A stretch of DNA of 59,497 nucleotides. Source: Selenomonas ruminantium subsp. ruminantium ATCC 12561. Lineage in GTDB: Bacteria; Bacillota; Negativicutes; Selenomonadales; Selenomonadaceae. The notes beneath the pieces are model-generated. The model was not told the DNA's origin, did not search any database, and saw only the letters and a program-made list of their open reading frames with translations. This document shows positions 1-59,497 of this stretch, piece after piece. The position numbers and the translations under genes are program-made. Each line of letters begins with the position of its first letter. Position 1 is the first letter of the stretch. The stretch lies in NCBI RefSeq assembly GCF_000424065.1, contig NZ_AUJE01000025.1, positions 1 to 59,497 of the forward strand. The letters run 5' to 3'.

Positions 1-68
1 TTTTATCAACTTTTTATAAGTTATGCTTGACTGTTAAAAGCCTCCTCATCTAACCATTACTATCCAAA

Positions 69-1364
69 TTACGGACGCGGGCTCCCGCATTCTGCGCAGA
101 ACTTGCCGCTGTTTTTCGCACCGCATTTACAAACCCAGTCGCCTGCCGGGCGGGGCTTGCCACATTCCGAGCAGAATTTGCCCGTATTCTTGGCGCCGCA
201 TTCGCAGGTCCAGCCATCATCCGGCTTGGGTTTACCGCAATCCGAACAGAACTTGCCCGTATTGCCGCTATGGCCGCAGGCACAAGTCCAGCCGCCCGCA
301 GGAGGGACCTGTCGCGCTGCAGCCTGCTGCGCCTGAGCAGCCCTCCGGGCCTGCCCCTGGGCCATCAAATCGCCGACGTTGACGCCATTTGCCTGACCAG
401 CCATATTCATGCCCATAAAGCCGATAGCAGCTCCGCCCTCATTCTTTGCCGCATCACGCAGGGCGTCGGCCTGCGCCGCACCGTAAAAGCCTGCCATAAG
501 GGACGGGTCACGGCCCAGCACGGCAGCTTCCTGCATCTTCTGCAATTTTTCGAGCACAGCCTGACTTTCATCGGTAAGGCTGACGCTGGCCACCGCCACA
601 GATACGACCTCAATACCGCGCAGATTGCCCCATTTCTGACTCAGGCTTTCATTGAGGGCATCGGCAATATCGGCAGAATGCGCCTCCAGCTCATCATAGC
701 CCACGCGCATAGCCGAGATTTTGGCCATAGCCGGTTTGAGTGCCATCATGAGTTCGGATTTCAGCTGACTGTCGATTTCCTCGCGGCTGAACGTATCGCT
801 GACATTGCTGGCAATATTTGTATAGAACAGAATCGGATTCGTAATGCGGTAACTGTACTCGCCAAAGCAGCGAATCTGAATGGTCTGCTCATAGTTCAGC
901 GTATCGTCCCGTACTTTGAAGGCAATCGGTGACGGCGTGCCAAACTTGTTGCCGTAGATTTCCTTGGTGTTGATGTAGTACACCCGCTGGTCACGGCCCG
1001 TGTCACCACCAAAGGAGAAGCGGCGGCCAATTTCCGCAAACACTTTTGGAATGGTATTGGATAAATCGCCGGTAAACAGCGAAGGTTCTGTTCCCCTATC
1101 ATAGGTATACTCGCCTGGTTCGGCACAGATATCCACGACCTCACCATTTTCCACAATGATCAGGCACTGGCCGTTGTTGACCGCTACCCGTGACCCCTGG
1201 GAAATGATGTTGTCATCCCCTTTGTTGGAGCTGCCGCTGCCGGTCTTGCGGTGCCCTTTCGCCATCAGCACATTTGGGGGCAGGCTGTCACAGTAAATAT
1301 ATTCCTTCCACTGATCACCCAGCACACCGCCAACAGCGCCCATACCTGCTTTTATAAGTCCCAT
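69..1364 (-). CDS. SPFH-domain protein with three C-terminal zinc ribbons
   Basis: A 431-residue protein without a signal peptide. Residues about 1-330 resemble the SPFH/virion-core-like family (YdjI type), which are cytoplasmic membrane-associated scaffolds of unclear function. A Gln/Ala-rich linker near 337-352 leads to three tandem zinc ribbons of about 24 residues (about 357-431). Each has the pattern W-x-C-x-C-G, then GKFC-x-x-CG, so four Cys per unit and twelve in all. The start has a good ribosome site (AAAGGAGG about 8 bases before ATG). It is monocistronic: the next gene to the right is a tRNA on the other strand. The 68 bases to its left show only a weak AT-rich hairpin. The domain call is from general sequence style; the cellular role is unknown. 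Confidence 0.8.
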   Translation of the reverse strand: MGLIKAGMGAVGGVLGDQWKEYIYCDSLPPNVLMAKGHRKTGSGSSNKGDDNIISQGSRVAVNNGQCLIIVENGEVVDICAEPGEYTYDRGTEPSLFTGDLSNTIPKVFAEIGRRFSFGGDTGRDQRVYYINTKEIYGNKFGTPSPIAFKVRDDTLNYEQTIQIRCFGEYSYRITNPILFYTNIASNVSDTFSREEIDSQLKSELMMALKPAMAKISAMRVGYDELEAHSADIADALNESLSQKWGNLRGIEVVSVAVASVSLTDESQAVLEKLQKMQEAAVLGRDPSLMAGFYGAAQADALRDAAKNEGGAAIGFMGMNMAGQANGVNVGDLMAQGQARRAAQAQQAAARQVPPAGGWTCACGHSGNTGKFCSDCGKPKPDDGWTCECGAKNTGKFCSECGKPRPAGDWVCKCGAKNSGKFCAECGSPRP

Positions 1365-1406
1365 AATCTTACCTCCTTTGGAAAATACAACACTTCCTCT
1401 ATAAAC

Positions 1407-1434
1407 ATGATAATTTCGCCATAGCTTGTGTAAA
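1407..1434 (-). promoter_or_regulatory. Candidate promoter of the SPFH gene
   Basis: Minus strand TTTACA (1434-1429), 16-base spacer, TATCAT (1412-1407). It lies about 45 bases before the ATG at 1364. The match is moderate. Confidence 0.4.
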
Positions 1435-1441
1435 TTCCCCC

Positions 1442-1470
1442 TTGCAAATAAATAACAATAATGCTATACT
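1442..1470 (+). promoter_or_regulatory. Promoter of tRNA-Gly
   Basis: TTGCAA (1442-1447), 17-base spacer, TATACT (1465-1470), placed 12 bases before the first base of the tRNA. Spacing and position are what is expected for a sigma-A promoter of a stable RNA gene. Confidence 0.75.
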
Positions 1471-1482
1471 AAAGGAGTTCTT

Positions 1483-1556
1483 GCGGGCATAGTTCATCGG
1501 TAGAATGAAAGCTTCCCAAGCTTTAGAGGTGGGTTCGACTCCCATTGCCCGCTCCA
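1483..1556 (+). tRNA. tRNA-Gly (anticodon CCC)
   Basis: A full cloverleaf can be drawn. The 7-bp acceptor stem GCGGGCA/TGCCCGC, a 5-bp anticodon stem AAAGC/GCTTT with loop TTCCCAA (anticodon CCC) and a T-loop TTCGACT are all present. The CCA end (1554-1556) is encoded. It reads GGG glycine codons. It is a single gene between its own promoter and terminator, and is one of the few plus-strand genes here. Confidence 0.95.
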
Positions 1557-1568
1557 TATGAAAGTTTC

Positions 1569-1594
1569 AACTCTGCGGTCAGCAGAGTTTTTTT
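1569..1594 (+). terminator. Terminator of tRNA-Gly
   Basis: The stem AACTCTGC/GCAGAGTT with a 5-base loop is followed by a run of seven T, 13 bases after the tRNA CCA. Confidence 0.85.
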
Positions 1595-1599
1595 GTGCG

Positions 1600-1631
1600 C
1601 AAACAAAAAGTACCCCCGTTCACGGAGGTAC
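1600..1631 (-). terminator. Terminator of the wecA-wecB-atpZ unit
   Basis: On the minus strand, a GC-rich stem (1610-1618 with 1623-1631, one mismatch, loop about 4) is followed by TTTTTGTTT. It lies 7 bases after the stop of the AtpZ-like gene. Confidence 0.8.
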
Positions 1632-1637
1632 TCACAA

Positions 1638-1868
1638 TCAAATAAGCTCGTTATTTTTCAATTGTCGGTAAAGTGTATAAAACGCCGCTGGAAAGCCGAA
1701 AATAATACCACCGATTATGCCGGCTTTCCCCAGCTGCAGGTAATCGCCTACAAGGCTGCCAATATAGCCGCAAATGCCCACAAAGACCACGAGGTATATT
1801 CCCACCCCACCGAGAATGGAGAATGCCTTTAGTGCCTGTTTCAGCCCGCTTGGTTCTTTTTCCGGCAT
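1638..1868 (-). CDS. atpZ: AtpZ/AtpI-family small membrane protein
   Basis: A 76-residue protein with two hydrophobic helices (about 16-37 and 47-68) separated by a Gly-rich turn. The pattern is typical of AtpZ/AtpI-like proteins, which are proposed to help F-type ATP synthase rotor assembly or Mg2+ uptake. Such genes normally precede an atp operon. Here it is instead the last gene of the wecA-wecB unit, starts one base after the wecB stop, and is followed by a terminator and a tRNA. No ATP synthase genes are in the window. The family call is fairly secure; the role here is inferred. Confidence 0.75.
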   Translation of the reverse strand: MPEKEPSGLKQALKAFSILGGVGIYLVVFVGICGYIGSLVGDYLQLGKAGIIGGIIFGFPAAFYTLYRQLKNNELI

Positions 1869-1869
1869 C

Positions 1870-3033
1870 TTATTTGCCTATGAACACATCCGGACGGCTG
1901 TCGGCCATACCATAGTGGTACAGGATAGCCTGAATGATTCGCTCAGACGCCTTGCCATCGCCATAGGGGTTGACAGATTCTGCCATGCGGTGATATGCTG
2001 CTTCGTCCGTCAGCAGGGTCTTGGCTTCGTTGTAGACCACATCGCGGTCGGTACCGATAAGTTTTACTGTACCAGCGGCTACGGCTTCCGGACGTTCCGT
2101 GGTATCGCGCAGAACGAGGACGGGTTTGCCCAGAGCCGGAGCTTCTTCCTGCACTCCACCGGAATCCGTGAGGATTAAGTGGGCCTTATGCATCAGGTTG
2201 GCAAACGGCTCGTAATCCAGCGGGTCAATCAGATGAACCCGGGAAAGGCCGCCTAATTCTTCGCGCACGACTTCGCGCACTTTCGGGTTCTTGTGTACGG
2301 GGAAGACCACTTCTACATCGTCAAATTCTTCGGTGAGCTGACGCAGGGCCTTATAGACATGGCGCATAGGCTCGCCTAAGTTTTCCCGGCGATGGGTGGT
2401 GACAAGGATGATACGCTTGTTTTCAAAATCAATATTCTGCAGCAGTTCGTCTTCAAACTGGAAATCGTCGCGGACAGTATGGTGCAGGGCATCAATAACC
2501 GTATTGCCGGTTACAAAAATGCTTTCCGGCTTTACATTTTCCGCCAGCAGATTGCCTTCAGAGGTTTCCGTCGGAGCAAAGTTGAGGTCAGCAATGCAGC
2601 CGGTGAGCTTGCGGTTCATTTCTTCCGGGAATGGGCTGTACTTGTCGTGGGTTCTCAAACCAGCTTCGACATGGCCAACCGTTGTCTGATGATAGTAGGC
2701 TGCCAGCGCGCCAGCAAAGGTGGTCGTGGTATCGCCATGCACCAATACGATATCCGGCGTTTCCTGTTCCAGCACCTTGTCCAGGCCCATCATGGCCTTG
2801 GAGGTGATATCAAAGAGGGTCTGTCCCTGTGCCATAATATCAAGGTCATAGTCGGGCGTGATGTTAAAGAGCCCCAGCACCTGGTCGAGCATCTCTCTGT
2901 GCTGCGCCGTCACTGCCACCACCGGCGTAATCTTGTCCGGGTGTTTGGCCAGTTCCAGCACGATAGGCGCCATTTTAATCGCCTCCGGACGGGTGCCAAA
3001 GACCGTCATAACCTTGATTTTCTTATTTTCCAT
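1870..3033 (-). CDS. wecB: UDP-N-acetylglucosamine 2-epimerase (non-hydrolysing)
   Basis: A 387-residue cytoplasmic enzyme that interconverts UDP-GlcNAc and UDP-ManNAc, used for cell-surface glycans. Visible family motifs are GTRPEAIKMAP near the N-terminus, HVEAGLRT, and TDSGGVQEE in the C-terminal Rossmann half. The length matches WecB/MnaA. The start at 3033 is chosen because AGAGGGG lies about 7 bases upstream; a longer frame to 3072 has no ribosome site. It sits between wecA and atpZ, so ManNAc probably feeds an undecaprenyl-linked polymer begun by WecA. Bacillus-type mnaA is an equivalent name. Confidence 0.93.
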   Translation of the reverse strand: MENKKIKVMTVFGTRPEAIKMAPIVLELAKHPDKITPVVAVTAQHREMLDQVLGLFNITPDYDLDIMAQGQTLFDITSKAMMGLDKVLEQETPDIVLVHGDTTTTFAGALAAYYHQTTVGHVEAGLRTHDKYSPFPEEMNRKLTGCIADLNFAPTETSEGNLLAENVKPESIFVTGNTVIDALHHTVRDDFQFEDELLQNIDFENKRIILVTTHRRENLGEPMRHVYKALRQLTEEFDDVEVVFPVHKNPKVREVVREELGGLSRVHLIDPLDYEPFANLMHKAHLILTDSGGVQEEAPALGKPVLVLRDTTERPEAVAAGTVKLIGTDRDVVYNEAKTLLTDEAAYHRMAESVNPYGDGKASERIIQAILYHYGMADSRPDVFIGK

Positions 3034-3095
3034 TCCTAGTCCCCTCTCTATGATTAAAGGCAGGAGTTGCACCTGCCTTTTGGGTTCACAAATTA

Positions 3096-4148
3096 TTAAT
3101 GCTGATGTGCCGAATCATTCATGCGGAAAATACCGATTTTTTTAGCGCCATAAAGCACCAGCACCACCACCAGGCACACGATGGCAATAGCAAATTGATA
3201 GCTGACTTCCGTTAATGCTACCGCACTGAGCCCCAGCAAGGCGCTGATGACATACATCAGCAGCACAGCCTGACGCTGGCTGAAGCCCAAATCCATCAGA
3301 CGATGGTGCAGATGGCCCTTATCCGGCTTAAAGATGGGCACCCCGCCACGATAACGGCGCACGATAGCAAAGGTCGTATCCAGAATCGGCAGCCCCAGTG
3401 CCAAAATCGGCACAATGAGCGCAATGGTTGCGGCGCATTTTACCGCACCGATAACAGAGATGCCAGCCAGCATATAACCTAAGAACATACTGCCGGAATC
3501 CCCCATGAAAATCCGCGCCGGATTAAAGTTGTAATAAAGGAAGCCAAAGGCTGCCCCGGCCAGTGCTGCAGTGAGCACGGCCACCAGCAGGATATTCTGC
3601 TGCAATGCCACCAAAAAGATGGTAATGGCCGCAATGGTCGATACGCCGGCTGCCAGCCCGTCAAGGCCGTCAATCAGGTTCACCGTATTGGTCAGACCAA
3701 CAATCCAAAAGATGGTCAGAGGAATTGCCAGCCACTCCGTATAGAAGAAGTCGCCGAAGGGGTCCGTGATGAAGTCAATGCGCACGTCAAAAGCAATGAC
3801 GAGCACGGCCGCTGCAATAATCTGCCCCACCAGTTTCACCTTGGCCGGCAGGTTCTTATAGTCGTCAATGACACCTACCAGCACAATCAGTGAGCCGCCC
3901 ACGAGCAAACCGGTGACTTCAAAGAGTACTTCCGGTTCCACCTCGATGAACTGCATAATCCCTAAAATCGCCACCATAAAGGCCGCATAAATGCCCAAAC
4001 CGCCAATACGGGGAATGGGTTTTTTATGTACTTTTCTCGCATCAGGAGCATCCATTGCCCCCGTCTTGGCCGCCAGGAAAATCACACCGGGCGTAAGTGC
4101 CAAGGCCACGCCTGCGGCAATGACAAACGCCAACACATATTCTGGCAT
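3096..4148 (-). CDS. wecA: Undecaprenyl-phosphate GlcNAc-1-phosphate transferase (WecA/TagO family)
   Basis: A 350-residue polytopic membrane protein with about ten helices. It belongs to the MraY/WecA family, which transfers a sugar-1-phosphate from a UDP-sugar to undecaprenyl phosphate and starts O-antigen, enterobacterial common antigen or teichoic-type polymers. Visible motifs are DDYKNLP, NLIDGLDGLAAG, MGDSGSMFLGY and the cytoplasmic HLHHRL loop. MraY is less likely because the neighbours are surface-polymer genes rather than the dcw cluster. The start at 4148 has GAGGTG about 9 bases upstream. It is the first gene after the promoter at 4196-4224. Confidence 0.9.
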   Translation of the reverse strand: MPEYVLAFVIAAGVALALTPGVIFLAAKTGAMDAPDARKVHKKPIPRIGGLGIYAAFMVAILGIMQFIEVEPEVLFEVTGLLVGGSLIVLVGVIDDYKNLPAKVKLVGQIIAAAVLVIAFDVRIDFITDPFGDFFYTEWLAIPLTIFWIVGLTNTVNLIDGLDGLAAGVSTIAAITIFLVALQQNILLVAVLTAALAGAAFGFLYYNFNPARIFMGDSGSMFLGYMLAGISVIGAVKCAATIALIVPILALGLPILDTTFAIVRRYRGGVPIFKPDKGHLHHRLMDLGFSQRQAVLLMYVISALLGLSAVALTEVSYQFAIAIVCLVVVLVLYGAKKIGIFRMNDSAHQH

Positions 4149-4195
4149 ACAAGTAGCACCTCTTTTTCTCAAAATCGAAAATTCATAACAAGCCT

Positions 4196-4224
4196 ATTTT
4201 AGCGCAGTGCATACAGAGTGTCAA
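4196..4224 (-). promoter_or_regulatory. Strong sigma-A promoter of wecA-wecB-atpZ
   Basis: Minus strand TTGACA (4224-4219), 17-base spacer, TAAAAT (4201-4196), about 50 bases before the wecA start. The -35 is a perfect match and the -10 is 5 of 6. This separates the wec unit from the comEB end of the outer-membrane cluster. Confidence 0.8.
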
Positions 4225-4256
4225 TGAAAATAAGCTGAAAGAACGAGTTTATTTGC

Positions 4257-4724
4257 TCAGTCGTGTATTTCATCCGGACGGCAGGTGACAATGCTGCCGT
4301 CTGTTTCGTAATAAACGACCTGTGCCAGTTTGGCATTGCGCAGCATTCTGCGGCAGAGCAGGCAGGGCTTGCCGGAGGCCAGTGTGCCATCGGCATTGAT
4401 GCCTACAATATAGATTGTCGCGCCCTCCATGTCCGCAGGGTCGGCGTTGATGATGGCGTTCTGCTCGGCATGCACAGCCACGCAGAGTTCATAATTCTGC
4501 CCTTTGGGCACATGGAGCCGCTCACGCTCACAGATGCCCGTGTCAATGCAGTTGGCTTCGCCGCGCGGGGCACCGTTATAGCCGGTACTGATGATGATAT
4601 GGTCCTTGACGATAATCGCTCCATAGCGGCGGCGCAGGCAGGTTGCCCGGCGCCCTACAGCGCGGGCAATATCGAGAAAATACTCCGTCCATTCGGGGCG
4701 CTTTTGAATCTTATTCTGCTCCAT
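4257..4724 (-). CDS. comEB: ComEB/dCMP deaminase family protein
   Basis: A 155-residue cytidine/deoxycytidylate deaminase fold. The zinc site is visible as HAE (85-87, catalytic Glu) and PCLLC (120-124). Family members convert dCMP to dUMP; in Bacillus the homologue ComEB sits in the competence operon but is not needed for uptake. It overlaps the upstream YqgF-like gene by 14 bases, so it is translationally coupled to the end of the outer-membrane gene run. RBS GGAGAG precedes ATG. No comEA or comEC is in view, so a competence role is not supported here. Confidence 0.88.
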   Translation of the reverse strand: MEQNKIQKRPEWTEYFLDIARAVGRRATCLRRRYGAIIVKDHIIISTGYNGAPRGEANCIDTGICERERLHVPKGQNYELCVAVHAEQNAIINADPADMEGATIYIVGINADGTLASGKPCLLCRRMLRNAKLAQVVYYETDGSIVTCRPDEIHD

Positions 4725-5139
4725 TTTCTTGCTCTCCTTTTGTCTTCTTGATTTCCTGTAAATATCTGCGGGCGAGGATTACCGCCACAAAATCATCCAC
4801 GGGCACCGGCGGCACCTGCATGGTCACGGGGATAAGTCGCCGCCAGCCCTGCGGCGGATTGGCCTTCCAGTATTCCTTTTTCGCCAGTTCCGTGGTGCGG
4901 TATTCGTCACGGACAATGACCTCCAATGCGGCAATCTGCGCCAGTTTCCCCTGCGCTTCTTTACTTGTGGTACCATTGCCGATAAGGAGACGGCTAAAGC
5001 CGTAGTCAGCTTTAGCCGCATTTACTTCCGTCATTAAGTTTTCCGTAACAATAACCCGCTGGCAGAGAATTTTGCCGTCGTCATTCAATACGGCAAAACC
5101 GCATTTATCCCTGCCGGGGTCTAATGCTGCTATTGTCAT
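4711..5139 (-). CDS. YqgF/RuvX-like RNase H-fold nuclease
   Basis: A 142-residue protein beginning with a strand ending in Asp7 (ALDPGRDKCG) and carrying a C-terminal VDDFVAV motif (Asp115-116). This is the acidic-residue layout of the RNase H fold used by YqgF/RuvX (pre-16S rRNA processing) and RuvC-like resolvases. It lacks several features of the housekeeping YqgF, so it may be a divergent paralogue specific to Negativicutes. The start overlaps the end of the DUF3084 gene (ATGA type) and its end overlaps comEB, indicating one transcript. The function is inferred from the fold only. Confidence 0.65.
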   Translation of the reverse strand: MTIAALDPGRDKCGFAVLNDDGKILCQRVIVTENLMTEVNAAKADYGFSRLLIGNGTTSKEAQGKLAQIAALEVIVRDEYRTTELAKKEYWKANPPQGWRRLIPVTMQVPPVPVDDFVAVILARRYLQEIKKTKGEQENGAE

Positions 5140-6347
5140 TGGCTATTTTTCTCCACTTCAATTTTGAGGCGCAACGGGCCGGAAGCATCGGTATCACCGT
5201 TAGCATAGGCCAACAGAATCACAGGCCCGCGCTGTCCCTTGAGCTTTGCCACCACATCATAGAACTGGGCACCTTCCATCACGCCTACGGTTCCTCGAAG
5301 GGGGTCAGGCAAAATTCCCTTCGAGGTCGCGGCAAAATTGACGTCCTTGAGAAAATTCATCACCGTCTGTTCAGCTTCGCTGTCATCCGCCAGGCCCAAA
5401 TCGTAAGGGCGAGCAATGATGAATTCCTTATCCTGATAGATTATGCTGTTGGGATAAAGCTCCAACGTGGTGCGGACTTCCTCGCCGCGCACCAGATTGC
5501 TGACTGCCACAATGCGCACAACCATGTCCTGTTTGCTTTTCGCAATCATATCCACCGCCGCTTCATATTCCGGACGGTAAATCCAGATATCCTCATCGGA
5601 GCGGTCACTGCCAAAACGTGCCGAAACATTGCGATTCGCCAACGCTGCCAGTGTTTCCATATCCGCTGCCACCTCTTCATTGCTGCGTCCGCCACGGATT
5701 ACACCACTGGCAATAATCTCCCCTGCCCGAAAGGCAATATCGCCTTCGCGGACGGTAATGAGACCTGCCCGCAGCTGTTGCGTGCGTTCTTCCAGCTTTT
5801 TGTTGTCAGCCGTCAGATTTTCATTATCTGCAGTCAAATGCTCGTTGTCTGCCAAAAGTTTTTGGTTGCTGCCGGACAGCTCTTCATTTTTGGCCATAAG
5901 CTCTGCCTTGGCTCCTTCGAGTTCCGCAATTCCCGCCTGCAAGCGAGCAGCTTCCTCAGTCAGTGTTTTTTGTTGTTCATTTAATCTGACTACATCGGCC
6001 TTGGATTGCTGCAACGCTGCATCTGTGCTTTCCTGTTCGGATTTAGCAGCCGCTAAATCCGCCTGCGTATGCAAAAGGTTGTCTTTTGTCTCCTGCATAG
6101 TACGGTTGAGCTCTTCCAGACCAAACAGTGCTGTCCGCACATTTTCCGAAGCCGCCGCCATCACACCAAAAGTCAAGGTGGTGATTACTATACCGGTAAA
6201 GATTGTAATGACGATTGACGTATGCCGGGGACGCAGCCCAAAAATCGACAAGCGTTTCTTGCCGATTTTCGTGCCTAGTCTGTCCCCAATAAATGCAATC
6301 GCACCGCCTGTAATGACCAGCACAGCAATCAAGAGAATTCCTGACAT
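5136..6347 (-). CDS. DUF3084-type membrane coiled-coil protein
   Basis: A 403-residue protein. An N-terminal helix (about 2-22) and a second one (about 45-68) flank a basic loop with GKKRLSIFGLRPRHTS. A long coiled coil follows (about 80-185), rich in Glu/Lys/Asn repeats. The C-terminal half is a globular domain. This matches the DUF3084 family, which has no assigned biochemical function. It lies between lptF and a YqgF-like gene and overlaps the latter by 4 bases. Its place right after the Lpt genes suggests an envelope role, but that is inference from position. Confidence 0.75.
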   Translation of the reverse strand: MSGILLIAVLVITGGAIAFIGDRLGTKIGKKRLSIFGLRPRHTSIVITIFTGIVITTLTFGVMAAASENVRTALFGLEELNRTMQETKDNLLHTQADLAAAKSEQESTDAALQQSKADVVRLNEQQKTLTEEAARLQAGIAELEGAKAELMAKNEELSGSNQKLLADNEHLTADNENLTADNKKLEERTQQLRAGLITVREGDIAFRAGEIIASGVIRGGRSNEEVAADMETLAALANRNVSARFGSDRSDEDIWIYRPEYEAAVDMIAKSKQDMVVRIVAVSNLVRGEEVRTTLELYPNSIIYQDKEFIIARPYDLGLADDSEAEQTVMNFLKDVNFAATSKGILPDPLRGTVGVMEGAQFYDVVAKLKGQRGPVILLAYANGDTDASGPLRLKIEVEKNSQ

Positions 6348-6372
6348 CTATTCTTTCCACCTTTCCTACGAA

Positions 6373-7473
6373 TCAGCGTGATGCCCGCCGCACCAAATAC
6401 GCACCGGCTGCCAGCCCGATAAGATTGGGCAGCCATACAGCCAGCATGGGCGCCACAACGCCGCTGCGTGCCAAAGCATTGCCCATAGTCATCAATGCAT
6501 AATAAACAAAAATGATGATAACGCTTATAGCGAAGCCTGCCGAAGAGCTGTTACGGGTAGGCTGCAAGCCCAAAGGAACGCCCACCAGCGCAAAGACCAA
6601 GCTGGCCATGGGAACCGTCACACGCTGATAAAGCTCAGCTTCCAGCTTATTGGTATCCACATACTGGGTTTTCAGGACGTTGATCTGTTCCCGCAATTCC
6701 TTCATCGTCATTTCTTCAAGTTCTTTTTGTTCCCGGACAATCTGCGTCGGATTTGCACTTATCGGCAGCACCTGTGTCTTAAACCGAACCATATGTTCGC
6801 TTTTGCCTTCCTCTTCGCTGATGTCATAAATGACACCGCTGTGCATTGTCCAAATATTGCCGTTCCACTCAGCATAATCCGCATTCTCTACGGTCTTTAC
6901 CTTGCCATCAGTGCCGAATTCCTGCAAGGTAATCCCCTGCAGCTGCTGAATATCCGCCTCATAACGGCGGGCATAGGCCAGGCGCTGAATTTTGTCACCA
7001 TTTATTTCCTTGAGAATGATATGGTCCTGCGACTTCATTCCTGTATTGCCTTCAATTTCATAATACAGGACGTTACGATAAGCGGTATTGGCCCACGGCA
7101 CCACATATTCATTAAACGCCATGGCAGCCAAGCTCACCATGATGCCCATGACAATAGCCGGCATGGCTATACGGGAAAAGCTGATCCCGCAGGACTTCAT
7201 CGCCGTGATTTCACTATTGCTGGACAAGCGGCCAAAGGTCAAAAGTGTTGCCAGCAGCATCGACATGGGGAAAGTCCAAATGACCACCCCCGGCAAGCCA
7301 AAGATAAAGATTTTGACTACTGCCTGCAGTGAGGCTCCATAATCCGTTATGTATTTAGCAATCTTGAACAGCGTTCCCGAACCGATAAACACCGCAGAGA
7401 ACGCGCAAATGCTGAAGACAAAGGTCATGGTAACCTCTTTGAATATATACTTGTCTAAAATTCGCAATCGCAT
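6373..7473 (-). CDS. lptF: LPS export permease LptF/LptG family
   Basis: A 366-residue inner-membrane permease (YjgP/YjgQ family). Helices at about 12-34, 55-75, 100-120 and three more near the C-terminus (about 275-360) enclose a periplasmic beta-jellyroll of about 150 residues. With LptB it extracts LPS from the inner membrane and passes it to LptC and LptA. Most diderms have two paralogues, LptF and LptG, but only one is present in this cluster, so F versus G cannot be decided. It follows lptB by 12 bases. The RBS AAGGAGAAC precedes ATG. Confidence 0.88.
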   Translation of the reverse strand: MRLRILDKYIFKEVTMTFVFSICAFSAVFIGSGTLFKIAKYITDYGASLQAVVKIFIFGLPGVVIWTFPMSMLLATLLTFGRLSSNSEITAMKSCGISFSRIAMPAIVMGIMVSLAAMAFNEYVVPWANTAYRNVLYYEIEGNTGMKSQDHIILKEINGDKIQRLAYARRYEADIQQLQGITLQEFGTDGKVKTVENADYAEWNGNIWTMHSGVIYDISEEEGKSEHMVRFKTQVLPISANPTQIVREQKELEEMTMKELREQINVLKTQYVDTNKLEAELYQRVTVPMASLVFALVGVPLGLQPTRNSSSAGFAISVIIIFVYYALMTMGNALARSGVVAPMLAVWLPNLIGLAAGAYLVRRASR

Positions 7474-7485
7474 TTTTCGTTCTCC

Positions 7486-8205
7486 TTACAAGGTGAAATT
7501 TTCACCCAGATAAAACTTTTTCGCTATCGGACTTTCTGCAATGGTCTGACTGCTTCCTTCCAGCAGAATTTTGCCTTCGCTCAAAATGTACGCGCGATCC
7601 ACAATCTGCAGTGTTTCACGCACATTATGGTCAGTGATAAGAATCCCCATGCCCCGCTGACGCAGATACTGGATAATTTCCTGAATATCCGCTACCGCCA
7701 GTGGATCTACACCAGCAAACGGTTCATCAAGCAGGATAAACTGCGGTTCCAAAGCCAGGCAGCGGGCTATTTCCACCCGGCGCCGTTCACCACCAGACAG
7801 TTCTGTGCCCTTGCGGTTGCGTACATGGGTGATATGGAATTCTGCGAGCAGTTCCTCAAAGCGTGACCGCTGTTCGGCCCGGGACAGCGCTGTCGTCTCC
7901 AAAATAGCCATGATATTTTCTTCCACCGTGAGCTTGCGGAAGATAGAGGATTCCTGTGTCAGATAGCTTATCCCCAACTCTGCCCGTTTGTACATGGGCA
8001 TTTTGGTGATGTTCACATCGGACAAGAACACCTCGCCAGAAGAAGGCTGTTCAAGGCCGACAATCATATAAAATGATGTGGTCTTACCGGCGCCATTAGG
8101 GCCTAAAAGGCCAACGATTTCGCCTTTTTCCACCCGCAAAGACACCCTGTCCACTGCTGTGTGCTCCTTGAATTTTTTTACCAGATTTTTCGCCTCAATA
8201 TGCAA
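7486..8205 (-). CDS. lptB: LPS export ABC ATPase LptB
   Basis: A 239-residue ATPase with Walker [10 protein letters not shown] (35-43), signature LSGGERRR, Walker [11 protein letters not shown] and the switch His in ITDHNVRE. Length and sequence style are typical of LptB, which powers LPS transfer through LptF/G. The start is TTG at 8205, with GGAGGGCAGG upstream; there is no in-frame ATG near. It lies in the order lptC-lptA-lptB-lptF, the classical gene set for the LPS bridge. Confidence 0.95.
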
Positions 8206-8231
8206 GGTCCTGCCCTCCGTATTCCACTGCC

Positions 8232-8915
8232 TTACTTGACGTTAGCCCGTCCTTCGGGGTCAAGATAAAGGGTCAGCTTATTGCTCTTCATCGTATTGTT
8301 TTCCTTAACCGCCCAGGCATTGCCTGTCAGCACTACCCGGCCTTGTTCCTTGCCGACATAATCGGCATGGTCACCACCGGCTTCCATCTGCCGGGCAGGG
8401 CTTTCAATATGGACATTGCCCCTGCCAACATAATGTTCATCATCCAGCCAGCCTTCCATATAGTCAGCAGAAAAGGTTCCGTCTGCATTGCTGAGTGTAC
8501 CACCAGTAGGAATCTTGATGTATTTATTCTGGTTAGGATAATAATCTACCTGCTCCCCGGCAAAAGATTTATCACCATCAGTTCCCCGAACACTGCCAGC
8601 GGCCCGAATCTGCCCCTGACCATCGGTAACAATCCGGCTGCAGGTAAGACGCATGGTATCCCGCACGGCAATGACATTGCCCTCGACGGAGCCTTCCTGC
8701 GTCTTCGAATTGTACATTGCTTTCGCGCCCGTAACCTTAGTGGTTCCCTGTTTCAACAATACATCACCAGTGGCCACAGCCAGCCCTGTGCTCATATCGT
8801 ATTCCACGGTATCCGCATTGAGTTCTGCCGGCTCCCCGGCTGCAGAGATATGCCCTAAGGGCATCGCCAGCGCAAGGGTCATTGCCATAACCATTTTTTT
8901 CATTCGACTCGTCAT
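8232..8915 (-). CDS. lptA: LptA/OstA-like periplasmic LPS transport protein
   Basis: A 227-residue protein with a signal peptide (about 1-25, ending HISA-AG). Repeated beta-jellyroll strands of the OstA/LptA type follow (patterns such as [23 protein letters not shown], and VVLTGNAW). LptA forms the periplasmic filament that carries LPS from LptC to LptD. At 227 residues it is somewhat longer than the E. coli protein (185). Its start overlaps the lptC stop by 4 bases. No lptD is present in this window. Confidence 0.9.
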
Positions 8916-9466
8916 TTCGTTTCTCCTCCCCTGCGCAAATACGCCTTGCCGCTGATTTTTATCTTGTTGAAACCATCACTGCTCTCAATGCGGTCACCAG
9001 TGGCCAGCATATCCTCTTTGACTGCTTTGGCATTGCCAATTGCTGCCAAAATTTCCTTTTGCGCATCCCATCGCAGTTCATCACTATTCAGCTGGGCACC
9101 ATCGCTGTTTTTTATCTCTACGTTTCCCGAAAGGACAATATCTTTCGTTCCTTCCGTATAAGTTCCTTTACTTGCTTTTACTTCCACCACTCTGCCGTCT
9201 TCGGCATAAAAATGGCCTTGCAGATTTTCCAGCACTGCATCACGGGTTTCAATATTAACGTCAATATGCTCAGCGGTCAAGTCCCAGATTTTCCGGCCAT
9301 TCTTTTCCTCACTGATTTCATTGCCGTCATAGCGCATTACTTTGTTCTCTTCAACAGGGGCCTCCGGCTTTGCAGGAGGCTCCGGAACCGTTGCCACTGC
9401 CCACACCACCAAAGCTGCAAACGCCGCAACAGCAACAGCGATAAGCCCCTTGTGCATCTTGCTCAT
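8912..9466 (-). CDS. lptC: LptC, LPS export protein
   Basis: A 184-residue bitopic protein: one N-terminal helix (about 7-26), a Pro/Glu-rich linker (28-40), then a LptC/OstA-type jellyroll. LptC docks on LptB-F/G and hands LPS to LptA. It is followed by lptA with a 4-base overlap and preceded by the acyltransferase gene with a 4-base overlap. RBS AGGAGG lies about 8 bases before ATG. Confidence 0.9.
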   Translation of the reverse strand: MSKMHKGLIAVAVAAFAALVVWAVATVPEPPAKPEAPVEENKVMRYDGNEISEEKNGRKIWDLTAEHIDVNIETRDAVLENLQGHFYAEDGRVVEVKASKGTYTEGTKDIVLSGNVEIKNSDGAQLNSDELRWDAQKEILAAIGNAKAVKEDMLATGDRIESSDGFNKIKISGKAYLRRGGETK

Positions 9467-10377
9467 TTGGCTTCCTCCTGTGATTTAACCGTATGGTGTT
9501 TGCCCAACTTCTGTTGCTCCAGCGGCGTATTCCATCTTTTTTGGAACCAAAGCCACTGGGTAGGATTTTCACGGATAATATCCTCAATGATCTTCGTCAT
9601 CTTTACCGTAAAATCAAATAAGTCCTTATCCGTATCCCCGGTGTCCTTAAAACGCATAACCTCGCCAATAACGACCTTATGCTTGCCATTCTTCTGACGC
9701 AGAATAAAGGCGGGCAGTACCGGAGCATTGAACTTACAGGAAAAAACTGCCGGCCCTAACGGCGTTGCCGCCATCTTGCCCAGGAAAGGAATGAACGCCC
9801 CACCGGGGCCACCGTCCTGATCTGCCAAGAAGCCCAGGATCTTGCCTTTTTTCAATGCCTTGGCTGCCGCCAAAAGCTCACTGGTTCCGCGTGAAAAAAT
9901 CTCCACATTAATGGTCTTGCGCAAATCGTTCAGGGCATTGGTATACTGCATATTCGGCTGCGGTTTGGCAATGGCGGTAACCGGCAAACCGTTCATGGTA
10001 AAAGCCGCAGACAACCACTCCCATGTACCGATATGTCCGGTGAGCACCACTACGCCATGGCCTTCTGCCAACGCCTCCGTCATGCGCTCCAAGTGGTCAA
10101 TTTCAATGTACTCCTGAAAATTCTCCGTTGTGATGTGCGGCATATAGAGGATTTCCAGCACATTGCGGGCCAGATTGACGAAAGAAGCCCGCACCATTTT
10201 ACGTGCCTCGGCTTCATTCAGTCCCAAAGCCGGCATCATCTGTCTCACAGCCAGTTCCCGTTGTTTTTTGATCAGGAGATAATAGAGCTGTCCCAAAATC
10301 CAGCCGGCAGCCATTACGAGTTTATAGGGGGTGTGACACACCACCCAGCTCATAAACATCACAAATTTATACTGCAT
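9463..10377 (-). CDS. Lipid A biosynthesis acyltransferase (LpxL/HtrB family), copy 1
   Basis: A 304-residue member of the LpxL/LpxM lysophospholipid acyltransferase family, membrane-anchored by an N-terminal hydrophobic segment (about 6-34). The catalytic H-x4-E motif is visible as His115 and Glu120 (GHIGTWEW). It adds a secondary acyl chain to Kdo2-lipid A precursors. A second family member is encoded at 22358-23251, so two acyl additions are probable. Here it sits between kdsC and lptC. Which copy is LpxL and which LpxM cannot be told from sequence. Confidence 0.9.
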   Translation of the reverse strand: MQYKFVMFMSWVVCHTPYKLVMAAGWILGQLYYLLIKKQRELAVRQMMPALGLNEAEARKMVRASFVNLARNVLEILYMPHITTENFQEYIEIDHLERMTEALAEGHGVVVLTGHIGTWEWLSAAFTMNGLPVTAIAKPQPNMQYTNALNDLRKTINVEIFSRGTSELLAAAKALKKGKILGFLADQDGGPGGAFIPFLGKMAATPLGPAVFSCKFNAPVLPAFILRQKNGKHKVVIGEVMRFKDTGDTDKDLFDFTVKMTKIIEDIIRENPTQWLWFQKRWNTPLEQQKLGKHHTVKSQEEAK

Positions 10378-10398
10378 TAATTGTCTTCCCCCAAATCG

Positions 10399-10968
10399 TT
10401 ATTGCTTCCAGTTTTTATTCCCGCTGGAGCTGTCCGGCAAAAGGAAGTCTGCCATAATATCCTCCCACTTGCCCTGTACTTTGAAAATAAACTCCAAAAG
10501 TTCCCGTACTGCACCGTGACCACCGTTTTTACAGGAAACGACCAGTGACTGCGCACGGACAGGCTCTTCTGCGTCCGCCACAGCCATTGGCAGGCCGACC
10601 TGCAACATGATGGGCAGGTCAATGAGGTCATCGCCGATATAGGCAATCTGCGCGTCTTTCAGACCTGTCAGTTCCTTCAATTCATCATAAGCATTGCGCT
10701 TATCAGGATTGCCTTGAAAGACGTGACTTATGCCCAGTTCTTTGGCCCGGAAAGCCACCTGCTCCGACTTGCGGCCGGTAATGATGGCGGTCTGCAAGCC
10801 GTATTTATGTGCCAGGCTGATACCAAGCCCGTCCCTGCAGTAAAAGGGCTTATAGAGCTCGCCCTGCGCGCCGATATAGATACCACCATCGGTCAAAACG
10901 CCATCTACATCAAAAATAACCAATTTAATCTTTTTTGCTGCCTTTAAGGCATTGCTGTGAATCTCCAT
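10399..10968 (-). CDS. kdsC: Kdo-8-phosphate phosphatase
   Basis: A 189-residue HAD-family phosphatase with the motif FDVDGVLTDGG (nucleophile Asp20, acid Asp22), a Lys in GRKSEQ and IGDDLIDLP for Mg2+ binding. It hydrolyses Kdo-8-phosphate to Kdo. The small capless architecture and length match KdsC. The ATG shares a base with the kdsD stop codon (TAATG). It is part of the kdsB-kdsA-kdsD-kdsC order, covering the whole Kdo pathway. Confidence 0.95.
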   Translation of the reverse strand: MEIHSNALKAAKKIKLVIFDVDGVLTDGGIYIGAQGELYKPFYCRDGLGISLAHKYGLQTAIITGRKSEQVAFRAKELGISHVFQGNPDKRNAYDELKELTGLKDAQIAYIGDDLIDLPIMLQVGLPMAVADAEEPVRAQSLVVSCKNGGHGAVRELLEFIFKVQGKWEDIMADFLLPDSSSGNKNWKQ

Positions 10969-11945
10969 TATACCACTCCTTGACGCAAAAGGTCAGTCAA
11001 ATGAATAATACCCACAGGAATTTTATTTTCATCAATAACTGGCAGCACCGTGACCGGACGCGGCTTGTGCTTTTCCATCACGGAAAGGGCAGCGGAGGCC
11101 ATCGCTTCCTGCTTGATGGTCAGCGGCGTCTCAAACATGATATTGCCTACCGCTTCATCCAGAAACTTGTAATCCTTGGCCAAGGCCCGGCGGATGATGC
11201 CATCGGTGATTATGCCCACCAGCTTGCCGCTGTCGTCGACAACCGAAGCCGCACCAAGTCCCTTATCCGTCATGATAAAGAGCGCATCTTTGGCGGTCTT
11301 ATCCTTATGCACAATAGGGTTTTCATCTCCGGTATGCATGACGTTTTTGACGGTGAGCAAAAGCTTTCTGCCCAACGCGCCACCCGGATGGAACAGGGCA
11401 AAGTCCTGACTGGTAAAATCGCGTACACGCATCAACGCAATCGCAATCGCATCGCCCATGGCCAGCGTAGCCGTGGTGCTGGCCGTCGGCGCCAGTCCCA
11501 GCGGGCAGGCTTCCCGTTCCACGCCGATATCTACGAAGTGGTCAGCCGCTTTGCCCAGCTGCGAATCACGACGGCCACACATGGCGATAATGGTCGCCCC
11601 AATACGGCGGATAATGGGCAGGATATTGACCACTTCCGTGGACTCACCGCTGTTGGAAATGGCAATGACCACGTCATTTTCCGTCACCATGCCCAAATCG
11701 CCATGAAAGGCTTCACCGGGATGCATAAAGAATGCCGGTGTCCCTGTGCTGGCAAAGGTTGCCGCCATCTTGCGCCCAATATGACCGGATTTTCCCATGC
11801 CGGTCACGACCACGCGCGCCTTACAGTCGAGTATGCACTGCACAGCGGCCACAAATTCATCGTCAATGCGGCCTTTGAGTTTTTCCACGGCATCCGCTTC
11901 TATCGCGAGCGTTTCCAGGGCCGCTTCTTTTATCTTATCTACCAA
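10968..11945 (-). CDS. kdsD: D-arabinose-5-phosphate isomerase
   Basis: A 325-residue enzyme of the KpsF/GutQ family: an N-terminal SIS sugar isomerase domain (about 30-170, with VTGMGKSGHIG and SNSGEST) and two C-terminal CBS domains (about 200-325). It makes arabinose-5-phosphate for Kdo synthesis. I place the start at the TTG at 11945, because GAGGGG lies 7 bases upstream; an upstream TTG at 11966 has no ribosome site. The upstream gene is kdsA. Confidence 0.93.
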   Translation of the reverse strand: MVDKIKEAALETLAIEADAVEKLKGRIDDEFVAAVQCILDCKARVVVTGMGKSGHIGRKMAATFASTGTPAFFMHPGEAFHGDLGMVTENDVVIAISNSGESTEVVNILPIIRRIGATIIAMCGRRDSQLGKAADHFVDIGVEREACPLGLAPTASTTATLAMGDAIAIALMRVRDFTSQDFALFHPGGALGRKLLLTVKNVMHTGDENPIVHKDKTAKDALFIMTDKGLGAASVVDDSGKLVGIITDGIIRRALAKDYKFLDEAVGNIMFETPLTIKQEAMASAALSVMEKHKPRPVTVLPVIDENKIPVGIIHLTDLLRQGVV

Positions 11946-11985
11946 TCTTATCCCCTCAATTTGCAAAAAGCTTTATCGGCATTGC

Positions 11986-12813
11986 TTATTTCTGCTTATG
12001 ACGTACGATTTCATGAATTGCTAAAGCATCTTTCAGCAGGTCTTCCAGCTTATCCAAGTAGACCATGTTTGCTCCATCGGAGAGGGCTTCTTCCGGGTTG
12101 TCATGGACTTCCAAAAAGAGTGCATCTACACCAACAGCCACAGCCGCCCGCACCAGATATTCCACATATTCGCGGTTGCCGGCAGACGTCGTCCCGTTGC
12201 CGCCCGGCAGCTGCACCGAATGCGTGCCGTCCATCACCACCGGGTAACCAAAGGAACGCATGATGGGCAGGGAGCGCATATCCACCACGAGGTTGTGATA
12301 GCCAAAGGACGCACCGCGCTCCGTGAGCATAATCTGGTCACAGCCACTTTCATGGAGCTTGTCCACCACATTGCGCATATCTTCCGGAGCTAAAAACTGC
12401 CCCTTCTTCACATTAACCACCTTGCCCGTCTGCGCAGCGGCATGAAGAAGGTCCGTCTGACGGCAGAGGAACGCCGGAATCTGCAAAATATCGGCAACTT
12501 CTGCCACCGGTTTTGCCTGATTTGTTTCATGGATATCCGTTACCACGGGTACGCCCAATTCCGCCTTGATGGTCTTTAACATTTCCAGACCTTTTTTCAG
12601 GCCCGGGCCGCGGAAGCTATGGTAGGAAGAACGATTGGCCTTGTCAAAGGAGGCCTTGAATACATAGTTGATATCCAAACGCTGGCAGATTTCCTTGATT
12701 GTGCGGCCAATCAGCAAGCAGCGGTCAAGCCCTTCCAATACGCAAGGCCCAGCCAACAAAGTCAGTTTTTCTCCACCACCAATAGTGTAATTGCCTACTT
12801 TAACCTGATTCAT
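11986..12813 (-). CDS. kdsA: Kdo-8-phosphate synthase
   Basis: A 275-residue DAHP-synthase-like TIM barrel that condenses phosphoenolpyruvate with arabinose-5-phosphate. Motifs: [10 protein letters not shown] near the N-terminus, [17 protein letters not shown] and the C-terminal LFLEVHDNP. The Asn at NVKKGQF and the absence of an extra N-terminal Cys cluster do not settle metal dependence by eye. The start at 12813 is supported by GAAAGGAG 7 bases upstream. Between it and kdsB lie about 100 bases filled by three hairpins. Confidence 0.95.
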
Positions 12814-12860
12814 ATTCAAGCTCCTTTCACCTCGAACCAATATCACTATATCGTTGCCCA

Positions 12861-12955
12861 GCGCCCAAGGACGGGCGCAGGCGGACGTAAATCACGTGAT
12901 GTGATTTCAGTCCGCGCTTTCTTTTGGTACTTTTCTTTACGCTAAAGAAAAGTAC
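12861..12955. repeat. Triple-hairpin repeat element between kdsB and kdsA
   Basis: Three consecutive inverted repeats: GCGCCC/GGGCGC (12861-12866 with 12873-12878); a 15-bp stem with two mismatches (12881-12895 with 12901-12915); and a perfect 13-bp stem with a 3-base loop (12927-12939 with 12943-12955). There is no open frame of note. It looks like a dispersed palindromic element inserted in the operon. Confidence 0.65.
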
Positions 12956-12963
12956 AGAAATCG

Positions 12964-13692
12964 TTACTTCATGTTTTTATATATCTCATTAACTTTAGCC
13001 AAATCTTCAGCGGTATCTACCCCCACAAACTTAGCCTTTGTCTCCACAACTTTAATGCGATAGCCATTCTCCAGCGCCCTGAGCTGCTCAAGAGATTCCG
13101 ACTGCTCCAGCGGCGTAGATTCCATCTTCGCATAGGCCAGCAAGAAATCCCGTCTATAGGCGTAAATACCGATATGCTTATACACCGGGCAGCCTGCATT
13201 GCGCGGATAAGGCATCACCGAACGAGAGAAGTACAGGGCATAACCTGCCTTGTCCGTAACCACCTTGACGTTGTTGGGATTTTCAATCTCCGCCTTGTCC
13301 GTCATCAAGGTCTTAACCGTGGCCATCTGCAGCTCACTGTCCGTTTCAAATACAGCGGCCAGTTCATCGATAAGCCCCGGTTCAATCAAGGGTTCATCGC
13401 CCTGCACATTGATGATTAAATCCACATCCGGGAAGGCTGCCGCTACTTCGGCCAGCCGGTCTGTACCGGTAGGGTGGGAAGCTTTGGTCATCATGGACTT
13501 GCCGCCATTTGCTTCTACCGCCGTCAGGATGCGTTCATCATCGGTAGCCACAATCGTCTCGGATACCTTCTTTGCCTGTGCTGCCCGGTCATAGACCCGG
13601 CAGACCATCGGCTTGCCGGCAATATCTTTAAGTGGTTTGCCCGGCAGGCGGGTGGATGCATAACGCGCGGGAATAACACATAATACCTTCAT
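12964..13692 (-). CDS. kdsB: CMP-Kdo synthetase
   Basis: A 242-residue nucleotidyltransferase that activates Kdo with CTP. Visible motifs are IPARYASTRLPGKPL at the N-terminus, INVQGDEPLI for Mg2+ and the C-terminal ESLEQLRALENGY, VDTAEDL. The length is typical of KdsB. RBS AGAGG lies 7 bases before ATG. It lies directly after the waaA-lpxK fusion, whose transferase half uses its product. Confidence 0.96.
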   Translation of the reverse strand: MKVLCVIPARYASTRLPGKPLKDIAGKPMVCRVYDRAAQAKKVSETIVATDDERILTAVEANGGKSMMTKASHPTGTDRLAEVAAAFPDVDLIINVQGDEPLIEPGLIDELAAVFETDSELQMATVKTLMTDKAEIENPNNVKVVTDKAGYALYFSRSVMPYPRNAGCPVYKHIGIYAYRRDFLLAYAKMESTPLEQSESLEQLRALENGYRIKVVETKAKFVGVDTAEDLAKVNEIYKNMK

Positions 13693-13713
13693 AATCTGCC
13701 TCTTATCTTTCTA

Positions 13714-16200
13714 TCACTTGCCTAATTTCACCGCTAAGCGCTGCGCCAGCAGTGTCTTGAACTCGTCTTTTCCTTGCTGGAAGTTGACTTCCACGCAGAT
13801 GACATATACGGGTACGGAAATCCCGGCATGAATGACTTCCATCGGGATTTTCACTGCATCTTTTTCCGTAATCACAATGGCCTCTGCCCCCATGCGCTGT
13901 GCCTGATGAAGGATATCGACCATTTCCTGCATGCTGTAATCGTGATGGTCAGGATAGCGCAGGCTTTCGATAATCGTTACCCCTAAATCCGACAAGGTCT
14001 GCTCAAAGGAAGCGGGGTTGCCGATAGCCGAAACCGCCATGATTTTCCGGCCGCGCATCGTATTGACATCAATGCCATCGCCGGCAATATCCACATACCA
14101 ATCTGCCAGGGGAATGAAGCGGCGCGGCTGATGGATGCTCTCCACCACCTGTGCCTCTTTGTTATAGCGGTGCACCGTTTCCCGGATAAATTCGCGGGAA
14201 CCAGCTGCCGCCTGGTCCACCTTGGTCAGTAGGCATACATCAGCCCGGCTGATATGGGAAATGGGCTCGCGCAGGGTTCCACGCGGAAGCATATAGCCAT
14301 TACCAAACACATTTACCGCATCGACCAGCAGGATATCCATATCCCGCTCCAACTGCCAATGCTGGAAACCATCGTCCAAAATGGCCACTTCCGCACCAAA
14401 ATTTTCGATGGCATACTGCCCCGTAACGGAGCGGTCAGCACCAATCAGCACGGGGACTTCCGGCAGATGCTTAGCCAGCATGAATGCCTCGTCCCCGGCA
14501 TCGGCCGCCGTCATATGCAGCCGCTGTCCATCGGACACAATACCGACATTGCCATGCCATTTGGCCCGATAGCCACGATTGAGGATAACGACCTTGTAGC
14601 CCATATCCCGAATATCGCTGGCCAGCCGCTGCGCGGTAGGCGTCTTGCCGGTACCGCCTACGGTGACATTGCCCAGGCTGATTACGAAACAATCCAGCTT
14701 CTTGCGGCTGAATACGCCATTCCGATAGCCCCAGAGTTTGATATCCACCAACAGTGCGTAAATCTTGGAAAAAATATAGAGTATCGCGGTGAGGATGTGT
14801 TCCATCACGCCATCTACTTCTTTAAGATGCACCAAATCAATAAAGTAAGTCTGGAAGTTATTTATCTTCTGCGTGGAACGCGCCCGCTGCCGATTTTCCG
14901 GACGGCTTTCGTAAGTTTCCAGCGTTTCCCGCAAAATCAAGGCAGACTTGCGCGAAGCGCCTTTATTTTCACCGACGATTGCCAGCGTTTCCGCTTCCAG
15001 ACGGTGGCGGTGCCCGGCATCATCAAAGAGGCGTGCCGTCTCTACCGCCAGTTCCTGCTCATTATTAACCGTAATGCAGGCATCGCGCTTCTTGAACAAG
15101 GCATGGGTATCCTTGAAGTTGAACATATAATGGCCAACGATAATAGCCTTGCCATGGGCAGCCGGCTCCAAAATATTGTGGCCGCCATGGGGAATCAAGC
15201 TGCCGCCCACATAGACGACGTCGCCTACGCTATAGACCTTGCCCAGTTCGCCAATGGTATCCAGAATCACGATATCTGCGTCCTGCGGGCCGTTCTTCTG
15301 CTGCTCCGTACGCGTACTCACCGTAAAGCCTGCCCGCTTGCAGAGATGAATAACTTCCTGCGTGCGCAGAAGTTCCCGCGGCGCAATAACGAGCTTGGCC
15401 TGGGGATGTTTTTCCCGCACCGCAGTAAACGCCTTCAAGACAAAGGATTCTTCCCCGCGATGGGTCGAGCCAGCCAACAGGATGCCCTCCGCCTTAGAAA
15501 GCCCCATTGATTGAATGATTTCTGCTTTTTCAGCAGCGCTTACATCGGTATACGTCTGGTCAAATTTCGTATTACCCGTCACCGTCACGAGTTCCGGCGG
15601 TGCGCCCAGGCGCATGATGTAGTCAGCATCGATGTCCGACTGCATGGCAAACTTCGTCACCGTGCCAATCATATCGGAAAGCAGGCTGTTCAAATATTTA
15701 TACTGCTTCACACTGCGGTCGCTGATACGGCCATTGACCATCATGACGGGAATATGCATCTTGCGGGCCGTCTTTAAGAAGTTCGGCCACAATTCCGTCT
15801 CCACCGGCAAAAATACCCTTGGGTGAATGCGCCGCAGCACACTGCCCGCCAATAACGGCAGATCCAGCGGGAAATAGATAATGGCATCCGCATCCTTGAT
15901 GATGCGGTTGGCCATTTCGTAGCCACTGGTGGTCACCACCGATACCAAAATCGGCGTCTGCGGGAATTCCTTATGGAATTCCTTGATCAGCGGACTTGTG
16001 GCCACAATCTCCCCGACCGATGCTGCATGCACCCATATACAGTGCTTCTTTGCCACTTTTTCCAGGGTATGTTCCGGATAAAAGCCCAGGCTTTGACGGA
16101 TACGCTCCACAAAGCCTTTTTCCCGGACCGAGCGGATCATAAACACCGGGATAATCAATATGACGACCAAAATCGCCGCTAAGTTGTAAAGGATTTGCAT
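13714..16200 (-). CDS. waaA-lpxK: Fused Kdo transferase (WaaA) and lipid A 4'-kinase (LpxK)
   Basis: An 828-residue two-domain protein in one uninterrupted frame. Residues about 1-430 are a GT30 Kdo transferase: membrane anchor (2-22), catalytic region HAASVGEI, PVETELWPN, and GGSLIPHGGHNILEPAA. Residues about 465-828 are LpxK: a membrane-proximal helix, a P-loop VTVGGTGKT (about 512-520), GADRS, and ILDDGFQHW. The two reactions are consecutive in the Raetz pathway (4'-phosphorylation of lipid A, then Kdo addition), and both act at the inner face of the inner membrane. The order in the protein is reversed relative to the reactions. It is followed by kdsB and preceded by msbA (5-base gap). Confidence 0.93.
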   Translation of the reverse strand: MQILYNLAAILVVILIIPVFMIRSVREKGFVERIRQSLGFYPEHTLEKVAKKHCIWVHAASVGEIVATSPLIKEFHKEFPQTPILVSVVTTSGYEMANRIIKDADAIIYFPLDLPLLAGSVLRRIHPRVFLPVETELWPNFLKTARKMHIPVMMVNGRISDRSVKQYKYLNSLLSDMIGTVTKFAMQSDIDADYIMRLGAPPELVTVTGNTKFDQTYTDVSAAEKAEIIQSMGLSKAEGILLAGSTHRGEESFVLKAFTAVREKHPQAKLVIAPRELLRTQEVIHLCKRAGFTVSTRTEQQKNGPQDADIVILDTIGELGKVYSVGDVVYVGGSLIPHGGHNILEPAAHGKAIIVGHYMFNFKDTHALFKKRDACITVNNEQELAVETARLFDDAGHRHRLEAETLAIVGENKGASRKSALILRETLETYESRPENRQRARSTQKINNFQTYFIDLVHLKEVDGVMEHILTAILYIFSKIYALLVDIKLWGYRNGVFSRKKLDCFVISLGNVTVGGTGKTPTAQRLASDIRDMGYKVVILNRGYRAKWHGNVGIVSDGQRLHMTAADAGDEAFMLAKHLPEVPVLIGADRSVTGQYAIENFGAEVAILDDGFQHWQLERDMDILLVDAVNVFGNGYMLPRGTLREPISHISRADVCLLTKVDQAAAGSREFIRETVHRYNKEAQVVESIHQPRRFIPLADWYVDIAGDGIDVNTMRGRKIMAVSAIGNPASFEQTLSDLGVTIIESLRYPDHHDYSMQEMVDILHQAQRMGAEAIVITEKDAVKIPMEVIHAGISVPVYVICVEVNFQQGKDEFKTLLAQRLAVKLGK

Positions 16201-16205
16201 TTGTC

Positions 16206-17948
16206 TTATGCCCCTTCTGGCACAGCGTTCTTGTTAAACTGAATATTGTAAAGATGGCTGTATAAGCCGTTCTTTGCCAAGAGTTCCTCATGCGTGCCAT
16301 GTTCTTTTATCCTGCCGCCATCAATCACATAAATCTGATCGGCATTGAATATCGTGGAAAGACGGTGTGCGATAACAAAGGATGTACGTCCCACCATCAG
16401 GGAATCAAGTGCCGACTGCACAATTTTTTCACTTTCCGTATCCAAGGCTGAAGTTGCTTCATCGAGAATCAAAATCCGGGGATTTTTGAGAATGGCCCGG
16501 GCAATGGACATGCGCTGCCGCTGCCCGCCGGACAGGTTCAGCCCCCGTTCGCCAATCGGCGTATCATAGCCCTGCGGCAATTCGCGGATGAATACATCGG
16601 CATTAGCTGCTTTCGCTGCCTCAATAACCTCTTCATCCGTGGCGTCCAAACGTCCATAACGGATATTTTCCATCACGGTCGTGGAAAACAGCATAGTTTC
16701 CTGCGGTACGATGCCAATCTGCTCCCGCAGGGATGCCACCGTCACCTCCCGGATATCCTGTCCATCAATGGATATTGCACCGCTGTTTATCTCATAGAAA
16801 CGCGGGATAAGGTTGGCGATGGTGGACTTGCCGGCACCGCTGGGTCCCACAAAGGCAATCATCTGCCCCGGCTTTACTTCCAGCGAAACATCCTCCAGTG
16901 CATTGATGCCTTCCTTATACCCAAAGGTAACATGCTCCACCTTCACATGGCCCTCAATCTTCGGCAGTTCTTTGGCTCCTTCCTTATCACGGATGGGTTC
17001 CGGTAAATCGATAACTGCAAAAACACGGTCAACAGCGGCCATAGCCCGCTGCAGATTGCCATATACTCTGGCCAGACGCTTGACCGGATTGGCCAGGTTT
17101 ACCGCATAGGTCAGGAAGGCCACCAAAGCACCTGCCGTCATCTGACCGTTTACGACTTCATAGCCGCCAAAGCCAACGATAAACGTAACGGAAACCGCCG
17201 CCAGGAATTCCACAGTCGGCGTAAGCAGGCTGGTCAACTGCACATTTTTCATGGCCGCTTGGAAGTTTAGGATGTTCTGGTTAATGAACCGTTTTGTCTC
17301 ATAGTCCTCCCGAACAAAGGATTTGACCACCCGGATGGAAGAAATGCTCTCCTGCAAAAGAGATGTGATATCTGCAGCCCGCTCCTGAATCACCGTACCA
17401 TTGCGCTTCAGCTTGCGGCCAAAGATTTTCATGGCCTGCCCCACCAAAGGGATAACCACCAACGTCAACAGGGAAAGTTTCCAATCCAGATAAAGCATCA
17501 TGGCAATGGAACCAATGAGAATGGAACTTTCCGTGACCATCTCAATCAGCTGATCCACCAACGCCGACTGGATAGCCGATACATCATTGGTGATATAGCT
17601 CATGGTCTCACCGGTCTGATGTTTGTCAAAATAGGCCATCGGCATACGCTGGAACTTGCGGAACATCACTTCCCGCACATCAATGACCACTTTTTGCCCG
17701 ATATAGGACACCAGATAGGACTGTCCATAGTAAAATATCCCGCGAATCAGGAATACCACGACAATGCTGACGCAGATGACGTACAGCATAACCATATCCT
17801 TATCCGCCAATACCTTGTCCACCATGTCCTTGATAATCCAAGGCAGGTAAAGATTACAGGCTGCTGCAACCACAATGCAGACAATCGCCAGACCCAGCTG
17901 TTTCAAATATGGTCTGATGTATTGCAGAAGCCGCTTATAATTCTTCAT
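16206..17948 (-). CDS. msbA: Lipid A flippase MsbA
   Basis: A 580-residue half-transporter: six helices in residues about 15-310, then an ABC ATPase with Walker A GPSGAGKST, signature LNLSGGQRQR, Walker B ILILDEATSALD and switch His IAHRLST. It is of the MsbA exporter type, flipping lipid A-core across the inner membrane. Many MsbA-like exporters exist, but the position between lpxB and waaA-lpxK makes lipid A the likely cargo. RBS GGGGGAA precedes ATG. Confidence 0.9.
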   Translation of the reverse strand: MKNYKRLLQYIRPYLKQLGLAIVCIVVAAACNLYLPWIIKDMVDKVLADKDMVMLYVICVSIVVVFLIRGIFYYGQSYLVSYIGQKVVIDVREVMFRKFQRMPMAYFDKHQTGETMSYITNDVSAIQSALVDQLIEMVTESSILIGSIAMMLYLDWKLSLLTLVVIPLVGQAMKIFGRKLKRNGTVIQERAADITSLLQESISSIRVVKSFVREDYETKRFINQNILNFQAAMKNVQLTSLLTPTVEFLAAVSVTFIVGFGGYEVVNGQMTAGALVAFLTYAVNLANPVKRLARVYGNLQRAMAAVDRVFAVIDLPEPIRDKEGAKELPKIEGHVKVEHVTFGYKEGINALEDVSLEVKPGQMIAFVGPSGAGKSTIANLIPRFYEINSGAISIDGQDIREVTVASLREQIGIVPQETMLFSTTVMENIRYGRLDATDEEVIEAAKAANADVFIRELPQGYDTPIGERGLNLSGGQRQRMSIARAILKNPRILILDEATSALDTESEKIVQSALDSLMVGRTSFVIAHRLSTIFNADQIYVIDGGRIKEHGTHEELLAKNGLYSHLYNIQFNKNAVPEGA

Positions 17949-17964
17949 GTATTTCCCCCACTAT

Positions 17965-19107
17965 TTATTTCGCCGCAAATTTCCGGGCGGCATTGAGTAT
18001 CCGCTCGGCCACCCGGCCGGAAGCGCCCGGCGGACCAAGCTTCTGGCAGGCAGATTTTAATTTTGCCAGCACGGCCAGACGATGCGCCTCTCCCGGATAT
18101 ATTTTTTTCAATTCGCTGGCAATATTTTCCGGCGTAACCTCATCCTGCAACAGTTCTCGCTGAAAACTCTCGTTCAGCAAAATATTGGGCAGGCTGAAAT
18201 TATCCACATGCACAAAGAGTTTGCCAATGGCATAAGATACCGGCGACAGTCGATAGAGCACTACGCAGGGCAGCCCCAAAAGAGCCGCTTCCATCACCAC
18301 CGTGCCAGAGGTTGCCATTGCCGCATCAGCAGCCGCCATCAAGCTGTAGCGTTTCTCATGGGTCAACGTGACCTTTACGCCTGCAGCCGCAATCAGTTCT
18401 TCCACACGGTCCTGACTGACCGTATCGGCCACAGGCAGATAAAATACCGTATCCGGCTTATCTTCCAACAATTTTTTTGCCCCGTCGAGCATAGATGGCA
18501 GCAACAACTCAATCTCCTGCTTACGGCTGCCAGGCAGCAGCAAGATAACGGTCTTATCTGCAGGCATCCTAAAAAAGCGACGTGCTTTTTCGCGAGGCAA
18601 TTCTGCCCGCACCGCATCCACTAAGGGATTTCCTACAAAGGAGATATTTGCCCCTGCCGCCTCGTAAACTGGCAGTTCATGCGGAAAAATCGCGATAAAT
18701 TCATCGGCAATTTTTGCACAGTCCTTCGCCCGTCCTTTTCGCCACGCCCATGCCGATGGCGGGATATAGGAAAAAACAGGTATGCCCAGAGCCTTGGCTT
18801 TTTTCGCCAAGCGCCAGTTAAAATCCGGATAATCGATCAGCACGAGCATATCCGGCTTTTCTTCCCGCATAAATTCCGTCAAATCATGCAAAAGCTTAAA
18901 CAAGCGACGAATATTGACGAGAACCTCCCAAACGCCCATGACGCTGTAATCAGCAAAGTTTTGCCGCAACCGGACACCGGCATTTTCCATACGGGTGCCG
19001 CCGAAACCGATAAGCTCTGTTTCCGGTGCCATGGAAAGTATTGCCCGGGCGATATTTTCGCCATGCACATCACCAGACGCTTCGCCAGCGGAAAGCATGA
19101 TTTTCAT
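17965..19107 (-). CDS. lpxB: Lipid-A-disaccharide synthase
   Basis: A 380-residue GT19 transferase that joins UDP-2,3-diacylglucosamine to lipid X. Motifs: SAGEASGDVHG at the N-terminus, LIDYPDFNWRLA, LLPGSRKQEI and the C-terminal GTVVMEAALLG. Length matches LpxB. The start at 19107 is supported by GGAGGGG 5 bases upstream; a longer frame to 19131 is not. It follows lpxI across about 100 bases without a clear terminator. Confidence 0.95.
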   Translation of the reverse strand: MKIMLSAGEASGDVHGENIARAILSMAPETELIGFGGTRMENAGVRLRQNFADYSVMGVWEVLVNIRRLFKLLHDLTEFMREEKPDMLVLIDYPDFNWRLAKKAKALGIPVFSYIPPSAWAWRKGRAKDCAKIADEFIAIFPHELPVYEAAGANISFVGNPLVDAVRAELPREKARRFFRMPADKTVILLLPGSRKQEIELLLPSMLDGAKKLLEDKPDTVFYLPVADTVSQDRVEELIAAAGVKVTLTHEKRYSLMAAADAAMATSGTVVMEAALLGLPCVVLYRLSPVSYAIGKLFVHVDNFSLPNILLNESFQRELLQDEVTPENIASELKKIYPGEAHRLAVLAKLKSACQKLGPPGASGRVAERILNAARKFAAK

Positions 19108-19215
19108 GGACGCCCCTCCTTTTAACAACATTAAACCAAATTACATTATACCATTAAATGCCGCTTATATAAAGCGAAAGACGCCGGGAATTTTTCCTCC
19201 CCGGCGTCTTATTCA

Positions 19216-20019
19216 TCACATCGCGACAATGGTAATACCATGCGCTTCGGCTAAGGCGATAACATCAGCCCGTTCTGCCAAAAGTGTCGCATCGGCTTCA
19301 ATGGCCAAAGCCTTTGCCTTGACCTCCACCATCATCTGCAAGGTTTTCAGTCCCACAGTCGGCACATCAAAGCGGCTGTCCTGCGCAGGTTTTGCCACCT
19401 TGGCTACCACAGCGCCACCACCAGCAAGTTTTCCGCCCCGCAGGATACAGGCATCGGTCCCCTCGATAGCCTCCAGTGCCATGACCGCCATATCTTTAAC
19501 CACTACAGTCTGTCCGACATCCATGCGGCCAATTTCCTTGGCCATTTGGAAACCAAACTCCATATCCTTCAATTCTTCTGCCGTGGGCTGGCGTTTAGTC
19601 AAAACACCTTTCCCCGGCATCAGCTTGCGAATAAGTTCCGTCTGGTCAAAGACCTCCACATCGATTTTCTTCAATTCATCGATGATGGCCAGCATAATGG
19701 TGTCGTCTTTTCTGTCCGGCACCCGCATAAGTATCTGCATGGCTTTCAAGTCCGGCAGGGTCTTCTTGGCAAAAAGCACTTCCTTCGTCACCTTGCCAAT
19801 CATCGTGACCTTATGGATATCGCTTTTTTTCAGGTGTTTTAAGATTTTGCCCACCTTCAGGACATTGATTTCCTGATAGTCATCAGCATACTCTTTGAGG
19901 CGGGAATCCGTGTCCGGCAGGAGTGCTACGGCGTAGACCTCATACCCCAGCTCCTTGGCCGCCCGGGCAATTTCCACCGGCAGGGTACCAATACCTGCCA
20001 AAAGTCCTATGCGCTCCAT
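19216..20019 (-). CDS. lpxI: UDP-2,3-diacylglucosamine pyrophosphatase LpxI
   Basis: A 267-residue DUF1009 protein. It starts with ERIGLLAGIGTLPVEIARAA, typical of LpxI, which makes lipid X in bacteria lacking LpxH. The catalytic region includes the conserved GTDACILRGG stretch. Two ATGs lie 6 bases apart; GGAGG abuts the first, so the second (20019) is the likely start. It lies between lpxA and lpxB as in alpha-proteobacteria and other LpxI users. Confidence 0.93.
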   Translation of the reverse strand: MERIGLLAGIGTLPVEIARAAKELGYEVYAVALLPDTDSRLKEYADDYQEINVLKVGKILKHLKKSDIHKVTMIGKVTKEVLFAKKTLPDLKAMQILMRVPDRKDDTIMLAIIDELKKIDVEVFDQTELIRKLMPGKGVLTKRQPTAEELKDMEFGFQMAKEIGRMDVGQTVVVKDMAVMALEAIEGTDACILRGGKLAGGGAVVAKVAKPAQDSRFDVPTVGLKTLQMMVEVKAKALAIEADATLLAERADVIALAEAHGITIVAM

Positions 20020-20045
20020 GAACATCCTCCGTACTTCAATATCAA

Positions 20046-20864
20046 TTAGTCTCGGTCGTCCCGGCGCTCACGGCAGATACCTCTGTCAGCATTACGCAGG
20101 AAACGCAGCATATGGTCAACTTCCTCACAGGACGGCACCTCCTGCTCAATAACGCTAACCGCCTGCTGCAAGGTCAAGCCGGAACGATAGAGAATCTTAT
20201 AGGCTTGTTTGATGCTGCGGCGGGCTGCCGGTTCAATCCCTGCACGGGACATGCCTACAGCGTTAAGCCCAGCTACTTTAGCCGGCTGACCTGCCACAAT
20301 GGTAAAGGGAACAACGTCCTGCGTGAGACGGCTCATACCGCCAATCATCGCATTGCGGCCAATCTTGACGAACTGATGAACCCCCGTCATGCCGCCGATA
20401 ACCGCCCGATCCTCTACCACAGCATGACCAGCGAGACTGGCCACGTTGGACATGATGACCCGGTTGCCAATCACGCAGTTATGTGCGACATGCGTAAGCG
20501 CCATCAACAGACAGTCATTGCCAATACGGGTTTCTTCACCTTCACCAGTAGCCCGATGAACAGTCGTCCCTTCACGGATAACCGTCCGGTCGCCAATGCT
20601 AGTGTAACTTTTTTCGCCTTTGAACTTCAAATCCTGTGGTTCTTCACCAATGGAAGCCCCCTGAAAGATATGGCATTCACGGCCAATTTTCGTCCAGCCC
20701 GTTATCACCACATGGGGACCAATAATGGTATCTTCACCTATCTCCACATTGCTGCCAATGACACTATACGGGCCAATCTTAACACCAGCGGCCACTCTTG
20801 CGCCATCCTCAACAATTGCTGTGGGATGTATCTGTGCTTCTGCACTAATATTTTCCGCACTCAT
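20046..20864 (-). CDS. lpxA: UDP-N-acetylglucosamine O-acyltransferase
   Basis: A 272-residue left-handed beta-helix protein of hexapeptide repeats (about 10-190) and an alpha-helical C-terminus. It carries out the first step of lipid A synthesis. The region LMALTHVAHNCVIGN contains the catalytic His, and GMTGVHQFVKIG is typical of LpxA. RBS AAGGAG lies about 10 bases before ATG, and a perfect 8-bp hairpin (20885-20908) lies just upstream of it. Confidence 0.95.
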   Translation of the reverse strand: MSAENISAEAQIHPTAIVEDGARVAAGVKIGPYSVIGSNVEIGEDTIIGPHVVITGWTKIGRECHIFQGASIGEEPQDLKFKGEKSYTSIGDRTVIREGTTVHRATGEGEETRIGNDCLLMALTHVAHNCVIGNRVIMSNVASLAGHAVVEDRAVIGGMTGVHQFVKIGRNAMIGGMSRLTQDVVPFTIVAGQPAKVAGLNAVGMSRAGIEPAARRSIKQAYKILYRSGLTLQQAVSVIEQEVPSCEEVDHMLRFLRNADRGICRERRDDRD

Positions 20865-20884
20865 CTTCTACAACTCCTTATAAC

Positions 20885-20908
20885 ACCATCAGAACAGCAA
20901 CTGATGGT
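20885..20908 (-). promoter_or_regulatory. Leader hairpin just upstream of lpxA
   Basis: ACCATCAG (20885-20892) and CTGATGGT (20901-20908) form a perfect 8-bp stem with an 8-base loop, ending about 10 bases before the lpxA ribosome site. It lies in a 174-base spacer after fabZ. It has no T tract, so it is not a simple terminator. Confidence 0.4.
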
Positions 20909-21038
20909 CTATTCCTACTCTTTGCTCTGTCTTTCTTATACACTCCCAAACCGACCTCTAATTCTCTCATATCATCTGACAGCAAATTTAGGCGTTATCT
21001 GAGTTGAACAAAGATTATCTTTTATTTTCAGTAAAACA

Positions 21039-21479
21039 TCACATATTTTCTTCTTTTCTCATAGCAAACTTAAAGTCCGCCGATGCTGCCAGCTGGTCAT
21101 CCACATAGCCATCGCAGTGCAGCACACCAAACTCGCCCCGTACCTTCACGATATGCGCCTTGGTCACCAGCTGATCACCAGGCACCACAGGCCGCTTGAA
21201 CTTAATGTTTTCCATGCCGCCGAACATCGCAATCTTGCCCCGGTTTTCCTCAGGATACAGCATGGCTACGCCGCCAACCTGTGCCATGGCTTCCAAAATC
21301 AGCACACCAGGCATGATGGGATGATCCGGGAAATGCCCTACAAAAAACGGCTCGTTCATAGTCACATTCTTGATACCCGTAGCAGATTTGAACGGGTCGA
21401 TTTCAATAATGCGATCTACCAAAAGCATTGGCGGGCGATGGGGCAGAATCTTCATAATATCCGTAATTTCTAATACCAT
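21039..21479 (-). CDS. fabZ: 3-hydroxyacyl-ACP dehydratase FabZ
   Basis: A 146-residue hot-dog-fold enzyme. Catalytic residues are His49 (FFVGHFP) and Glu63 (LILEAMAQ), and LPHRPPMLLVDRI near the N-terminus is diagnostic of FabZ. It competes with LpxA/LpxD for hydroxyacyl-ACP, which explains its conserved neighbourhood between lpxC and lpxA. RBS GAGGGA precedes ATG. Confidence 0.95.
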   Translation of the reverse strand: MVLEITDIMKILPHRPPMLLVDRIIEIDPFKSATGIKNVTMNEPFFVGHFPDHPIMPGVLILEAMAQVGGVAMLYPEENRGKIAMFGGMENIKFKRPVVPGDQLVTKAHIVKVRGEFGVLHCDGYVDDQLAASADFKFAMRKEENM

Positions 21480-21509
21480 TGTAATTCCCTCTTCCTGTAA
21501 TTTTCTCTA

Positions 21510-22337
21510 TCAACCTAGATTTTCCAGTATTTTTTTGGCCAGGCTCGTATTCAGTGCATGGCCGGAGGCAACGGCAATAACGTGCCCGCGGATTGGGCCT
21601 GCCAGCCGCAGGTCACCAATAACATCCAAAATTTTATGCCTTACCAGTTCGTCCTCAAAATGCAGTGGATTTAACCACCCCTCGTCATTGTAAACAATGA
21701 CACTTTCTAATGTGCCACCAAGACCAAGGCCCATGCTGCGCAAAGCCTCGATTTCCTTTTCGTAGGCAATAGTGCGGGCCGGAGCTATCTCCCGTTCATA
21801 AACTTCCGGCGTGACTTCAAAATTTTCGTATTGTACACCAATAAGCTTATGCGGATTCAAAGACGTAAAACTTACCCGGAATCCATCATAGGGCAAAACC
21901 ATCACGAAACGCTTATGTTCCTCATCATCAATGCGGTAAACCTTATCGATGACAATTTCCTTGCGTTCAGCAGGAAGCTGTCTCACACCTGCTGCTTTGA
22001 GCGCCTGAAAAAAAGCCAGCGAAGAACCATCTGCTACTGGCGGTTCTTCCGCATCAATTTCGATGTAACAGTTATCAATGTGCAATGCGTGAAAGGCACT
22101 CATCAAATGCTCAATAGTAAAGACCTTGCAGTCATGTTCTTCCACAGTGGTAGCCCGCATGGTAGATGTGACATTCGCCGCCGTGGCATGAATCTGCGGC
22201 CTGCCTTCTATGTCTGTCCGGATAAATACCAGCCCGGTATCAGCTGGGGCAGGTTTCATCAGCAAATGTACTTCGCGGCCAGAATGTAAGCCAATGCCAT
22301 TATAAACAGCCTCTGCCGCCAATGTAGTCTGTTGCAA
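21510..22337 (-). CDS. lpxC: UDP-3-O-acyl-GlcNAc deacetylase
   Basis: A 275-residue zinc deacetylase, the committed step of lipid A synthesis. Zinc ligands can be seen in TIEHLMSAFHAL and in VRHKILDVIGDL; the opening TTLAAEAVYNGIGLHSG is typical. The start is taken as TTG at 22337, because AGGAGG lies 7 bases upstream; an ATG at 22361 has no ribosome site and lies inside the end of the previous gene. FabZ and LpxC are separate here, not fused as in some Bacteroidetes. Confidence 0.94.
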   Translation of the reverse strand: MQQTTLAAEAVYNGIGLHSGREVHLLMKPAPADTGLVFIRTDIEGRPQIHATAANVTSTMRATTVEEHDCKVFTIEHLMSAFHALHIDNCYIEIDAEEPPVADGSSLAFFQALKAAGVRQLPAERKEIVIDKVYRIDDEEHKRFVMVLPYDGFRVSFTSLNPHKLIGVQYENFEVTPEVYEREIAPARTIAYEKEIEALRSMGLGLGGTLESVIVYNDEGWLNPLHFEDELVRHKILDVIGDLRLAGPIRGHVIAVASGHALNTSLAKKILENLG

Positions 22338-22357
22338 ATCAATTCCTCCTGAAATAC

Positions 22358-23251
22358 TCATTCATAATGCCTGTAATCCGCCTCGGAAAAATCCTCCCGA
22401 ACAGACTTCCAACGATCATGGAGCCAAAACCATTCTTCCGGATATTTTCGCACATGCGCTTCAATCACATCGTTAAGCACCTGCGTCGTGCGCCGGATAT
22501 CCTCCCGCTTGTCGCCGGTATTGTCCACATATATGGGATCATGTACGACCAGGGTATGCCCCCCCCGCTCATCTTGATGCATAAAAGCCGGGATTATCGG
22601 CACATTCTGAAACCGCGCCATAGATGCTGCCCCCGGAGTACAATTGGTGGGACGGCCAAAAAAATTCAGTATAACACCGTCATGCCGGTTGGTATCCTGA
22701 TCCATAATCAATCCGATAACCCACCCTTTTTTGAGCATGGCAAACATTTCTCTTACCCCGGTCTTATACGTAATATGCATGCCTATCCTCGTACGGTATT
22801 CATTAATAAACCTGTCCGCCGCTGAATTTTTCTGCTTCATGGCCACCCCTACCAGTGGAATGCCTGCCATGGCCAGTGCGCCGCCAAACAATTCCCAATT
22901 GTCAGTATGTGCCGTAGCGAGAATTGCACCTTTCCCCTCAGCCAGCGCTCGTTGGAATTTTTCCAGGCCTTCAATACGGACATAATCTTCAGGGTATTTT
23001 TTTATGACTGGGAAGCGCAAAACTTCAAAAAGCATCGGACCAAAGCGTACAGTACTCGCCTTGGCAATCCGGACAGCTTCAGCCTCATCAACGCCAAGAC
23101 ACATTTTCACCTGCCCTATGGCCATTTTTTTGCGCTTGCCAGGTACCATCAACCAAGCCAAATTCCCTAGGCCGTTCCCCAGTAAGTCACATAAACAGCG
23201 CGGCATAGCACAAGCCAGTGCGCTTATCACTCGCAAAACATAGTACAACAA
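22358..23251 (-). CDS. Lipid A biosynthesis acyltransferase (LpxL/HtrB family), copy 2
   Basis: A 297-residue LpxL-family enzyme with the H-x4-E motif His115/Glu120 (TAHTDNWE) and an N-terminal membrane segment. It shares the general pattern of copy 1 at 9463 but is clearly different in sequence. It lies between lpxD and lpxC, i.e. among the early pathway genes, whereas copy 1 lies by lptC. The two probably add different secondary chains. No classical RBS is clear before the start, which lies 4 bases after the lpxD stop. Confidence 0.88.
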   Translation of the reverse strand: MLYYVLRVISALACAMPRCLCDLLGNGLGNLAWLMVPGKRKKMAIGQVKMCLGVDEAEAVRIAKASTVRFGPMLFEVLRFPVIKKYPEDYVRIEGLEKFQRALAEGKGAILATAHTDNWELFGGALAMAGIPLVGVAMKQKNSAADRFINEYRTRIGMHITYKTGVREMFAMLKKGWVIGLIMDQDTNRHDGVILNFFGRPTNCTPGAASMARFQNVPIIPAFMHQDERGGHTLVVHDPIYVDNTGDKREDIRRTTQVLNDVIEAHVRKYPEEWFWLHDRWKSVREDFSEADYRHYE

Positions 23252-23255
23252 CTTC

Positions 23256-24272
23256 TTAGCCCTCGTACTTTGCCAATTTCTTTTCCAGCTGCTTCATTTT
23301 CTTCATCATTTCCGGCAGCCTCTTCATCGCCGCCTGCATACGCAGCCATTCCGTGTGGCTCTGCACGGGGAAACCAGCACAGAATACGCCTTCCGGCATA
23401 TCGCCGATAATGCCGGAGCGGGCCGCATAGACCGAATTGGCACCAATATTGATATGACCTACCGTGCCCACCTGACCACCAAAGGTAACATTATGGCCAA
23501 CGGTAGTCGAGCCGGAAATCCCCGTCTGCGCTACAATCAGGCAGTTGGCGCCGATTTTGCAATTATGCCCGATATGTACAAGGTTGTCGATTTTCGTCCC
23601 CTTGCCAATAACGGTTGCGCCCATCGCCGCACGGTCAATGCCATCATGAGCACCGATTTCCACATCATCTTCCAGAACCACAATCCCAACCTGCGGTACC
23701 TTGGTATGTACACCGTCCTTGGTCGTAAAGCCAAAGCCATCGGAACCAATTACTGCAGAACTGTGAATCACACAACGCTTGCCTACCCGGCAATGCTCTC
23801 GCACAGTTGCATTGGAATACACCACGCTGTCATCACCGATTTCTGCATACTGCCCGATATAGGTATGCGGATAAAGTACCACATTATCCCCAATTACTGC
23901 ATGGTCGTCTACAACAGCAAAGGGCATGATGGTAACATTTTGTCCCAACGTTACATCCTTGCCCACATGCGCCTTATCGCTGACCGCTACCGCTCTTTCC
24001 AGTTTCGGCGTAAAAATCGTGAGCAATTTGGCAAATGCAGCTCTGGGATCTTCTACATAGATTGCGGTCTTGGGGAAATCTTCTATTCCCTCCGGCAGCA
24101 TTACCGCAGCAGCCTTGCAAGCTTTGGCTTCCTCAATATGCGGCTCTACCGCGAAAGTCAAATCATGCTCTCCGGCTCCCCCAATATTATCCAAACCAGT
24201 AATTTCTACCGTTCCATCACCGACAATACGGCCATCAATAATATTGGCAATTTCTTGCAATGTCTTTTTCAT
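23256..24272 (-). CDS. lpxD: UDP-3-O-acylglucosamine N-acyltransferase
   Basis: A 338-residue protein: an N-terminal uridine-binding domain (about 1-95), a hexapeptide left-handed beta-helix (about 100-290) and a C-terminal Lys-rich helix. The catalytic His is in the region [10 protein letters not shown]. It adds the N-linked hydroxyacyl chain to the LpxC product. RBS GGGAG lies about 7 bases before ATG. It directly follows the OmpH-like lipoprotein gene, an arrangement (skp-lpxD) also known in Proteobacteria. Confidence 0.95.
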
Positions 24273-24287
24273 TCCGCCACTCCCATC

Positions 24288-24737
24288 TTACTGCAACTGG
24301 GCAATGACATCATCTGTCACATCCACAGCACCGGTAATCGCGGTCGGCTGATCCGTGCTGTTATTCACTACAGCATCCAATTTCTTTTCCTTGGTAACTG
24401 CGGCCAGGGCTACGTCCATCTTCTGACGAAGCTGCAGTGCATAGGACTGATTAAGTCCCTGCAATTTACGCTGGCTGTCCAATTGGGCTTTCTGCAAATC
24501 TTCCTGACTCATATCGGGATTCTCCTGCAATTTTTTCTGCAATTCTTCCCCAGCCTGAGTCTGCGCTTCTTCAATCTTCTTATTGCCCTCTTCAATCAGG
24601 CTGTTAATCTGCGGGGCTTCTTTGGAAACCCGTTCTCCATCTATATAACCAATTCTGGTCTGCCCGCAGCCGCTGGCTAATGTCGCACAAAGAAGTGCCA
24701 TCATCATGGCAGCTGCTGTTTTCTTACGTAATTTCAT
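24288..24737 (-). CDS. OmpH/Skp-like lipoprotein
   Basis: A 149-residue protein with a signal peptide and lipobox LASGC (Cys about 24), so it should be lipidated. A charged coiled coil (about 40-110) follows. The C-terminal strand GAVDVTDDVIAQL matches the end of the soluble Skp-like protein encoded at 25934 (GGVDITQDVLKQV). It is probably a membrane-tethered holdase for outer-membrane proteins. The function is inferred from the family. Confidence 0.78.
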   Translation of the reverse strand: MKLRKKTAAAMMMALLCATLASGCGQTRIGYIDGERVSKEAPQINSLIEEGNKKIEEAQTQAGEELQKKLQENPDMSQEDLQKAQLDSQRKLQGLNQSYALQLRQKMDVALAAVTKEKKLDAVVNNSTDQPTAITGAVDVTDDVIAQLQ

Positions 24738-24755
24738 TCTATCTCGCTTCTTTCT

Positions 24756-25859
24756 TTAATCATTGTTTACTTCCAAATTTTGCATTTCCTGGACAATCTC
24801 CCCGGTAACATCCTGTGTTGTTACCCCGATAGCCACACTGTCCTTAGGTAAAAGCGGATCTGCCTTATCTGCCTCCGGCATAAACGATGCTAACGTCTGG
24901 GGGTGATGTACCAATATCAGCGTAAAATGATGCATAATCGCAATCTTAGCAGCTTTCCCTGCCACATCATTGAAAATATGCGCCTGCAAGGCCGCTAAAT
25001 CCGACTTTTTTTCTGCCAGCAGCTGGCGTTTAGCCAAACGCTCCTGCACCTGCAGAGCCAATTCCTGCTGTTTGGCCAACGCCTCTGTATTGCGCTTGTC
25101 GGCCTCGGTTTTCGTCTTTAAGGCCTCGGCCATTTCCTGCTCTTTCAACTGTGGCAGACGCGCCCGCCATGCAGCCAGTTCAGGCCCGATTTCTTTTTGG
25201 ACGTAGGCCTCTATTTCAGCCTTGTACGCCTGCCAAAGTTCATACTGACGACGCCCCCGCTCAGCCTGCAAACGGCTGCGTTCCTGCAGCCAGGCTTCCC
25301 GTTCTTCAGCAATGCCATCTTTGGAATCCATGGCATTATGCATAGCGGCCTGATTATCCAGCTTAATGTTGAGATTCAAAATCGCATTAAGATACTCCTC
25401 ATCCAGTTCCTGCCGCCGTGCTTTATAATCAGCTTCGGTCTTTTTCTTATACTCGTCCCGCAGCTTTTTCATCTTGCGTTCCAGCTCTGCCCGACCGCCG
25501 ATAACATCAGCAGCATTTTTCTGCCAAACGGATTCCTTAAATGTTTCTTCCAAAAGCTGTGGTGGCTGCAAAGTCAAAAGATCGCCTACATCATTGATTT
25601 CCAATTCCAGCAAATCACATTCAGCCTGCAGCGCGAGCAGCTTATCATAATCCGGGTGGGCCTGCAGTACCTGCTGCCAGTCAATAAGCCCGGTATCGGC
25701 CATCTCCTGCACAGGCGGCGGCACTGCTTTGGGAACAATAAATTCGCGGGCCAGCCAGGCCCCCGACAAAACGAAGAGCAAAGACACGGCTGCTCCGGCA
25801 ACAATATTGCGGCTCCGTTGCTTTTTTGACTGTCCCTCATCTTTGCCATTATCGGCCAC
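24756..25859 (-). CDS. Membrane-anchored coiled-coil protein with OmpH-like ends
   Basis: A 367-residue protein with an N-terminal helix (about 20-40) and a very long Gln/Glu/Lys-rich coiled coil (about 75-300). The segment after the membrane helix (GLIDWQQVLQAHPDY) and the C-terminus (QDVTGEIVQEMQNL) mirror the first and last strands of Skp/OmpH proteins. It may be an enlarged inner-membrane-anchored Skp relative. The start is unclear. GTG at 25859 has GGGG 8 bases upstream; a frame open to 25910 would begin inside the terminator stem. I do not know a function. Confidence 0.7.
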   Translation of the reverse strand: MADNGKDEGQSKKQRSRNIVAGAAVSLLFVLSGAWLAREFIVPKAVPPPVQEMADTGLIDWQQVLQAHPDYDKLLALQAECDLLELEINDVGDLLTLQPPQLLEETFKESVWQKNAADVIGGRAELERKMKKLRDEYKKKTEADYKARRQELDEEYLNAILNLNIKLDNQAAMHNAMDSKDGIAEEREAWLQERSRLQAERGRRQYELWQAYKAEIEAYVQKEIGPELAAWRARLPQLKEQEMAEALKTKTEADKRNTEALAKQQELALQVQERLAKRQLLAEKKSDLAALQAHIFNDVAGKAAKIAIMHHFTLILVHHPQTLASFMPEADKADPLLPKDSVAIGVTTQDVTGEIVQEMQNLEVNND

Positions 25860-25892
25860 AGCTGACACCCCGCATTCTCTCTTGAAGCTTAG

Positions 25893-25924
25893 AAAAAAGC
25901 CTCCCCCCATGGGGGAGGCTTTTT
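25893..25924. terminator. Strong bidirectional terminator after the Skp-like gene
   Basis: A perfect 9-bp GC stem (GCCTCCCCC with GGGGGAGGC, 3-base loop) is extended by AAAA/TTTT on both sides. It begins 10 bases after the Skp-like stop and lies just before the next gene, so it should end or attenuate the Skp transcript. Confidence 0.85.
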
Positions 25925-25933
25925 AGCTGACAA

Positions 25934-26398
25934 TTATTTGCTAACCTGCTTCAAAACATCCTGCGTGATATCAACGCCGCCATAAACCACTGCGCCCTTA
26001 TCGAGAACTACAGACAGCCCCTTCTGTTCAGCAACTTTCTTTACAGAATCTTCCACACTCTTGGTGATGGGTTCCATGAGTTCCTGATTTTTCTGCTGGA
26101 GACGCTGCTGGGTCTGGGTATAATAGTCACGCTTCTCATTGTCGTTCATGTTTGCGGACTTTTCTTCAAATTCCTTCTGTGCTTCCTGTACAGCGGTCTG
26201 CATTTCATTGGAAGCAGCCTGAACCTTCGGATGCTGGCTCATAATCTGGCTGTAATCCACCACGCCCACATTGGAGCTGGCAGCACTGGCCATATTCGGG
26301 CCAAACTGGGTAAGTGCCATAGCAACGACAGAGCCTACGAACGCCAAAGCGATGAGAACGCTGACAATTTTAACCTGTTTTTTCTGCAATTTAACCAT
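25934..26398 (-). CDS. Skp/OmpH-family periplasmic chaperone
   Basis: A 154-residue protein with an N-terminal hydrophobic signal or anchor (about 8-35), then the OmpH domain: VGVVDYSQIMSQHPKVQ, a coiled-coil arm (about 65-110), and the C-terminal VVLDKGAVVYGGVDIT strand. Skp holds unfolded outer-membrane proteins in the periplasm. It has its own near-consensus promoter (26460-26488) and a strong terminator, so it can be made as a separate short mRNA. RBS AAGGAG precedes ATG. Confidence 0.88.
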   Translation of the reverse strand: MVKLQKKQVKIVSVLIALAFVGSVVAMALTQFGPNMASAASSNVGVVDYSQIMSQHPKVQAASNEMQTAVQEAQKEFEEKSANMNDNEKRDYYTQTQQRLQQKNQELMEPITKSVEDSVKKVAEQKGLSVVLDKGAVVYGGVDITQDVLKQVSK

Positions 26399-26459
26399 TT
26401 CAAAATCTCCTTTTCCTATCGAGGAATTTCTTTGTTTTTATAAGCCATATACGATAGAC

Positions 26460-26488
26460 ATTATACAGCGAATCCACGTTTTATTCAA
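26460..26488 (-). promoter_or_regulatory. Promoter of the Skp-like gene
   Basis: Minus strand TTGAAT (26488-26483), 17-base spacer, TATAAT (26465-26460), giving a leader of about 55 bases. It lies just after the stop of the upstream gene at 26498. Confidence 0.75.
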
Positions 26489-26497
26489 GCGATTAAC

Positions 26498-27790
26498 TTA
26501 AAAATTACCAATCAGCCGCAGCCATTTCTGCTCATTATCCAAAACATATTCCAAGCTTAAGAAGTCATGCAGCCGATAGCGCAAAGCCGCCTCTCCCAGG
26601 CTGTCCGGCGCACGGAATTCATAGCGCAAAAGCCAGCGGGCAGCAAGCTTTTGCCGGGCTTCATAAATAAAGCCGTGATTCCGCAAATCGTAACGCAAGG
26701 CCAACGAACGGCCTCCCTGCAGATTATGCTGCCAGCCCAGCTGATACCCCCAGGCCATATCCTCCGGCATGAGCTCTGTGAGGACAAACAACTCATCATG
26801 ACTGCCCAACATTTGCCCTAAGTGTAGCCGGAACAACAGGTTTCTATCCTTTTCTGCATGCCTGTTCGTTTTCCCCCGGCCTATATCCAGCCAACCATTC
26901 AGCCGGAACCGATAGCGAGAAGAATCCGAACGGCTCATCACACTGGCCCGTTCTGCGGGGTCAATCTCAACCTTGGTTTGCAGCTGCAACGCCCGAAAAT
27001 CCCTGCGATTATCCAAGCCTTGCGCAAATTGCTTCTCCAGCTCATCTTTATGACGGCGGACAAAACCGACCGGCACTCCCACAATATCCTCAACCTGCGC
27101 CTGCATGATTTCCCGGCGGGTCAGCAGAGCACTGTTGGGTATAGTATCTGAGCGCATGGCTAAATCCACCGTCCGCACCACCGGCAGCCGCGGATAGACC
27201 ACCAGCTTTACCTGTGCATTCTGCTCCGGATTCAAATCAAAGTCAGCACGGAATTCCGGCAGATGTTCCTGCAAATAGGCATTTAAGTGCTGTTTCAGTA
27301 CCCCATTGGTCCAATCAGCAGCAGCCGTAGGTAGTCCAGTCAAAGCCGACTGAAATACCGTTTCGACACCGCTCAAATCCTGACGGACTAATTTTTCAAT
27401 TCGCGGCGGCATACCTTCGACGGCTGTCTCCACCTGTACCTGCTGGATAGTATCCGACCAAGGCAGAAGTTCGACCTGTACCTGGGCAGCCACTGCTGGT
27501 TTCAAAGTCACCGAACTGACCGTATAGCCCACCAAAACTTTATCAAATACCTCATGAATCAAATCTTCATAAGTTCTTTGTTCTGCCTGCACAGCCGCAA
27601 TGGACTTTCCCTCCATCAATTGCCCTGCGATAGCAGCGATACTGCGGTTCATACGCTCTGCCACCAAAGGAGGCAGATTGCGCTGTGCCACCACCGCCGC
27701 CGTCACGCTCTCCACCCGCTCTGCAGCCTGAATCGGCAGGGGCAATAACATCAGCACCGCCCAAAGAACAACCAGCGTGGCCTTTAGCAT
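26498..27790 (-). CDS. Exported protein of unknown function next to bamA
   Basis: A 430-residue protein with a signal peptide (about 1-22). The middle (about 30-270) is alpha/beta with a run of short amphipathic strands. The C-terminal third (about 290-430) alternates polar and aromatic residues (YRFRLNGWLDIG, LLRYEFRAP, LEYVLDNEQKWLRLIGNF) and ends in Phe, like an outer-membrane beta-barrel signal. I do not recognise the family. The start at 27790 has AAAGG 10 bases upstream; an alternative ATG at 27811 abuts the bamA stop. The context suggests an outer-membrane assembly role, but this is inference. Confidence 0.75.
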   Translation of the reverse strand: MLKATLVVLWAVLMLLPLPIQAAERVESVTAAVVAQRNLPPLVAERMNRSIAAIAGQLMEGKSIAAVQAEQRTYEDLIHEVFDKVLVGYTVSSVTLKPAVAAQVQVELLPWSDTIQQVQVETAVEGMPPRIEKLVRQDLSGVETVFQSALTGLPTAAADWTNGVLKQHLNAYLQEHLPEFRADFDLNPEQNAQVKLVVYPRLPVVRTVDLAMRSDTIPNSALLTRREIMQAQVEDIVGVPVGFVRRHKDELEKQFAQGLDNRRDFRALQLQTKVEIDPAERASVMSRSDSSRYRFRLNGWLDIGRGKTNRHAEKDRNLLFRLHLGQMLGSHDELFVLTELMPEDMAWGYQLGWQHNLQGGRSLALRYDLRNHGFIYEARQKLAARWLLRYEFRAPDSLGEAALRYRLHDFLSLEYVLDNEQKWLRLIGNF

Positions 27791-27811
27791 TATGCCACGA
27801 CCTTTCAGCAT

Positions 27812-29857
27812 TTAGAAAGAGCCACCTACTGAGAAGTGTACACGGCCGCCTTTGTCACCACGGCCATAATCAAAGCGCAGCGGACCAAGCGGCGTGTTGA
27901 AGGAAAGACCTACACCCACGCTGCCATGGATATCGCCGCCCTTAGGTGCCCAGTCTTTAGACCAAGCCGAACCACCATCGGCAAAGATTGCGCCCTGCAC
28001 CTTGCTGACGATTGGGAAGCGGTATTCTACCGAAGCCAGAGCCATACGCGTACCACGGAACTGGTCTTCCCGATAGCCGCGCAGGCTGCTCTGCCCACCG
28101 ACTTTGAACTGATTGTATTCGGACAGATGTCCACGAGCAGCCCCCAGCTGGCCGCGCACTGCAATTACCTGTGCATGGCCCACTTTCCAGAAGCGCTGAT
28201 CTTCAATAGAACCTTTTTGGAAGTTGAAGTCACCGCCTAAACCAGCCAATTCCAAGGACATGCCCACGCGGCCGCCCTCGGTCGGATTGTAGATATTGTC
28301 ACGGGTATCGGTAACATGTTCCAACGTCACACTGCGCGTAGTACCGAAGTTATTATTTCGCCAATTTACCCATACAGGTTCATTTCCTCCGCGCCCTGTA
28401 CCTTTAGTACCTGTATTCCCATCCTCCGTATGCCTCTTATAGGTGTCACGACGATTTTTAAAGGTAATATAGTTCGTGGAATACTCACTAATCGGACGGC
28501 TCAACGTAAGTTCCCCTCCGGCATATTTGCGCATATAGCTTTCCTTGAGGTTGCCATCGGGATCGTAGTCATCGTATTCATAAGTACGATTATACAGACG
28601 AATGGTGCTGGCCGTTTCCTTGTGGTCCAGATACGGATGCCGCCAGGAGAAGGTATAGCCCTGAGCATCACGGGCATCACCACTCTTTTCATAGGTAATG
28701 CTTACGGCATCACCGGTACCACCGATATTGCTGTCGCCAATGCTCACCATCCCCAAAATACCATCTGCGGTACTGTAGCCGGCACCAATGCCGAAGGAGC
28801 CTGTACGTTTTTCTTTGACATCCAGTTCCATGATTACCGCATTGGGTTCCACGCCGGGATTCATTTTGATATTCACATCTTCAAAGAAGCCCAAATTGTA
28901 TACGCGCTGCATGGAACGACGGGCCAGCTTGGAGTTGAAGGGTTCGCCGATTTTTTGGCGCATTTCCCGCAAGATGACCTTCTCTTTCGTCTTGGTATTG
29001 CCCTTGACCTTGTAGCCTTCCAGCTTACCTTCATTTATTTTCAGGGTAAGATTGCCCTCTTTGTCAATATTCATATCCGTGACTTTAGCCAAAATATACC
29101 CGTCTTTGCGGTACATTTCCTTGATGGCCGTCACATTCTGCTGCAGGTTGCGGCTGTTAAGGATTTCGCCAGGCTTAACCGTCAGCGCCGACATCAGCAC
29201 ATCGGTCTTAATCATCTCATTGCCCGTAATACTGATGCTTTTAAGTACTGGATTTTCCAATACATGATAGGTGATTACCACACCTTCCGGCACCTTTTGG
29301 AAGGTGGGGAACAAATCATAGAAATAACCTGTATTGTACACCGCTTCCCTGTCGGCATTCAGGCCCTTGACCGTGAACATATCCCCCGTCTTCATGGCCA
29401 GTGCAGCCTTAGATGTATTTTCCGTCAGTGGGGTAGCGCCCTCAAAGACGATATCCACAATGGTCTGACCTTCATACTCTTTGCTGAACTTTTCGATTAC
29501 ATCTTCCTGCGGACGAGTTTTAGCCCATTCAGCCGTACGCGGGTCCACCGCCGTTGTCTCTTCCTTCGCAGTGTTCTCCTCGCTCTTGGCTTCGCCAGCA
29601 GGAGCAGCGGCGGTTTCCGCCGTTGCTGCCGCTTCCGTCTTCACTTCCGCAACAGGCTGTGCTGCTTCAGCTGTAGTCTTTTCCGGCTGGCCTGCTTCTG
29701 CCGCTGTCGGTACAGCCTGTTCCTGCTGTACACTTTCTGCAGCAGACACAGCCGCAGTTTCCTCAGCTGGTGCTGCCTGTGTAATCCCCGGCACAGTGCC
29801 AAAGCTGGCAGCAATGGCTACAGCATAAGCCAAAAATCGTCTGTTTGTCTTCTTCAA
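27812..29857 (-). CDS. bamA: Outer-membrane protein assembly factor BamA
   Basis: A 681-residue Omp85 protein. A signal peptide (about 1-28) is followed by an Ala/Glu/Pro-rich low-complexity stretch (about 30-105), then POTRA repeats (about 115-340, room for three) and a 16-strand barrel ending VHFSVGGSF. The barrel lid motif region RGYREDQFRGTR matches the conserved VRGF/Y-type loop. BamA in E. coli has five POTRA domains and 810 residues, so this one is short. The start is TTG at 29857 with GGAGG 8 bases upstream. The next gene begins on top of its stop codon. Confidence 0.93.
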   Translation of the reverse strand: MKKTNRRFLAYAVAIAASFGTVPGITQAAPAEETAAVSAAESVQQEQAVPTAAEAGQPEKTTAEAAQPVAEVKTEAAATAETAAAPAGEAKSEENTAKEETTAVDPRTAEWAKTRPQEDVIEKFSKEYEGQTIVDIVFEGATPLTENTSKAALAMKTGDMFTVKGLNADREAVYNTGYFYDLFPTFQKVPEGVVITYHVLENPVLKSISITGNEMIKTDVLMSALTVKPGEILNSRNLQQNVTAIKEMYRKDGYILAKVTDMNIDKEGNLTLKINEGKLEGYKVKGNTKTKEKVILREMRQKIGEPFNSKLARRSMQRVYNLGFFEDVNIKMNPGVEPNAVIMELDVKEKRTGSFGIGAGYSTADGILGMVSIGDSNIGGTGDAVSITYEKSGDARDAQGYTFSWRHPYLDHKETASTIRLYNRTYEYDDYDPDGNLKESYMRKYAGGELTLSRPISEYSTNYITFKNRRDTYKRHTEDGNTGTKGTGRGGNEPVWVNWRNNNFGTTRSVTLEHVTDTRDNIYNPTEGGRVGMSLELAGLGGDFNFQKGSIEDQRFWKVGHAQVIAVRGQLGAARGHLSEYNQFKVGGQSSLRGYREDQFRGTRMALASVEYRFPIVSKVQGAIFADGGSAWSKDWAPKGGDIHGSVGVGLSFNTPLGPLRFDYGRGDKGGRVHFSVGGSF

Positions 29858-29882
29858 AGGTCAAACCTCCCAAATTGTTTCT

Positions 29883-30413
29883 TTACTGCCGCAGGATTTT
29901 TCCTGCAGACTCCATGAGTTGTTGCGTCGCTGCATCGGGCAGCGTTTTTTTCTCCATGATGGGGGAATCCGGCTTCTCCACCACATGATCTTCCTGTGCA
30001 GCGGGCGCTGCCTCGAATGCCTGCGGTGGGCTCTCCACGGGCGTCTCTGTCACTGCATTATTCTGCGGTGGCTCCGGCTGACTTTCACTGACAGGAATAT
30101 CCTGAACAGCCGTCATCGGACTATTGGCCTCTGGCGCCGGATTGATCGGTAATTCGACCTCCGGTTCTGAGGCTGTTGGTTCCCACACAATAACGGCCGC
30201 CAAACCAATTGCCACCAACAAAGCTAAGATTCTCCGCAGCAAAATTGCCAGCTTCAAGCTGCGGGGACACTGCCCCACATGCGCCAATTCAGCCTTGGCC
30301 AACATCAGTTTCAAATCACCCTGTACGTCATTTTCCTGTGCCAGAGAGTCCTCTGCTCTCCCCAGCCACTCCCGGGCAGCCCGGATATGTTTTTGTTGTG
30401 AACGCCTGTCCAT
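29883..30413 (-). CDS. Bitopic membrane protein with Pro/Glu-rich periplasmic tail
   Basis: A 176-residue protein of unknown family. A basic cytoplasmic helix (about 1-45), one membrane helix (about 56-77) and an extended Pro/Glu/Ala-rich segment (about 80-150) end in a short amphipathic helix (DAATQQLMESAGKILRQ). The tail composition resembles that of the BamA linker encoded next. It has its own candidate promoter and a leader stem next to its ribosome site. It may bridge inner membrane and periplasm; that is inference only. Confidence 0.7.
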   Translation of the reverse strand: MDRRSQQKHIRAAREWLGRAEDSLAQENDVQGDLKLMLAKAELAHVGQCPRSLKLAILLRRILALLVAIGLAAVIVWEPTASEPEVELPINPAPEANSPMTAVQDIPVSESQPEPPQNNAVTETPVESPPQAFEAAPAAQEDHVVEKPDSPIMEKKTLPDAATQQLMESAGKILRQ

Positions 30414-30425
30414 CTGCGTCCCTCC

Positions 30426-30462
30426 GTATTACCTAAACTTCCCATAATCTTCTTGGTAATAC
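30426..30462 (-). promoter_or_regulatory. Leader stem abutting the ribosome site
   Basis: GTATTACC and GGTAATAC form a perfect 8-bp stem with a 21-base loop, ending directly at the GGAGG of the gene starting at 30413. It could control translation of the bamA transcript. Confidence 0.45.
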
Positions 30463-30496
30463 AATCGGCAAACACACAGAGATCTCCACATAGCAT

Positions 30497-30525
30497 ATAA
30501 TACCATGACAGGGCACAGAAGTCTA
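30497..30525 (-). promoter_or_regulatory. Candidate promoter of the bamA unit
   Basis: Minus strand TAGACT (30525-30520), 17-base spacer, TATTAT (30502-30497), in the 165-base gap after the sigma-factor gene. Confidence 0.5.
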
Positions 30526-30578
30526 TCCGTCATGATTATTGAAGTTTTTCTGTCCATTTCTGCTCATTTTGATGTTAT

Positions 30579-31220
30579 TCACCAATTTTGCATAAACCGG
30601 GACAACATTCCTCTTATGCGGCGAATCCCCATTTTTTGCAGGCGGTATACATGCCCGGGACTGATTTCCATATCCTCAGCCACCGACGCTACGTCGCGGC
30701 TGGCCAGATAAACATTCTCCAGCACAGCTTTTTCCTTGGCGGGCAGCCGCTCCATTGCCCGGTGGAGCCTGCCTGCCAGTTCATGGCTTTCCGCCTGTTC
30801 AGCCACAGTTGGGGAAGTATCCATCAGATTTTCCTTATAGGTTGCGCCCCCTTCATCTACCACAGCCTCCATACATGGACTGTCAGAAGCTCCTTCCTTT
30901 TGCAGGAAATCCAGCATCCGCCCCCTTATGCGGTGAATTGCAAATAAGCTAAAAGCGATTCCCCGTGCAGGGTCATAACGCTCCACGGCCTCGATAAGCC
31001 CTACCGTGCCTTCCTGGACTACATCCATGACGTTTTGCAGATTACGGTAAGGCAATGCCTGCTTAAAAACCAGCGGCTGATAAGCCTCGATAATCTGCCC
31101 GCGAGCCGCCTTGTCGCCCTGTTCCTTATAAGCACGCCACAATTTTTCTTCCTGACCGCGTTCCAGCGGTTTTATCCGTTGTAATTCTTCAACATATTGT
31201 GCAAAGCGCAGCCTGCTCAC
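30579..31220 (-). CDS. Sigma-70 family RNA polymerase sigma factor
   Basis: A 213-residue sigma factor with region 2 (about 40-110: VVQEGTVGLIEAVERYDPARG, then a basic helix IHRIRGRMLDFLQ) and a C-terminal region 4 helix-turn-helix (about 155-210: RLPAKEKAVLENVYL, ISPGHVYRLQKMGIRRI). It lacks region 1.1, and region 3 is short, like SigB/FliA-size alternative factors. The apparent start is GTG at 31220, directly on a GGAGG, so the true start may be different by a few codons. It lies between tamB and the bamA unit. No anti-sigma gene is seen. Confidence 0.85.
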   Translation of the reverse strand: MSRLRFAQYVEELQRIKPLERGQEEKLWRAYKEQGDKAARGQIIEAYQPLVFKQALPYRNLQNVMDVVQEGTVGLIEAVERYDPARGIAFSLFAIHRIRGRMLDFLQKEGASDSPCMEAVVDEGGATYKENLMDTSPTVAEQAESHELAGRLHRAMERLPAKEKAVLENVYLASRDVASVAEDMEISPGHVYRLQKMGIRRIRGMLSRFMQNW

Positions 31221-31241
31221 CTCCCTTCATTCCTGCTGCAA

Positions 31242-34200
31242 TTAAAATGTCATGCGGGCTTCCACACCGAAAATGGTGCTGTTTGCTTCCCGTTCCAAGG
31301 TTATGCCCCAGTGGTCGTTGACATCATACTGAACACCATATCGGTCGACCCCATCGCCACTAAAACCATGGGTATAACGCAGCATAACCTTGTCCGATAT
31401 ATATTTTCCCATAGAAACATTAAAATCGTATTTGTTTTCTTCATTTTCTTTGCTTGTTTTGTAATGATCAAAGAACGAGCCGGAGCCACGGGAAATCGAC
31501 AGCCTATCCAAATACAGGAATTCCCGCATTGCTCCCTCTATCTCCGACAGGAACGTCATTTGCAGGCCTACGGCCAGCAAATCACCGGCATTCACTGCGC
31601 TATTGCCATTCTTATAGGCATCGCGCAAAGTCAAAAGCTGAATAATCTGCGTCTGACTCATTTCCGGACTGGATTTAAGCTTCATTTCCGCAGCCCCTAA
31701 CGGCCCCTTAACCGACAGGTACACTTTCGCCTGCGTCAGCTTGGTATCAGCAAAGAAATCAATACTGGGCATAAACGATGCCACCTGATTAAACGTTGCC
31801 CGTCCTTCCCGAATATTGAATTCCGTCTTAAGATAATTAATGGTTCCGCCACGCTTTACCTGCAAGCCGCCGCTCATCTTTGGGTGACTCATAATCCCGC
31901 CGACATGGAAACCGCCCGTAAGATATAAATCATAAAGATACGGACTGTAAAAGTGCACCTTGTCTCCTACATTGACCTGTACATCAAAGACCATTTCAGG
32001 CAGATCCCCTTCACTATCGGGAATAGCCGGTACAGACACCAGACAATTATGGAAATCTATATTACCGGAAATTTTTGGCCAGTGATTGCCATAAAAATCC
32101 GTATCGGCCAAATGCAGCTCTCCATTTAACGGGCCGTTAAAGAAATTGCTCTTAATCCCCAGATTGTCACAAATAAAGCTGAAATCGTAATGCTCCGGTT
32201 CCAAACCATTGAAACTTAAACTACCCTTCAGATTATACGAACCTCCGCCCATTTTGCCGGAAAACTCTTCGACTGTCACTTTGTTCCCGTTGAAGTTCAC
32301 TTTCGCAGCCATATCTGTAACAGGCTCTTCGATGCCCTTTATCTTCACTGCACCGTTGGGAATCGCAATTGTGCCTTCCAGCAGGGGGTGTGCCAGCGTT
32401 CCATGAATTTTTATACTGCCATCGGTGTCGCCTAAGGCCCAGTCGATTTGTTTGGAAATGGTCGGCAGCAGGGATAAATCTGCATCTTGCAAACTCAGCT
32501 GCAGCTGAATCTGCTCATAATCTTCCAGCCATTCGTCCCGGCCTGCCGTCAGGGCACGCAATGGAACTATGCCTTTAGCAGCAGCTGAACAGCTGCGCTC
32601 GCCTACCTGCTTGGTAACCTTCACTTCCGTCAGGTCAATAAGACCATTTTTCAAATGTGCCTCTCCAGTAAGCGTATCAAAGGACGCCCCCTGCATGCCC
32701 CCATTTACAGCCTTTACCAGCAGATCAGCCGAGGGGTTATATGTATAACCGCCAATAACAGCCTCAATATCGGCAGTTCCCGTGACGTTGCGGGCGTTCA
32801 TGCCAGCCAGCCCCGTAAACATGCCAAAATCCAGCTGACTGGCTGAAAATTTAACATTCATCGGGCCGCCAATGGCCGCCGTTCCCGCTGCCGAGAACAA
32901 ACCATTTTTTCCCTGACTGCCGCTGAGTTTGTTGATATAGATAATGTGATCCAGCAAGCGCAAATCCAGCGCTACATGATGAATATCATACCCGCCGGCC
33001 GAGCCCTGCAGCACTTCACCATCCAGTTTAACCGCCGGATTTTGCGCAGTGCCGCTGATATGTGCCGTGAGATTGGCCTTGCCGTCAATAACCTCCGTTT
33101 TTTGGTTAACCAGTGCCGCCACAGCCGCAATATCCGCATTTTGTACCACCACATCGCCCTTTAAGCCATCGGTATCCGTATTATAGAACAACTCCATATC
33201 ATAGGTACCGCCATTCTGCTCAAAGCCAAAATGATCGATATCAAAGCTGTTCCCCTGGAATTTCACCATGCCTCGCAAATTGTTGATGGTCTCTCCATTC
33301 ATGACAATTTCAGGAGCTTCCAGAATCCCGTGAAATGTCGGATTGTTGATGGTCCCGCCAATCCGGCCTTGGAATGAACCATGACCACTAACCTCATAGG
33401 GCAGTTTATGCTCTATCCGCTTGAGGTCAATATCTTTGGCTGCCACTTCCATATCCATGGTCATATCTGCCGTGGTAATCGTACCGTTGAGCACCATGTC
33501 AATCATCGGCGAATACGCATGGAAATCCTGCAGGCGCAATTTGCCCTGCTCCAGGAAATAATCTCCGTCCATTCCCGACAAGAGCACCCCATGATAACTT
33601 CCCCGATAAAAATGAATATAACCAACAGCTTTGGGATTATCCAACGTTCCCGTTATCCTGATGACATTGTCTACATTACCGGTAATGGGCTGATCCGGAG
33701 CGATTAAGGCCGCAATATCTTCCATACGTGCCCCCATGGTATCCAGGCGAAGATTTACCCGCCGTTCTCCGGAAAAACCAACAGAGCCTTTGGCCTGCCA
33801 TACTTCCTTGCCGTCTTTTTCCATCAGAAAATCATCTATGCCAATACCATCGAGACTGCCGCTGGCGGCAAATTTCAAACTGTCAAAAGGCTGTTTGAAA
33901 ATCCGCCCCCGCAAGCCGGAAAATTTAATCTCGACCTGAGGATTATCCTTGTTACCATGAACCGTTCCTTTGAAATCAGCCAGACCGGCCATATCGATAT
34001 TTGGGTCGATGCGCTGCAACAGGGAAAGGTCAAAATGACCGCCATAGAACGCCAAATCCAGCTGCGCTGCGCCCCGCATATCCCGGATAGAACCTTCCAG
34101 CCCCAGGCTGCTATGATTGGGCATATTCACGCTTAAATAATCCAGAAGCAAATCATCATCGGCCAGATAAAAGGAAGTGCTGGCACGCTCCACCACTATA

Positions 34201-35588
34201 CCTTGATAACTGATTTCTTGTGCTTTTGCACTTCCATACAGCTGTAAGGTACTTAAATCTGCACCGATGCCATTTCCGCCTGCATCAACAGAGATTCTCC
34301 CCGTCAGACCATTAAGCTCCGGCAGATAGGCAGCGCCTTGAGCCGCATCGATATTATCCGCTTTCACATGAAGTGTATAACCTAAATTTTCCGTAGACAG
34401 CACGGCTTCACCGCGGACCTGCCCACCGAAAACCTGTGCCGAAAAATCCCGCACAAAAAGATTTTTATCCTGATAGCGCACGTCAGCCTGAACTCCGGCA
34501 AAGGGTACATCCAAAGCCTTGCCTTCTGCCACCTGGACTTTGCCGTCCACACTGGGATTATTGATGGCGCCGGTAACTTTGACCGAAAACTTAGCGGCTC
34601 CCTGATAGGGAATATTCTTCAAAATCAACGAAGGATCAAAGGATTCTGAGCTGGCCTGCAAGTCCAAATAAGGTGTTGCCAGCAAATGCTTGATTTTGCC
34701 ATGGACATTGACTTGCTGATCAGCAGCAACGGCATTCATATTTATCAGTGCTTCTTCATTGGTAAACGCCGCATGACCGGAAATTTGCTCAATATCCGTT
34801 CCCTCTACGGTTACCCTGCCCTCACTAAAATCAGCCTCACCGCTAAACGATAAATCGCCATCACGCCTGTATAGATGAATATCTGCGGACTCAATAAGTC
34901 CATCTTGTATCGCTACATTCTCCGGCAACATTCCGGATGGTATAAAATGCAGATATTCTTTAAGGTCTAAACCGTTTACACGAGCATTCACAATCTGACG
35001 TGTATCGGAAAGGGTCGCTGTACCAGATACTTCCGTTCCCTGTTGCGTGCCCGCAAATTTGGCTTTATACACAGGATAATCCGCACAATCCACCTCAGCA
35101 TTCAGGTCAGCAAACTGTACTTCCTGCCCCTGACTGCGCAGGAGCACTTGTGCATCTTCGACCTTGATTTTACCATGAAATTGCTGTGAGGATTTCTCCT
35201 GACTGACCAAATCCTCAACATTCCAGGTTCCATCCGGCCGCTGTGCCAGTACAGCAGATGCTCCGCGAACCGTAATTTCCTGAACCGCATCAGCAGGGTC
35301 TGAAACCGCCGCAAGCAGACGGAAACTCACCCGTGCCGAATCGGCACGGGCAATAAGTTCCGCCTGCTTGTCATAAACAGTCAAATCATGTAATTGTATA
35401 TCATGCAGAGAATTTACTTCTATGGCACCAATCTGTACTTCCGTGCTCAGGGTCTGGGAAGCCAGCGAAGATATTTCTTCCCCGGCCCGCTGCATGAAGT
35501 TATTGCTCTGTATATAGTACCACATACCAACAGCCACCATGCATACGGCCAGCAGTATGCCTATTATCCAGTTTTTCCCCTTCATCAT
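31242..35588 (-). CDS. tamB: TamB-like translocation and assembly protein
   Basis: A 1448-residue AsmA-like/TamB protein: an N-terminal membrane helix (about 8-27), then about 1100 residues of repeating beta strands forming the lipid groove. The C-terminal DUF490/TamB domain contains the family pattern SPEMSQTQIIQLLTL and ends in Phe. TamB family proteins are thought to carry phospholipids between membranes and to help barrel assembly. There is no tamA; BamA may be its partner. It follows the tolC gene by about 42 bases and precedes the sigma factor by 21. Confidence 0.92.
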   Translation of the reverse strand: MMKGKNWIIGILLAVCMVAVGMWYYIQSNNFMQRAGEEISSLASQTLSTEVQIGAIEVNSLHDIQLHDLTVYDKQAELIARADSARVSFRLLAAVSDPADAVQEITVRGASAVLAQRPDGTWNVEDLVSQEKSSQQFHGKIKVEDAQVLLRSQGQEVQFADLNAEVDCADYPVYKAKFAGTQQGTEVSGTATLSDTRQIVNARVNGLDLKEYLHFIPSGMLPENVAIQDGLIESADIHLYRRDGDLSFSGEADFSEGRVTVEGTDIEQISGHAAFTNEEALINMNAVAADQQVNVHGKIKHLLATPYLDLQASSESFDPSLILKNIPYQGAAKFSVKVTGAINNPSVDGKVQVAEGKALDVPFAGVQADVRYQDKNLFVRDFSAQVFGGQVRGEAVLSTENLGYTLHVKADNIDAAQGAAYLPELNGLTGRISVDAGGNGIGADLSTLQLYGSAKAQEISYQGIVVERASTSFYLADDDLLLDYLSVNMPNHSSLGLEGSIRDMRGAAQLDLAFYGGHFDLSLLQRIDPNIDMAGLADFKGTVHGNKDNPQVEIKFSGLRGRIFKQPFDSLKFAASGSLDGIGIDDFLMEKDGKEVWQAKGSVGFSGERRVNLRLDTMGARMEDIAALIAPDQPITGNVDNVIRITGTLDNPKAVGYIHFYRGSYHGVLLSGMDGDYFLEQGKLRLQDFHAYSPMIDMVLNGTITTADMTMDMEVAAKDIDLKRIEHKLPYEVSGHGSFQGRIGGTINNPTFHGILEAPEIVMNGETINNLRGMVKFQGNSFDIDHFGFEQNGGTYDMELFYNTDTDGLKGDVVVQNADIAAVAALVNQKTEVIDGKANLTAHISGTAQNPAVKLDGEVLQGSAGGYDIHHVALDLRLLDHIIYINKLSGSQGKNGLFSAAGTAAIGGPMNVKFSASQLDFGMFTGLAGMNARNVTGTADIEAVIGGYTYNPSADLLVKAVNGGMQGASFDTLTGEAHLKNGLIDLTEVKVTKQVGERSCSAAAKGIVPLRALTAGRDEWLEDYEQIQLQLSLQDADLSLLPTISKQIDWALGDTDGSIKIHGTLAHPLLEGTIAIPNGAVKIKGIEEPVTDMAAKVNFNGNKVTVEEFSGKMGGGSYNLKGSLSFNGLEPEHYDFSFICDNLGIKSNFFNGPLNGELHLADTDFYGNHWPKISGNIDFHNCLVSVPAIPDSEGDLPEMVFDVQVNVGDKVHFYSPYLYDLYLTGGFHVGGIMSHPKMSGGLQVKRGGTINYLKTEFNIREGRATFNQVASFMPSIDFFADTKLTQAKVYLSVKGPLGAAEMKLKSSPEMSQTQIIQLLTLRDAYKNGNSAVNAGDLLAVGLQMTFLSEIEGAMREFLYLDRLSISRGSGSFFDHYKTSKENEENKYDFNVSMGKYISDKVMLRYTHGFSGDGVDRYGVQYDVNDHWGITLEREANSTIFGVEARMTF

Positions 35589-35630
35589 GTTCTCCCCAAA
35601 GGCCCTTCATAGGCAGTAATTTACAATCCG

Positions 35631-37241
35631 TTAGTTATTGGCCATTTCATTGGCCACGTTTTCTGTACTGGAAACAGCTTCATCAGCAGCTGCCGGTTCA
35701 TTGGCCGCCACCTGCTTTTCTGCCTGTTTAGCAGTTTTTTTCTGTTCTTTTGCCGCCTTGCGTGCTTCACGTTCAGCCTTACGCATTGCTTTAGACTCGT
35801 CTTTAGATGTCTTCTTGGCTTCCGGCGTCAGTTCCAACACCGCATTTTCTGTTACCAAAGCATCTTCCCGAACTTTTTTCAAACGGTTGCCTTCCATCTG
35901 CGAGGCCTTATATTTAGCCACATCAATGTCTACGGGAATACCCATAGCCTTGTCGAGTGCCGCCTTGTTGACGTTATAATTGTAAAGCGCAGTATTGTAA
36001 TTCGTACGTGCTGCCGTCATTTTTTCCGTAGCGTCCATTACGTCAAGGTTGGTACCTACACCGGCAGAATAGCGGACATTGGCGATTTTCAAATCTTCCT
36101 CAGCCTGCTTTACCGCCGTTTCCATTGTGCCGATATTTTTCTCGGCGGCCTGCAAATTCAGGAGTGCCGTACGCACATCGAGCTGAATGGTTTCATCCTG
36201 AGCCTTCAAATTTTCCTGCGCCTTTACCAGGGAAGCCTCCGCATTATGAATGCTGGCAGCCGTTACGCCGTTATCAAAGATATTCCAATTAGCCGCAGCA
36301 CCAAAATACCACGAATTGGAGTGATCTGTCTTAAACTCGTTTTTACCGTTAATTGCCTTGGTCGCAGAAGCCGTAACCGTCGGATACCGGCCAGCTTTAG
36401 CCGTGTTGATGCCAGCTTCAGCCTGTTTTACCGCATAATAGGCAGCAGCTCCATCGGCGCGGTTGTTCAGTGCATAAGCCGTGCAATCTTCCAGATTGAG
36501 GTTATAGGCCGGATGTTTTAATTCATCATCAATTTCCAGTACCGTATCCGTAGGCAGACCAATGACATTGTTCATCGTTGCCACGGCGATATCGTAATTG
36601 TTCTGTGCCGTAGTCAAGGCCTGCTGAGCATTGGCTAAGTTTACCTGCGAGGACAGTACATCGGACTTAGCAACCGTGCCCACACGATACTGGGCGTTAA
36701 CATTGTCCAAATGTTCCTGATAAGCCCGCACGGTATCTTCCTGCACTTTAATCAGGTTCTTGTAGTTCAGGATATTATAGTAATCCGCTGTTGCCTGATA
36801 ACGGACAGCCTGCTTGGTATTTTCCAGCGTAACATCAGCTGAATTCAGGCCATAACCAGCCGCTTCAATGCCACTGCGCAAAGAGAAATTATATAGGGGA
36901 ATCGAGGCTGTAGCGCTATTGCTATAATTCGTTCTGTCCGGACGACCAGTAACCTTATTTACATACTGTTGCGCAAACCCCATTTCATTACCACGGTTAG
37001 CCGAAGAAGACAGTGAAAGCGTCACCCCTGTCTGGCGGCGGTACTTCGACAGATTCCACTTGGCCGCATCCACGTCAGCCAAAGCGCTCTTAATGCTGCG
37101 ATTATTCTCTAGTGCCATCTGTACGGCATCTTCAAGATTCAGCTGTACGGTATTGGCCGCCGAAACAGAACCTGCTGACAAAGTCATCAAGCCCCCCAAA
37201 ACCAAAGCCGTCAGTTTTTTATAAAAATATTTTTTACTCAA
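35631..37241 (-). CDS. tolC: TolC-family outer-membrane efflux protein
   Basis: A 536-residue protein with a signal peptide (about 1-28, SVSA-A) and two TolC repeats of long helices and barrel strands (about 35-440). It ends with an extra tail of about 80 residues that is very rich in Lys/Glu/Ala, then Ala/Glu/Asn. TolC proteins form the outer-membrane duct of tripartite pumps; the RND pump at 47350-51464 could use it. The start is TTG at 37241, with AAGGGGGT upstream. A short GC hairpin with TTTTTC separates it from mlaD. Confidence 0.9.
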   Translation of the reverse strand: MSKKYFYKKLTALVLGGLMTLSAGSVSAANTVQLNLEDAVQMALENNRSIKSALADVDAAKWNLSKYRRQTGVTLSLSSSANRGNEMGFAQQYVNKVTGRPDRTNYSNSATASIPLYNFSLRSGIEAAGYGLNSADVTLENTKQAVRYQATADYYNILNYKNLIKVQEDTVRAYQEHLDNVNAQYRVGTVAKSDVLSSQVNLANAQQALTTAQNNYDIAVATMNNVIGLPTDTVLEIDDELKHPAYNLNLEDCTAYALNNRADGAAAYYAVKQAEAGINTAKAGRYPTVTASATKAINGKNEFKTDHSNSWYFGAAANWNIFDNGVTAASIHNAEASLVKAQENLKAQDETIQLDVRTALLNLQAAEKNIGTMETAVKQAEEDLKIANVRYSAGVGTNLDVMDATEKMTAARTNYNTALYNYNVNKAALDKAMGIPVDIDVAKYKASQMEGNRLKKVREDALVTENAVLELTPEAKKTSKDESKAMRKAEREARKAAKEQKKTAKQAEKQVAANEPAAADEAVSSTENVANEMANN

Positions 37242-37281
37242 GATAATTACCCCCTTAAATGGATTGTACTATAACTATATG

Positions 37282-37299
37282 AAAAAGCCGCCCCGCGGC
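37282..37299 (-). terminator. Possible terminator between mlaD and tolC
   Basis: On the minus strand GCCGC/GCGGC with a 3-base loop is followed by TTTTTC. The stem is only 5 bp but all GC. Confidence 0.5.
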
Positions 37300-37313
37300 C
37301 GAGATTATCCTCA

Positions 37314-38597
37314 TCAGAAATATTGTTTAAGACCAACATAAGCTGCCCGCTTATCATGCTTGTTGACATTTTGCCACTGGCCCATAAGCCAGGTATCATC
37401 CACAAGCTTCAGTTCCGCACCTAAGCGCAGGGAAAAATCATTGACATTATACGCATCTGCTGAAAACTTAAAATTCTTGCCCGCATAAGCATCAAGACCT
37501 AACCCGGCTTCGCCGCGAATTGCCCCGACCCGGACACCGAAGTTGCCCTGCCGCTTACCCAGCTGAAAGTCCACCTTGTTGGTATCGCCTATATCCTCAA
37601 CGCCCAGGTTGAGAAACGGCCCCTGTTCCATGCCTACTGTAAAGCCCATATTGGCATCCCAGTCGCGTTTTTGCCCGCTGTACAAAGCTGACACCTCCGC
37701 ATGGGTTTCAATGGAATCGAGCTGTTTCTTGACATTCTTGGCTTTCTCCGTAAGCTCCCGGGCATTATGTATCGTCGCCTTCACATCTTCGATGGTCTTC
37801 TCATCACCGGCCACCTTGGCAATCCCTTCGGATATAACGCGGATTTTTTCACTGGTCTGCGTGATATTATCCAGCGTAATCCGCAGATTTTCTGCCGTCT
37901 GCGGGTCTGCTCCTACGGTAGCCAGATTGGCCATCATCGCCTCCACAGAATTCATCGTGCGGTTCAAACTGGCCGTCATCAGATTTACATTGGCCAAAGT
38001 CTGATTGATATTGCCCTGATTGGCATTGACCATATTTTCCATAGCTCCGAGCATACCATTGATATGTGCTGTGGTGTCCCGCAGGTTCACCACCATCTGC
38101 ACAATGGACGTCTGAAATGCCTCATTGCCCACGATATTATTCATACTGGCCAGCAAGTCCTGTGCTTGCAGCACCACTTTGCTGATGTTGCGGAACATCT
38201 CGTCCATGCCTTCTTCATCAGTTCCCAGCAGATAATCACCTTCTGCCAAATAACCGTTCTCGCCAGCGCCCGGTGTGATATTGATAAATTTATCGCCCAT
38301 AACCCCGCTGGCTCCGATACTCACCCTGGAGCCCTTTGGAATCTGTACACCATCGTTTATCAGCATCCCTACGGTAACTCCCCGGCCATCATTATCAATG
38401 GAAGTCACCTTGCCTACAGGCACGCCGGACAATCTGACCAAAGATTGTGGTTCAATTCCCACAACCTGATGAAAGCCGGCATAAAGGGTGTAGCCTTTAT
38501 CCCCGCCTAACTTAAAACCACTCAACATGATGACGACGGCAGCTAAAAGTGCCAATCCCGCTAAAGTAAAAGCTCCCACCTTTGCTTCTACACTCAT
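37314..38597 (-). CDS. mlaD: MlaD/MCE-family lipid transport protein
   Basis: A 427-residue protein with an N-terminal membrane helix (about 8-28) and an MCE domain (about 35-115, YAGFHQVVGIEPQSLVRLSGVPVGKV). A helical stretch (about 130-290) follows, and then a C-terminal part with beta-barrel-like strands ending in YVGLKQYF. It is far longer than E. coli MlaD (183). The MCE ring carries phospholipids between membranes. It overlaps mlaF by 4 bases. The C-terminal barrel-like part would let one protein reach the outer membrane, an inference from the sequence. Confidence 0.88.
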   Translation of the reverse strand: MSVEAKVGAFTLAGLALLAAVVIMLSGFKLGGDKGYTLYAGFHQVVGIEPQSLVRLSGVPVGKVTSIDNDGRGVTVGMLINDGVQIPKGSRVSIGASGVMGDKFINITPGAGENGYLAEGDYLLGTDEEGMDEMFRNISKVVLQAQDLLASMNNIVGNEAFQTSIVQMVVNLRDTTAHINGMLGAMENMVNANQGNINQTLANVNLMTASLNRTMNSVEAMMANLATVGADPQTAENLRITLDNITQTSEKIRVISEGIAKVAGDEKTIEDVKATIHNARELTEKAKNVKKQLDSIETHAEVSALYSGQKRDWDANMGFTVGMEQGPFLNLGVEDIGDTNKVDFQLGKRQGNFGVRVGAIRGEAGLGLDAYAGKNFKFSADAYNVNDFSLRLGAELKLVDDTWLMGQWQNVNKHDKRAAYVGLKQYF

Positions 38598-39352
38598 ACC
38601 TGCTGATCATCCCTTTCCGCTGTCTCCGGGCGCAATGTCCTGAAAAATGCCTGCACCCGTTCGTCCTCTATCCGTTGAAATCTTGTCACCGTATCTACAG
38701 CGATAAGTTCCCCTTCGTAAACCATGGCAATCCTGTCGGCAATGCGGCAGGCACTGGCCATATCATGCGTTACGACCACCGAGGTAACCCCCAGCTTTTT
38801 TTGCATATCCACGATAAGCTCGTCAATCTTGGCCGTAGTAATCGGGTCAAGACCAGAGCTGGGTTCATCATAAAAAATGATTTCCGGCTCTATGGCAATG
38901 GCTCTGGCCAATCCCACGCGTTTCTTCATGCCACCGGAAAGCTCCCCGGGCATCTTGTTCTCAACACCAGGAAGTCCCACCAAAGCCAGCTTTTCCCGAA
39001 TAATCCGCTGCACCTCATCTTCCGACAAATTCTTGTGCTCACGCAGGCCAAAGGCCACATTCTCCCCCACAGTCATGGAATCAAAAAGGGCTGAATACTG
39101 AAACACCATGCCCATATTGAGGCGCACCCGGTCTAATTCTTTCTCCGAAAGATGCGTGGTTTCCTGCCCACCAATATAAATTTCTCCGCTATCAGGACGG
39201 ATAAGCCCCACCAGCAGCTGCAAAAGCGTGCTCTTGCCGGAACCAGAACCGCCGATCACCGCAAGCGTTTCCCCTTTTTTTATGGTGAGACTCACATCAT
39301 GCAGGGCATATTTGCCATCGTAGACCTTACATACATTCGCCAATCGTATCAT
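38594..39352 (-). CDS. mlaF: Phospholipid ABC transporter ATPase MlaF
   Basis: A 252-residue ATPase: Walker A GGSGSGKST (about 33-41), signature LSGGMKKRV, Walker B IIFYDEPSSGLDP and switch His VVTHDM. The LSGGM variant and the FYDEPSSGLDP motif are typical of MCE-associated ATPases. RBS GGAGG lies about 7 bases before ATG. It powers MlaE-MlaD. Confidence 0.94.
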   Translation of the reverse strand: MIRLANVCKVYDGKYALHDVSLTIKKGETLAVIGGSGSGKSTLLQLLVGLIRPDSGEIYIGGQETTHLSEKELDRVRLNMGMVFQYSALFDSMTVGENVAFGLREHKNLSEDEVQRIIREKLALVGLPGVENKMPGELSGGMKKRVGLARAIAIEPEIIFYDEPSSGLDPITTAKIDELIVDMQKKLGVTSVVVTHDMASACRIADRIAMVYEGELIAVDTVTRFQRIEDERVQAFFRTLRPETAERDDQQV

Positions 39353-39376
39353 ATTATCCTCCTGCCAGTCTTTATT

Positions 39377-40141
39377 TTAATACAAAATAAAGGTCAGCAC
39401 GGCATTCAAGATAAAAATTACAATAATCGAAGTCACCACTGTACGCGTGGTGGCTTTACCAACCCCCTCGGCTCCGGCAGGACAATGCAGGCCATAATAA
39501 CAGCCCAGCACGGCAATGACATTGCCAAAGAAGATGGCCTTAATCATGCCTCCTGTAAGGTCAAAAACCTCAGCAAAGGTATGAATGGAATTGATATAAC
39601 TATAGGAACTGATGCCGGAATAATACACCGCCACCAGATATCCGCCCAACACGCCGATTACATCCCCAAACACGGTTAATATCGGCACGACCATCATACA
39701 GGCCAGCATCCGTGGCACAATCAGGTAATTGACCGGACTTACCGCCATGACCCGCAGGGCATCAATCTGCTCTGTAACCTTCATCGTGGAAATCTCTGCG
39801 GTAATCGCAGCCCCCACTCGTCCGGCACAGACCACCCCCACCAGTACCGGCCCCAGTTCGCGTCCAATGGCAATGGAAATGATCCCGCCAACAGTGCTCT
39901 GGGCTCCAAAACGAATCAATATATCAGCCGTCTGCAAGGCAAACACCGCCCCCGTAAAGAGCAGGGTCAGACTCACAATCAACAAGGAGTCCACGCCTAA
40001 ATGGGACATCTGCGCCAATATATGCTTTACTCTGGGTTTAGTGAACAACTCCAATATGGTTTCACGGTAAAGAAGCACAATGGTGCCAAATTCAGATAGG
40101 CGTGCAATTACCCAAGCGCCCAGCCATTCCAAAAATCGCAT
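39377..40141 (-). CDS. mlaE: MlaE-family permease
   Basis: A 254-residue permease with about five or six helices and the family signatures GRVGAAITAEISTMKVTEQIDAL and TGGMIKAIFFG. It forms the membrane part of the Mla phospholipid system with MlaF and MlaD. It is the first gene of the minus-strand outer-membrane cluster, after a 390-base region with divergent promoters. There is no mlaA, mlaB or mlaC in the window. Confidence 0.94.
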   Translation of the reverse strand: MRFLEWLGAWVIARLSEFGTIVLLYRETILELFTKPRVKHILAQMSHLGVDSLLIVSLTLLFTGAVFALQTADILIRFGAQSTVGGIISIAIGRELGPVLVGVVCAGRVGAAITAEISTMKVTEQIDALRVMAVSPVNYLIVPRMLACMMVVPILTVFGDVIGVLGGYLVAVYYSGISSYSYINSIHTFAEVFDLTGGMIKAIFFGNVIAVLGCYYGLHCPAGAEGVGKATTRTVVTSIIVIFILNAVLTFILY

Positions 40142-40190
40142 TCCATATGCCCCCCTTCACCTGCATTTATCGCCATTTCGCCACTCTTTG

Positions 40191-40219
40191 ATTGTAACAG
40201 GCAAAAGACAATTAGTAAA
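40191..40219 (-). promoter_or_regulatory. Candidate promoter of mlaE-mlaF-mlaD
   Basis: Minus strand TTTACT (40219-40214), 17-base spacer, TACAAT (40196-40191), about 50 bases before the mlaE ATG. The rest of the 40142-40393 stretch is AT-rich with no gene seen. Confidence 0.5.
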
Positions 40220-40393
40220 TATAAGTGTACTATTTTTTTTTCAAAATTTCAACCCATTTTGAAACAGTTACTGACTGTCTCAGCACCGCTCAGATCTCCA
40301 CAATAATCAACATATATCCCGATGAGAAATACCTTTTTCCTTTTAGTGTTTCAACGCTCCCAGCCATTTTTGACATTTTTTCTCCACCAGTAG

Positions 40394-40422
40394 TAGACAT
40401 GTACACCAAAGAATGTTACAAT
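40394..40422 (+). promoter_or_regulatory. Promoter of the DAACS symporter
   Basis: TAGACA (40394-40399), 17-base spacer, TACAAT (40417-40422). The leader would be about 100 bases. Confidence 0.7.
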
Positions 40423-40446
40423 GTAAACATCATAAATCGCGCAACG

Positions 40447-40486
40447 AAGCCGCATGTCATATCCCCTGAGGTTATGCATGCGGCTT
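40447..40486 (+). promoter_or_regulatory. Hairpin in the DAACS leader
   Basis: AAGCCGCATG (40447-40456) pairs perfectly with CATGCGGCTT (40477-40486), loop 20 bases. It is followed by TTCTGTGT, so it is a weak terminator at best. It lies inside the leader, about 46 bases before the start codon. Confidence 0.45.
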
Positions 40487-40532
40487 TCTGTGTCAGTAAA
40501 CGGTTTGAACAAATGATATGGGAGGATTATTT

Positions 40533-41810
40533 ATGTCAGAAAACAAACACAGCAGCCTCGACAGGCTGGGTCTATGGATTCTCGGCGCCACCGTTCTGGG
40601 TGCTGTCACCGGCCTGATTCTGGGGAAAGACGCGCAGATGTTCGCACCTTTGGGCAATCTTTTTATGCAGCTAATCAAGATGATTGTTGTTCCCTTAGTT
40701 TTCTTTTCGCTGATTGGCGGTGCTGCCTCTCTGGGCAGATCCGGCAGTGCGGGAAAAATCGGACTCTTGACATTTGGCTACTATGGAATCACTACGGCCG
40801 TGGCTGTGGCACTCGGCCTTGCTGCCAGTGAATTCTTCCAGCCGGGCCGCGGCATTGAAATGGCCGCTCTGTCGGATGCCGCCATTCAGGTAGACCATAT
40901 CGAGGAAAGCACACAGATTCCCGGTTTTTGGGAAACGGTAACGGGATTTGTACCTGCCAATCCCTTCCAGGCACTCGTAGAAGGCAATATCCTGCAGATT
41001 ATCACCTTCGCCCTGTTTATGGGCTTTGCCGCCACTTATCTGGAAGAACACAAGAAAACCTATGTGCTGAACTTCTTTAACTACCTGACGGAATTATTCA
41101 TCAAGGTCATGATGGGTATCATGTATGCAGCCCCCATCGGCGTATTCTGTCTGATGGCCGATGCCACCGGCACCTTTGGTTATGCAATGCTCACCAAGAT
41201 TCTCTATCTGATTCTCCTCTACGCAATAGTACTGGCCATCGTTACCTATGGCATGATTGGCGGTTCCGTAGCACTGTTCTCTCGCTGCACCACTTATAAG
41301 CAGTTCTTTAAGAGCATGTGGAAAGTCCAGATTTTTGCCTTCTCTACAGCCTCCTCCATTGCTACCCTGCCGCTGAATATGAACACGGCCACCACAGAAC
41401 TAGGGGTATCCAAGGAAACCACTTCCTTTGCTCTGCCGCTGGGCGCCACCATCAACATGAACGGCAATGCCGCCTATTATGCGATGGCCGCAACCTTTAT
41501 CGCGCAGATGTATGGCATGGAACTTTCCCTGCCCCAGTACATTGCCATCATCATCACGAGCACTTTGGGTGCTGTTGGCCAGGCAGGCGTTCCTGGTCCA
41601 ACCCTGCTCGTCGTTGCCGTACTGGTTTCTGCCGGCATCCCCATCGAGGCTCTGCCTATCCTCTTTGGCGTAGACCGCATCTTTGATATGCTGCGCACCG
41701 CAGTCAATATCACCGGTGATGCCGCCTGTGCCACTATCGTGGACAGATTCCGTGAACCTAGCGCCCCCTCTGCAAAAGATGAATCCTTAGCTCCTACAGC
41801 CGAGCATTAA
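40533..41810 (+). CDS. Dicarboxylate/amino acid:cation symporter (DAACS family)
   Basis: A 425-residue membrane protein of the GltP/DctA family. The first hairpin loop reads FSTASSIATLP, the seventh helix NMNGNA (usually NMDGTA), the second loop GQAGVPGP, and the eighth helix DRIFDMLRTAVNITGDA. It imports acidic substrates with Na+ or H+. The Asn replacing Asp in the NMDGT motif and Asn in place of Thr suggest altered ion or substrate preference. The start at 40533 has GGAGG 7 bases upstream. It is a single plus-strand gene between minus-strand operons. Confidence 0.9.
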   Translation: MSENKHSSLDRLGLWILGATVLGAVTGLILGKDAQMFAPLGNLFMQLIKMIVVPLVFFSLIGGAASLGRSGSAGKIGLLTFGYYGITTAVAVALGLAASEFFQPGRGIEMAALSDAAIQVDHIEESTQIPGFWETVTGFVPANPFQALVEGNILQIITFALFMGFAATYLEEHKKTYVLNFFNYLTELFIKVMMGIMYAAPIGVFCLMADATGTFGYAMLTKILYLILLYAIVLAIVTYGMIGGSVALFSRCTTYKQFFKSMWKVQIFAFSTASSIATLPLNMNTATTELGVSKETTSFALPLGATINMNGNAAYYAMAATFIAQMYGMELSLPQYIAIIITSTLGAVGQAGVPGPTLLVVAVLVSAGIPIEALPILFGVDRIFDMLRTAVNITGDAACATIVDRFREPSAPSAKDESLAPTAEH

Positions 41811-41827
41811 TTCATTACCCCATAAAC

Positions 41828-41886
41828 AAAAATCCCCTCACAGCTAAGCGGCAATCCTGCCATTCAACTGTCAAGGGGATTTTTTC
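41828..41886. terminator. Bidirectional terminator between convergent genes
   Basis: AAAAATCCCCT (41828-41838) pairs with AGGGGATTTTT (41874-41884) around a 35-base insert with a small inner stem (GGCA/TGCC). It serves the symporter on the plus strand and the metal cluster on the minus strand. Confidence 0.65.
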
Positions 41887-41895
41887 GTTATGCAG

Positions 41896-42378
41896 TTAAA
41901 TTCGTTTTGCCGCCTGTTCAGCCAGCTGCTGTTCAATCGCTGCAAGTTTTGGTTTCAGCTTATCCCCATCATAAAGGATAAGCAATGAACCAGTCACAAC
42001 ATTTATACAGGCAGATTTTACGCCTGAAAAAGACTTGATGTATTCCTCCAATGGCTGCTGCCACTGCGGATTGGCCGCCAGCAGACTGCTGCGCAGGCGC
42101 ACCCTGCCGGGCACATAGGCGTCTACCTGAAAGCTGTCCACCAGTTCCTGCAATGGCTCAGCAGCTTTTTTCTCGGCATTGGACTTACAGCCAAAGAGTC
42201 TGCACGCATCGGCTTTCATCTTCTTATGATGCTGCCAGCCGTGGAAGAACGTCAATGCCGCCCAGGCAATGCCGAAGCCGGCATGAAGATTTTTCCCCGC
42301 CCACAAGGTCGCAATGGTTCCCACAGATGCCACGGTAAGTGGCAGACCTAAAGGTAAATTCTTCAAATCACACTGCAT
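41896..42378 (-). CDS. Small membrane protein with degenerate HMA-like domain
   Basis: A 160-residue protein. Two hydrophobic helices (about 10-28 and 32-48) are followed by a His/Lys-rich loop (FFHGWQHHKK, about 44-53). A domain with VPGRVRLRS (about 89-97) and INVVTGSLLILYD (about 125-137) follows. The second domain is shared by the proteins at 44511 and 45174 and fits the HMA_2-like family. It has no CxxC metal site. It is last in the P-ATPase operon, 21 bases after the ATPase stop. A role in metal handling at a membrane is inferred. Confidence 0.7.
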   Translation of the reverse strand: MQCDLKNLPLGLPLTVASVGTIATLWAGKNLHAGFGIAWAALTFFHGWQHHKKMKADACRLFGCKSNAEKKAAEPLQELVDSFQVDAYVPGRVRLRSSLLAANPQWQQPLEEYIKSFSGVKSACINVVTGSLLILYDGDKLKPKLAAIEQQLAEQAAKRI

Positions 42379-42399
42379 ATTAATCCCTCTTTTCCAGCG

Positions 42400-44514
42400 T
42401 TATGCTGCCCGGCGATTGCGAGCAAAGAAACCTTGCTTGCTGCTGTTCAATATCCGGCAGCTGTTAAGCACAACAGCCAGTGTAGCCGTATTATGAATCA
42501 CGGCCGCCCAAAGCGGGCTGATTTTGCCCAAAGCGCCTAAAAGCATGGCCGAGGAATTGACCAGAATGGTGGCCATGAAGTTCTGATGCACCAATTCCAT
42601 CGTACGGCGTCCGAGCTGCAGGGTTTCAATCAGACGTTCCGGGTCTTCGGAGTGAATGGTCACAGCCGAGGATTCGGCGGCGATATCCGTCTGCCGCCCG
42701 CCTAAGGACACGCCCACATCGGAGAAGGCCAGTGCCGGCGCATCGTTGATGCCATCGCCGACCATCATGACCGTACCACGCTGCTTGAGCTTGTTGACAT
42801 AATGGCTCTTGTCCTCCGGCAGGATTTCTGCATGATAGGAGTCGATATCCATGTTATGGGCCACTTCGGCAGCTACTTCCTTGCTGTCACCCGTGAGCAT
42901 GACAATTTCATCTACACCATGACGGCGCATCTGATTCAGCGTCTTTTTCATCTTCGGACGGATGGGGTCTTCGATGCCGATGACACCAACGAGTTCCTTA
43001 TCGCGGGCTACATAGAGCAGATTCTTGAAGGCCAGACCGTCAGCCAGCCCCTGGGTATCCTCAATACCGTTTTCCCGCAGGAATTTCAGGCTGCCGACAC
43101 GAATCAGGCCGCCCTTATACCCTTCAAAGTCAGGCACCTTGGCCTGCATGCCACGCGCCACAATGGTCTTGGAAGATGTATGCTGAGGAGACGTCCATTC
43201 CTGCGCCTCCACATATTTCTGAATGGCTACCGCCAGCGGATGAACGGAATGCTGCTCGGCGGAAGATGCCAAGAGAATCATTTCCTTTTCCTCTACGCCC
43301 TTAGCGGTTTTGACAAAGGCAATCTGTGGAATGCCTACCGTGAGCGTGCCGGTCTTATCGAGCACGACCGTATCGGTTTCGGCCAGGGCTTCGATATAGT
43401 TGCCGCCCTTGACGAGAATACCGCGCTTGGCCGCCGCACCGATGGCCGCCGACATCGCCGTAGCCGTGGACAGCTTGAGCCCGCAGGAGAAGTCGATAAA
43501 CAGGAGGTTCAGTACGCGCTGCCAATCGCGGGTAGCACCATAGACGATACCTGCACCGATAAAGGAAACCGGCACGAGGAAATTAGCCATCTTGTCGGCA
43601 AAGTTCTGCACCGGTGCCTTGCGGTTTTGGGCTTCTTCCACCAAATGGACGATATGGGCAAGGCTCGTGTCCTTACCAACCTTTTCGACCTTGATAATCA
43701 GTTCACCGGCCTCAACCACACTGCCGGCATAAACAGGCGAATCCGTATGCTTCATGGCCGGATTGGATTCACCGGTAATGGAGGCCTGATTAACCGCGGC
43801 ATCACCACTGATTACCCGGCCGTCCACGACGATTTTTTCACCGGTATGAGCCGCAATGGTATCGCCGACCTTGACCTGTTCCACGGGTACTTTGCGCTCG
43901 ACCTCGCCTTCGACCAGCCATACATAACGCTGGTCAAGAGATAAAAGCCCTGAGATATGGGTGCGGGCCTTTTCGGCGGCATAGCTTGTGAGCATTTCTG
44001 CACCATTGGACAGCGCCAACAGCGTCAGACTGGATTCGGGCTTGCCCGCCAGCACCGAGGCGATAACGGCCGTAGCCGTCAGGGTATCGGCATTGGGCTG
44101 ATGGTCTTTGACCACGCCGCTCACGCCGTTTTGGATAAACTTCCGGGCAATACCCAGCACCAGCAGGCTGCGCAAAATCTTGCTGCCAACAAAGAGCTGC
44201 GGCGAAGTGCGCTTTAAGACTTCCATCGCCGCAAAGCCCGCCAGGGAAATCACGGCATCCCGGCGGTATTCGGCCAGCCGTTCAGATGGCGTAATGGCCG
44301 CTTCCTGCAGACGCTTTACGGTTTCAATCAGCATTTTTTGGATTTCCTGCAGCTGATAAGCCGTCATCTGTCGTTTATACCAGATATGCACCTTGCGTTC
44401 ATCCACCGTCACCGCGATGATATTGCGGTTGCGGCGGATTTTGGCGGCAAGCTTGGCCCGTTCTTCACGGTTCAGTGCCGCCTGCAGGTGAAAATAACAA
44501 TTTCCGTACATCAT
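42400..44514 (-). CDS. P1B-type metal-transporting ATPase with S-C-G motif
   Basis: A 704-residue P-type ATPase. The N-terminal 65 residues are a degenerate HMA-like domain without CxxC. Signature motifs are TGES (247-250), DKTGTLT (386-392), an HP motif (HSVHPLAV), and GDGINDAPAL. In the metal-binding helix the usual Cys-Pro pair is replaced by F-S-C-G-L-K (342-347). This fits the less common P1B subgroups linked to iron, such as P1B-6. The start at 44514 (ATGA overlapping the previous stop) is chosen because AGGGTGG lies 8 bases upstream. It lies among three HMA-like genes. The substrate is not proven. Confidence 0.85.
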   Translation of the reverse strand: MMYGNCYFHLQAALNREERAKLAAKIRRNRNIIAVTVDERKVHIWYKRQMTAYQLQEIQKMLIETVKRLQEAAITPSERLAEYRRDAVISLAGFAAMEVLKRTSPQLFVGSKILRSLLVLGIARKFIQNGVSGVVKDHQPNADTLTATAVIASVLAGKPESSLTLLALSNGAEMLTSYAAEKARTHISGLLSLDQRYVWLVEGEVERKVPVEQVKVGDTIAAHTGEKIVVDGRVISGDAAVNQASITGESNPAMKHTDSPVYAGSVVEAGELIIKVEKVGKDTSLAHIVHLVEEAQNRKAPVQNFADKMANFLVPVSFIGAGIVYGATRDWQRVLNLLFIDFSCGLKLSTATAMSAAIGAAAKRGILVKGGNYIEALAETDTVVLDKTGTLTVGIPQIAFVKTAKGVEEKEMILLASSAEQHSVHPLAVAIQKYVEAQEWTSPQHTSSKTIVARGMQAKVPDFEGYKGGLIRVGSLKFLRENGIEDTQGLADGLAFKNLLYVARDKELVGVIGIEDPIRPKMKKTLNQMRRHGVDEIVMLTGDSKEVAAEVAHNMDIDSYHAEILPEDKSHYVNKLKQRGTVMMVGDGINDAPALAFSDVGVSLGGRQTDIAAESSAVTIHSEDPERLIETLQLGRRTMELVHQNFMATILVNSSAMLLGALGKISPLWAAVIHNTATLAVVLNSCRILNSSKQGFFARNRRAA

Positions 44515-45170
44515 ACGGTACGCCACCCTCTCATTAAGGTCACGGCCCACCAGAGCATCTGCGAGCCTGACGGGTACTGCTTGGTAAGCATCATCTTTCT
44601 AAGACCACGAAGCAGGAACAACAGCGAAGCCAAAGAGCTCATATCGAACCAGCCACAGGTATGGTCCTTAATCCACTGGCTGAACGCCCGTGCCGTATTG
44701 CGAATGCTGCGCGTGATGCTGCCGGCATGGGCTTCACTGCTGGCCATAGCCGCCATCTTGCCAAAGCCGCGGCTGATTTTGTCTGCCACGCCACCAAAGA
44801 ACTTGCGTTCCAGCCACTGCGCCAGCTGCTCCACATCCGCCTCATAGGCTTCATCGAACACCAGCAAAATGCTGCCGCTGACGGGATTTGCCTGCACGCT
44901 CTGCACATAGCTGAGCTTAATGAGCTGTTCTTCGAGCAGCTTAGATAGTTCCGGCGAAAGCTTGCTCACGCGATAACGGCGGCGTCCGGGCAGGCTCGAC
45001 ACCAGCTTAAAGGACGGCGCCAGGCAGACTGCTGCGGCCACTGTGCGCTGTACTTTGCGTAAAGGCATAGCAGCCGTGCCGCCCATCTTTGGTGCACCGC
45101 CACCTGCTACCATCTGGCGAATGCTCTTGCCGATAGCCGCCCCCATCATAAATCCAGATACATAAGACAT
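44511..45170 (-). CDS. HMA-like domain protein with Gly-rich N-terminus
   Basis: A 219-residue protein. The N-terminus has a glycine-zipper-like stretch (GFMMGAAIGKSI). An HMA_2-like domain follows, with LPGRRRYRV (about 60-68) and NPVSGSILLVFDE (about 95-107). The C-terminal half is amphipathic and basic with one possible membrane segment (about 180-196). Its stop overlaps the ATPase start by 4 bases (ATGA), so the two are translationally coupled. The domain lacks metal-binding Cys. RBS AAGGAGG precedes ATG. Function inferred: accessory or scaffold protein for the ATPase. Confidence 0.7.
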   Translation of the reverse strand: MSYVSGFMMGAAIGKSIRQMVAGGGAPKMGGTAAMPLRKVQRTVAAAVCLAPSFKLVSSLPGRRRYRVSKLSPELSKLLEEQLIKLSYVQSVQANPVSGSILLVFDEAYEADVEQLAQWLERKFFGGVADKISRGFGKMAAMASSEAHAGSITRSIRNTARAFSQWIKDHTCGWFDMSSLASLLFLLRGLRKMMLTKQYPSGSQMLWWAVTLMRGWRTV

Positions 45171-45173
45171 TCG

Positions 45174-45473
45174 TTATTTCCTCCTTGCATGCGTCATAAT
45201 ATACTCTTCCACCTTGCGCAATTCTGCGTTGCGGCGGAGTCTTTCCGGCTCATAAAGGATTAATATGGAACCCGATGTGGTGTTGGTCTGCACGCTGTCA
45301 ATCTCACCAAAAGCCAGCAGCTGGCTTTCGACTTCCGCAGCCAGACCGGCATTGCCAATGAGATTATTGCTATACAGGCGCACCCGTCCGGGCAGATAGG
45401 ACGAGATATCCACAGAACGGATAAATAAATCCAGCTTATTGGTGGGGATTTGGATGTTTCCCAGCAAACTCAA
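45174..45473 (-). CDS. Small HMA-like domain protein
   Basis: A 99-residue protein that is almost only the HMA_2-like domain: YLPGRVRLYS (about 26-35) and NTTSGSILILYE (about 64-75), then a basic C-terminus. There is no signal peptide, no membrane helix and no CxxC. The start is TTG at 45473 with GGAGG 9 bases upstream. It stops 3 bases before the next gene's start. Along with the two other copies, it points to a three-member family built around one ATPase. Confidence 0.75.
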   Translation of the reverse strand: MSLLGNIQIPTNKLDLFIRSVDISSYLPGRVRLYSNNLIGNAGLAAEVESQLLAFGEIDSVQTNTTSGSILILYEPERLRRNAELRKVEEYIMTHARRK

Positions 45474-45501
45474 AACAATTTCCTCCCTGCTGACAAGAAA
45501 A

Positions 45502-45530
45502 GACTGCCGCTAAAGTCAAGAGCGGCAGTC
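45502..45530 (-). terminator. Attenuator-like hairpin inside the metal operon
   Basis: GACTGCCGCT/AGCGGCAGTC, a perfect 10-bp stem with a 9-base loop, followed on the minus strand by CTTTTCTTG. It lies between the 69-residue gene and the first HMA gene. A weak T tract suggests partial read-through. Confidence 0.5.
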
Positions 45531-45556
45531 TCCTTTCTCGTCAAAAACGAATTATA

Positions 45557-45766
45557 TTATTTAGCCTTTTTAGCTTCCTGAGCTGCGATTAAATCTTCGA
45601 GCTCTTCCTTCTGGCGCTGCAGTTCAGCAACCGGAAGTTCAGCAGCGGGAGCAGCCTGCTGCATAGCAGCCAGCTGAGCTTCACGCTCCTGCATGAAACG
45701 ATAACCAAAGATACCAGCAACGGCACCTACAGCCAGACCAATCCAAAAATCAGTTTTCTGGAACAT
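45557..45766 (-). CDS. 69-residue membrane protein heading the metal operon
   Basis: One glycine-rich helix (about 7-24, WIGLAVGAVAGIFGY) and a Glu/Gln/Ala-rich coiled coil (about 25-69) that ends in Lys residues. There is no homologue I can name. The start at 45766 is chosen since AAGGAGG lies 9 bases upstream; upstream ATGs are too close to that site. It is the first gene after the strong promoter at 45906-45934, and a hairpin after it probably makes it the most abundant product. GxxxG-like packing and a charged coil suggest a membrane-shaping or scaffold protein; this is inference. Confidence 0.7.
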   Translation of the reverse strand: MFQKTDFWIGLAVGAVAGIFGYRFMQEREAQLAAMQQAAPAAELPVAELQRQKEELEDLIAAQEAKKAK

Positions 45767-45872
45767 CGAATCCATCCTCCTTAACATAAAACAACATATA
45801 AACAGGGGCTATCCCCGCCTATTTCTTTCTTGGGCATCCTGTTTCCCCATTCTGCCATTGGAGAACAAAATC

Positions 45873-45892
45873 GATAATGTAGAAATATTATC
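45873..45892. promoter_or_regulatory. Fur-box-like palindrome
   Basis: GATAAT (45873-45878) and ATTATC (45887-45892) form a perfect inverted repeat with an 8-base AT-rich spacer. These are the half-sites of Fur boxes (GATAATGATAATCATTATC). It covers about +7 to +26 of the metal operon transcript, a site where a bound repressor would block transcription. Confidence 0.55.
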
Positions 45893-45905
45893 AATTTCAT
45901 TCCTA

Positions 45906-45934
45906 ATCTTAGCAAAATCAAGGACTTTTGTCAA
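45906..45934 (-). promoter_or_regulatory. Strong promoter of the metal/ferrosome-like operon
   Basis: Minus strand TTGACA (45934-45929), 17-base spacer, TAAGAT (45911-45906) with an extended -10 TG motif (TGCTAAGAT). The leader is about 130 bases. Confidence 0.8.
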
Positions 45935-46007
45935 TGAAAATACCCTTTACCAATTAATATTATAGGCAATCAATTGTTAAATTGTCAATATATTTAGCAA
46001 AATCAAG
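45909..46007. repeat. Pair of 14-bp direct repeats, one per divergent promoter
   Basis: TTAGCAAAATCAAG occurs at 45909-45922 (overlapping the minus-strand -10 and spacer) and again at 45994-46007 (overlapping the plus-strand spacer and -10). Both are exact. The middle stretch 45923-45993 is AT-rich and carries no gene. Confidence 0.7.
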
Positions 46008-46010
46008 AAT
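45982..46010 (+). promoter_or_regulatory. Candidate promoter of the exported pyrophosphatase gene
   Basis: TTGTCA (45982-45987), 17-base spacer, AAGAAT (46005-46010). The leader is about 90 bases and includes a CAGGTGA/TTCACCTG inverted repeat before the ribosome site. Confidence 0.5.
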
Positions 46011-46105
46011 AATTATTACTCACAAAAGCAGGTGAATCCTGGCGGTCCCGCGAAATGTAAAATAAATCATTTCACCTGTCTAACACAAAAGAAAGGAACA
46101 TCTCT

Positions 46106-47209
46106 ATGCGAAAGAAAAATTATTCCGTTTTATGGGGTTGCGCTATGTTTTTTATCGGCTTGCTTCTTTGCTCTGCTCCGGTTGCAGGAGCTAACAATCG
46201 CCAGTCTAACATCAACTATCCTTCTTTTATGCAGGGCATTGACTATGGCAAAGGCGTAACCTATGTAGTGGGGCATAATCCTCCTGACTCCGACAGCGTA
46301 TGCACAGCCATTGCTTATGCCAGCCTAAAACGACAGTTAGGAGTAAACGCAGAGGCACGGATTGCTAGTTTGCCCAATGCAGAAACGACCTACGCCCTAA
46401 ATTATTTCGGCATCAGGGAACCGTTGCTGCTTGACGATGCCTCCGGCAAAAACATTATCCTGGTAGACCATAATAGTTTTGCCCAGGCGGTCAAAGGCAT
46501 GGAGAAAGCCAATGTACTGGAAATCATCGACCATCACAATCTGATTGGTGATGTAAAAACTTCGGCCCCCGTTTATTACCGCAATATGCCTGTCGGCTGC
46601 ACCTCCACCATTATTTGGCTTGAATATCAGGAAGCCAATGTTCCCATAACCAGAGAGATTGCCGGCATGATGCTCTCCGCGATACTATCCGATACCGATA
46701 ATCTGCAAAGCTCCACGACCACGGATTTGGACAGACAGGCTGTTGCCGATTTAGAAAAAAAAGCGGGCATTAAGAACAGAAATGCCTATTTCCTCGCAAT
46801 GGAAGAAGAATTGGCCGCCTATAAGGATATGTCGGACCAGGAAATTTTCTATTCCGACTACAAGGAATTCACCATAAACGGCATCTCCTACGGCTGTGCT
46901 ACGGTCGTTGCCCTGACCCCTGAAAAAAGGATTGCCTTAGAGAAACGGCTTAGCGAATGGATAGCGAAAAATTATGCATCGCAAAAAATGGATATGCTTT
47001 TCTTAAAAATTCACGACCTGGAAACCTACGCCGCAACGCTATCCTGCTATGGTGACGGCGCTTTAGAATGTGCCACCCACGCATTCGGCAAAGCAGAAGC
47101 AAACCGAATTTCCCTTGATAAGAATATGTCCCGGAAAAAGGTAGTCCGTCTCCTTCAACCACAAGTAGCCAATTGGGCAGCCAACAAAGCTAAAAACAAA
47201 GCCGCATAA
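46106..47209 (+). CDS. Exported family II (DHH) inorganic pyrophosphatase
   Basis: A 367-residue protein with a clear signal peptide (about 1-30: basic start, hydrophobic core, APVAGA-N). The remainder matches the Mn-dependent pyrophosphatase (PpaC) family: GHNPPDSDSVCTAIAYA, ILVDHN, EIIDHHNL, MLSAILSDTDN and the C-terminal SRKKVV. It hydrolyses pyrophosphate to phosphate. Family II enzymes are normally cytoplasmic, so export is unusual. The C-terminal active-site motif reads SRKKVV where the usual form is SRKKQVVP. RBS AAAGGA lies about 7 bases before ATG. It is divergent from the metal operon. Confidence 0.88.
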   Translation: MRKKNYSVLWGCAMFFIGLLLCSAPVAGANNRQSNINYPSFMQGIDYGKGVTYVVGHNPPDSDSVCTAIAYASLKRQLGVNAEARIASLPNAETTYALNYFGIREPLLLDDASGKNIILVDHNSFAQAVKGMEKANVLEIIDHHNLIGDVKTSAPVYYRNMPVGCTSTIIWLEYQEANVPITREIAGMMLSAILSDTDNLQSSTTTDLDRQAVADLEKKAGIKNRNAYFLAMEEELAAYKDMSDQEIFYSDYKEFTINGISYGCATVVALTPEKRIALEKRLSEWIAKNYASQKMDMLFLKIHDLETYAATLSCYGDGALECATHAFGKAEANRISLDKNMSRKKVVRLLQPQVANWAANKAKNKAA

Positions 47210-47235
47210 CCACCAATCAAGACTTACAATGCAAA

Positions 47236-47330
47236 CACTAAGCCCGGCGGCTGATGATGCTTTTCCATAGCTTTTGACAAGCCTGTCTATGGCGAAGGAA
47301 AAGTATTATCAGCCGCCGGGCGTCTTAGTA
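47236..47330. repeat. Long near-perfect inverted repeat
   Basis: About 95 bases between convergent genes form one long hairpin. ACTAAG pairs with CTTAGT at the ends, GCCCGGCGGCTGAT (47242-47255) pairs with ATCAGCCGCCGGGC (47308-47321), then CTTTTCC with GGAAAAG, and CCATAG with CTATGG. There is no T tract, so it is more than a terminator. Confidence 0.65.
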
Positions 47331-47349
47331 CTTCTTTACAACTATGTAA

Positions 47350-50300
47350 TTATTTATTCTCAACCTTATAAGCCACCGCATACATGGTAGGCAGCACCAA
47401 GAGTGTCAACACAGTAGCTACCAGCAGTCCGCTGGAAATCGCCACCGCCATCGGCCCCCAGAAGGAGCTTGCCATCAGCGGAATCATGCCGAGGATGGCC
47501 GCTGCCGCGGTCAGCATAATGGGACGGAAGCGCAAAACAGCCGAATCCACCACGGCATCATAGGGGCTTTCGCCGTCTGCGATATGCTTCTTTATCTGGT
47601 CGATAAGGATAACCGAGTTGCGGATAATCATGCCAAAGAGCGCCAGTATCCCCAGTTCCGCCACAAAGCCCATGGCCGAATCGGTAATCAGCATGCCCCA
47701 GACCACGCCGATAAGGCCTAGCGGCGCCGTGAGCAGGGTCAATAACATCTGCTTGCCGCTGTCGAGCTGGAACATCAGCAGGGTCATGATGACAAAAAGC
47801 ATCGCAGGAATCGGAATCAACAGATACCCCAGCGAATTATTGCTGTTCTCCAGTGCCCCTGCCGGTTCGATATTACAACCCAAGGGCAAATCTTCCCGCA
47901 GTTGCTTCGTTGCCTCATACGCCTTCTGCGTTGCATCATTGGCCGTACCGCTATGGATATCGGCCTGCACCGTAATGGTGGGCATCAAATTGCGCCGCTT
48001 GATCAAACCATCTTCAGCACCATAGGAAATTTTGGCAATCTGCTCCAAGGGCACATAACCGGCATTGCCCAGATAAATGGGCAGGCTGCCGAGCTTGCCT
48101 AAATCCTCTCGGTCGGCTACCGCCAGACGCAGGGTGATATCGAGCGTCCGGTCGCCGGTGTAGAACTGCGCCGCCGTTGCGCCGGTGACCTCCGTGTAAA
48201 TCATCTGCTTTACCGCCTGTGCACTAAGCCCCATGGCTCGCAGCTTGTCCTGGTCAAGTTCCAGCTTGACGACCTTGCTCTTTTCATTCCAATCCAGATT
48301 CACATTGTAGTTGTTGCTGTCAGCCGCCACAATGTCAGCTACTCTGTGCGCCAATTCCTTAGTCTGCTCGGTGCTGTAGCCCGTCACACGGAGCATCACC
48401 GGATAATCCGCCGGCGGGCCGGTCTGGATATACTGGATTTTTGCCCGCACATCGGAAAATTCCTCGTTAAAGGCCGTTTGCAGTTCGGCGGCCAGCTTTT
48501 CGCGTGCCTGCACATCCTTGGCCACCAGTACAAAATGGGTGACATTATCCGTCTCGGCCTTCGGGTCAACGGTCAGCACAAAGCGAGGTGTATAACGGCC
48601 TACATAATAGGCATAGTTTTCGAGTAAATCCTGCCGTTCCTGCAAAAATGCGGACATACGGGCAGCCACTTCCTGCGAAGCCGCCTTGGACGAACCTTCC
48701 GGCAGTTTGAGTTCCATCAGCACTTCCGGTCTGGTGGACGTGGGGAAAAATTCCTGACGGATATGCGGCATCATCAGCAGCGACACCACAAAGAGCGCGA
48801 CGGTCCCCAACAGCACGGCCTGCCGATGGCTCAAAAACCAACGCAAAACCTTGCGGAACTCCACATAAAAGCGGCTCTGATAGGGATTGATTTCCCCTTG
48901 GGCATCGGTTTTCGGCTTTACGCGAATCATATAGGTGCCCAAAAGCGGGGCAACCATGACCGACACCACCCACGAGAGCACCAGCGCAATGCCAATAACG
49001 GGGAACAAGGCATTACAGAACTCACTGGCCATGCCCTTGGAAAACGCCACGGGAATAAAGCCCGCGCAGGTGATAAGCGTCCCCGTCAGCATGGGCTTGG
49101 CGGTAGCCTTAAAGGCAAAGCACGCCGCCTCAAAGCGTGAGAGCCCCGCCTCAAGTTTTACACTCATCATCTCCACGGCGATAATGGCATCATCAACGAG
49201 CAGGCCCAAAGCAATAATCAGCGCACCCAAGGATACCTTGTGCAAATCAATCCCCAACAAATACATGGAGATAAACACACCACAGAGCACCAACGGGATA
49301 CAGCAGGCCACCACCATACCGGTGCGAACGCCCAAGGACAAGAAGCTAACCGCCAACACAATCACAATCGCTTCCATCAGCGTCTTGATAAACTCGTTGA
49401 TGGAGGATTTGACCACTTCCGACTGATTGGCCACCTGACGGATTTCTACACCTGCGGGAACTTCGGCCTGTACAGCTGCAACCTGTTTTTTTAAGTTTTC
49501 GCCGAGGTCAAGGATATTGCCCCCATCTTCCATGGATACGGCAATGCCCACAGCCGGTTCGCCATCAAAGAACATCTTATTATCGGCCGGGTCGCTGAAC
49601 TTACGGCTGACTTTGGCAATATCGCCCAGACGGAAGTTGCGGCCATTCACGCTGATGGGCATTTCCTCCACGGCTTTTACATCAGCAAACTGACCAGTGA
49701 GGCGCAGGTAGACATTGGAAGAATCCGTATCCACCATCGCCGCTGCCGTCATTTCATTCTGCGTCTTTAAGGCATTAGAAATCACCTGTGGACTGATACC
49801 CAGCTCCGAAAGTTTCATGGTATCGAGTTCCACATAGATTTTTTCCTTCTGCTCCCCGATAAGCTCTACTTTTTGCACACTGGGAACACTCAAGAGCAAG
49901 CGGCGGGTCTTTTCCGCATACTGCCGCAATTCCTCGTAGTTATAGCCATCGCCGGTCACGGCATAAATCGTGCCGTATACATCATCAAAGCGGTCATTGT
50001 AATAAGGGCCGTATACACCCTCCGGCAGATTGCGTTTGATATCCTCGCAGAAATTGCGCACATCACGCCAGGTCGGACGAATATCTGCCTTGGCAATGGT
50101 ATCGTCCAGTTCCACATAGATTACCGTCTGCCCCGGACGATTTTCGCTTTTGATTGCTTTCAGATGCGGCGTATCCTGCAGGCGTTTTTCCAGCTTGTCC
50201 GTGACCTGCTCCTGCATTTCCTCCGCCGTAGCGCCCGGCCAGGCCGCCGTCACGACCATCTGCCGGATGGTGAACTGCGGGTCTTCCATGCGCCCCAGCT

Positions 50301-50394
50301 GGAAATAAGACAAGATACCGCCAATGGCCGTTATGATGATAAAATACCAGACCAGCGTCCGGTTCTTGAGACTGACTTCTGTAAGATTCCGCAT
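47350..50394 (-). CDS. RND-family efflux pump, inner-membrane subunit
   Basis: A 1014-residue AcrB/HAE-type transporter with twelve helices in two halves (one helix near 12-30, five more at about 325-470, and the same again at about 850-1010) and two large periplasmic loops. The conserved motif GLLVDDAIIAVE of helix 4 carries the proton-relay Asp pair. It exports drugs or other amphiphiles with the adaptor at 50394 (start and stop share one base). No duct gene is adjacent; the TolC at 35631 could serve. Confidence 0.92.
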   Translation of the reverse strand: MRNLTEVSLKNRTLVWYFIIITAIGGILSYFQLGRMEDPQFTIRQMVVTAAWPGATAEEMQEQVTDKLEKRLQDTPHLKAIKSENRPGQTVIYVELDDTIAKADIRPTWRDVRNFCEDIKRNLPEGVYGPYYNDRFDDVYGTIYAVTGDGYNYEELRQYAEKTRRLLLSVPSVQKVELIGEQKEKIYVELDTMKLSELGISPQVISNALKTQNEMTAAAMVDTDSSNVYLRLTGQFADVKAVEEMPISVNGRNFRLGDIAKVSRKFSDPADNKMFFDGEPAVGIAVSMEDGGNILDLGENLKKQVAAVQAEVPAGVEIRQVANQSEVVKSSINEFIKTLMEAIVIVLAVSFLSLGVRTGMVVACCIPLVLCGVFISMYLLGIDLHKVSLGALIIALGLLVDDAIIAVEMMSVKLEAGLSRFEAACFAFKATAKPMLTGTLITCAGFIPVAFSKGMASEFCNALFPVIGIALVLSWVVSVMVAPLLGTYMIRVKPKTDAQGEINPYQSRFYVEFRKVLRWFLSHRQAVLLGTVALFVVSLLMMPHIRQEFFPTSTRPEVLMELKLPEGSSKAASQEVAARMSAFLQERQDLLENYAYYVGRYTPRFVLTVDPKAETDNVTHFVLVAKDVQAREKLAAELQTAFNEEFSDVRAKIQYIQTGPPADYPVMLRVTGYSTEQTKELAHRVADIVAADSNNYNVNLDWNEKSKVVKLELDQDKLRAMGLSAQAVKQMIYTEVTGATAAQFYTGDRTLDITLRLAVADREDLGKLGSLPIYLGNAGYVPLEQIAKISYGAEDGLIKRRNLMPTITVQADIHSGTANDATQKAYEATKQLREDLPLGCNIEPAGALENSNNSLGYLLIPIPAMLFVIMTLLMFQLDSGKQMLLTLLTAPLGLIGVVWGMLITDSAMGFVAELGILALFGMIIRNSVILIDQIKKHIADGESPYDAVVDSAVLRFRPIMLTAAAAILGMIPLMASSFWGPMAVAISSGLLVATVLTLLVLPTMYAVAYKVENK

Positions 50395-51464
50395 CAGTCC
50401 GCCTCCGTCCGTACCGTCTGCCCCTCATGGAGCTTATGAACGCCGGCCGTAACCACCAAGTCGCCCACATTAAGTCCTGTTACCTGCACCTTGTCATCGC
50501 CAAGATTTTCCACGGCAACGGCTTTAGCGGTCAACGTGTTATCATCGCCTACGACCCAGACCTGTGGCGTATCGCCATCCTGGAAAATGGCCGACAATGG
50601 CAGCACAGCGCCGCCCGCTTCATTACCATCTCCCTTGATGTCCACACTGGCGGTCATGCCCAGCTGCATACCTGCCGGCGGTTCCGGCAGAGAAACGCGC
50701 ACCTTATAGGTACGGGTTGTACTGTCTGCCATCGGCGAAATCTCCCGAATGGTGCCGTCTGCCCGTCCCTTCAACGCCCAGAAATTCACCGATACAGGCA
50801 TGCCCAGGGACAGCTCGCTGACCTTATTTTCCGGCACAGCGATTTCCACTTCCATTTCGCCATTCTGCACCAGGGTCAACACCGTTTGTCCGGCAGCGAC
50901 CACTTGACCTTCTTCCGCCGAAATCGCCGAAACCACGCCATTAGCCCCTGCCACAAGGTTGGTGTAGCCCAAGGCATTATGCCCCTGCTTTTGCTGGGCA
51001 TAAGCGCTGCGATAAGCCGCGAAGGCCGCATCGTAGTTGGTCTGATACTGGTCAAGGGTTGCTCGGGATACCGCATTTTCCTCAAACAGCTGGGTATAGC
51101 GTTCGAGATTCTTTTCAGCCAGTTCCAGCTGCGCTCTAGCCGATGCCACCTGCGCATCGCCCTGATTGGATTGCTGCAGGACATCACGGGCATCAATGAC
51201 CATCAGCACATCGCCAGCCCGCACGCGGCTGCCCGCCTGCACATTGCGGGAGATAATCTGTCCGCCTACCTGAAAGGCCATATTGGTTTCATAACGGCCC
51301 TTGACGATACCGGAATAGTTGCCGCTTTGCTCACTGCTCCCGATGCCGGCCTGCTGTGTTTTCACCAGCACCGGTTTATCCGTAATCGCCTCCTTATGGC
51401 CGCAGCCACTTACCAAAACCACACCGGACAGCAGAAGCGCCGCTAAAAACTTAAAGTTTTTCAC
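50394..51464 (-). CDS. RND efflux periplasmic adaptor (MFP) lipoprotein
   Basis: A 356-residue membrane fusion protein with a lipobox VLVSGCGH (Cys about 21). Family layout: split biotinyl-lipoyl domain (about 65-100 and 165-205), helical hairpin (about 100-165), beta-barrel and membrane-proximal domain (about 210-350). It links the RND pump to a TolC duct. It overlaps marR by 14 bases and the pump by 1, so the three genes form one operon. Confidence 0.92.
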   Translation of the reverse strand: MKNFKFLAALLLSGVVLVSGCGHKEAITDKPVLVKTQQAGIGSSEQSGNYSGIVKGRYETNMAFQVGGQIISRNVQAGSRVRAGDVLMVIDARDVLQQSNQGDAQVASARAQLELAEKNLERYTQLFEENAVSRATLDQYQTNYDAAFAAYRSAYAQQKQGHNALGYTNLVAGANGVVSAISAEEGQVVAAGQTVLTLVQNGEMEVEIAVPENKVSELSLGMPVSVNFWALKGRADGTIREISPMADSTTRTYKVRVSLPEPPAGMQLGMTASVDIKGDGNEAGGAVLPLSAIFQDGDTPQVWVVGDDNTLTAKAVAVENLGDDKVQVTGLNVGDLVVTAGVHKLHEGQTVRTEAD

Positions 51465-51933
51465 GCACAGCGCCCCCTGTCGGTAATTTTTTGGCCAACT
51501 CTACCAAATCTGCATCACAAGCCCTGTCCACCAGCTTATGGAAACCATTGAACAGTTCCTTGGCCTCATCCTTATCCATATCTTCCACCAAATAATCAAT
51601 CCAACCCTGAATGACATTGCGCAGATAATCATGCTGCTGACGGCCATACTCGGTGAGATAGATATGACGGATACGCCGGTCTACCGTATCCGCCTCACGA
51701 TAGATAAAGCCTTTCTTGACCAACAGATTGATGGTACGGGTCACCACTGCTTTATCGAGATAGAGCATGGCTGCCAAATCATCCTGCTTGGCGCCTTCCT
51801 TATCGTAAAGGCGAATCAGCATACTATACTCCGAAAAGGTCAGGCCAAACTGCTGGCAGGCCTCTACAACAAAGAGCTGTGAACGGCGGTGCAGAATGGA
51901 GAACCAACGCCCCCAGTTTACGTATTCATCCAT
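51451..51933 (-). CDS. MarR-family transcriptional regulator
   Basis: A 160-residue winged-helix protein with the recognition region DLAAMLYLDKAVVTRTINLLVKKGFI (given in part as LYLDKAVVTRTINLL) and the wing DTVDRRIRHIYLTEYG. MarR proteins repress neighbouring efflux genes and release DNA on ligand binding. It is the first gene of the marR-MFP-RND operon. A palindrome overlapping its own -10 element (51961-51973) is a likely operator, so the operon is probably self-repressed. Confidence 0.92.
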   Translation of the reverse strand: MDEYVNWGRWFSILHRRSQLFVVEACQQFGLTFSEYSMLIRLYDKEGAKQDDLAAMLYLDKAVVTRTINLLVKKGFIYREADTVDRRIRHIYLTEYGRQQHDYLRNVIQGWIDYLVEDMDKDEAKELFNGFHKLVDRACDADLVELAKKLPTGGAVREKL

Positions 51934-51960
51934 TTTATAAATCCCCCTTAAAATACTAAG

Positions 51961-51973
51961 TTGATTCTATCAA
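51961..51973. promoter_or_regulatory. Candidate MarR operator on the operon -10
   Basis: TTGAT-TCT-ATCAA is a perfect palindrome. On the minus strand it contains TAGAAT with an upstream TG (TGATAGAAT), an extended -10, about 30 bases before the marR start. The -35 is poor. Confidence 0.45.
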
Positions 51974-52011
51974 TTAATTTTACCCCCAAAAATGCTAGAA
52001 GTCAATCGCAA

Positions 52012-52149
52012 ACGGCGTTATAACGAGGCAAGAATATCAAAACAGACAGCAAACATATTTCCCGCCTCGTTGCGAAGCGAAGCTAGTCCTTTAGGGAAAC
52101 GCCAAGAGGAAGTTTTGCCTATAGCAAAACTAGAACAACGGCGTTATAA
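52012..52149. repeat. Possible small repeat element flanked by 12-bp direct repeats
   Basis: ACGGCGTTATAA occurs at 52012-52023 and at 52138-52149. Between them are two hairpins: AACGAGGC (52022-52029) with GCCTCGTT (52064-52071), and AGTTTTGC (52111-52118) with GCAAAACT (52124-52131). There is no gene inside. Confidence 0.5.
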
Positions 52150-52150
52150 T
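52145..52150 (+). promoter_or_regulatory. Candidate -10 of the MqnA-like gene
   Basis: TATAAT at 52145-52150, 35 bases before the start codon, built from the right copy of the 12-bp repeat. The -35 at 17 bases (TAGCAA) is poor. Confidence 0.35.
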
Positions 52151-52184
52151 GAAAAGGAAGTCTTTGCATTTAGGAGGAACATCT

Positions 52185-53024
52185 ATGACCTGTCCCCGCG
52201 TTGGGCATATTGATTTTTTGAACGTTCTGCCCCTTTCCTACAGCTATAATCATGGCGCCGCCCAGGGGCTTTCCATAACGCGCGGCGTACCTGCCGTGCT
52301 GAACAATGACATCATCAACGGGCGCCTGGACATGAGCAACACCTCGTCCATCATCTTCGCCCGCCACAGCGAAAAATTAGTGATTCTTCCCGATGTCTGC
52401 ATCAGCACCGATGGTCCTGTGCAGAGCATCCTGCTGATTTCCAAAAAGCCCATCGAAAGCCTTAAGGATGATAAAATCATCCTCACAGCCAAGAGTGCGA
52501 CCTCGCATTGCCTCTTAAAAATCATCCTACGCAGTTACGGTGCCATTCCCAACTACTATGTGCGCCATGTCGGCCCGGATAAGCCCATACCCGACGATGC
52601 CACAGCCTCCCTTTTAATCGGCGATGATGCCCTTTGGTGCTATCATCACCGCGAAGAAGGCCTTTACTACTACGATTTAGGCCAGGAATGGCAGGAACTC
52701 ACCGGCCAGAAGATGGTCTATGCTCTTTGGGTCGTAAACCGGGACTTTGCCGAAAATAATCCGGAAATGCTGCAACTTATCTACGACCGTGTAACCAAGG
52801 CCTTCCGCAGATATCCCGAACAAAAGGACAAAATCATCAGCTCGGTGCTGGATGACAAGCCCTTCACCTATGAACAATTGGACAGCTACCTTTACAACAC
52901 CATCAAATGGGATTTAACCGAGGAATACAAAAAAGGGCTGGAGACATTCTATGCTCTAGCCCATAATATGAATTTAATTGAACATATCCCTGAACTGCAT
53001 TTCGCCAAGGTCCGTAAAAATTAA
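52185..53024 (+). CDS. mqnA: MqnA/MqnD-family periplasmic-binding-fold protein
   Basis: A 279-residue protein of the VitK2-biosynthesis family (chorismate dehydratase MqnA / MqnD). It opens RVGHIDFLNVLPL, followed by GVPAVLNNDIINGRLDMSNTSS, and a region TAKSATSHCLLKIIL, all typical of the family. MqnA dehydrates chorismate in the futalosine route to menaquinone. No other mqn genes are present here, so the enzyme could be a relative with another substrate. The start at 52185 has AGGAGG 8 bases upstream. It ends overlapping the rsmH stop by 4 bases (convergent). Confidence 0.75.
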   Translation: MTCPRVGHIDFLNVLPLSYSYNHGAAQGLSITRGVPAVLNNDIINGRLDMSNTSSIIFARHSEKLVILPDVCISTDGPVQSILLISKKPIESLKDDKIILTAKSATSHCLLKIILRSYGAIPNYYVRHVGPDKPIPDDATASLLIGDDALWCYHHREEGLYYYDLGQEWQELTGQKMVYALWVVNRDFAENNPEMLQLIYDRVTKAFRRYPEQKDKIISSVLDDKPFTYEQLDSYLYNTIKWDLTEEYKKGLETFYALAHNMNLIEHIPELHFAKVRKN

Positions 53025-54103
53025 GCCTTTATTGCCCACCTGATTTTCGTGGAATGTGCCCGGCTGTTGCGGTAGCATTCCTCCTTGGACGGACGGATAA
53101 CTTCCTGCGAAATCTCGCGGTAGATGCCCTGCTGGAAGAAATTCTTAAAGGCTTTCTTCACAATCCTGTCCTCGCCGGAATGGAAGGTCAGAATAGCCGC
53201 CCTGCCGCCAGACTTTAACGCCTGCGGCAGTTTTTCCATAAATTCATAGAGAACTTCATACTCGTGATTGATATCGATGCGCAGTGCCTGGAACACCCGG
53301 GCGCTGCTTTTTTTGATAAGTTCTTCCCGCGCAAGTGCCTGTTTCTTCGTGCTGTAGCCTGCCCGCTCCTTCATCTCAGAGGGCAGTTCCACCTTCGCCA
53401 AAGCCTTGGCCACCTCGTCATAAAGCTCCCGCGTGGTCTTGATTGGCCAGCGGCGGCGGGTAATCTGCCGGGCAATCTCGGCCGCATAAGGTTCATCTGC
53501 ATTTTCCTGCAACATGCCCATAAGTTCTTCCTTGGAAATATCCGCCAGCCTTTCTGCAGCCGTAATCCCCGCTTCAGGATTCAGCCGCAAATCGAGCGGC
53601 CCATCACTCTTGAAGGTAAACCCCCGCTCGGGGTTATCAATCTGCATGGAGGACACGCCCAAATCCGCCAGCACGAAATCAAAACCGCCGACTTCCTGCG
53701 CCAGTTCATCAATCTGACAGAAATTCATATTCCGCAGCTGCCAGATTTCCTCACCAAATCCTTTCTCGCGGATGCGGGCTTCCGTTTTCTTCGACTCAAT
53801 CGGGTCAATATCCCCGCTGTAAAGCCGCCCCTGCCCGGCAAGTTTTTCCAGCATGGCCAGCGTATGCCCGCCATAGCCCAATGTGCCATCAAAGCCCTGC
53901 TCACCGGGCTGAATGGCCAGCACATCCAGAATCTCCTCCACCATAATGGGAATATGCATGCCCGCCGGTGTGTTGCCCTTAGCGATAACATGCGCCACTT
54001 CCGCCCCATACTTTTCCGGGTTAAGTTCCTTATACTTCTCCGCAAAGTGCCGGGGATACTTGCCGCTGTAATGTATACGGCGCTTATGTTTCTGTTCTTC
54101 CAT
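53021..54103 (-). CDS. rsmH: 16S rRNA (cytosine-1402-N4) methyltransferase
   Basis: A 360-residue SAM methyltransferase of the RsmH/MraW family. The typical start HIPIMVEEILDVL falls at about residue 49. The SAM motif is FDGTLGYGGHT, followed by LADLGVSSMQID and NPERGFTF. The C-terminal part has ILTFHSGEDRIVK. The first 48 residues, basic and Tyr/Lys-rich, are an extension not found in E. coli RsmH. It is usually in the dcw cluster with mraZ and ftsL, but is alone here. The start at 54103 has AGAGG 7 bases upstream. Confidence 0.92.
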   Translation of the reverse strand: MEEQKHKRRIHYSGKYPRHFAEKYKELNPEKYGAEVAHVIAKGNTPAGMHIPIMVEEILDVLAIQPGEQGFDGTLGYGGHTLAMLEKLAGQGRLYSGDIDPIESKKTEARIREKGFGEEIWQLRNMNFCQIDELAQEVGGFDFVLADLGVSSMQIDNPERGFTFKSDGPLDLRLNPEAGITAAERLADISKEELMGMLQENADEPYAAEIARQITRRRWPIKTTRELYDEVAKALAKVELPSEMKERAGYSTKKQALAREELIKKSSARVFQALRIDINHEYEVLYEFMEKLPQALKSGGRAAILTFHSGEDRIVKKAFKNFFQQGIYREISQEVIRPSKEECYRNSRAHSTKIRWAIKA

Positions 54104-54145
54104 TATCGTTCCTCTATCTAAATCCATTCAATTATTTGTGTAACT

Positions 54146-54174
54146 AATATATCACAGCCACGCATACAGAACAA
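54146..54174 (-). promoter_or_regulatory. Candidate promoter of rsmH
   Basis: Minus strand TTGTTC (54174-54169), 17-base spacer, TATATT (54151-54146) with an extended -10 TG. The -35 is weak. Confidence 0.5.
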
Positions 54175-54220
54175 TCTTTTTTCACTTTGCCTACAGTCGA
54201 GCCGCAATGCCCTCCCAAGG

Positions 54221-54392
54221 GCGAGCGGGGCTTTATTTGCTGCCCGGAGCGATTGCCGCAGGCTGGCGCCAAAACGAAAAGCCCCGGACACCACGCTGCA
54301 AGCCGCGACGTGGTAACCGGAGCATCCCGCTAAGTTAACGGCATAGACGAAGGCGCCATTTAGCGCAGGCCAGCAAATAAAGTCCCGCTCGC
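54221..54392. repeat. Large palindromic element between rsmH and the sulfatase gene
   Basis: A 22-base terminal inverted repeat (54221-54242 with 54371-54392, one mismatch) encloses about 128 bases that also fold (CCGG..ACCACG with CGTGGT..CCGG near 54293-54325). It is GC-rich compared with the flanks. A spurious 94-codon frame crosses it. Confidence 0.65.
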
Positions 54393-54405
54393 CACATCGC
54401 ACGCA

Positions 54406-56367
54406 CTAAGGTTCAATGATATTAAAGAATGCCTTCGTCACCGTAATCGCATCCGAGAACCGATTGAGCAGACTCTTATCCCCTTCCTGCCGAATCAATT
54501 TCGCCTGTTTTTCCTTATCCTTACTGAGCAGGGTAAACAATCCATCCTTCGGCATCCGCCAGACTGCATCCGGATTCTTTGTTTCCTCACCTTTCTGATA
54601 GAGCAGAACCCCTGAACGAATCTTCAGCAGATATTTTTCCCCTGTATCCGTCAGATGAAGATTTACATCAAAATTCAAATCATGCGCCTTATCCGTATCC
54701 AGCATAATCCCCAAATCGTCCAGCATCATGGACGAATCCATTTTGCGGCGGATATCCGGGCTTGGCGGCGGCGTGCGGTTGGGGTCGAACTTACTGCCCT
54801 CCCGCAATTCCTTGGCGCCTGACAAATACACATTGCGCCAGGTGCCGGATTCCGCCTGATAGGCCAGCTGTTCCAATGCATCCGCGCAGAGATTGCGCGC
54901 CTCCTGATTCTTGGGGTCAGCAAAGACCAGCTGATTGGTAATTTCTGCCACCCACTGATACTCTCCTTTGGCAAAATCCTGCCGTGCTTTTTCCAGCACA
55001 GCCTGCGGATCACCCAGATACTCTGCATATTTCTTCGCACTTACCGCAGGCGGCAAGGCATTCAGATTCACCGGATTGGCATCATACCAGCCCATGTACT
55101 TTTCATACACGGCCTTGGCATTATGGGGAACCGTACCATAATACTGACGGGTATACCAGACCTTTTCCAGCGCTGGCGGCAAATGGATAGCATGGGCAAT
55201 TTCATTTTCCGTCATACCCCGATTCAGATAGAGCAGGGACTGGTCATGGATAAACTGATAAATCAGCGCCGTATTCGTGATGTACTCCTTAATATACGCA
55301 TTTCCCCAATGAGGCCAGTTATGCGCCTGAAAGACCACCTGTGCCTTGTCGCCATAGCGGCTTAGGGATTCCATCAAATAATGCGACCACTTGTTGCCAT
55401 CGCGCACCTCTGCGCCCCTCAGGGTATAGAGATTGTGCAGTGTGCCCGTACAGTTTTCCGCCATCCACAGCGCGTTCTTTTGCGGGAACCAGGTATTCAT
55501 TTCGGCAGGAGCCTCAGTGCCCGGTGTCAGCTGAAATTCCATCTCCACACCATCAATCTTGAGCTTTTCGCCTGTGCGCTTAATGTTTACAGTCGGCGAA
55601 AGATAGGAAATCTGGCCGACGGACTGCCCCATGCCGATGCCAATGGACAGCCGCCCCTCAGGCCCCGGGTCCAGCAGCGTCCCATATTGATAAGAAGCCC
55701 GGCGGCCCATAGCGGCTCCGGCATAGACATTTTCACTGACGGCATGCTCCTCAAAGCCTTCCGGCGCAATAATGGGTACTTTGTCCGCCTCCGAAACAAC
55801 GCCCCGCACTCCGCCGTAGTGGTCCACATGCGAATGACTGTAGATGACCGCTTTCACCGGACGCTTGCCAAAGTGCTTTTCCACCAGCGCTTTAGCAGCC
55901 TGACTGCACTCCACCGTCATCAGCGGATCAAAGACTATCCAGCCGGTATCTCCCCGGACAAAAGTGATATTGGACATATCATAACCGCGTACCTGATAGA
56001 TGCCATCCATAACTTCAAAGAGCCCGCAGACATGATTGTTCTGTGCATTGCGCCACAAGCTGGGATTGGCCGTATCCGGCGCTTTATTTTTCAAAAAATC
56101 ATAAGCGGCCTGACTCCATACTACTCTGCCATTGGCATCTTTGATTTCCAGCGCTTGCAGTGCTTCAATCAGGCCCTTCTCGGCAAACTTTCGTTCCTGT
56201 TCATCGGAGAAGTCCAACTGGTGGTAAACCCGCTGATTCGCCGCGGCCGTGTAGGAAGAAGCCGGCGCAGCCGCACACCAGCCAGCCGGCGCCAGACTGA
56301 CCGCTATCGCCGCAGCTAAAGCAGCCGCTGTCCTGCGTGCACAACTCCTGCTAATCATTTTTTTCAT
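54406..56367 (-). CDS. Secreted alkyl-sulfatase-type metallo-hydrolase
   Basis: A 653-residue protein with a signal peptide (about 1-33). A metallo-beta-lactamase domain carries HSHVDH (178-183), the two-metal site. After it come the alkyl sulfatase dimerisation region (about 385-510) and a C-terminal SCP2-like lipid-binding part (about 530-653). This is the layout of type III alkyl sulfatases such as SdsA1 (about 660 residues), which cleave long-chain alkyl sulfates. RBS GAGG precedes ATG. It stands alone, without sulfate-use genes nearby, so the substrate is uncertain. Confidence 0.88.
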   Translation of the reverse strand: MKKMISRSCARRTAAALAAAIAVSLAPAGWCAAAPASSYTAAANQRVYHQLDFSDEQERKFAEKGLIEALQALEIKDANGRVVWSQAAYDFLKNKAPDTANPSLWRNAQNNHVCGLFEVMDGIYQVRGYDMSNITFVRGDTGWIVFDPLMTVECSQAAKALVEKHFGKRPVKAVIYSHSHVDHYGGVRGVVSEADKVPIIAPEGFEEHAVSENVYAGAAMGRRASYQYGTLLDPGPEGRLSIGIGMGQSVGQISYLSPTVNIKRTGEKLKIDGVEMEFQLTPGTEAPAEMNTWFPQKNALWMAENCTGTLHNLYTLRGAEVRDGNKWSHYLMESLSRYGDKAQVVFQAHNWPHWGNAYIKEYITNTALIYQFIHDQSLLYLNRGMTENEIAHAIHLPPALEKVWYTRQYYGTVPHNAKAVYEKYMGWYDANPVNLNALPPAVSAKKYAEYLGDPQAVLEKARQDFAKGEYQWVAEITNQLVFADPKNQEARNLCADALEQLAYQAESGTWRNVYLSGAKELREGSKFDPNRTPPPSPDIRRKMDSSMMLDDLGIMLDTDKAHDLNFDVNLHLTDTGEKYLLKIRSGVLLYQKGEETKNPDAVWRMPKDGLFTLLSKDKEKQAKLIRQEGDKSLLNRFSDAITVTKAFFNIIEP

Positions 56368-56455
56368 CGTTCCAACCTCTTTTCTCTAAAAGATTATCAA
56401 ACACATCTGTCGACAACTTTCGCTCTAACCCCTAAAAATCCTGCCAAATAAACAT

Positions 56456-56485
56456 AAAAAAAACCTTCCGCACCGGGAAGGCTTT
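56456..56485 (-). terminator. Terminator of the HAD phosphatase gene
   Basis: CCTTCC/GGAAGG with a 6-base loop, then eight T on the minus strand, just after the stop at 56492. Confidence 0.75.
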
Positions 56486-56491
56486 TCGTCA

Positions 56492-57304
56492 TCAAATATC
56501 AAAATGTCTGGCCAATGTTACGGCAATGCCGTCTTCATTATTCGTTGCCGTAATCTCATCGGCCATAGCTTTGAGCTCATCGCAGGCATTGCCCATGGCC
56601 ACGCCATAACCAGCAAAATCCAGCATGCTCATATCGTTCTGCGCATCGCCAAAGGCCATGACTTCCGCCGGCGCAATGCCCAGACGCTTGCATGCCTGGT
56701 CTAAGGCACTGTTCTTGCTGACGCCCTTGACCGTACCCTCATAGAACCACGGCGCCGACTGCACGAAGGACAGTCTATCCTCAAAGCCGCGGCGAATATC
56801 GGCAAGATGCGGTACAAGGATTTCATTCGGTGCCGCCGTCAGAATCTTGACCGGCGCAAAATCCACCGCATCAGCAATATTGTCCACGATTTTGACTTGC
56901 AGATTGTTGTTGCGGCTCTCGTCCATAACCTTGTGACGGCTGGCATCTGTAGTGTAGATAAACTCGCCATCATCCACAATCGGGGAAAGCTCCGGCCATT
57001 GCTCCAAATGACGCAGGAAATCCACTGCCGTTGCATTATCAATGGCACTGTCAAAGAGGATTTTTCCCGTAGTTGCATCCTGAATCCGGCCGCCATTATA
57101 GGAAATCCGCAGACCATGATAATCTTCCAAATGCAGAGCATCTGCCTCCCGCTGCAATCCCGGTGCCTGACGACCAGATACCAGTGCCACAATAACGCCC
57201 TGCTCCTGCACAGCCATCAAGGCATCACGCGTACGCGGCGTAATGACTTTTTCATCATTATTGAGCGTACCATCCAAATCCAAAGCAATCATCTTATATT
57301 CCAT
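56492..57304 (-). CDS. Cof-type HAD-IIB phosphatase
   Basis: A 270-residue cytoplasmic phosphatase: motif I ALDLDGTLNND (Asp9, Asp11), motif II VSGR, an alpha/beta cap (about 85-185) and the C-terminal FGDAQNDMSMLDFAGYGVAMGNA. Such enzymes remove phosphate from sugar phosphates, nucleotides or flavin precursors. The substrate cannot be told. RBS AAAGGA lies about 9 bases upstream. It is a single transcription unit with its own terminator. Confidence 0.9.
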   Translation of the reverse strand: MEYKMIALDLDGTLNNDEKVITPRTRDALMAVQEQGVIVALVSGRQAPGLQREADALHLEDYHGLRISYNGGRIQDATTGKILFDSAIDNATAVDFLRHLEQWPELSPIVDDGEFIYTTDASRHKVMDESRNNNLQVKIVDNIADAVDFAPVKILTAAPNEILVPHLADIRRGFEDRLSFVQSAPWFYEGTVKGVSKNSALDQACKRLGIAPAEVMAFGDAQNDMSMLDFAGYGVAMGNACDELKAMADEITATNNEDGIAVTLARHFDI

Positions 57305-57350
57305 GCGAAACTATCCTTTCCTCAATCAAAAACAACACCATCAATATAAC

Positions 57351-57390
57351 ATAAAGCCCATCAGCAGTTCAATATGCTGACAGGCTTTAT
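57351..57390 (-). terminator. Terminator after the MFS gene
   Basis: ATAAAGCC (57351-57358) and GGCTTTAT (57383-57390) with an inner TCAGCA/TGCTGA stem. The T tract is poor on the minus strand and better on the plus strand (ATTTTTAG). Confidence 0.5.
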
Positions 57391-57392
57391 TT

Positions 57393-58580
57393 TTAGTCTC
57401 GATGTTCCGGCGCTATCATCATACGAAAGACCACATACCCCAAGCCATAACCGCTTAACATAATCACGCACATGGGAATCGCGGTATTTTCCCCGGCAAT
57501 CCCTACCAAAGGCATCATGCAACCGCCCAATATCATGGAAAAAAAGCCAATCAATGCACTGGCACTACCGGCATTTTTCCCCTGACGGGAGAGCGCCAGT
57601 GAAAAGCTGGCTGCCCCCAGCACCGACAGCGGCACAATGGTCAAGAACAGCACCGGCAGAATAACCACCATACCCATTCCTGTCGAGAACGCCAACAGCA
57701 ACAGCACGGAACCGATTAGCGGCACCAACAGGGAAATATGCAGCATCTTCACATCAGCCACACGCCCCGCCAGCCGTGCCGGCAAAGCTCCCGAAAATAG
57801 CAGACCTGCACCGATGCCGCCAAAAATCAGACTGAACATCTGCGGCGAAACCTGAAAGATGTTTTGAAAGACAAAGGACGAACCCGCAAGATACGAAAAG
57901 AACGCTCCAAATACAAAGCACTGCACCAGACAATGCCCCAGGAAATACCGATTTTTGAGCAGCATGGGGAACTTGGCAAAAGACTCCCGCAGGCCTGCCA
58001 GTCGATGGTCTTTCGGCAAGGTTTCCTTGTAGATAAGCGTAGCGATAAGCTGAAAAATTCCTATTGCCACCAGCACTACGAATACGCCCCGCCAACTCGT
58101 GTACAATAGTATCTGCCCACCGATAACTGGCGCAATAATCGGCGCCAGCCCATTGACCATCATGAGCATCGCAAAAAACTTGGTCAGTTCCGGCCCCTGG
58201 CATACATCACGGGCAATCGCCTTGGCAATCACAATGCCGCTGGCTCCTGCAAAACCCGAAATAAACCGGAAAAACAGAAACACCATAATATCCTGCGCCC
58301 ATACACAGCCTACGGTCGACAGCGTAAAAACGACCATGCCTGCGGTCAAGGGCCATTTTCGCCCATAGCGGTCACTTATCGGGCCGGCAAAAATCTGCCC
58401 TAATGCCATGCCAATCATGGTCATCGTCAACGTCATCTGCGCCAAAGATGCCGTAATACCAAAATCCACCTGTACAGTGGGCAAGGCAGGAAGATACATA
58501 TCCGTTGCCAAAGGTGCCATCGCAGTCATCAATCCGAGAAATATCGTCAGCCACAGTTGCTTTCCTTTAGACATTGCCAT
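57393..58580 (-). CDS. Bcr/CflA-type MFS drug transporter
   Basis: A 395-residue major facilitator with twelve helices. Family motifs are ATDMYLPALPT (helix 1), the loop GPISDRYGRKWPL, and RFISGFAGASGIVIAKAIARD (quoted in part), which match the Bcr/CflA family of drug and metabolite exporters. The start at 58580 has GGAGG 11 bases upstream; a longer frame to 58670 starts inside the AT-rich region. It has no linked regulator. Confidence 0.9.
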   Translation of the reverse strand: MAMSKGKQLWLTIFLGLMTAMAPLATDMYLPALPTVQVDFGITASLAQMTLTMTMIGMALGQIFAGPISDRYGRKWPLTAGMVVFTLSTVGCVWAQDIMVFLFFRFISGFAGASGIVIAKAIARDVCQGPELTKFFAMLMMVNGLAPIIAPVIGGQILLYTSWRGVFVVLVAIGIFQLIATLIYKETLPKDHRLAGLRESFAKFPMLLKNRYFLGHCLVQCFVFGAFFSYLAGSSFVFQNIFQVSPQMFSLIFGGIGAGLLFSGALPARLAGRVADVKMLHISLLVPLIGSVLLLLAFSTGMGMVVILPVLFLTIVPLSVLGAASFSLALSRQGKNAGSASALIGFFSMILGGCMMPLVGIAGENTAIPMCVIMLSGYGLGYVVFRMMIAPEHRD

Positions 58581-58686
58581 ATATTTTAAAACCTCCTTTG
58601 AGTTCGATAGAGAGCTATTATAACCGGATTTAATTAGAAACGGATTAAAAACCACAATAAATAATGCCACTCATCTCCACATAAAG

Positions 58687-58869
58687 TTATCCACAATCGT
58701 CAGAAAAATTATAATTTCCCCGCTAGCTTAAATCTTATACTTATCCACATTGTGCACAGTTTTTCTGTGGATATTGTGGATAAGTATACTCTTTTTTGAA
58801 AAAATCCTGAAAAACAGCCCCTAAAAGCAACCTTCATCTACATTTCTCTGTGGATAACCTTGTGGAAAA
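58687..58869. other. Cluster of DnaA boxes
   Basis: Perfect TTATCCACA boxes lie at 58687-58695 and 58741-58749 (plus), 58775-58783 and 58849-58857 (minus). One-mismatch boxes are at 58766-58774 and 58861-58869 (minus). The intervening DNA is AT-rich (58784-58810). This fills most of the 345-base gap between the MFS gene and mscL. It could be an origin or a DnaA-titrating or regulatory site. Confidence 0.65.
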
Positions 58870-58906
58870 TAAAAAGAGTCTTACGACATAATTTATCGTA
58901 AGGCTC
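58869..58906 (-). terminator. Terminator of mscL
   Basis: GAGTCTTACGA/TCGTAAGGCTC (11 bp, one G-T pair, 9-base loop), then TTTTTATTTT on the minus strand, 20 bases after the mscL stop. Confidence 0.8.
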
Positions 58907-58925
58907 CTATAAAACGATAAAAAGA

Positions 58926-59351
58926 TTAAAGTGCCGATGTGCAATGCGGGCATTTTGTTGCCTCATCCGGAATTTCCGTCTTACAATAGGGGCAAAGGCG
59001 CGGCTCTTTCGGTTCTTCCTTCTTCGGCATGATGCGATTTACCTGCTTAATCAGCATAAAGATGGCAAAGGCAATAATCAGGAAATCAATAACAGCATTG
59101 AGGAAAGAACCATAGGCGATAACCGGCAGCCCTGCAGCCTTGGCTTCAGCCAGCGTTGTTGCAGGTGTAGCAGACAGATTGATAAACAAATTGGAGAAAT
59201 CCACTTGCCCCAAAATGAGACCAATCGGCGGCATTAAAATGTCATTGACAAAGGAGGTAACAATCTTGCCAAAGGCAGCACCAATGATGATACCTACAGC
59301 CATGTCCAAAACATTTCCCCGCATGATAAACTTCTTAAATTCTTCAATCAT
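58926..59351 (-). CDS. mscL: Large-conductance mechanosensitive channel with zinc ribbon
   Basis: A 141-residue channel protein. The N-terminus [22 protein letters not shown] and two membrane helices (about 16-44 and 83-103) are those of MscL, which opens under osmotic shock. The C-terminal end replaces the usual cytoplasmic helix by a four-Cys zinc ribbon (Cys120, 123, 134, 137: CPYC...CPHC). RBS AGGAGG precedes ATG. It is a single gene between the DnaA-box cluster and the rRNA terminator. Confidence 0.93.
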
Positions 59352-59405
59352 AGATAATCCCCCTCCTGAAAAAAAATAAGAAATAACACCAACGCTAGTA
59401 TAACA

Positions 59406-59436
59406 TAAAAAAAAGCTTCCGTCACGCGGAAGCTTT
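59406..59436 (-). terminator. Terminator of the rRNA operon
   Basis: AAAGCTTCCG/CGGAAGCTTT (10-bp stem, 5-base loop), then eight T on the minus strand, just after the 5S rRNA end. Confidence 0.85.
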
Positions 59437-59442
59437 CACGTT

Positions 59443-59497
59443 CAACTGGCAACGCCCTATCCTCCCAGTCCGTCTCCAGACAAGTACTTTCGGCGTA
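59443..59497 (-). rRNA. rrf: 5S rRNA, 3' part (cut by window edge)
   Basis: On the minus strand the last 55 bases read as the 3' half of 5S rRNA: the segment ACGCCGAAAGTACTTG, a GGGAGGATAGGGCG stretch and the terminal GTTGCCAG. A terminator follows at once. The gene begins beyond 59497, so 23S and 16S genes probably lie to the right. The exact 3' end is uncertain by a few bases. Confidence 0.85.

Follow-up and report, generated by a model that had tools for sequence, protein, structure and literature searches.

A probably exported family II inorganic pyrophosphatase of Selenomonas ruminantium and its apparent mobile lineage in gut bacteria

The soluble inorganic pyrophosphatases, families I and II, are regarded as housekeeping enzymes of the cytoplasm. 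The sections of a 2024 review drawn on here (PMC11210485) call them cytoplasmic, and the sole signal-peptide passage in those sections concerns a plant enzyme. A Mn/Co-dependent polyphosphate-degrading activity is described from Haloferax, its gene not being identified in the part of the account used here (PMC13318637). Ferrosome (fez) clusters, to which the neighbours of the present gene bear some likeness, are described in the corresponding parts of two papers (PMC11334425, PMC12574912) with no pyrophosphatase named. In the literature on exported or Selenomonas pyrophosphatases, with most subscription papers and bioRxiv outside its scope, we found no description of an exported family II enzyme. 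What looks new here is an exported lineage of a known enzyme family, and a lineage of this kind, spread over several phyla, would depart from the housekeeping view.

The gene lies at 46106-47209 on the plus strand of the window, the whole 59,497-nucleotide stretch of S. ruminantium subsp. ruminantium ATCC 12561 that was analysed. As read from the window, it starts with ATG behind a ribosome-binding-site-like AGAAAGGA (46090-46097, plus strand) and encodes 367 amino acids; the open reading frame, Pfam, NCBIfam, PDB sequences and predicted fold all contribute to its annotation as family II pyrophosphatase-like. The DHH domain (PF01368, residues 53-193, 46262-46684) and the DHHA2 domain (PF02833, residues 233-347, 46802-47146, including K253 and R343-K344), both on the plus strand, score 72.8 and 45.8 bits against Pfam gathering cut-offs of 28.1 and 27, so that the domain content is that of family II. 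The stricter NCBIfam naming rule does not extend to the protein, since NF003877 gives 278.3 bits, 4.7 under its 283-bit equivalog cut-off. The top solved relative by sequence is the B. subtilis family II pyrophosphatase PpaC (1k23, E 4.5e-51), with which it shares both domains, fold and active-site positions.

Active-site positions were transferred through a phmmer alignment of the 367-residue protein to 1k23, using ten residues which, with their B. subtilis numbering, we take to make up the family II active site. Metal ligands H9, D13, D15, D75, H97 and D149 correspond to H57, D61, D63, D121, H143 and D196, H98 (listed with the metal ligands) to H144, and substrate-binding K205, R295 and K296 to K253, R343 and K344. 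All ten are present, which upholds the intact DHH pyrophosphatase motifs that a preliminary description had read in this protein. The C-terminal motif departs from that of PpaC-type enzymes: SRKK is followed by a one-residue gap and V, the Q being missing, whereas the full family II signature is SRKKQ according to the section of PMC11210485 used here. The protein is for this reason called a variant rather than a canonical family II member.

The AlphaFold model (mean pLDDT 87.7, 31 sequences) matches 1k23_C with Z 33.1 over 304 residues (49-355, rmsd 4.5, 39% identity over the aligned part) and 1wpn_A with Z 31.3 (rmsd 1.1 on the N-terminal core). Yeast exopolyphosphatase reaches Z 21 and NrnA/GdpP types about 20. 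These values bear on a rather unlikely alternative, in which the protein is exported but acts by nature on an extracytoplasmic compound other than pyrophosphate, such as a nucleotide, a short polyphosphate or some other phosphoanhydride. DHH proteins, exopolyphosphatase and nucleotide phosphodiesterases do share one fold, and to our knowledge pyrophosphate is not an obvious product in the periplasm. Yet the family II match stands some 12 Z units above the other types, the ten pyrophosphatase positions are all kept, and the sequence match to yeast PPX1 (2qb6/2qb7), which has the same superfamily fold (Z ~21), spans residues 115-262 only (E 6.6e-5).

The same alternative gains something from more distant relatives, which we set out in a table of 87 rows comprising close relatives (group A), a second exported type (B), the Phascolarctobacterium type (C), a further exported type (D), anchored proteins (E) and cytoplasmic homologues. 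The ten positions are kept in every row of group A (11/11), group C (4/4) and the cytoplasmic set (20/20), and in 39 of the 40 anchored rows, D13 being absent in one. Group B, however, has N in place of R295 in 10/10 rows, and group D has lost H9, D13 and H97 in 2/2, so that some exported relatives may not be pyrophosphatases. For the Selenomonas protein we consider it probable that it is a family II (DHH/DHHA2) inorganic pyrophosphatase with an intact active site, working outside the cytoplasm; its activity and substrate we infer from the domains, residues and fold given above.

Export is predicted from the N-terminal extension, its hydrophobicity and the model, and this is a difference from PpaC. 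A putative Sec signal peptide covers residues 1-29 (46106-46192, plus strand) and reads MRKK, a hydrophobic core and PVAGA, with cleavage expected after AGA and ahead of NN. With homologue start codons chosen by us, the protein has 55 residues ahead of the G-H motif and a best 12-residue Kyte-Doolittle mean of 2.45, the 11 group-A proteins have 52-55 residues and 2.31-3.48, and the 20 cytoplasmic homologues have 6-9 residues and 0.62-1.30. The extension and hydrophobic core are thus lacking from 20/20 cytoplasmic homologues, which agrees, at the level of prediction, with the Sec signal proposed in the preliminary description. The model has a helix at residues 5-23 and pLDDT below 50 at 23-33. 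A loose A-x-A test was dropped as evidence because 19/20 cytoplasmic rows also pass it. Lipoprotein export was considered and rejected, there being no lipobox match in the 367-residue protein.

Cleavage of the signal is itself a prediction, and group B shows no A-x-A match after the core in 10/10 rows; both points would suit an N-terminus that serves as an uncleaved anchor, leaving the catalytic domain on the cytoplasmic side. We regard this as extremely unlikely. Positively charged n-regions favour an N-in, C-out orientation under the positive-inside rule, and the net charge here is +3; an A-G-A site follows the hydrophobic core; and the cytoplasmic role is already filled, since the genome also encodes an intact 548-residue CBS-type family II pyrophosphatase without a signal (G000:C6). 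That enzyme shares catalytic domains and motifs with the exported protein but differs in its length, an inserted region and its grouping with cytoplasmic enzymes. Genome searches gave no match to a family I or a membrane pyrophosphatase. The mature Selenomonas protein is predicted to cross the inner membrane, a departure from the location that is usual in, although not part of the definition of, family II.

Selection appears to act on the mature part, with dN/dS of 0.06-0.12 against six orthologues (at dS of 1.35-2.04, near saturation) and 0.19 against a 95%-identical one. Four neighbouring genes give lower values than the last of these, 0.009-0.041, so that constraint on the exported pyrophosphatase may be weaker. 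The signal region evolves faster, with dN of 0.21-0.46 versus 0.11-0.18 for the mature part in the six orthologues.

The gene is divergent from an HMA/P1B cluster on the minus strand, as the preliminary description had it, with 318 bp between 45787 and 46106. The cluster begins with a 76-residue protein without a Pfam match (45557-45787, an open reading frame) and continues over 41896-45473 with Pfam HMA_2, E1-E2_ATPase and Hydrolase domains: HMA_2 proteins at 45174-45473, 44511-45170 and 41896-42378, and the P1B ATPase at 42400-44550. A P1B ATPase with three HMA_2 proteins carrying PGRxR motifs recalls ferrosome clusters. A consensus scan places two sigma-70-like promoters of the cluster at 45906-45988 on the minus strand, with counterparts read in relatives: TTGACA-18-TATAAT (45988-45959, 12/12 consensus) and TTGACA-17-TAAGAT (45934-45906, 10/12). 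Downstream of them lies a dyad, GATAATGTAGAAATATTATC (45873-45892), whose sole exact match in the genome this is; it is matched in five of 20 cluster upstream regions (the window, G167, G085, G113 and G239), and two further regions have different partial matches. An Rfam scan of 41500-47600 gave two sub-threshold matches only. A dyad-like leader, TTCTCCAATGGCAGAATGGGGAA (minus strand, window 45843-45865), is conserved in relatives L155-L162 and sits between cluster promoter and first gene in Selenomonas HMA/P1B clusters.

The preliminary description had proposed that the enzyme releases phosphate for an iron-phosphate mineral and is co-controlled with the ATPase operon. In this reading phosphate, or metal freed from pyrophosphate, would be supplied to a ferrosome-like compartment of the cluster. 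Its attraction lies in the divergent arrangement, seen in three near-identical genomes (the window, L044 and L045), in a second arrangement in the divergent Selenomonadaceae MAG L055/G299, whose copy of the gene is followed directly, on the same strand, by small-HMA-HMA-ATPase genes, and in a weak plus-strand promoter match at 45982-46010 (9/12) that abuts the first minus-strand promoter of the cluster. Linkage was seen in these two arrangements only, one of them confined to a single species. Few as they are, they remain the strongest point in favour of a link.

Comparison of the junction argues the other way. In blastn searches of window 45000-48500 against L155, L157 and L158, the cluster of G167, G239 and G113 lies next to the same RND gene and no pyrophosphatase intervenes; homology to the window ends near 46024 and restarts near 47350-47363. 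The segment missing from these relatives (46025-47349, edges approximate) holds the pyrophosphatase gene and a palindromic repeat, so that the gene was either gained here or lost there with the cluster undisturbed. The dyad and cluster promoters persist in relatives without the gene. In L055, on our own reading, a promoter-like TTGACT-17-TAAAAT separates gene and cluster. Nine orthologues, situated in L055 or at other loci, were compared by eye with the window species over 200 bp of upstream sequence, and no shared operator was found; copies at different loci resemble one another over some tens of bases at most ahead of the start, and this within closely related subsets. The proposed co-control thus finds no support in the gene-less junctions or in the upstream regions of unlinked orthologues compared by eye. 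The repeat copy itself (47228-47327) belongs to a REP-like family of about 95 bp with 105 matches in the genome, some being the two strands of one copy, and often in short tandem clusters such as that on contig C8 near 20316-20885.

Co-occurrence points the same way. With an orthologue threshold of E below 1e-200, the ATPase is found in 52/62 family genomes of a class sample, which gives the background, and there in 4/5 genomes with a close exported enzyme versus 48/57 without. A close pyrophosphatase orthologue occurs in 13 of 189 family genomes, 11 of which have the ATPase orthologue; G356 has the ATPase's first 77 residues only, followed by the contig end (L045), and G149 has it as fragments only. 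The S. ruminis locus L175 (G149 contig C1, ~6833-7644) holds pieces of the cluster's first gene, the ATPase and one HMA_2 gene. No ATPase orthologue was found in 10/10 group-B genomes (completeness 71-98%). Exported enzyme and ATPase do occur together, then, as had been anticipated, but at background level. Apart from L055/G299, neither linkage nor co-occurrence is conserved in the way expected of a cluster component; the link to the cluster is weak overall, supply to a mineral was rejected as the main reading and is in our view very unlikely, and the gene most likely landed beside the cluster by chance.

Other loci of the gene are of several kinds. Two-partner-secretion (TPS) loci, which pair a ShlB/FhaC transporter with a filamentous adhesin, hold the orthologue of strain HD4 and that of pSRC7, in both cases between the TpsB-type transporter gene and the TpsA gene. 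Plasmid pSRC7, of S. ruminantium TAM6421 (29,781 bp), is typed as mobilizable by PLSDB. The two pyrophosphatase genes have 99.8% DNA identity (361/362 residues), and the two intergenic stretches match as well; identity is lower for the TpsB proteins, at 93%, and for the N-termini of TpsA, at ~62%. In S. ruminis the orthologue lies downstream of another TPS pair, in the order acetolactate decarboxylase, M15 peptidase, pyrophosphatase and NlpC/P60 protein. The other loci compared, in which L044 and L045 represented the window species, have no match to those TPS genes, and their flanks vary, several being short. In Selenomonas AE3005 the gene is followed by an IS256-like transposase, as we read its sequence. 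A plasmid collection yielded 57 matching records, one at 60-80% identity (pSRC7) and the rest below 60%, and the matches listed start at residue 48 or later; the 13 matching records of a phage collection were all below 60%. Movement of the lineage between gut bacteria would account for neighbours that differ from genome to genome, and the varied loci suggest, on sequence comparison, a single gene that is mobile. The loci in which an exported pyrophosphatase gene lies inside or beside TPS genes are L053, L194 and L195, with L034; in S. ruminis it is accompanied by other exported enzymes, the decarboxylase and the M15 and NlpC/P60 peptidases. An acetolactate decarboxylase gene occurs near the exported enzyme in L050 and L056.

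Relatives were taken as the best 80 of 264 proteins found with two peptide patterns in 84,980 species genomes, so that taxon counts are no census, and some contigs may carry an incorrect MAG label. Besides Selenomonas and Phascolarctobacterium, these best 80 include proteins that begin with a membrane anchor or a lipobox-like sequence and are labelled Erysipelotrichaceae, Mogibacterium, Lachnospiraceae, Coriobacteriales and, for one genome, Elusimicrobiota. The titles of 21 of the 40 anchored rows name a gut compartment, two more name deer and six nothing; 11 of the 40 carry RUG codes, presumably rumen genomes. Among the neighbours listed for the 80 loci, the largest common non-DHH family reaches 10/80, this being the GutM-like gene of group B: just before each of the ten group-B genes (L057-L066) stands a member of a single family, and the one member run against Pfam was identified as GutM.

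Trees were built from catalytic cores with N-termini removed. Rows had been labelled exported by us from those N-termini, and the tree alone is independent of the labelling. Eleven of the 80 loci were left out because they nearly duplicated others, had truncated frames or lacked a clear start (L045, L048, L056, L075, L088, L093, L101, L105, L110, L115 and L121). In the 85-row tree, where several long branches meet and from which L014 and L032 are absent because the motif applied did not match, 19 cytoplasmic rows form one side of a branch supported at 100/98. A reduced tree, with the CBS enzyme added, long branches L011, L013, L107 and L112 left out and 14/40 anchored rows kept, splits exported (38) from cytoplasmic (18) rows by one branch (99/97). 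Forms from Selenomonadaceae, Phascolarctobacterium, anchored Bacillota, Actinomycetota and Elusimicrobiota fall on the exported side, opposite to B. subtilis PpaC-type enzymes. The CBS enzyme falls on the cytoplasmic side, and on that ground we rejected an origin by recent duplication from the cytoplasmic enzyme of the same host. Since one branch suffices to split the rows, one change of location suffices too, under partial sampling and with the root unplaced; a single ancient relocation would be enough to account for the exported forms included in the tree. The Selenomonas gene would seem to be part of a distinct and mobile lineage of exported pyrophosphatases in gut bacteria.

In the mechanism that we propose, the Sec signal would carry the protein across the inner membrane of its diderm host; after cleavage the mature enzyme (about residues 30-367) would fold in the periplasm, bind divalent metals and split pyrophosphate into two phosphates. 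The pyrophosphate might come from nucleotide breakdown, lysed neighbours or metal-pyrophosphate complexes. In Gram-positive relatives the anchor would hold the enzyme at the cell. The protein would thus be one member of an extracytoplasmic lineage moving between gut bacteria, and at least one of these moves would have been by plasmid and island transfer. We suggest only tentatively that gut and rumen bacteria share a dedicated lineage of this kind, periplasmic and soluble in Negativicutes and mostly surface-anchored in Gram-positive relatives, an idea more doubtful than the assignment of the protein itself. If it is true, the dissemination of this lineage by plasmids and islands would imply competition outside rumen cells for pyrophosphate, whether free or complexed with metals, iron and manganese among them. 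It also raises the question of where pyrophosphate outside gut bacteria originates and why it is worth an enzyme, which we did not see posed in the searched literature on exported or Selenomonas pyrophosphatases.

Exported DHH/DHHA2 paralogues occur in the same genus at L011, L012, L014 and L154. Metal ligands H9, D13 and H97 are lost in L011 and L014, L012 shares the N-terminal part of L011, and L042, which holds the place of L154, begins alike; these paralogues are likely dead enzymes kept as open frames. A further protein, L091, is a 576-residue DHH/DHHA2 protein with a signal-like start and, by eye, apparent Sel1-type repeats ahead of its DHH domain.
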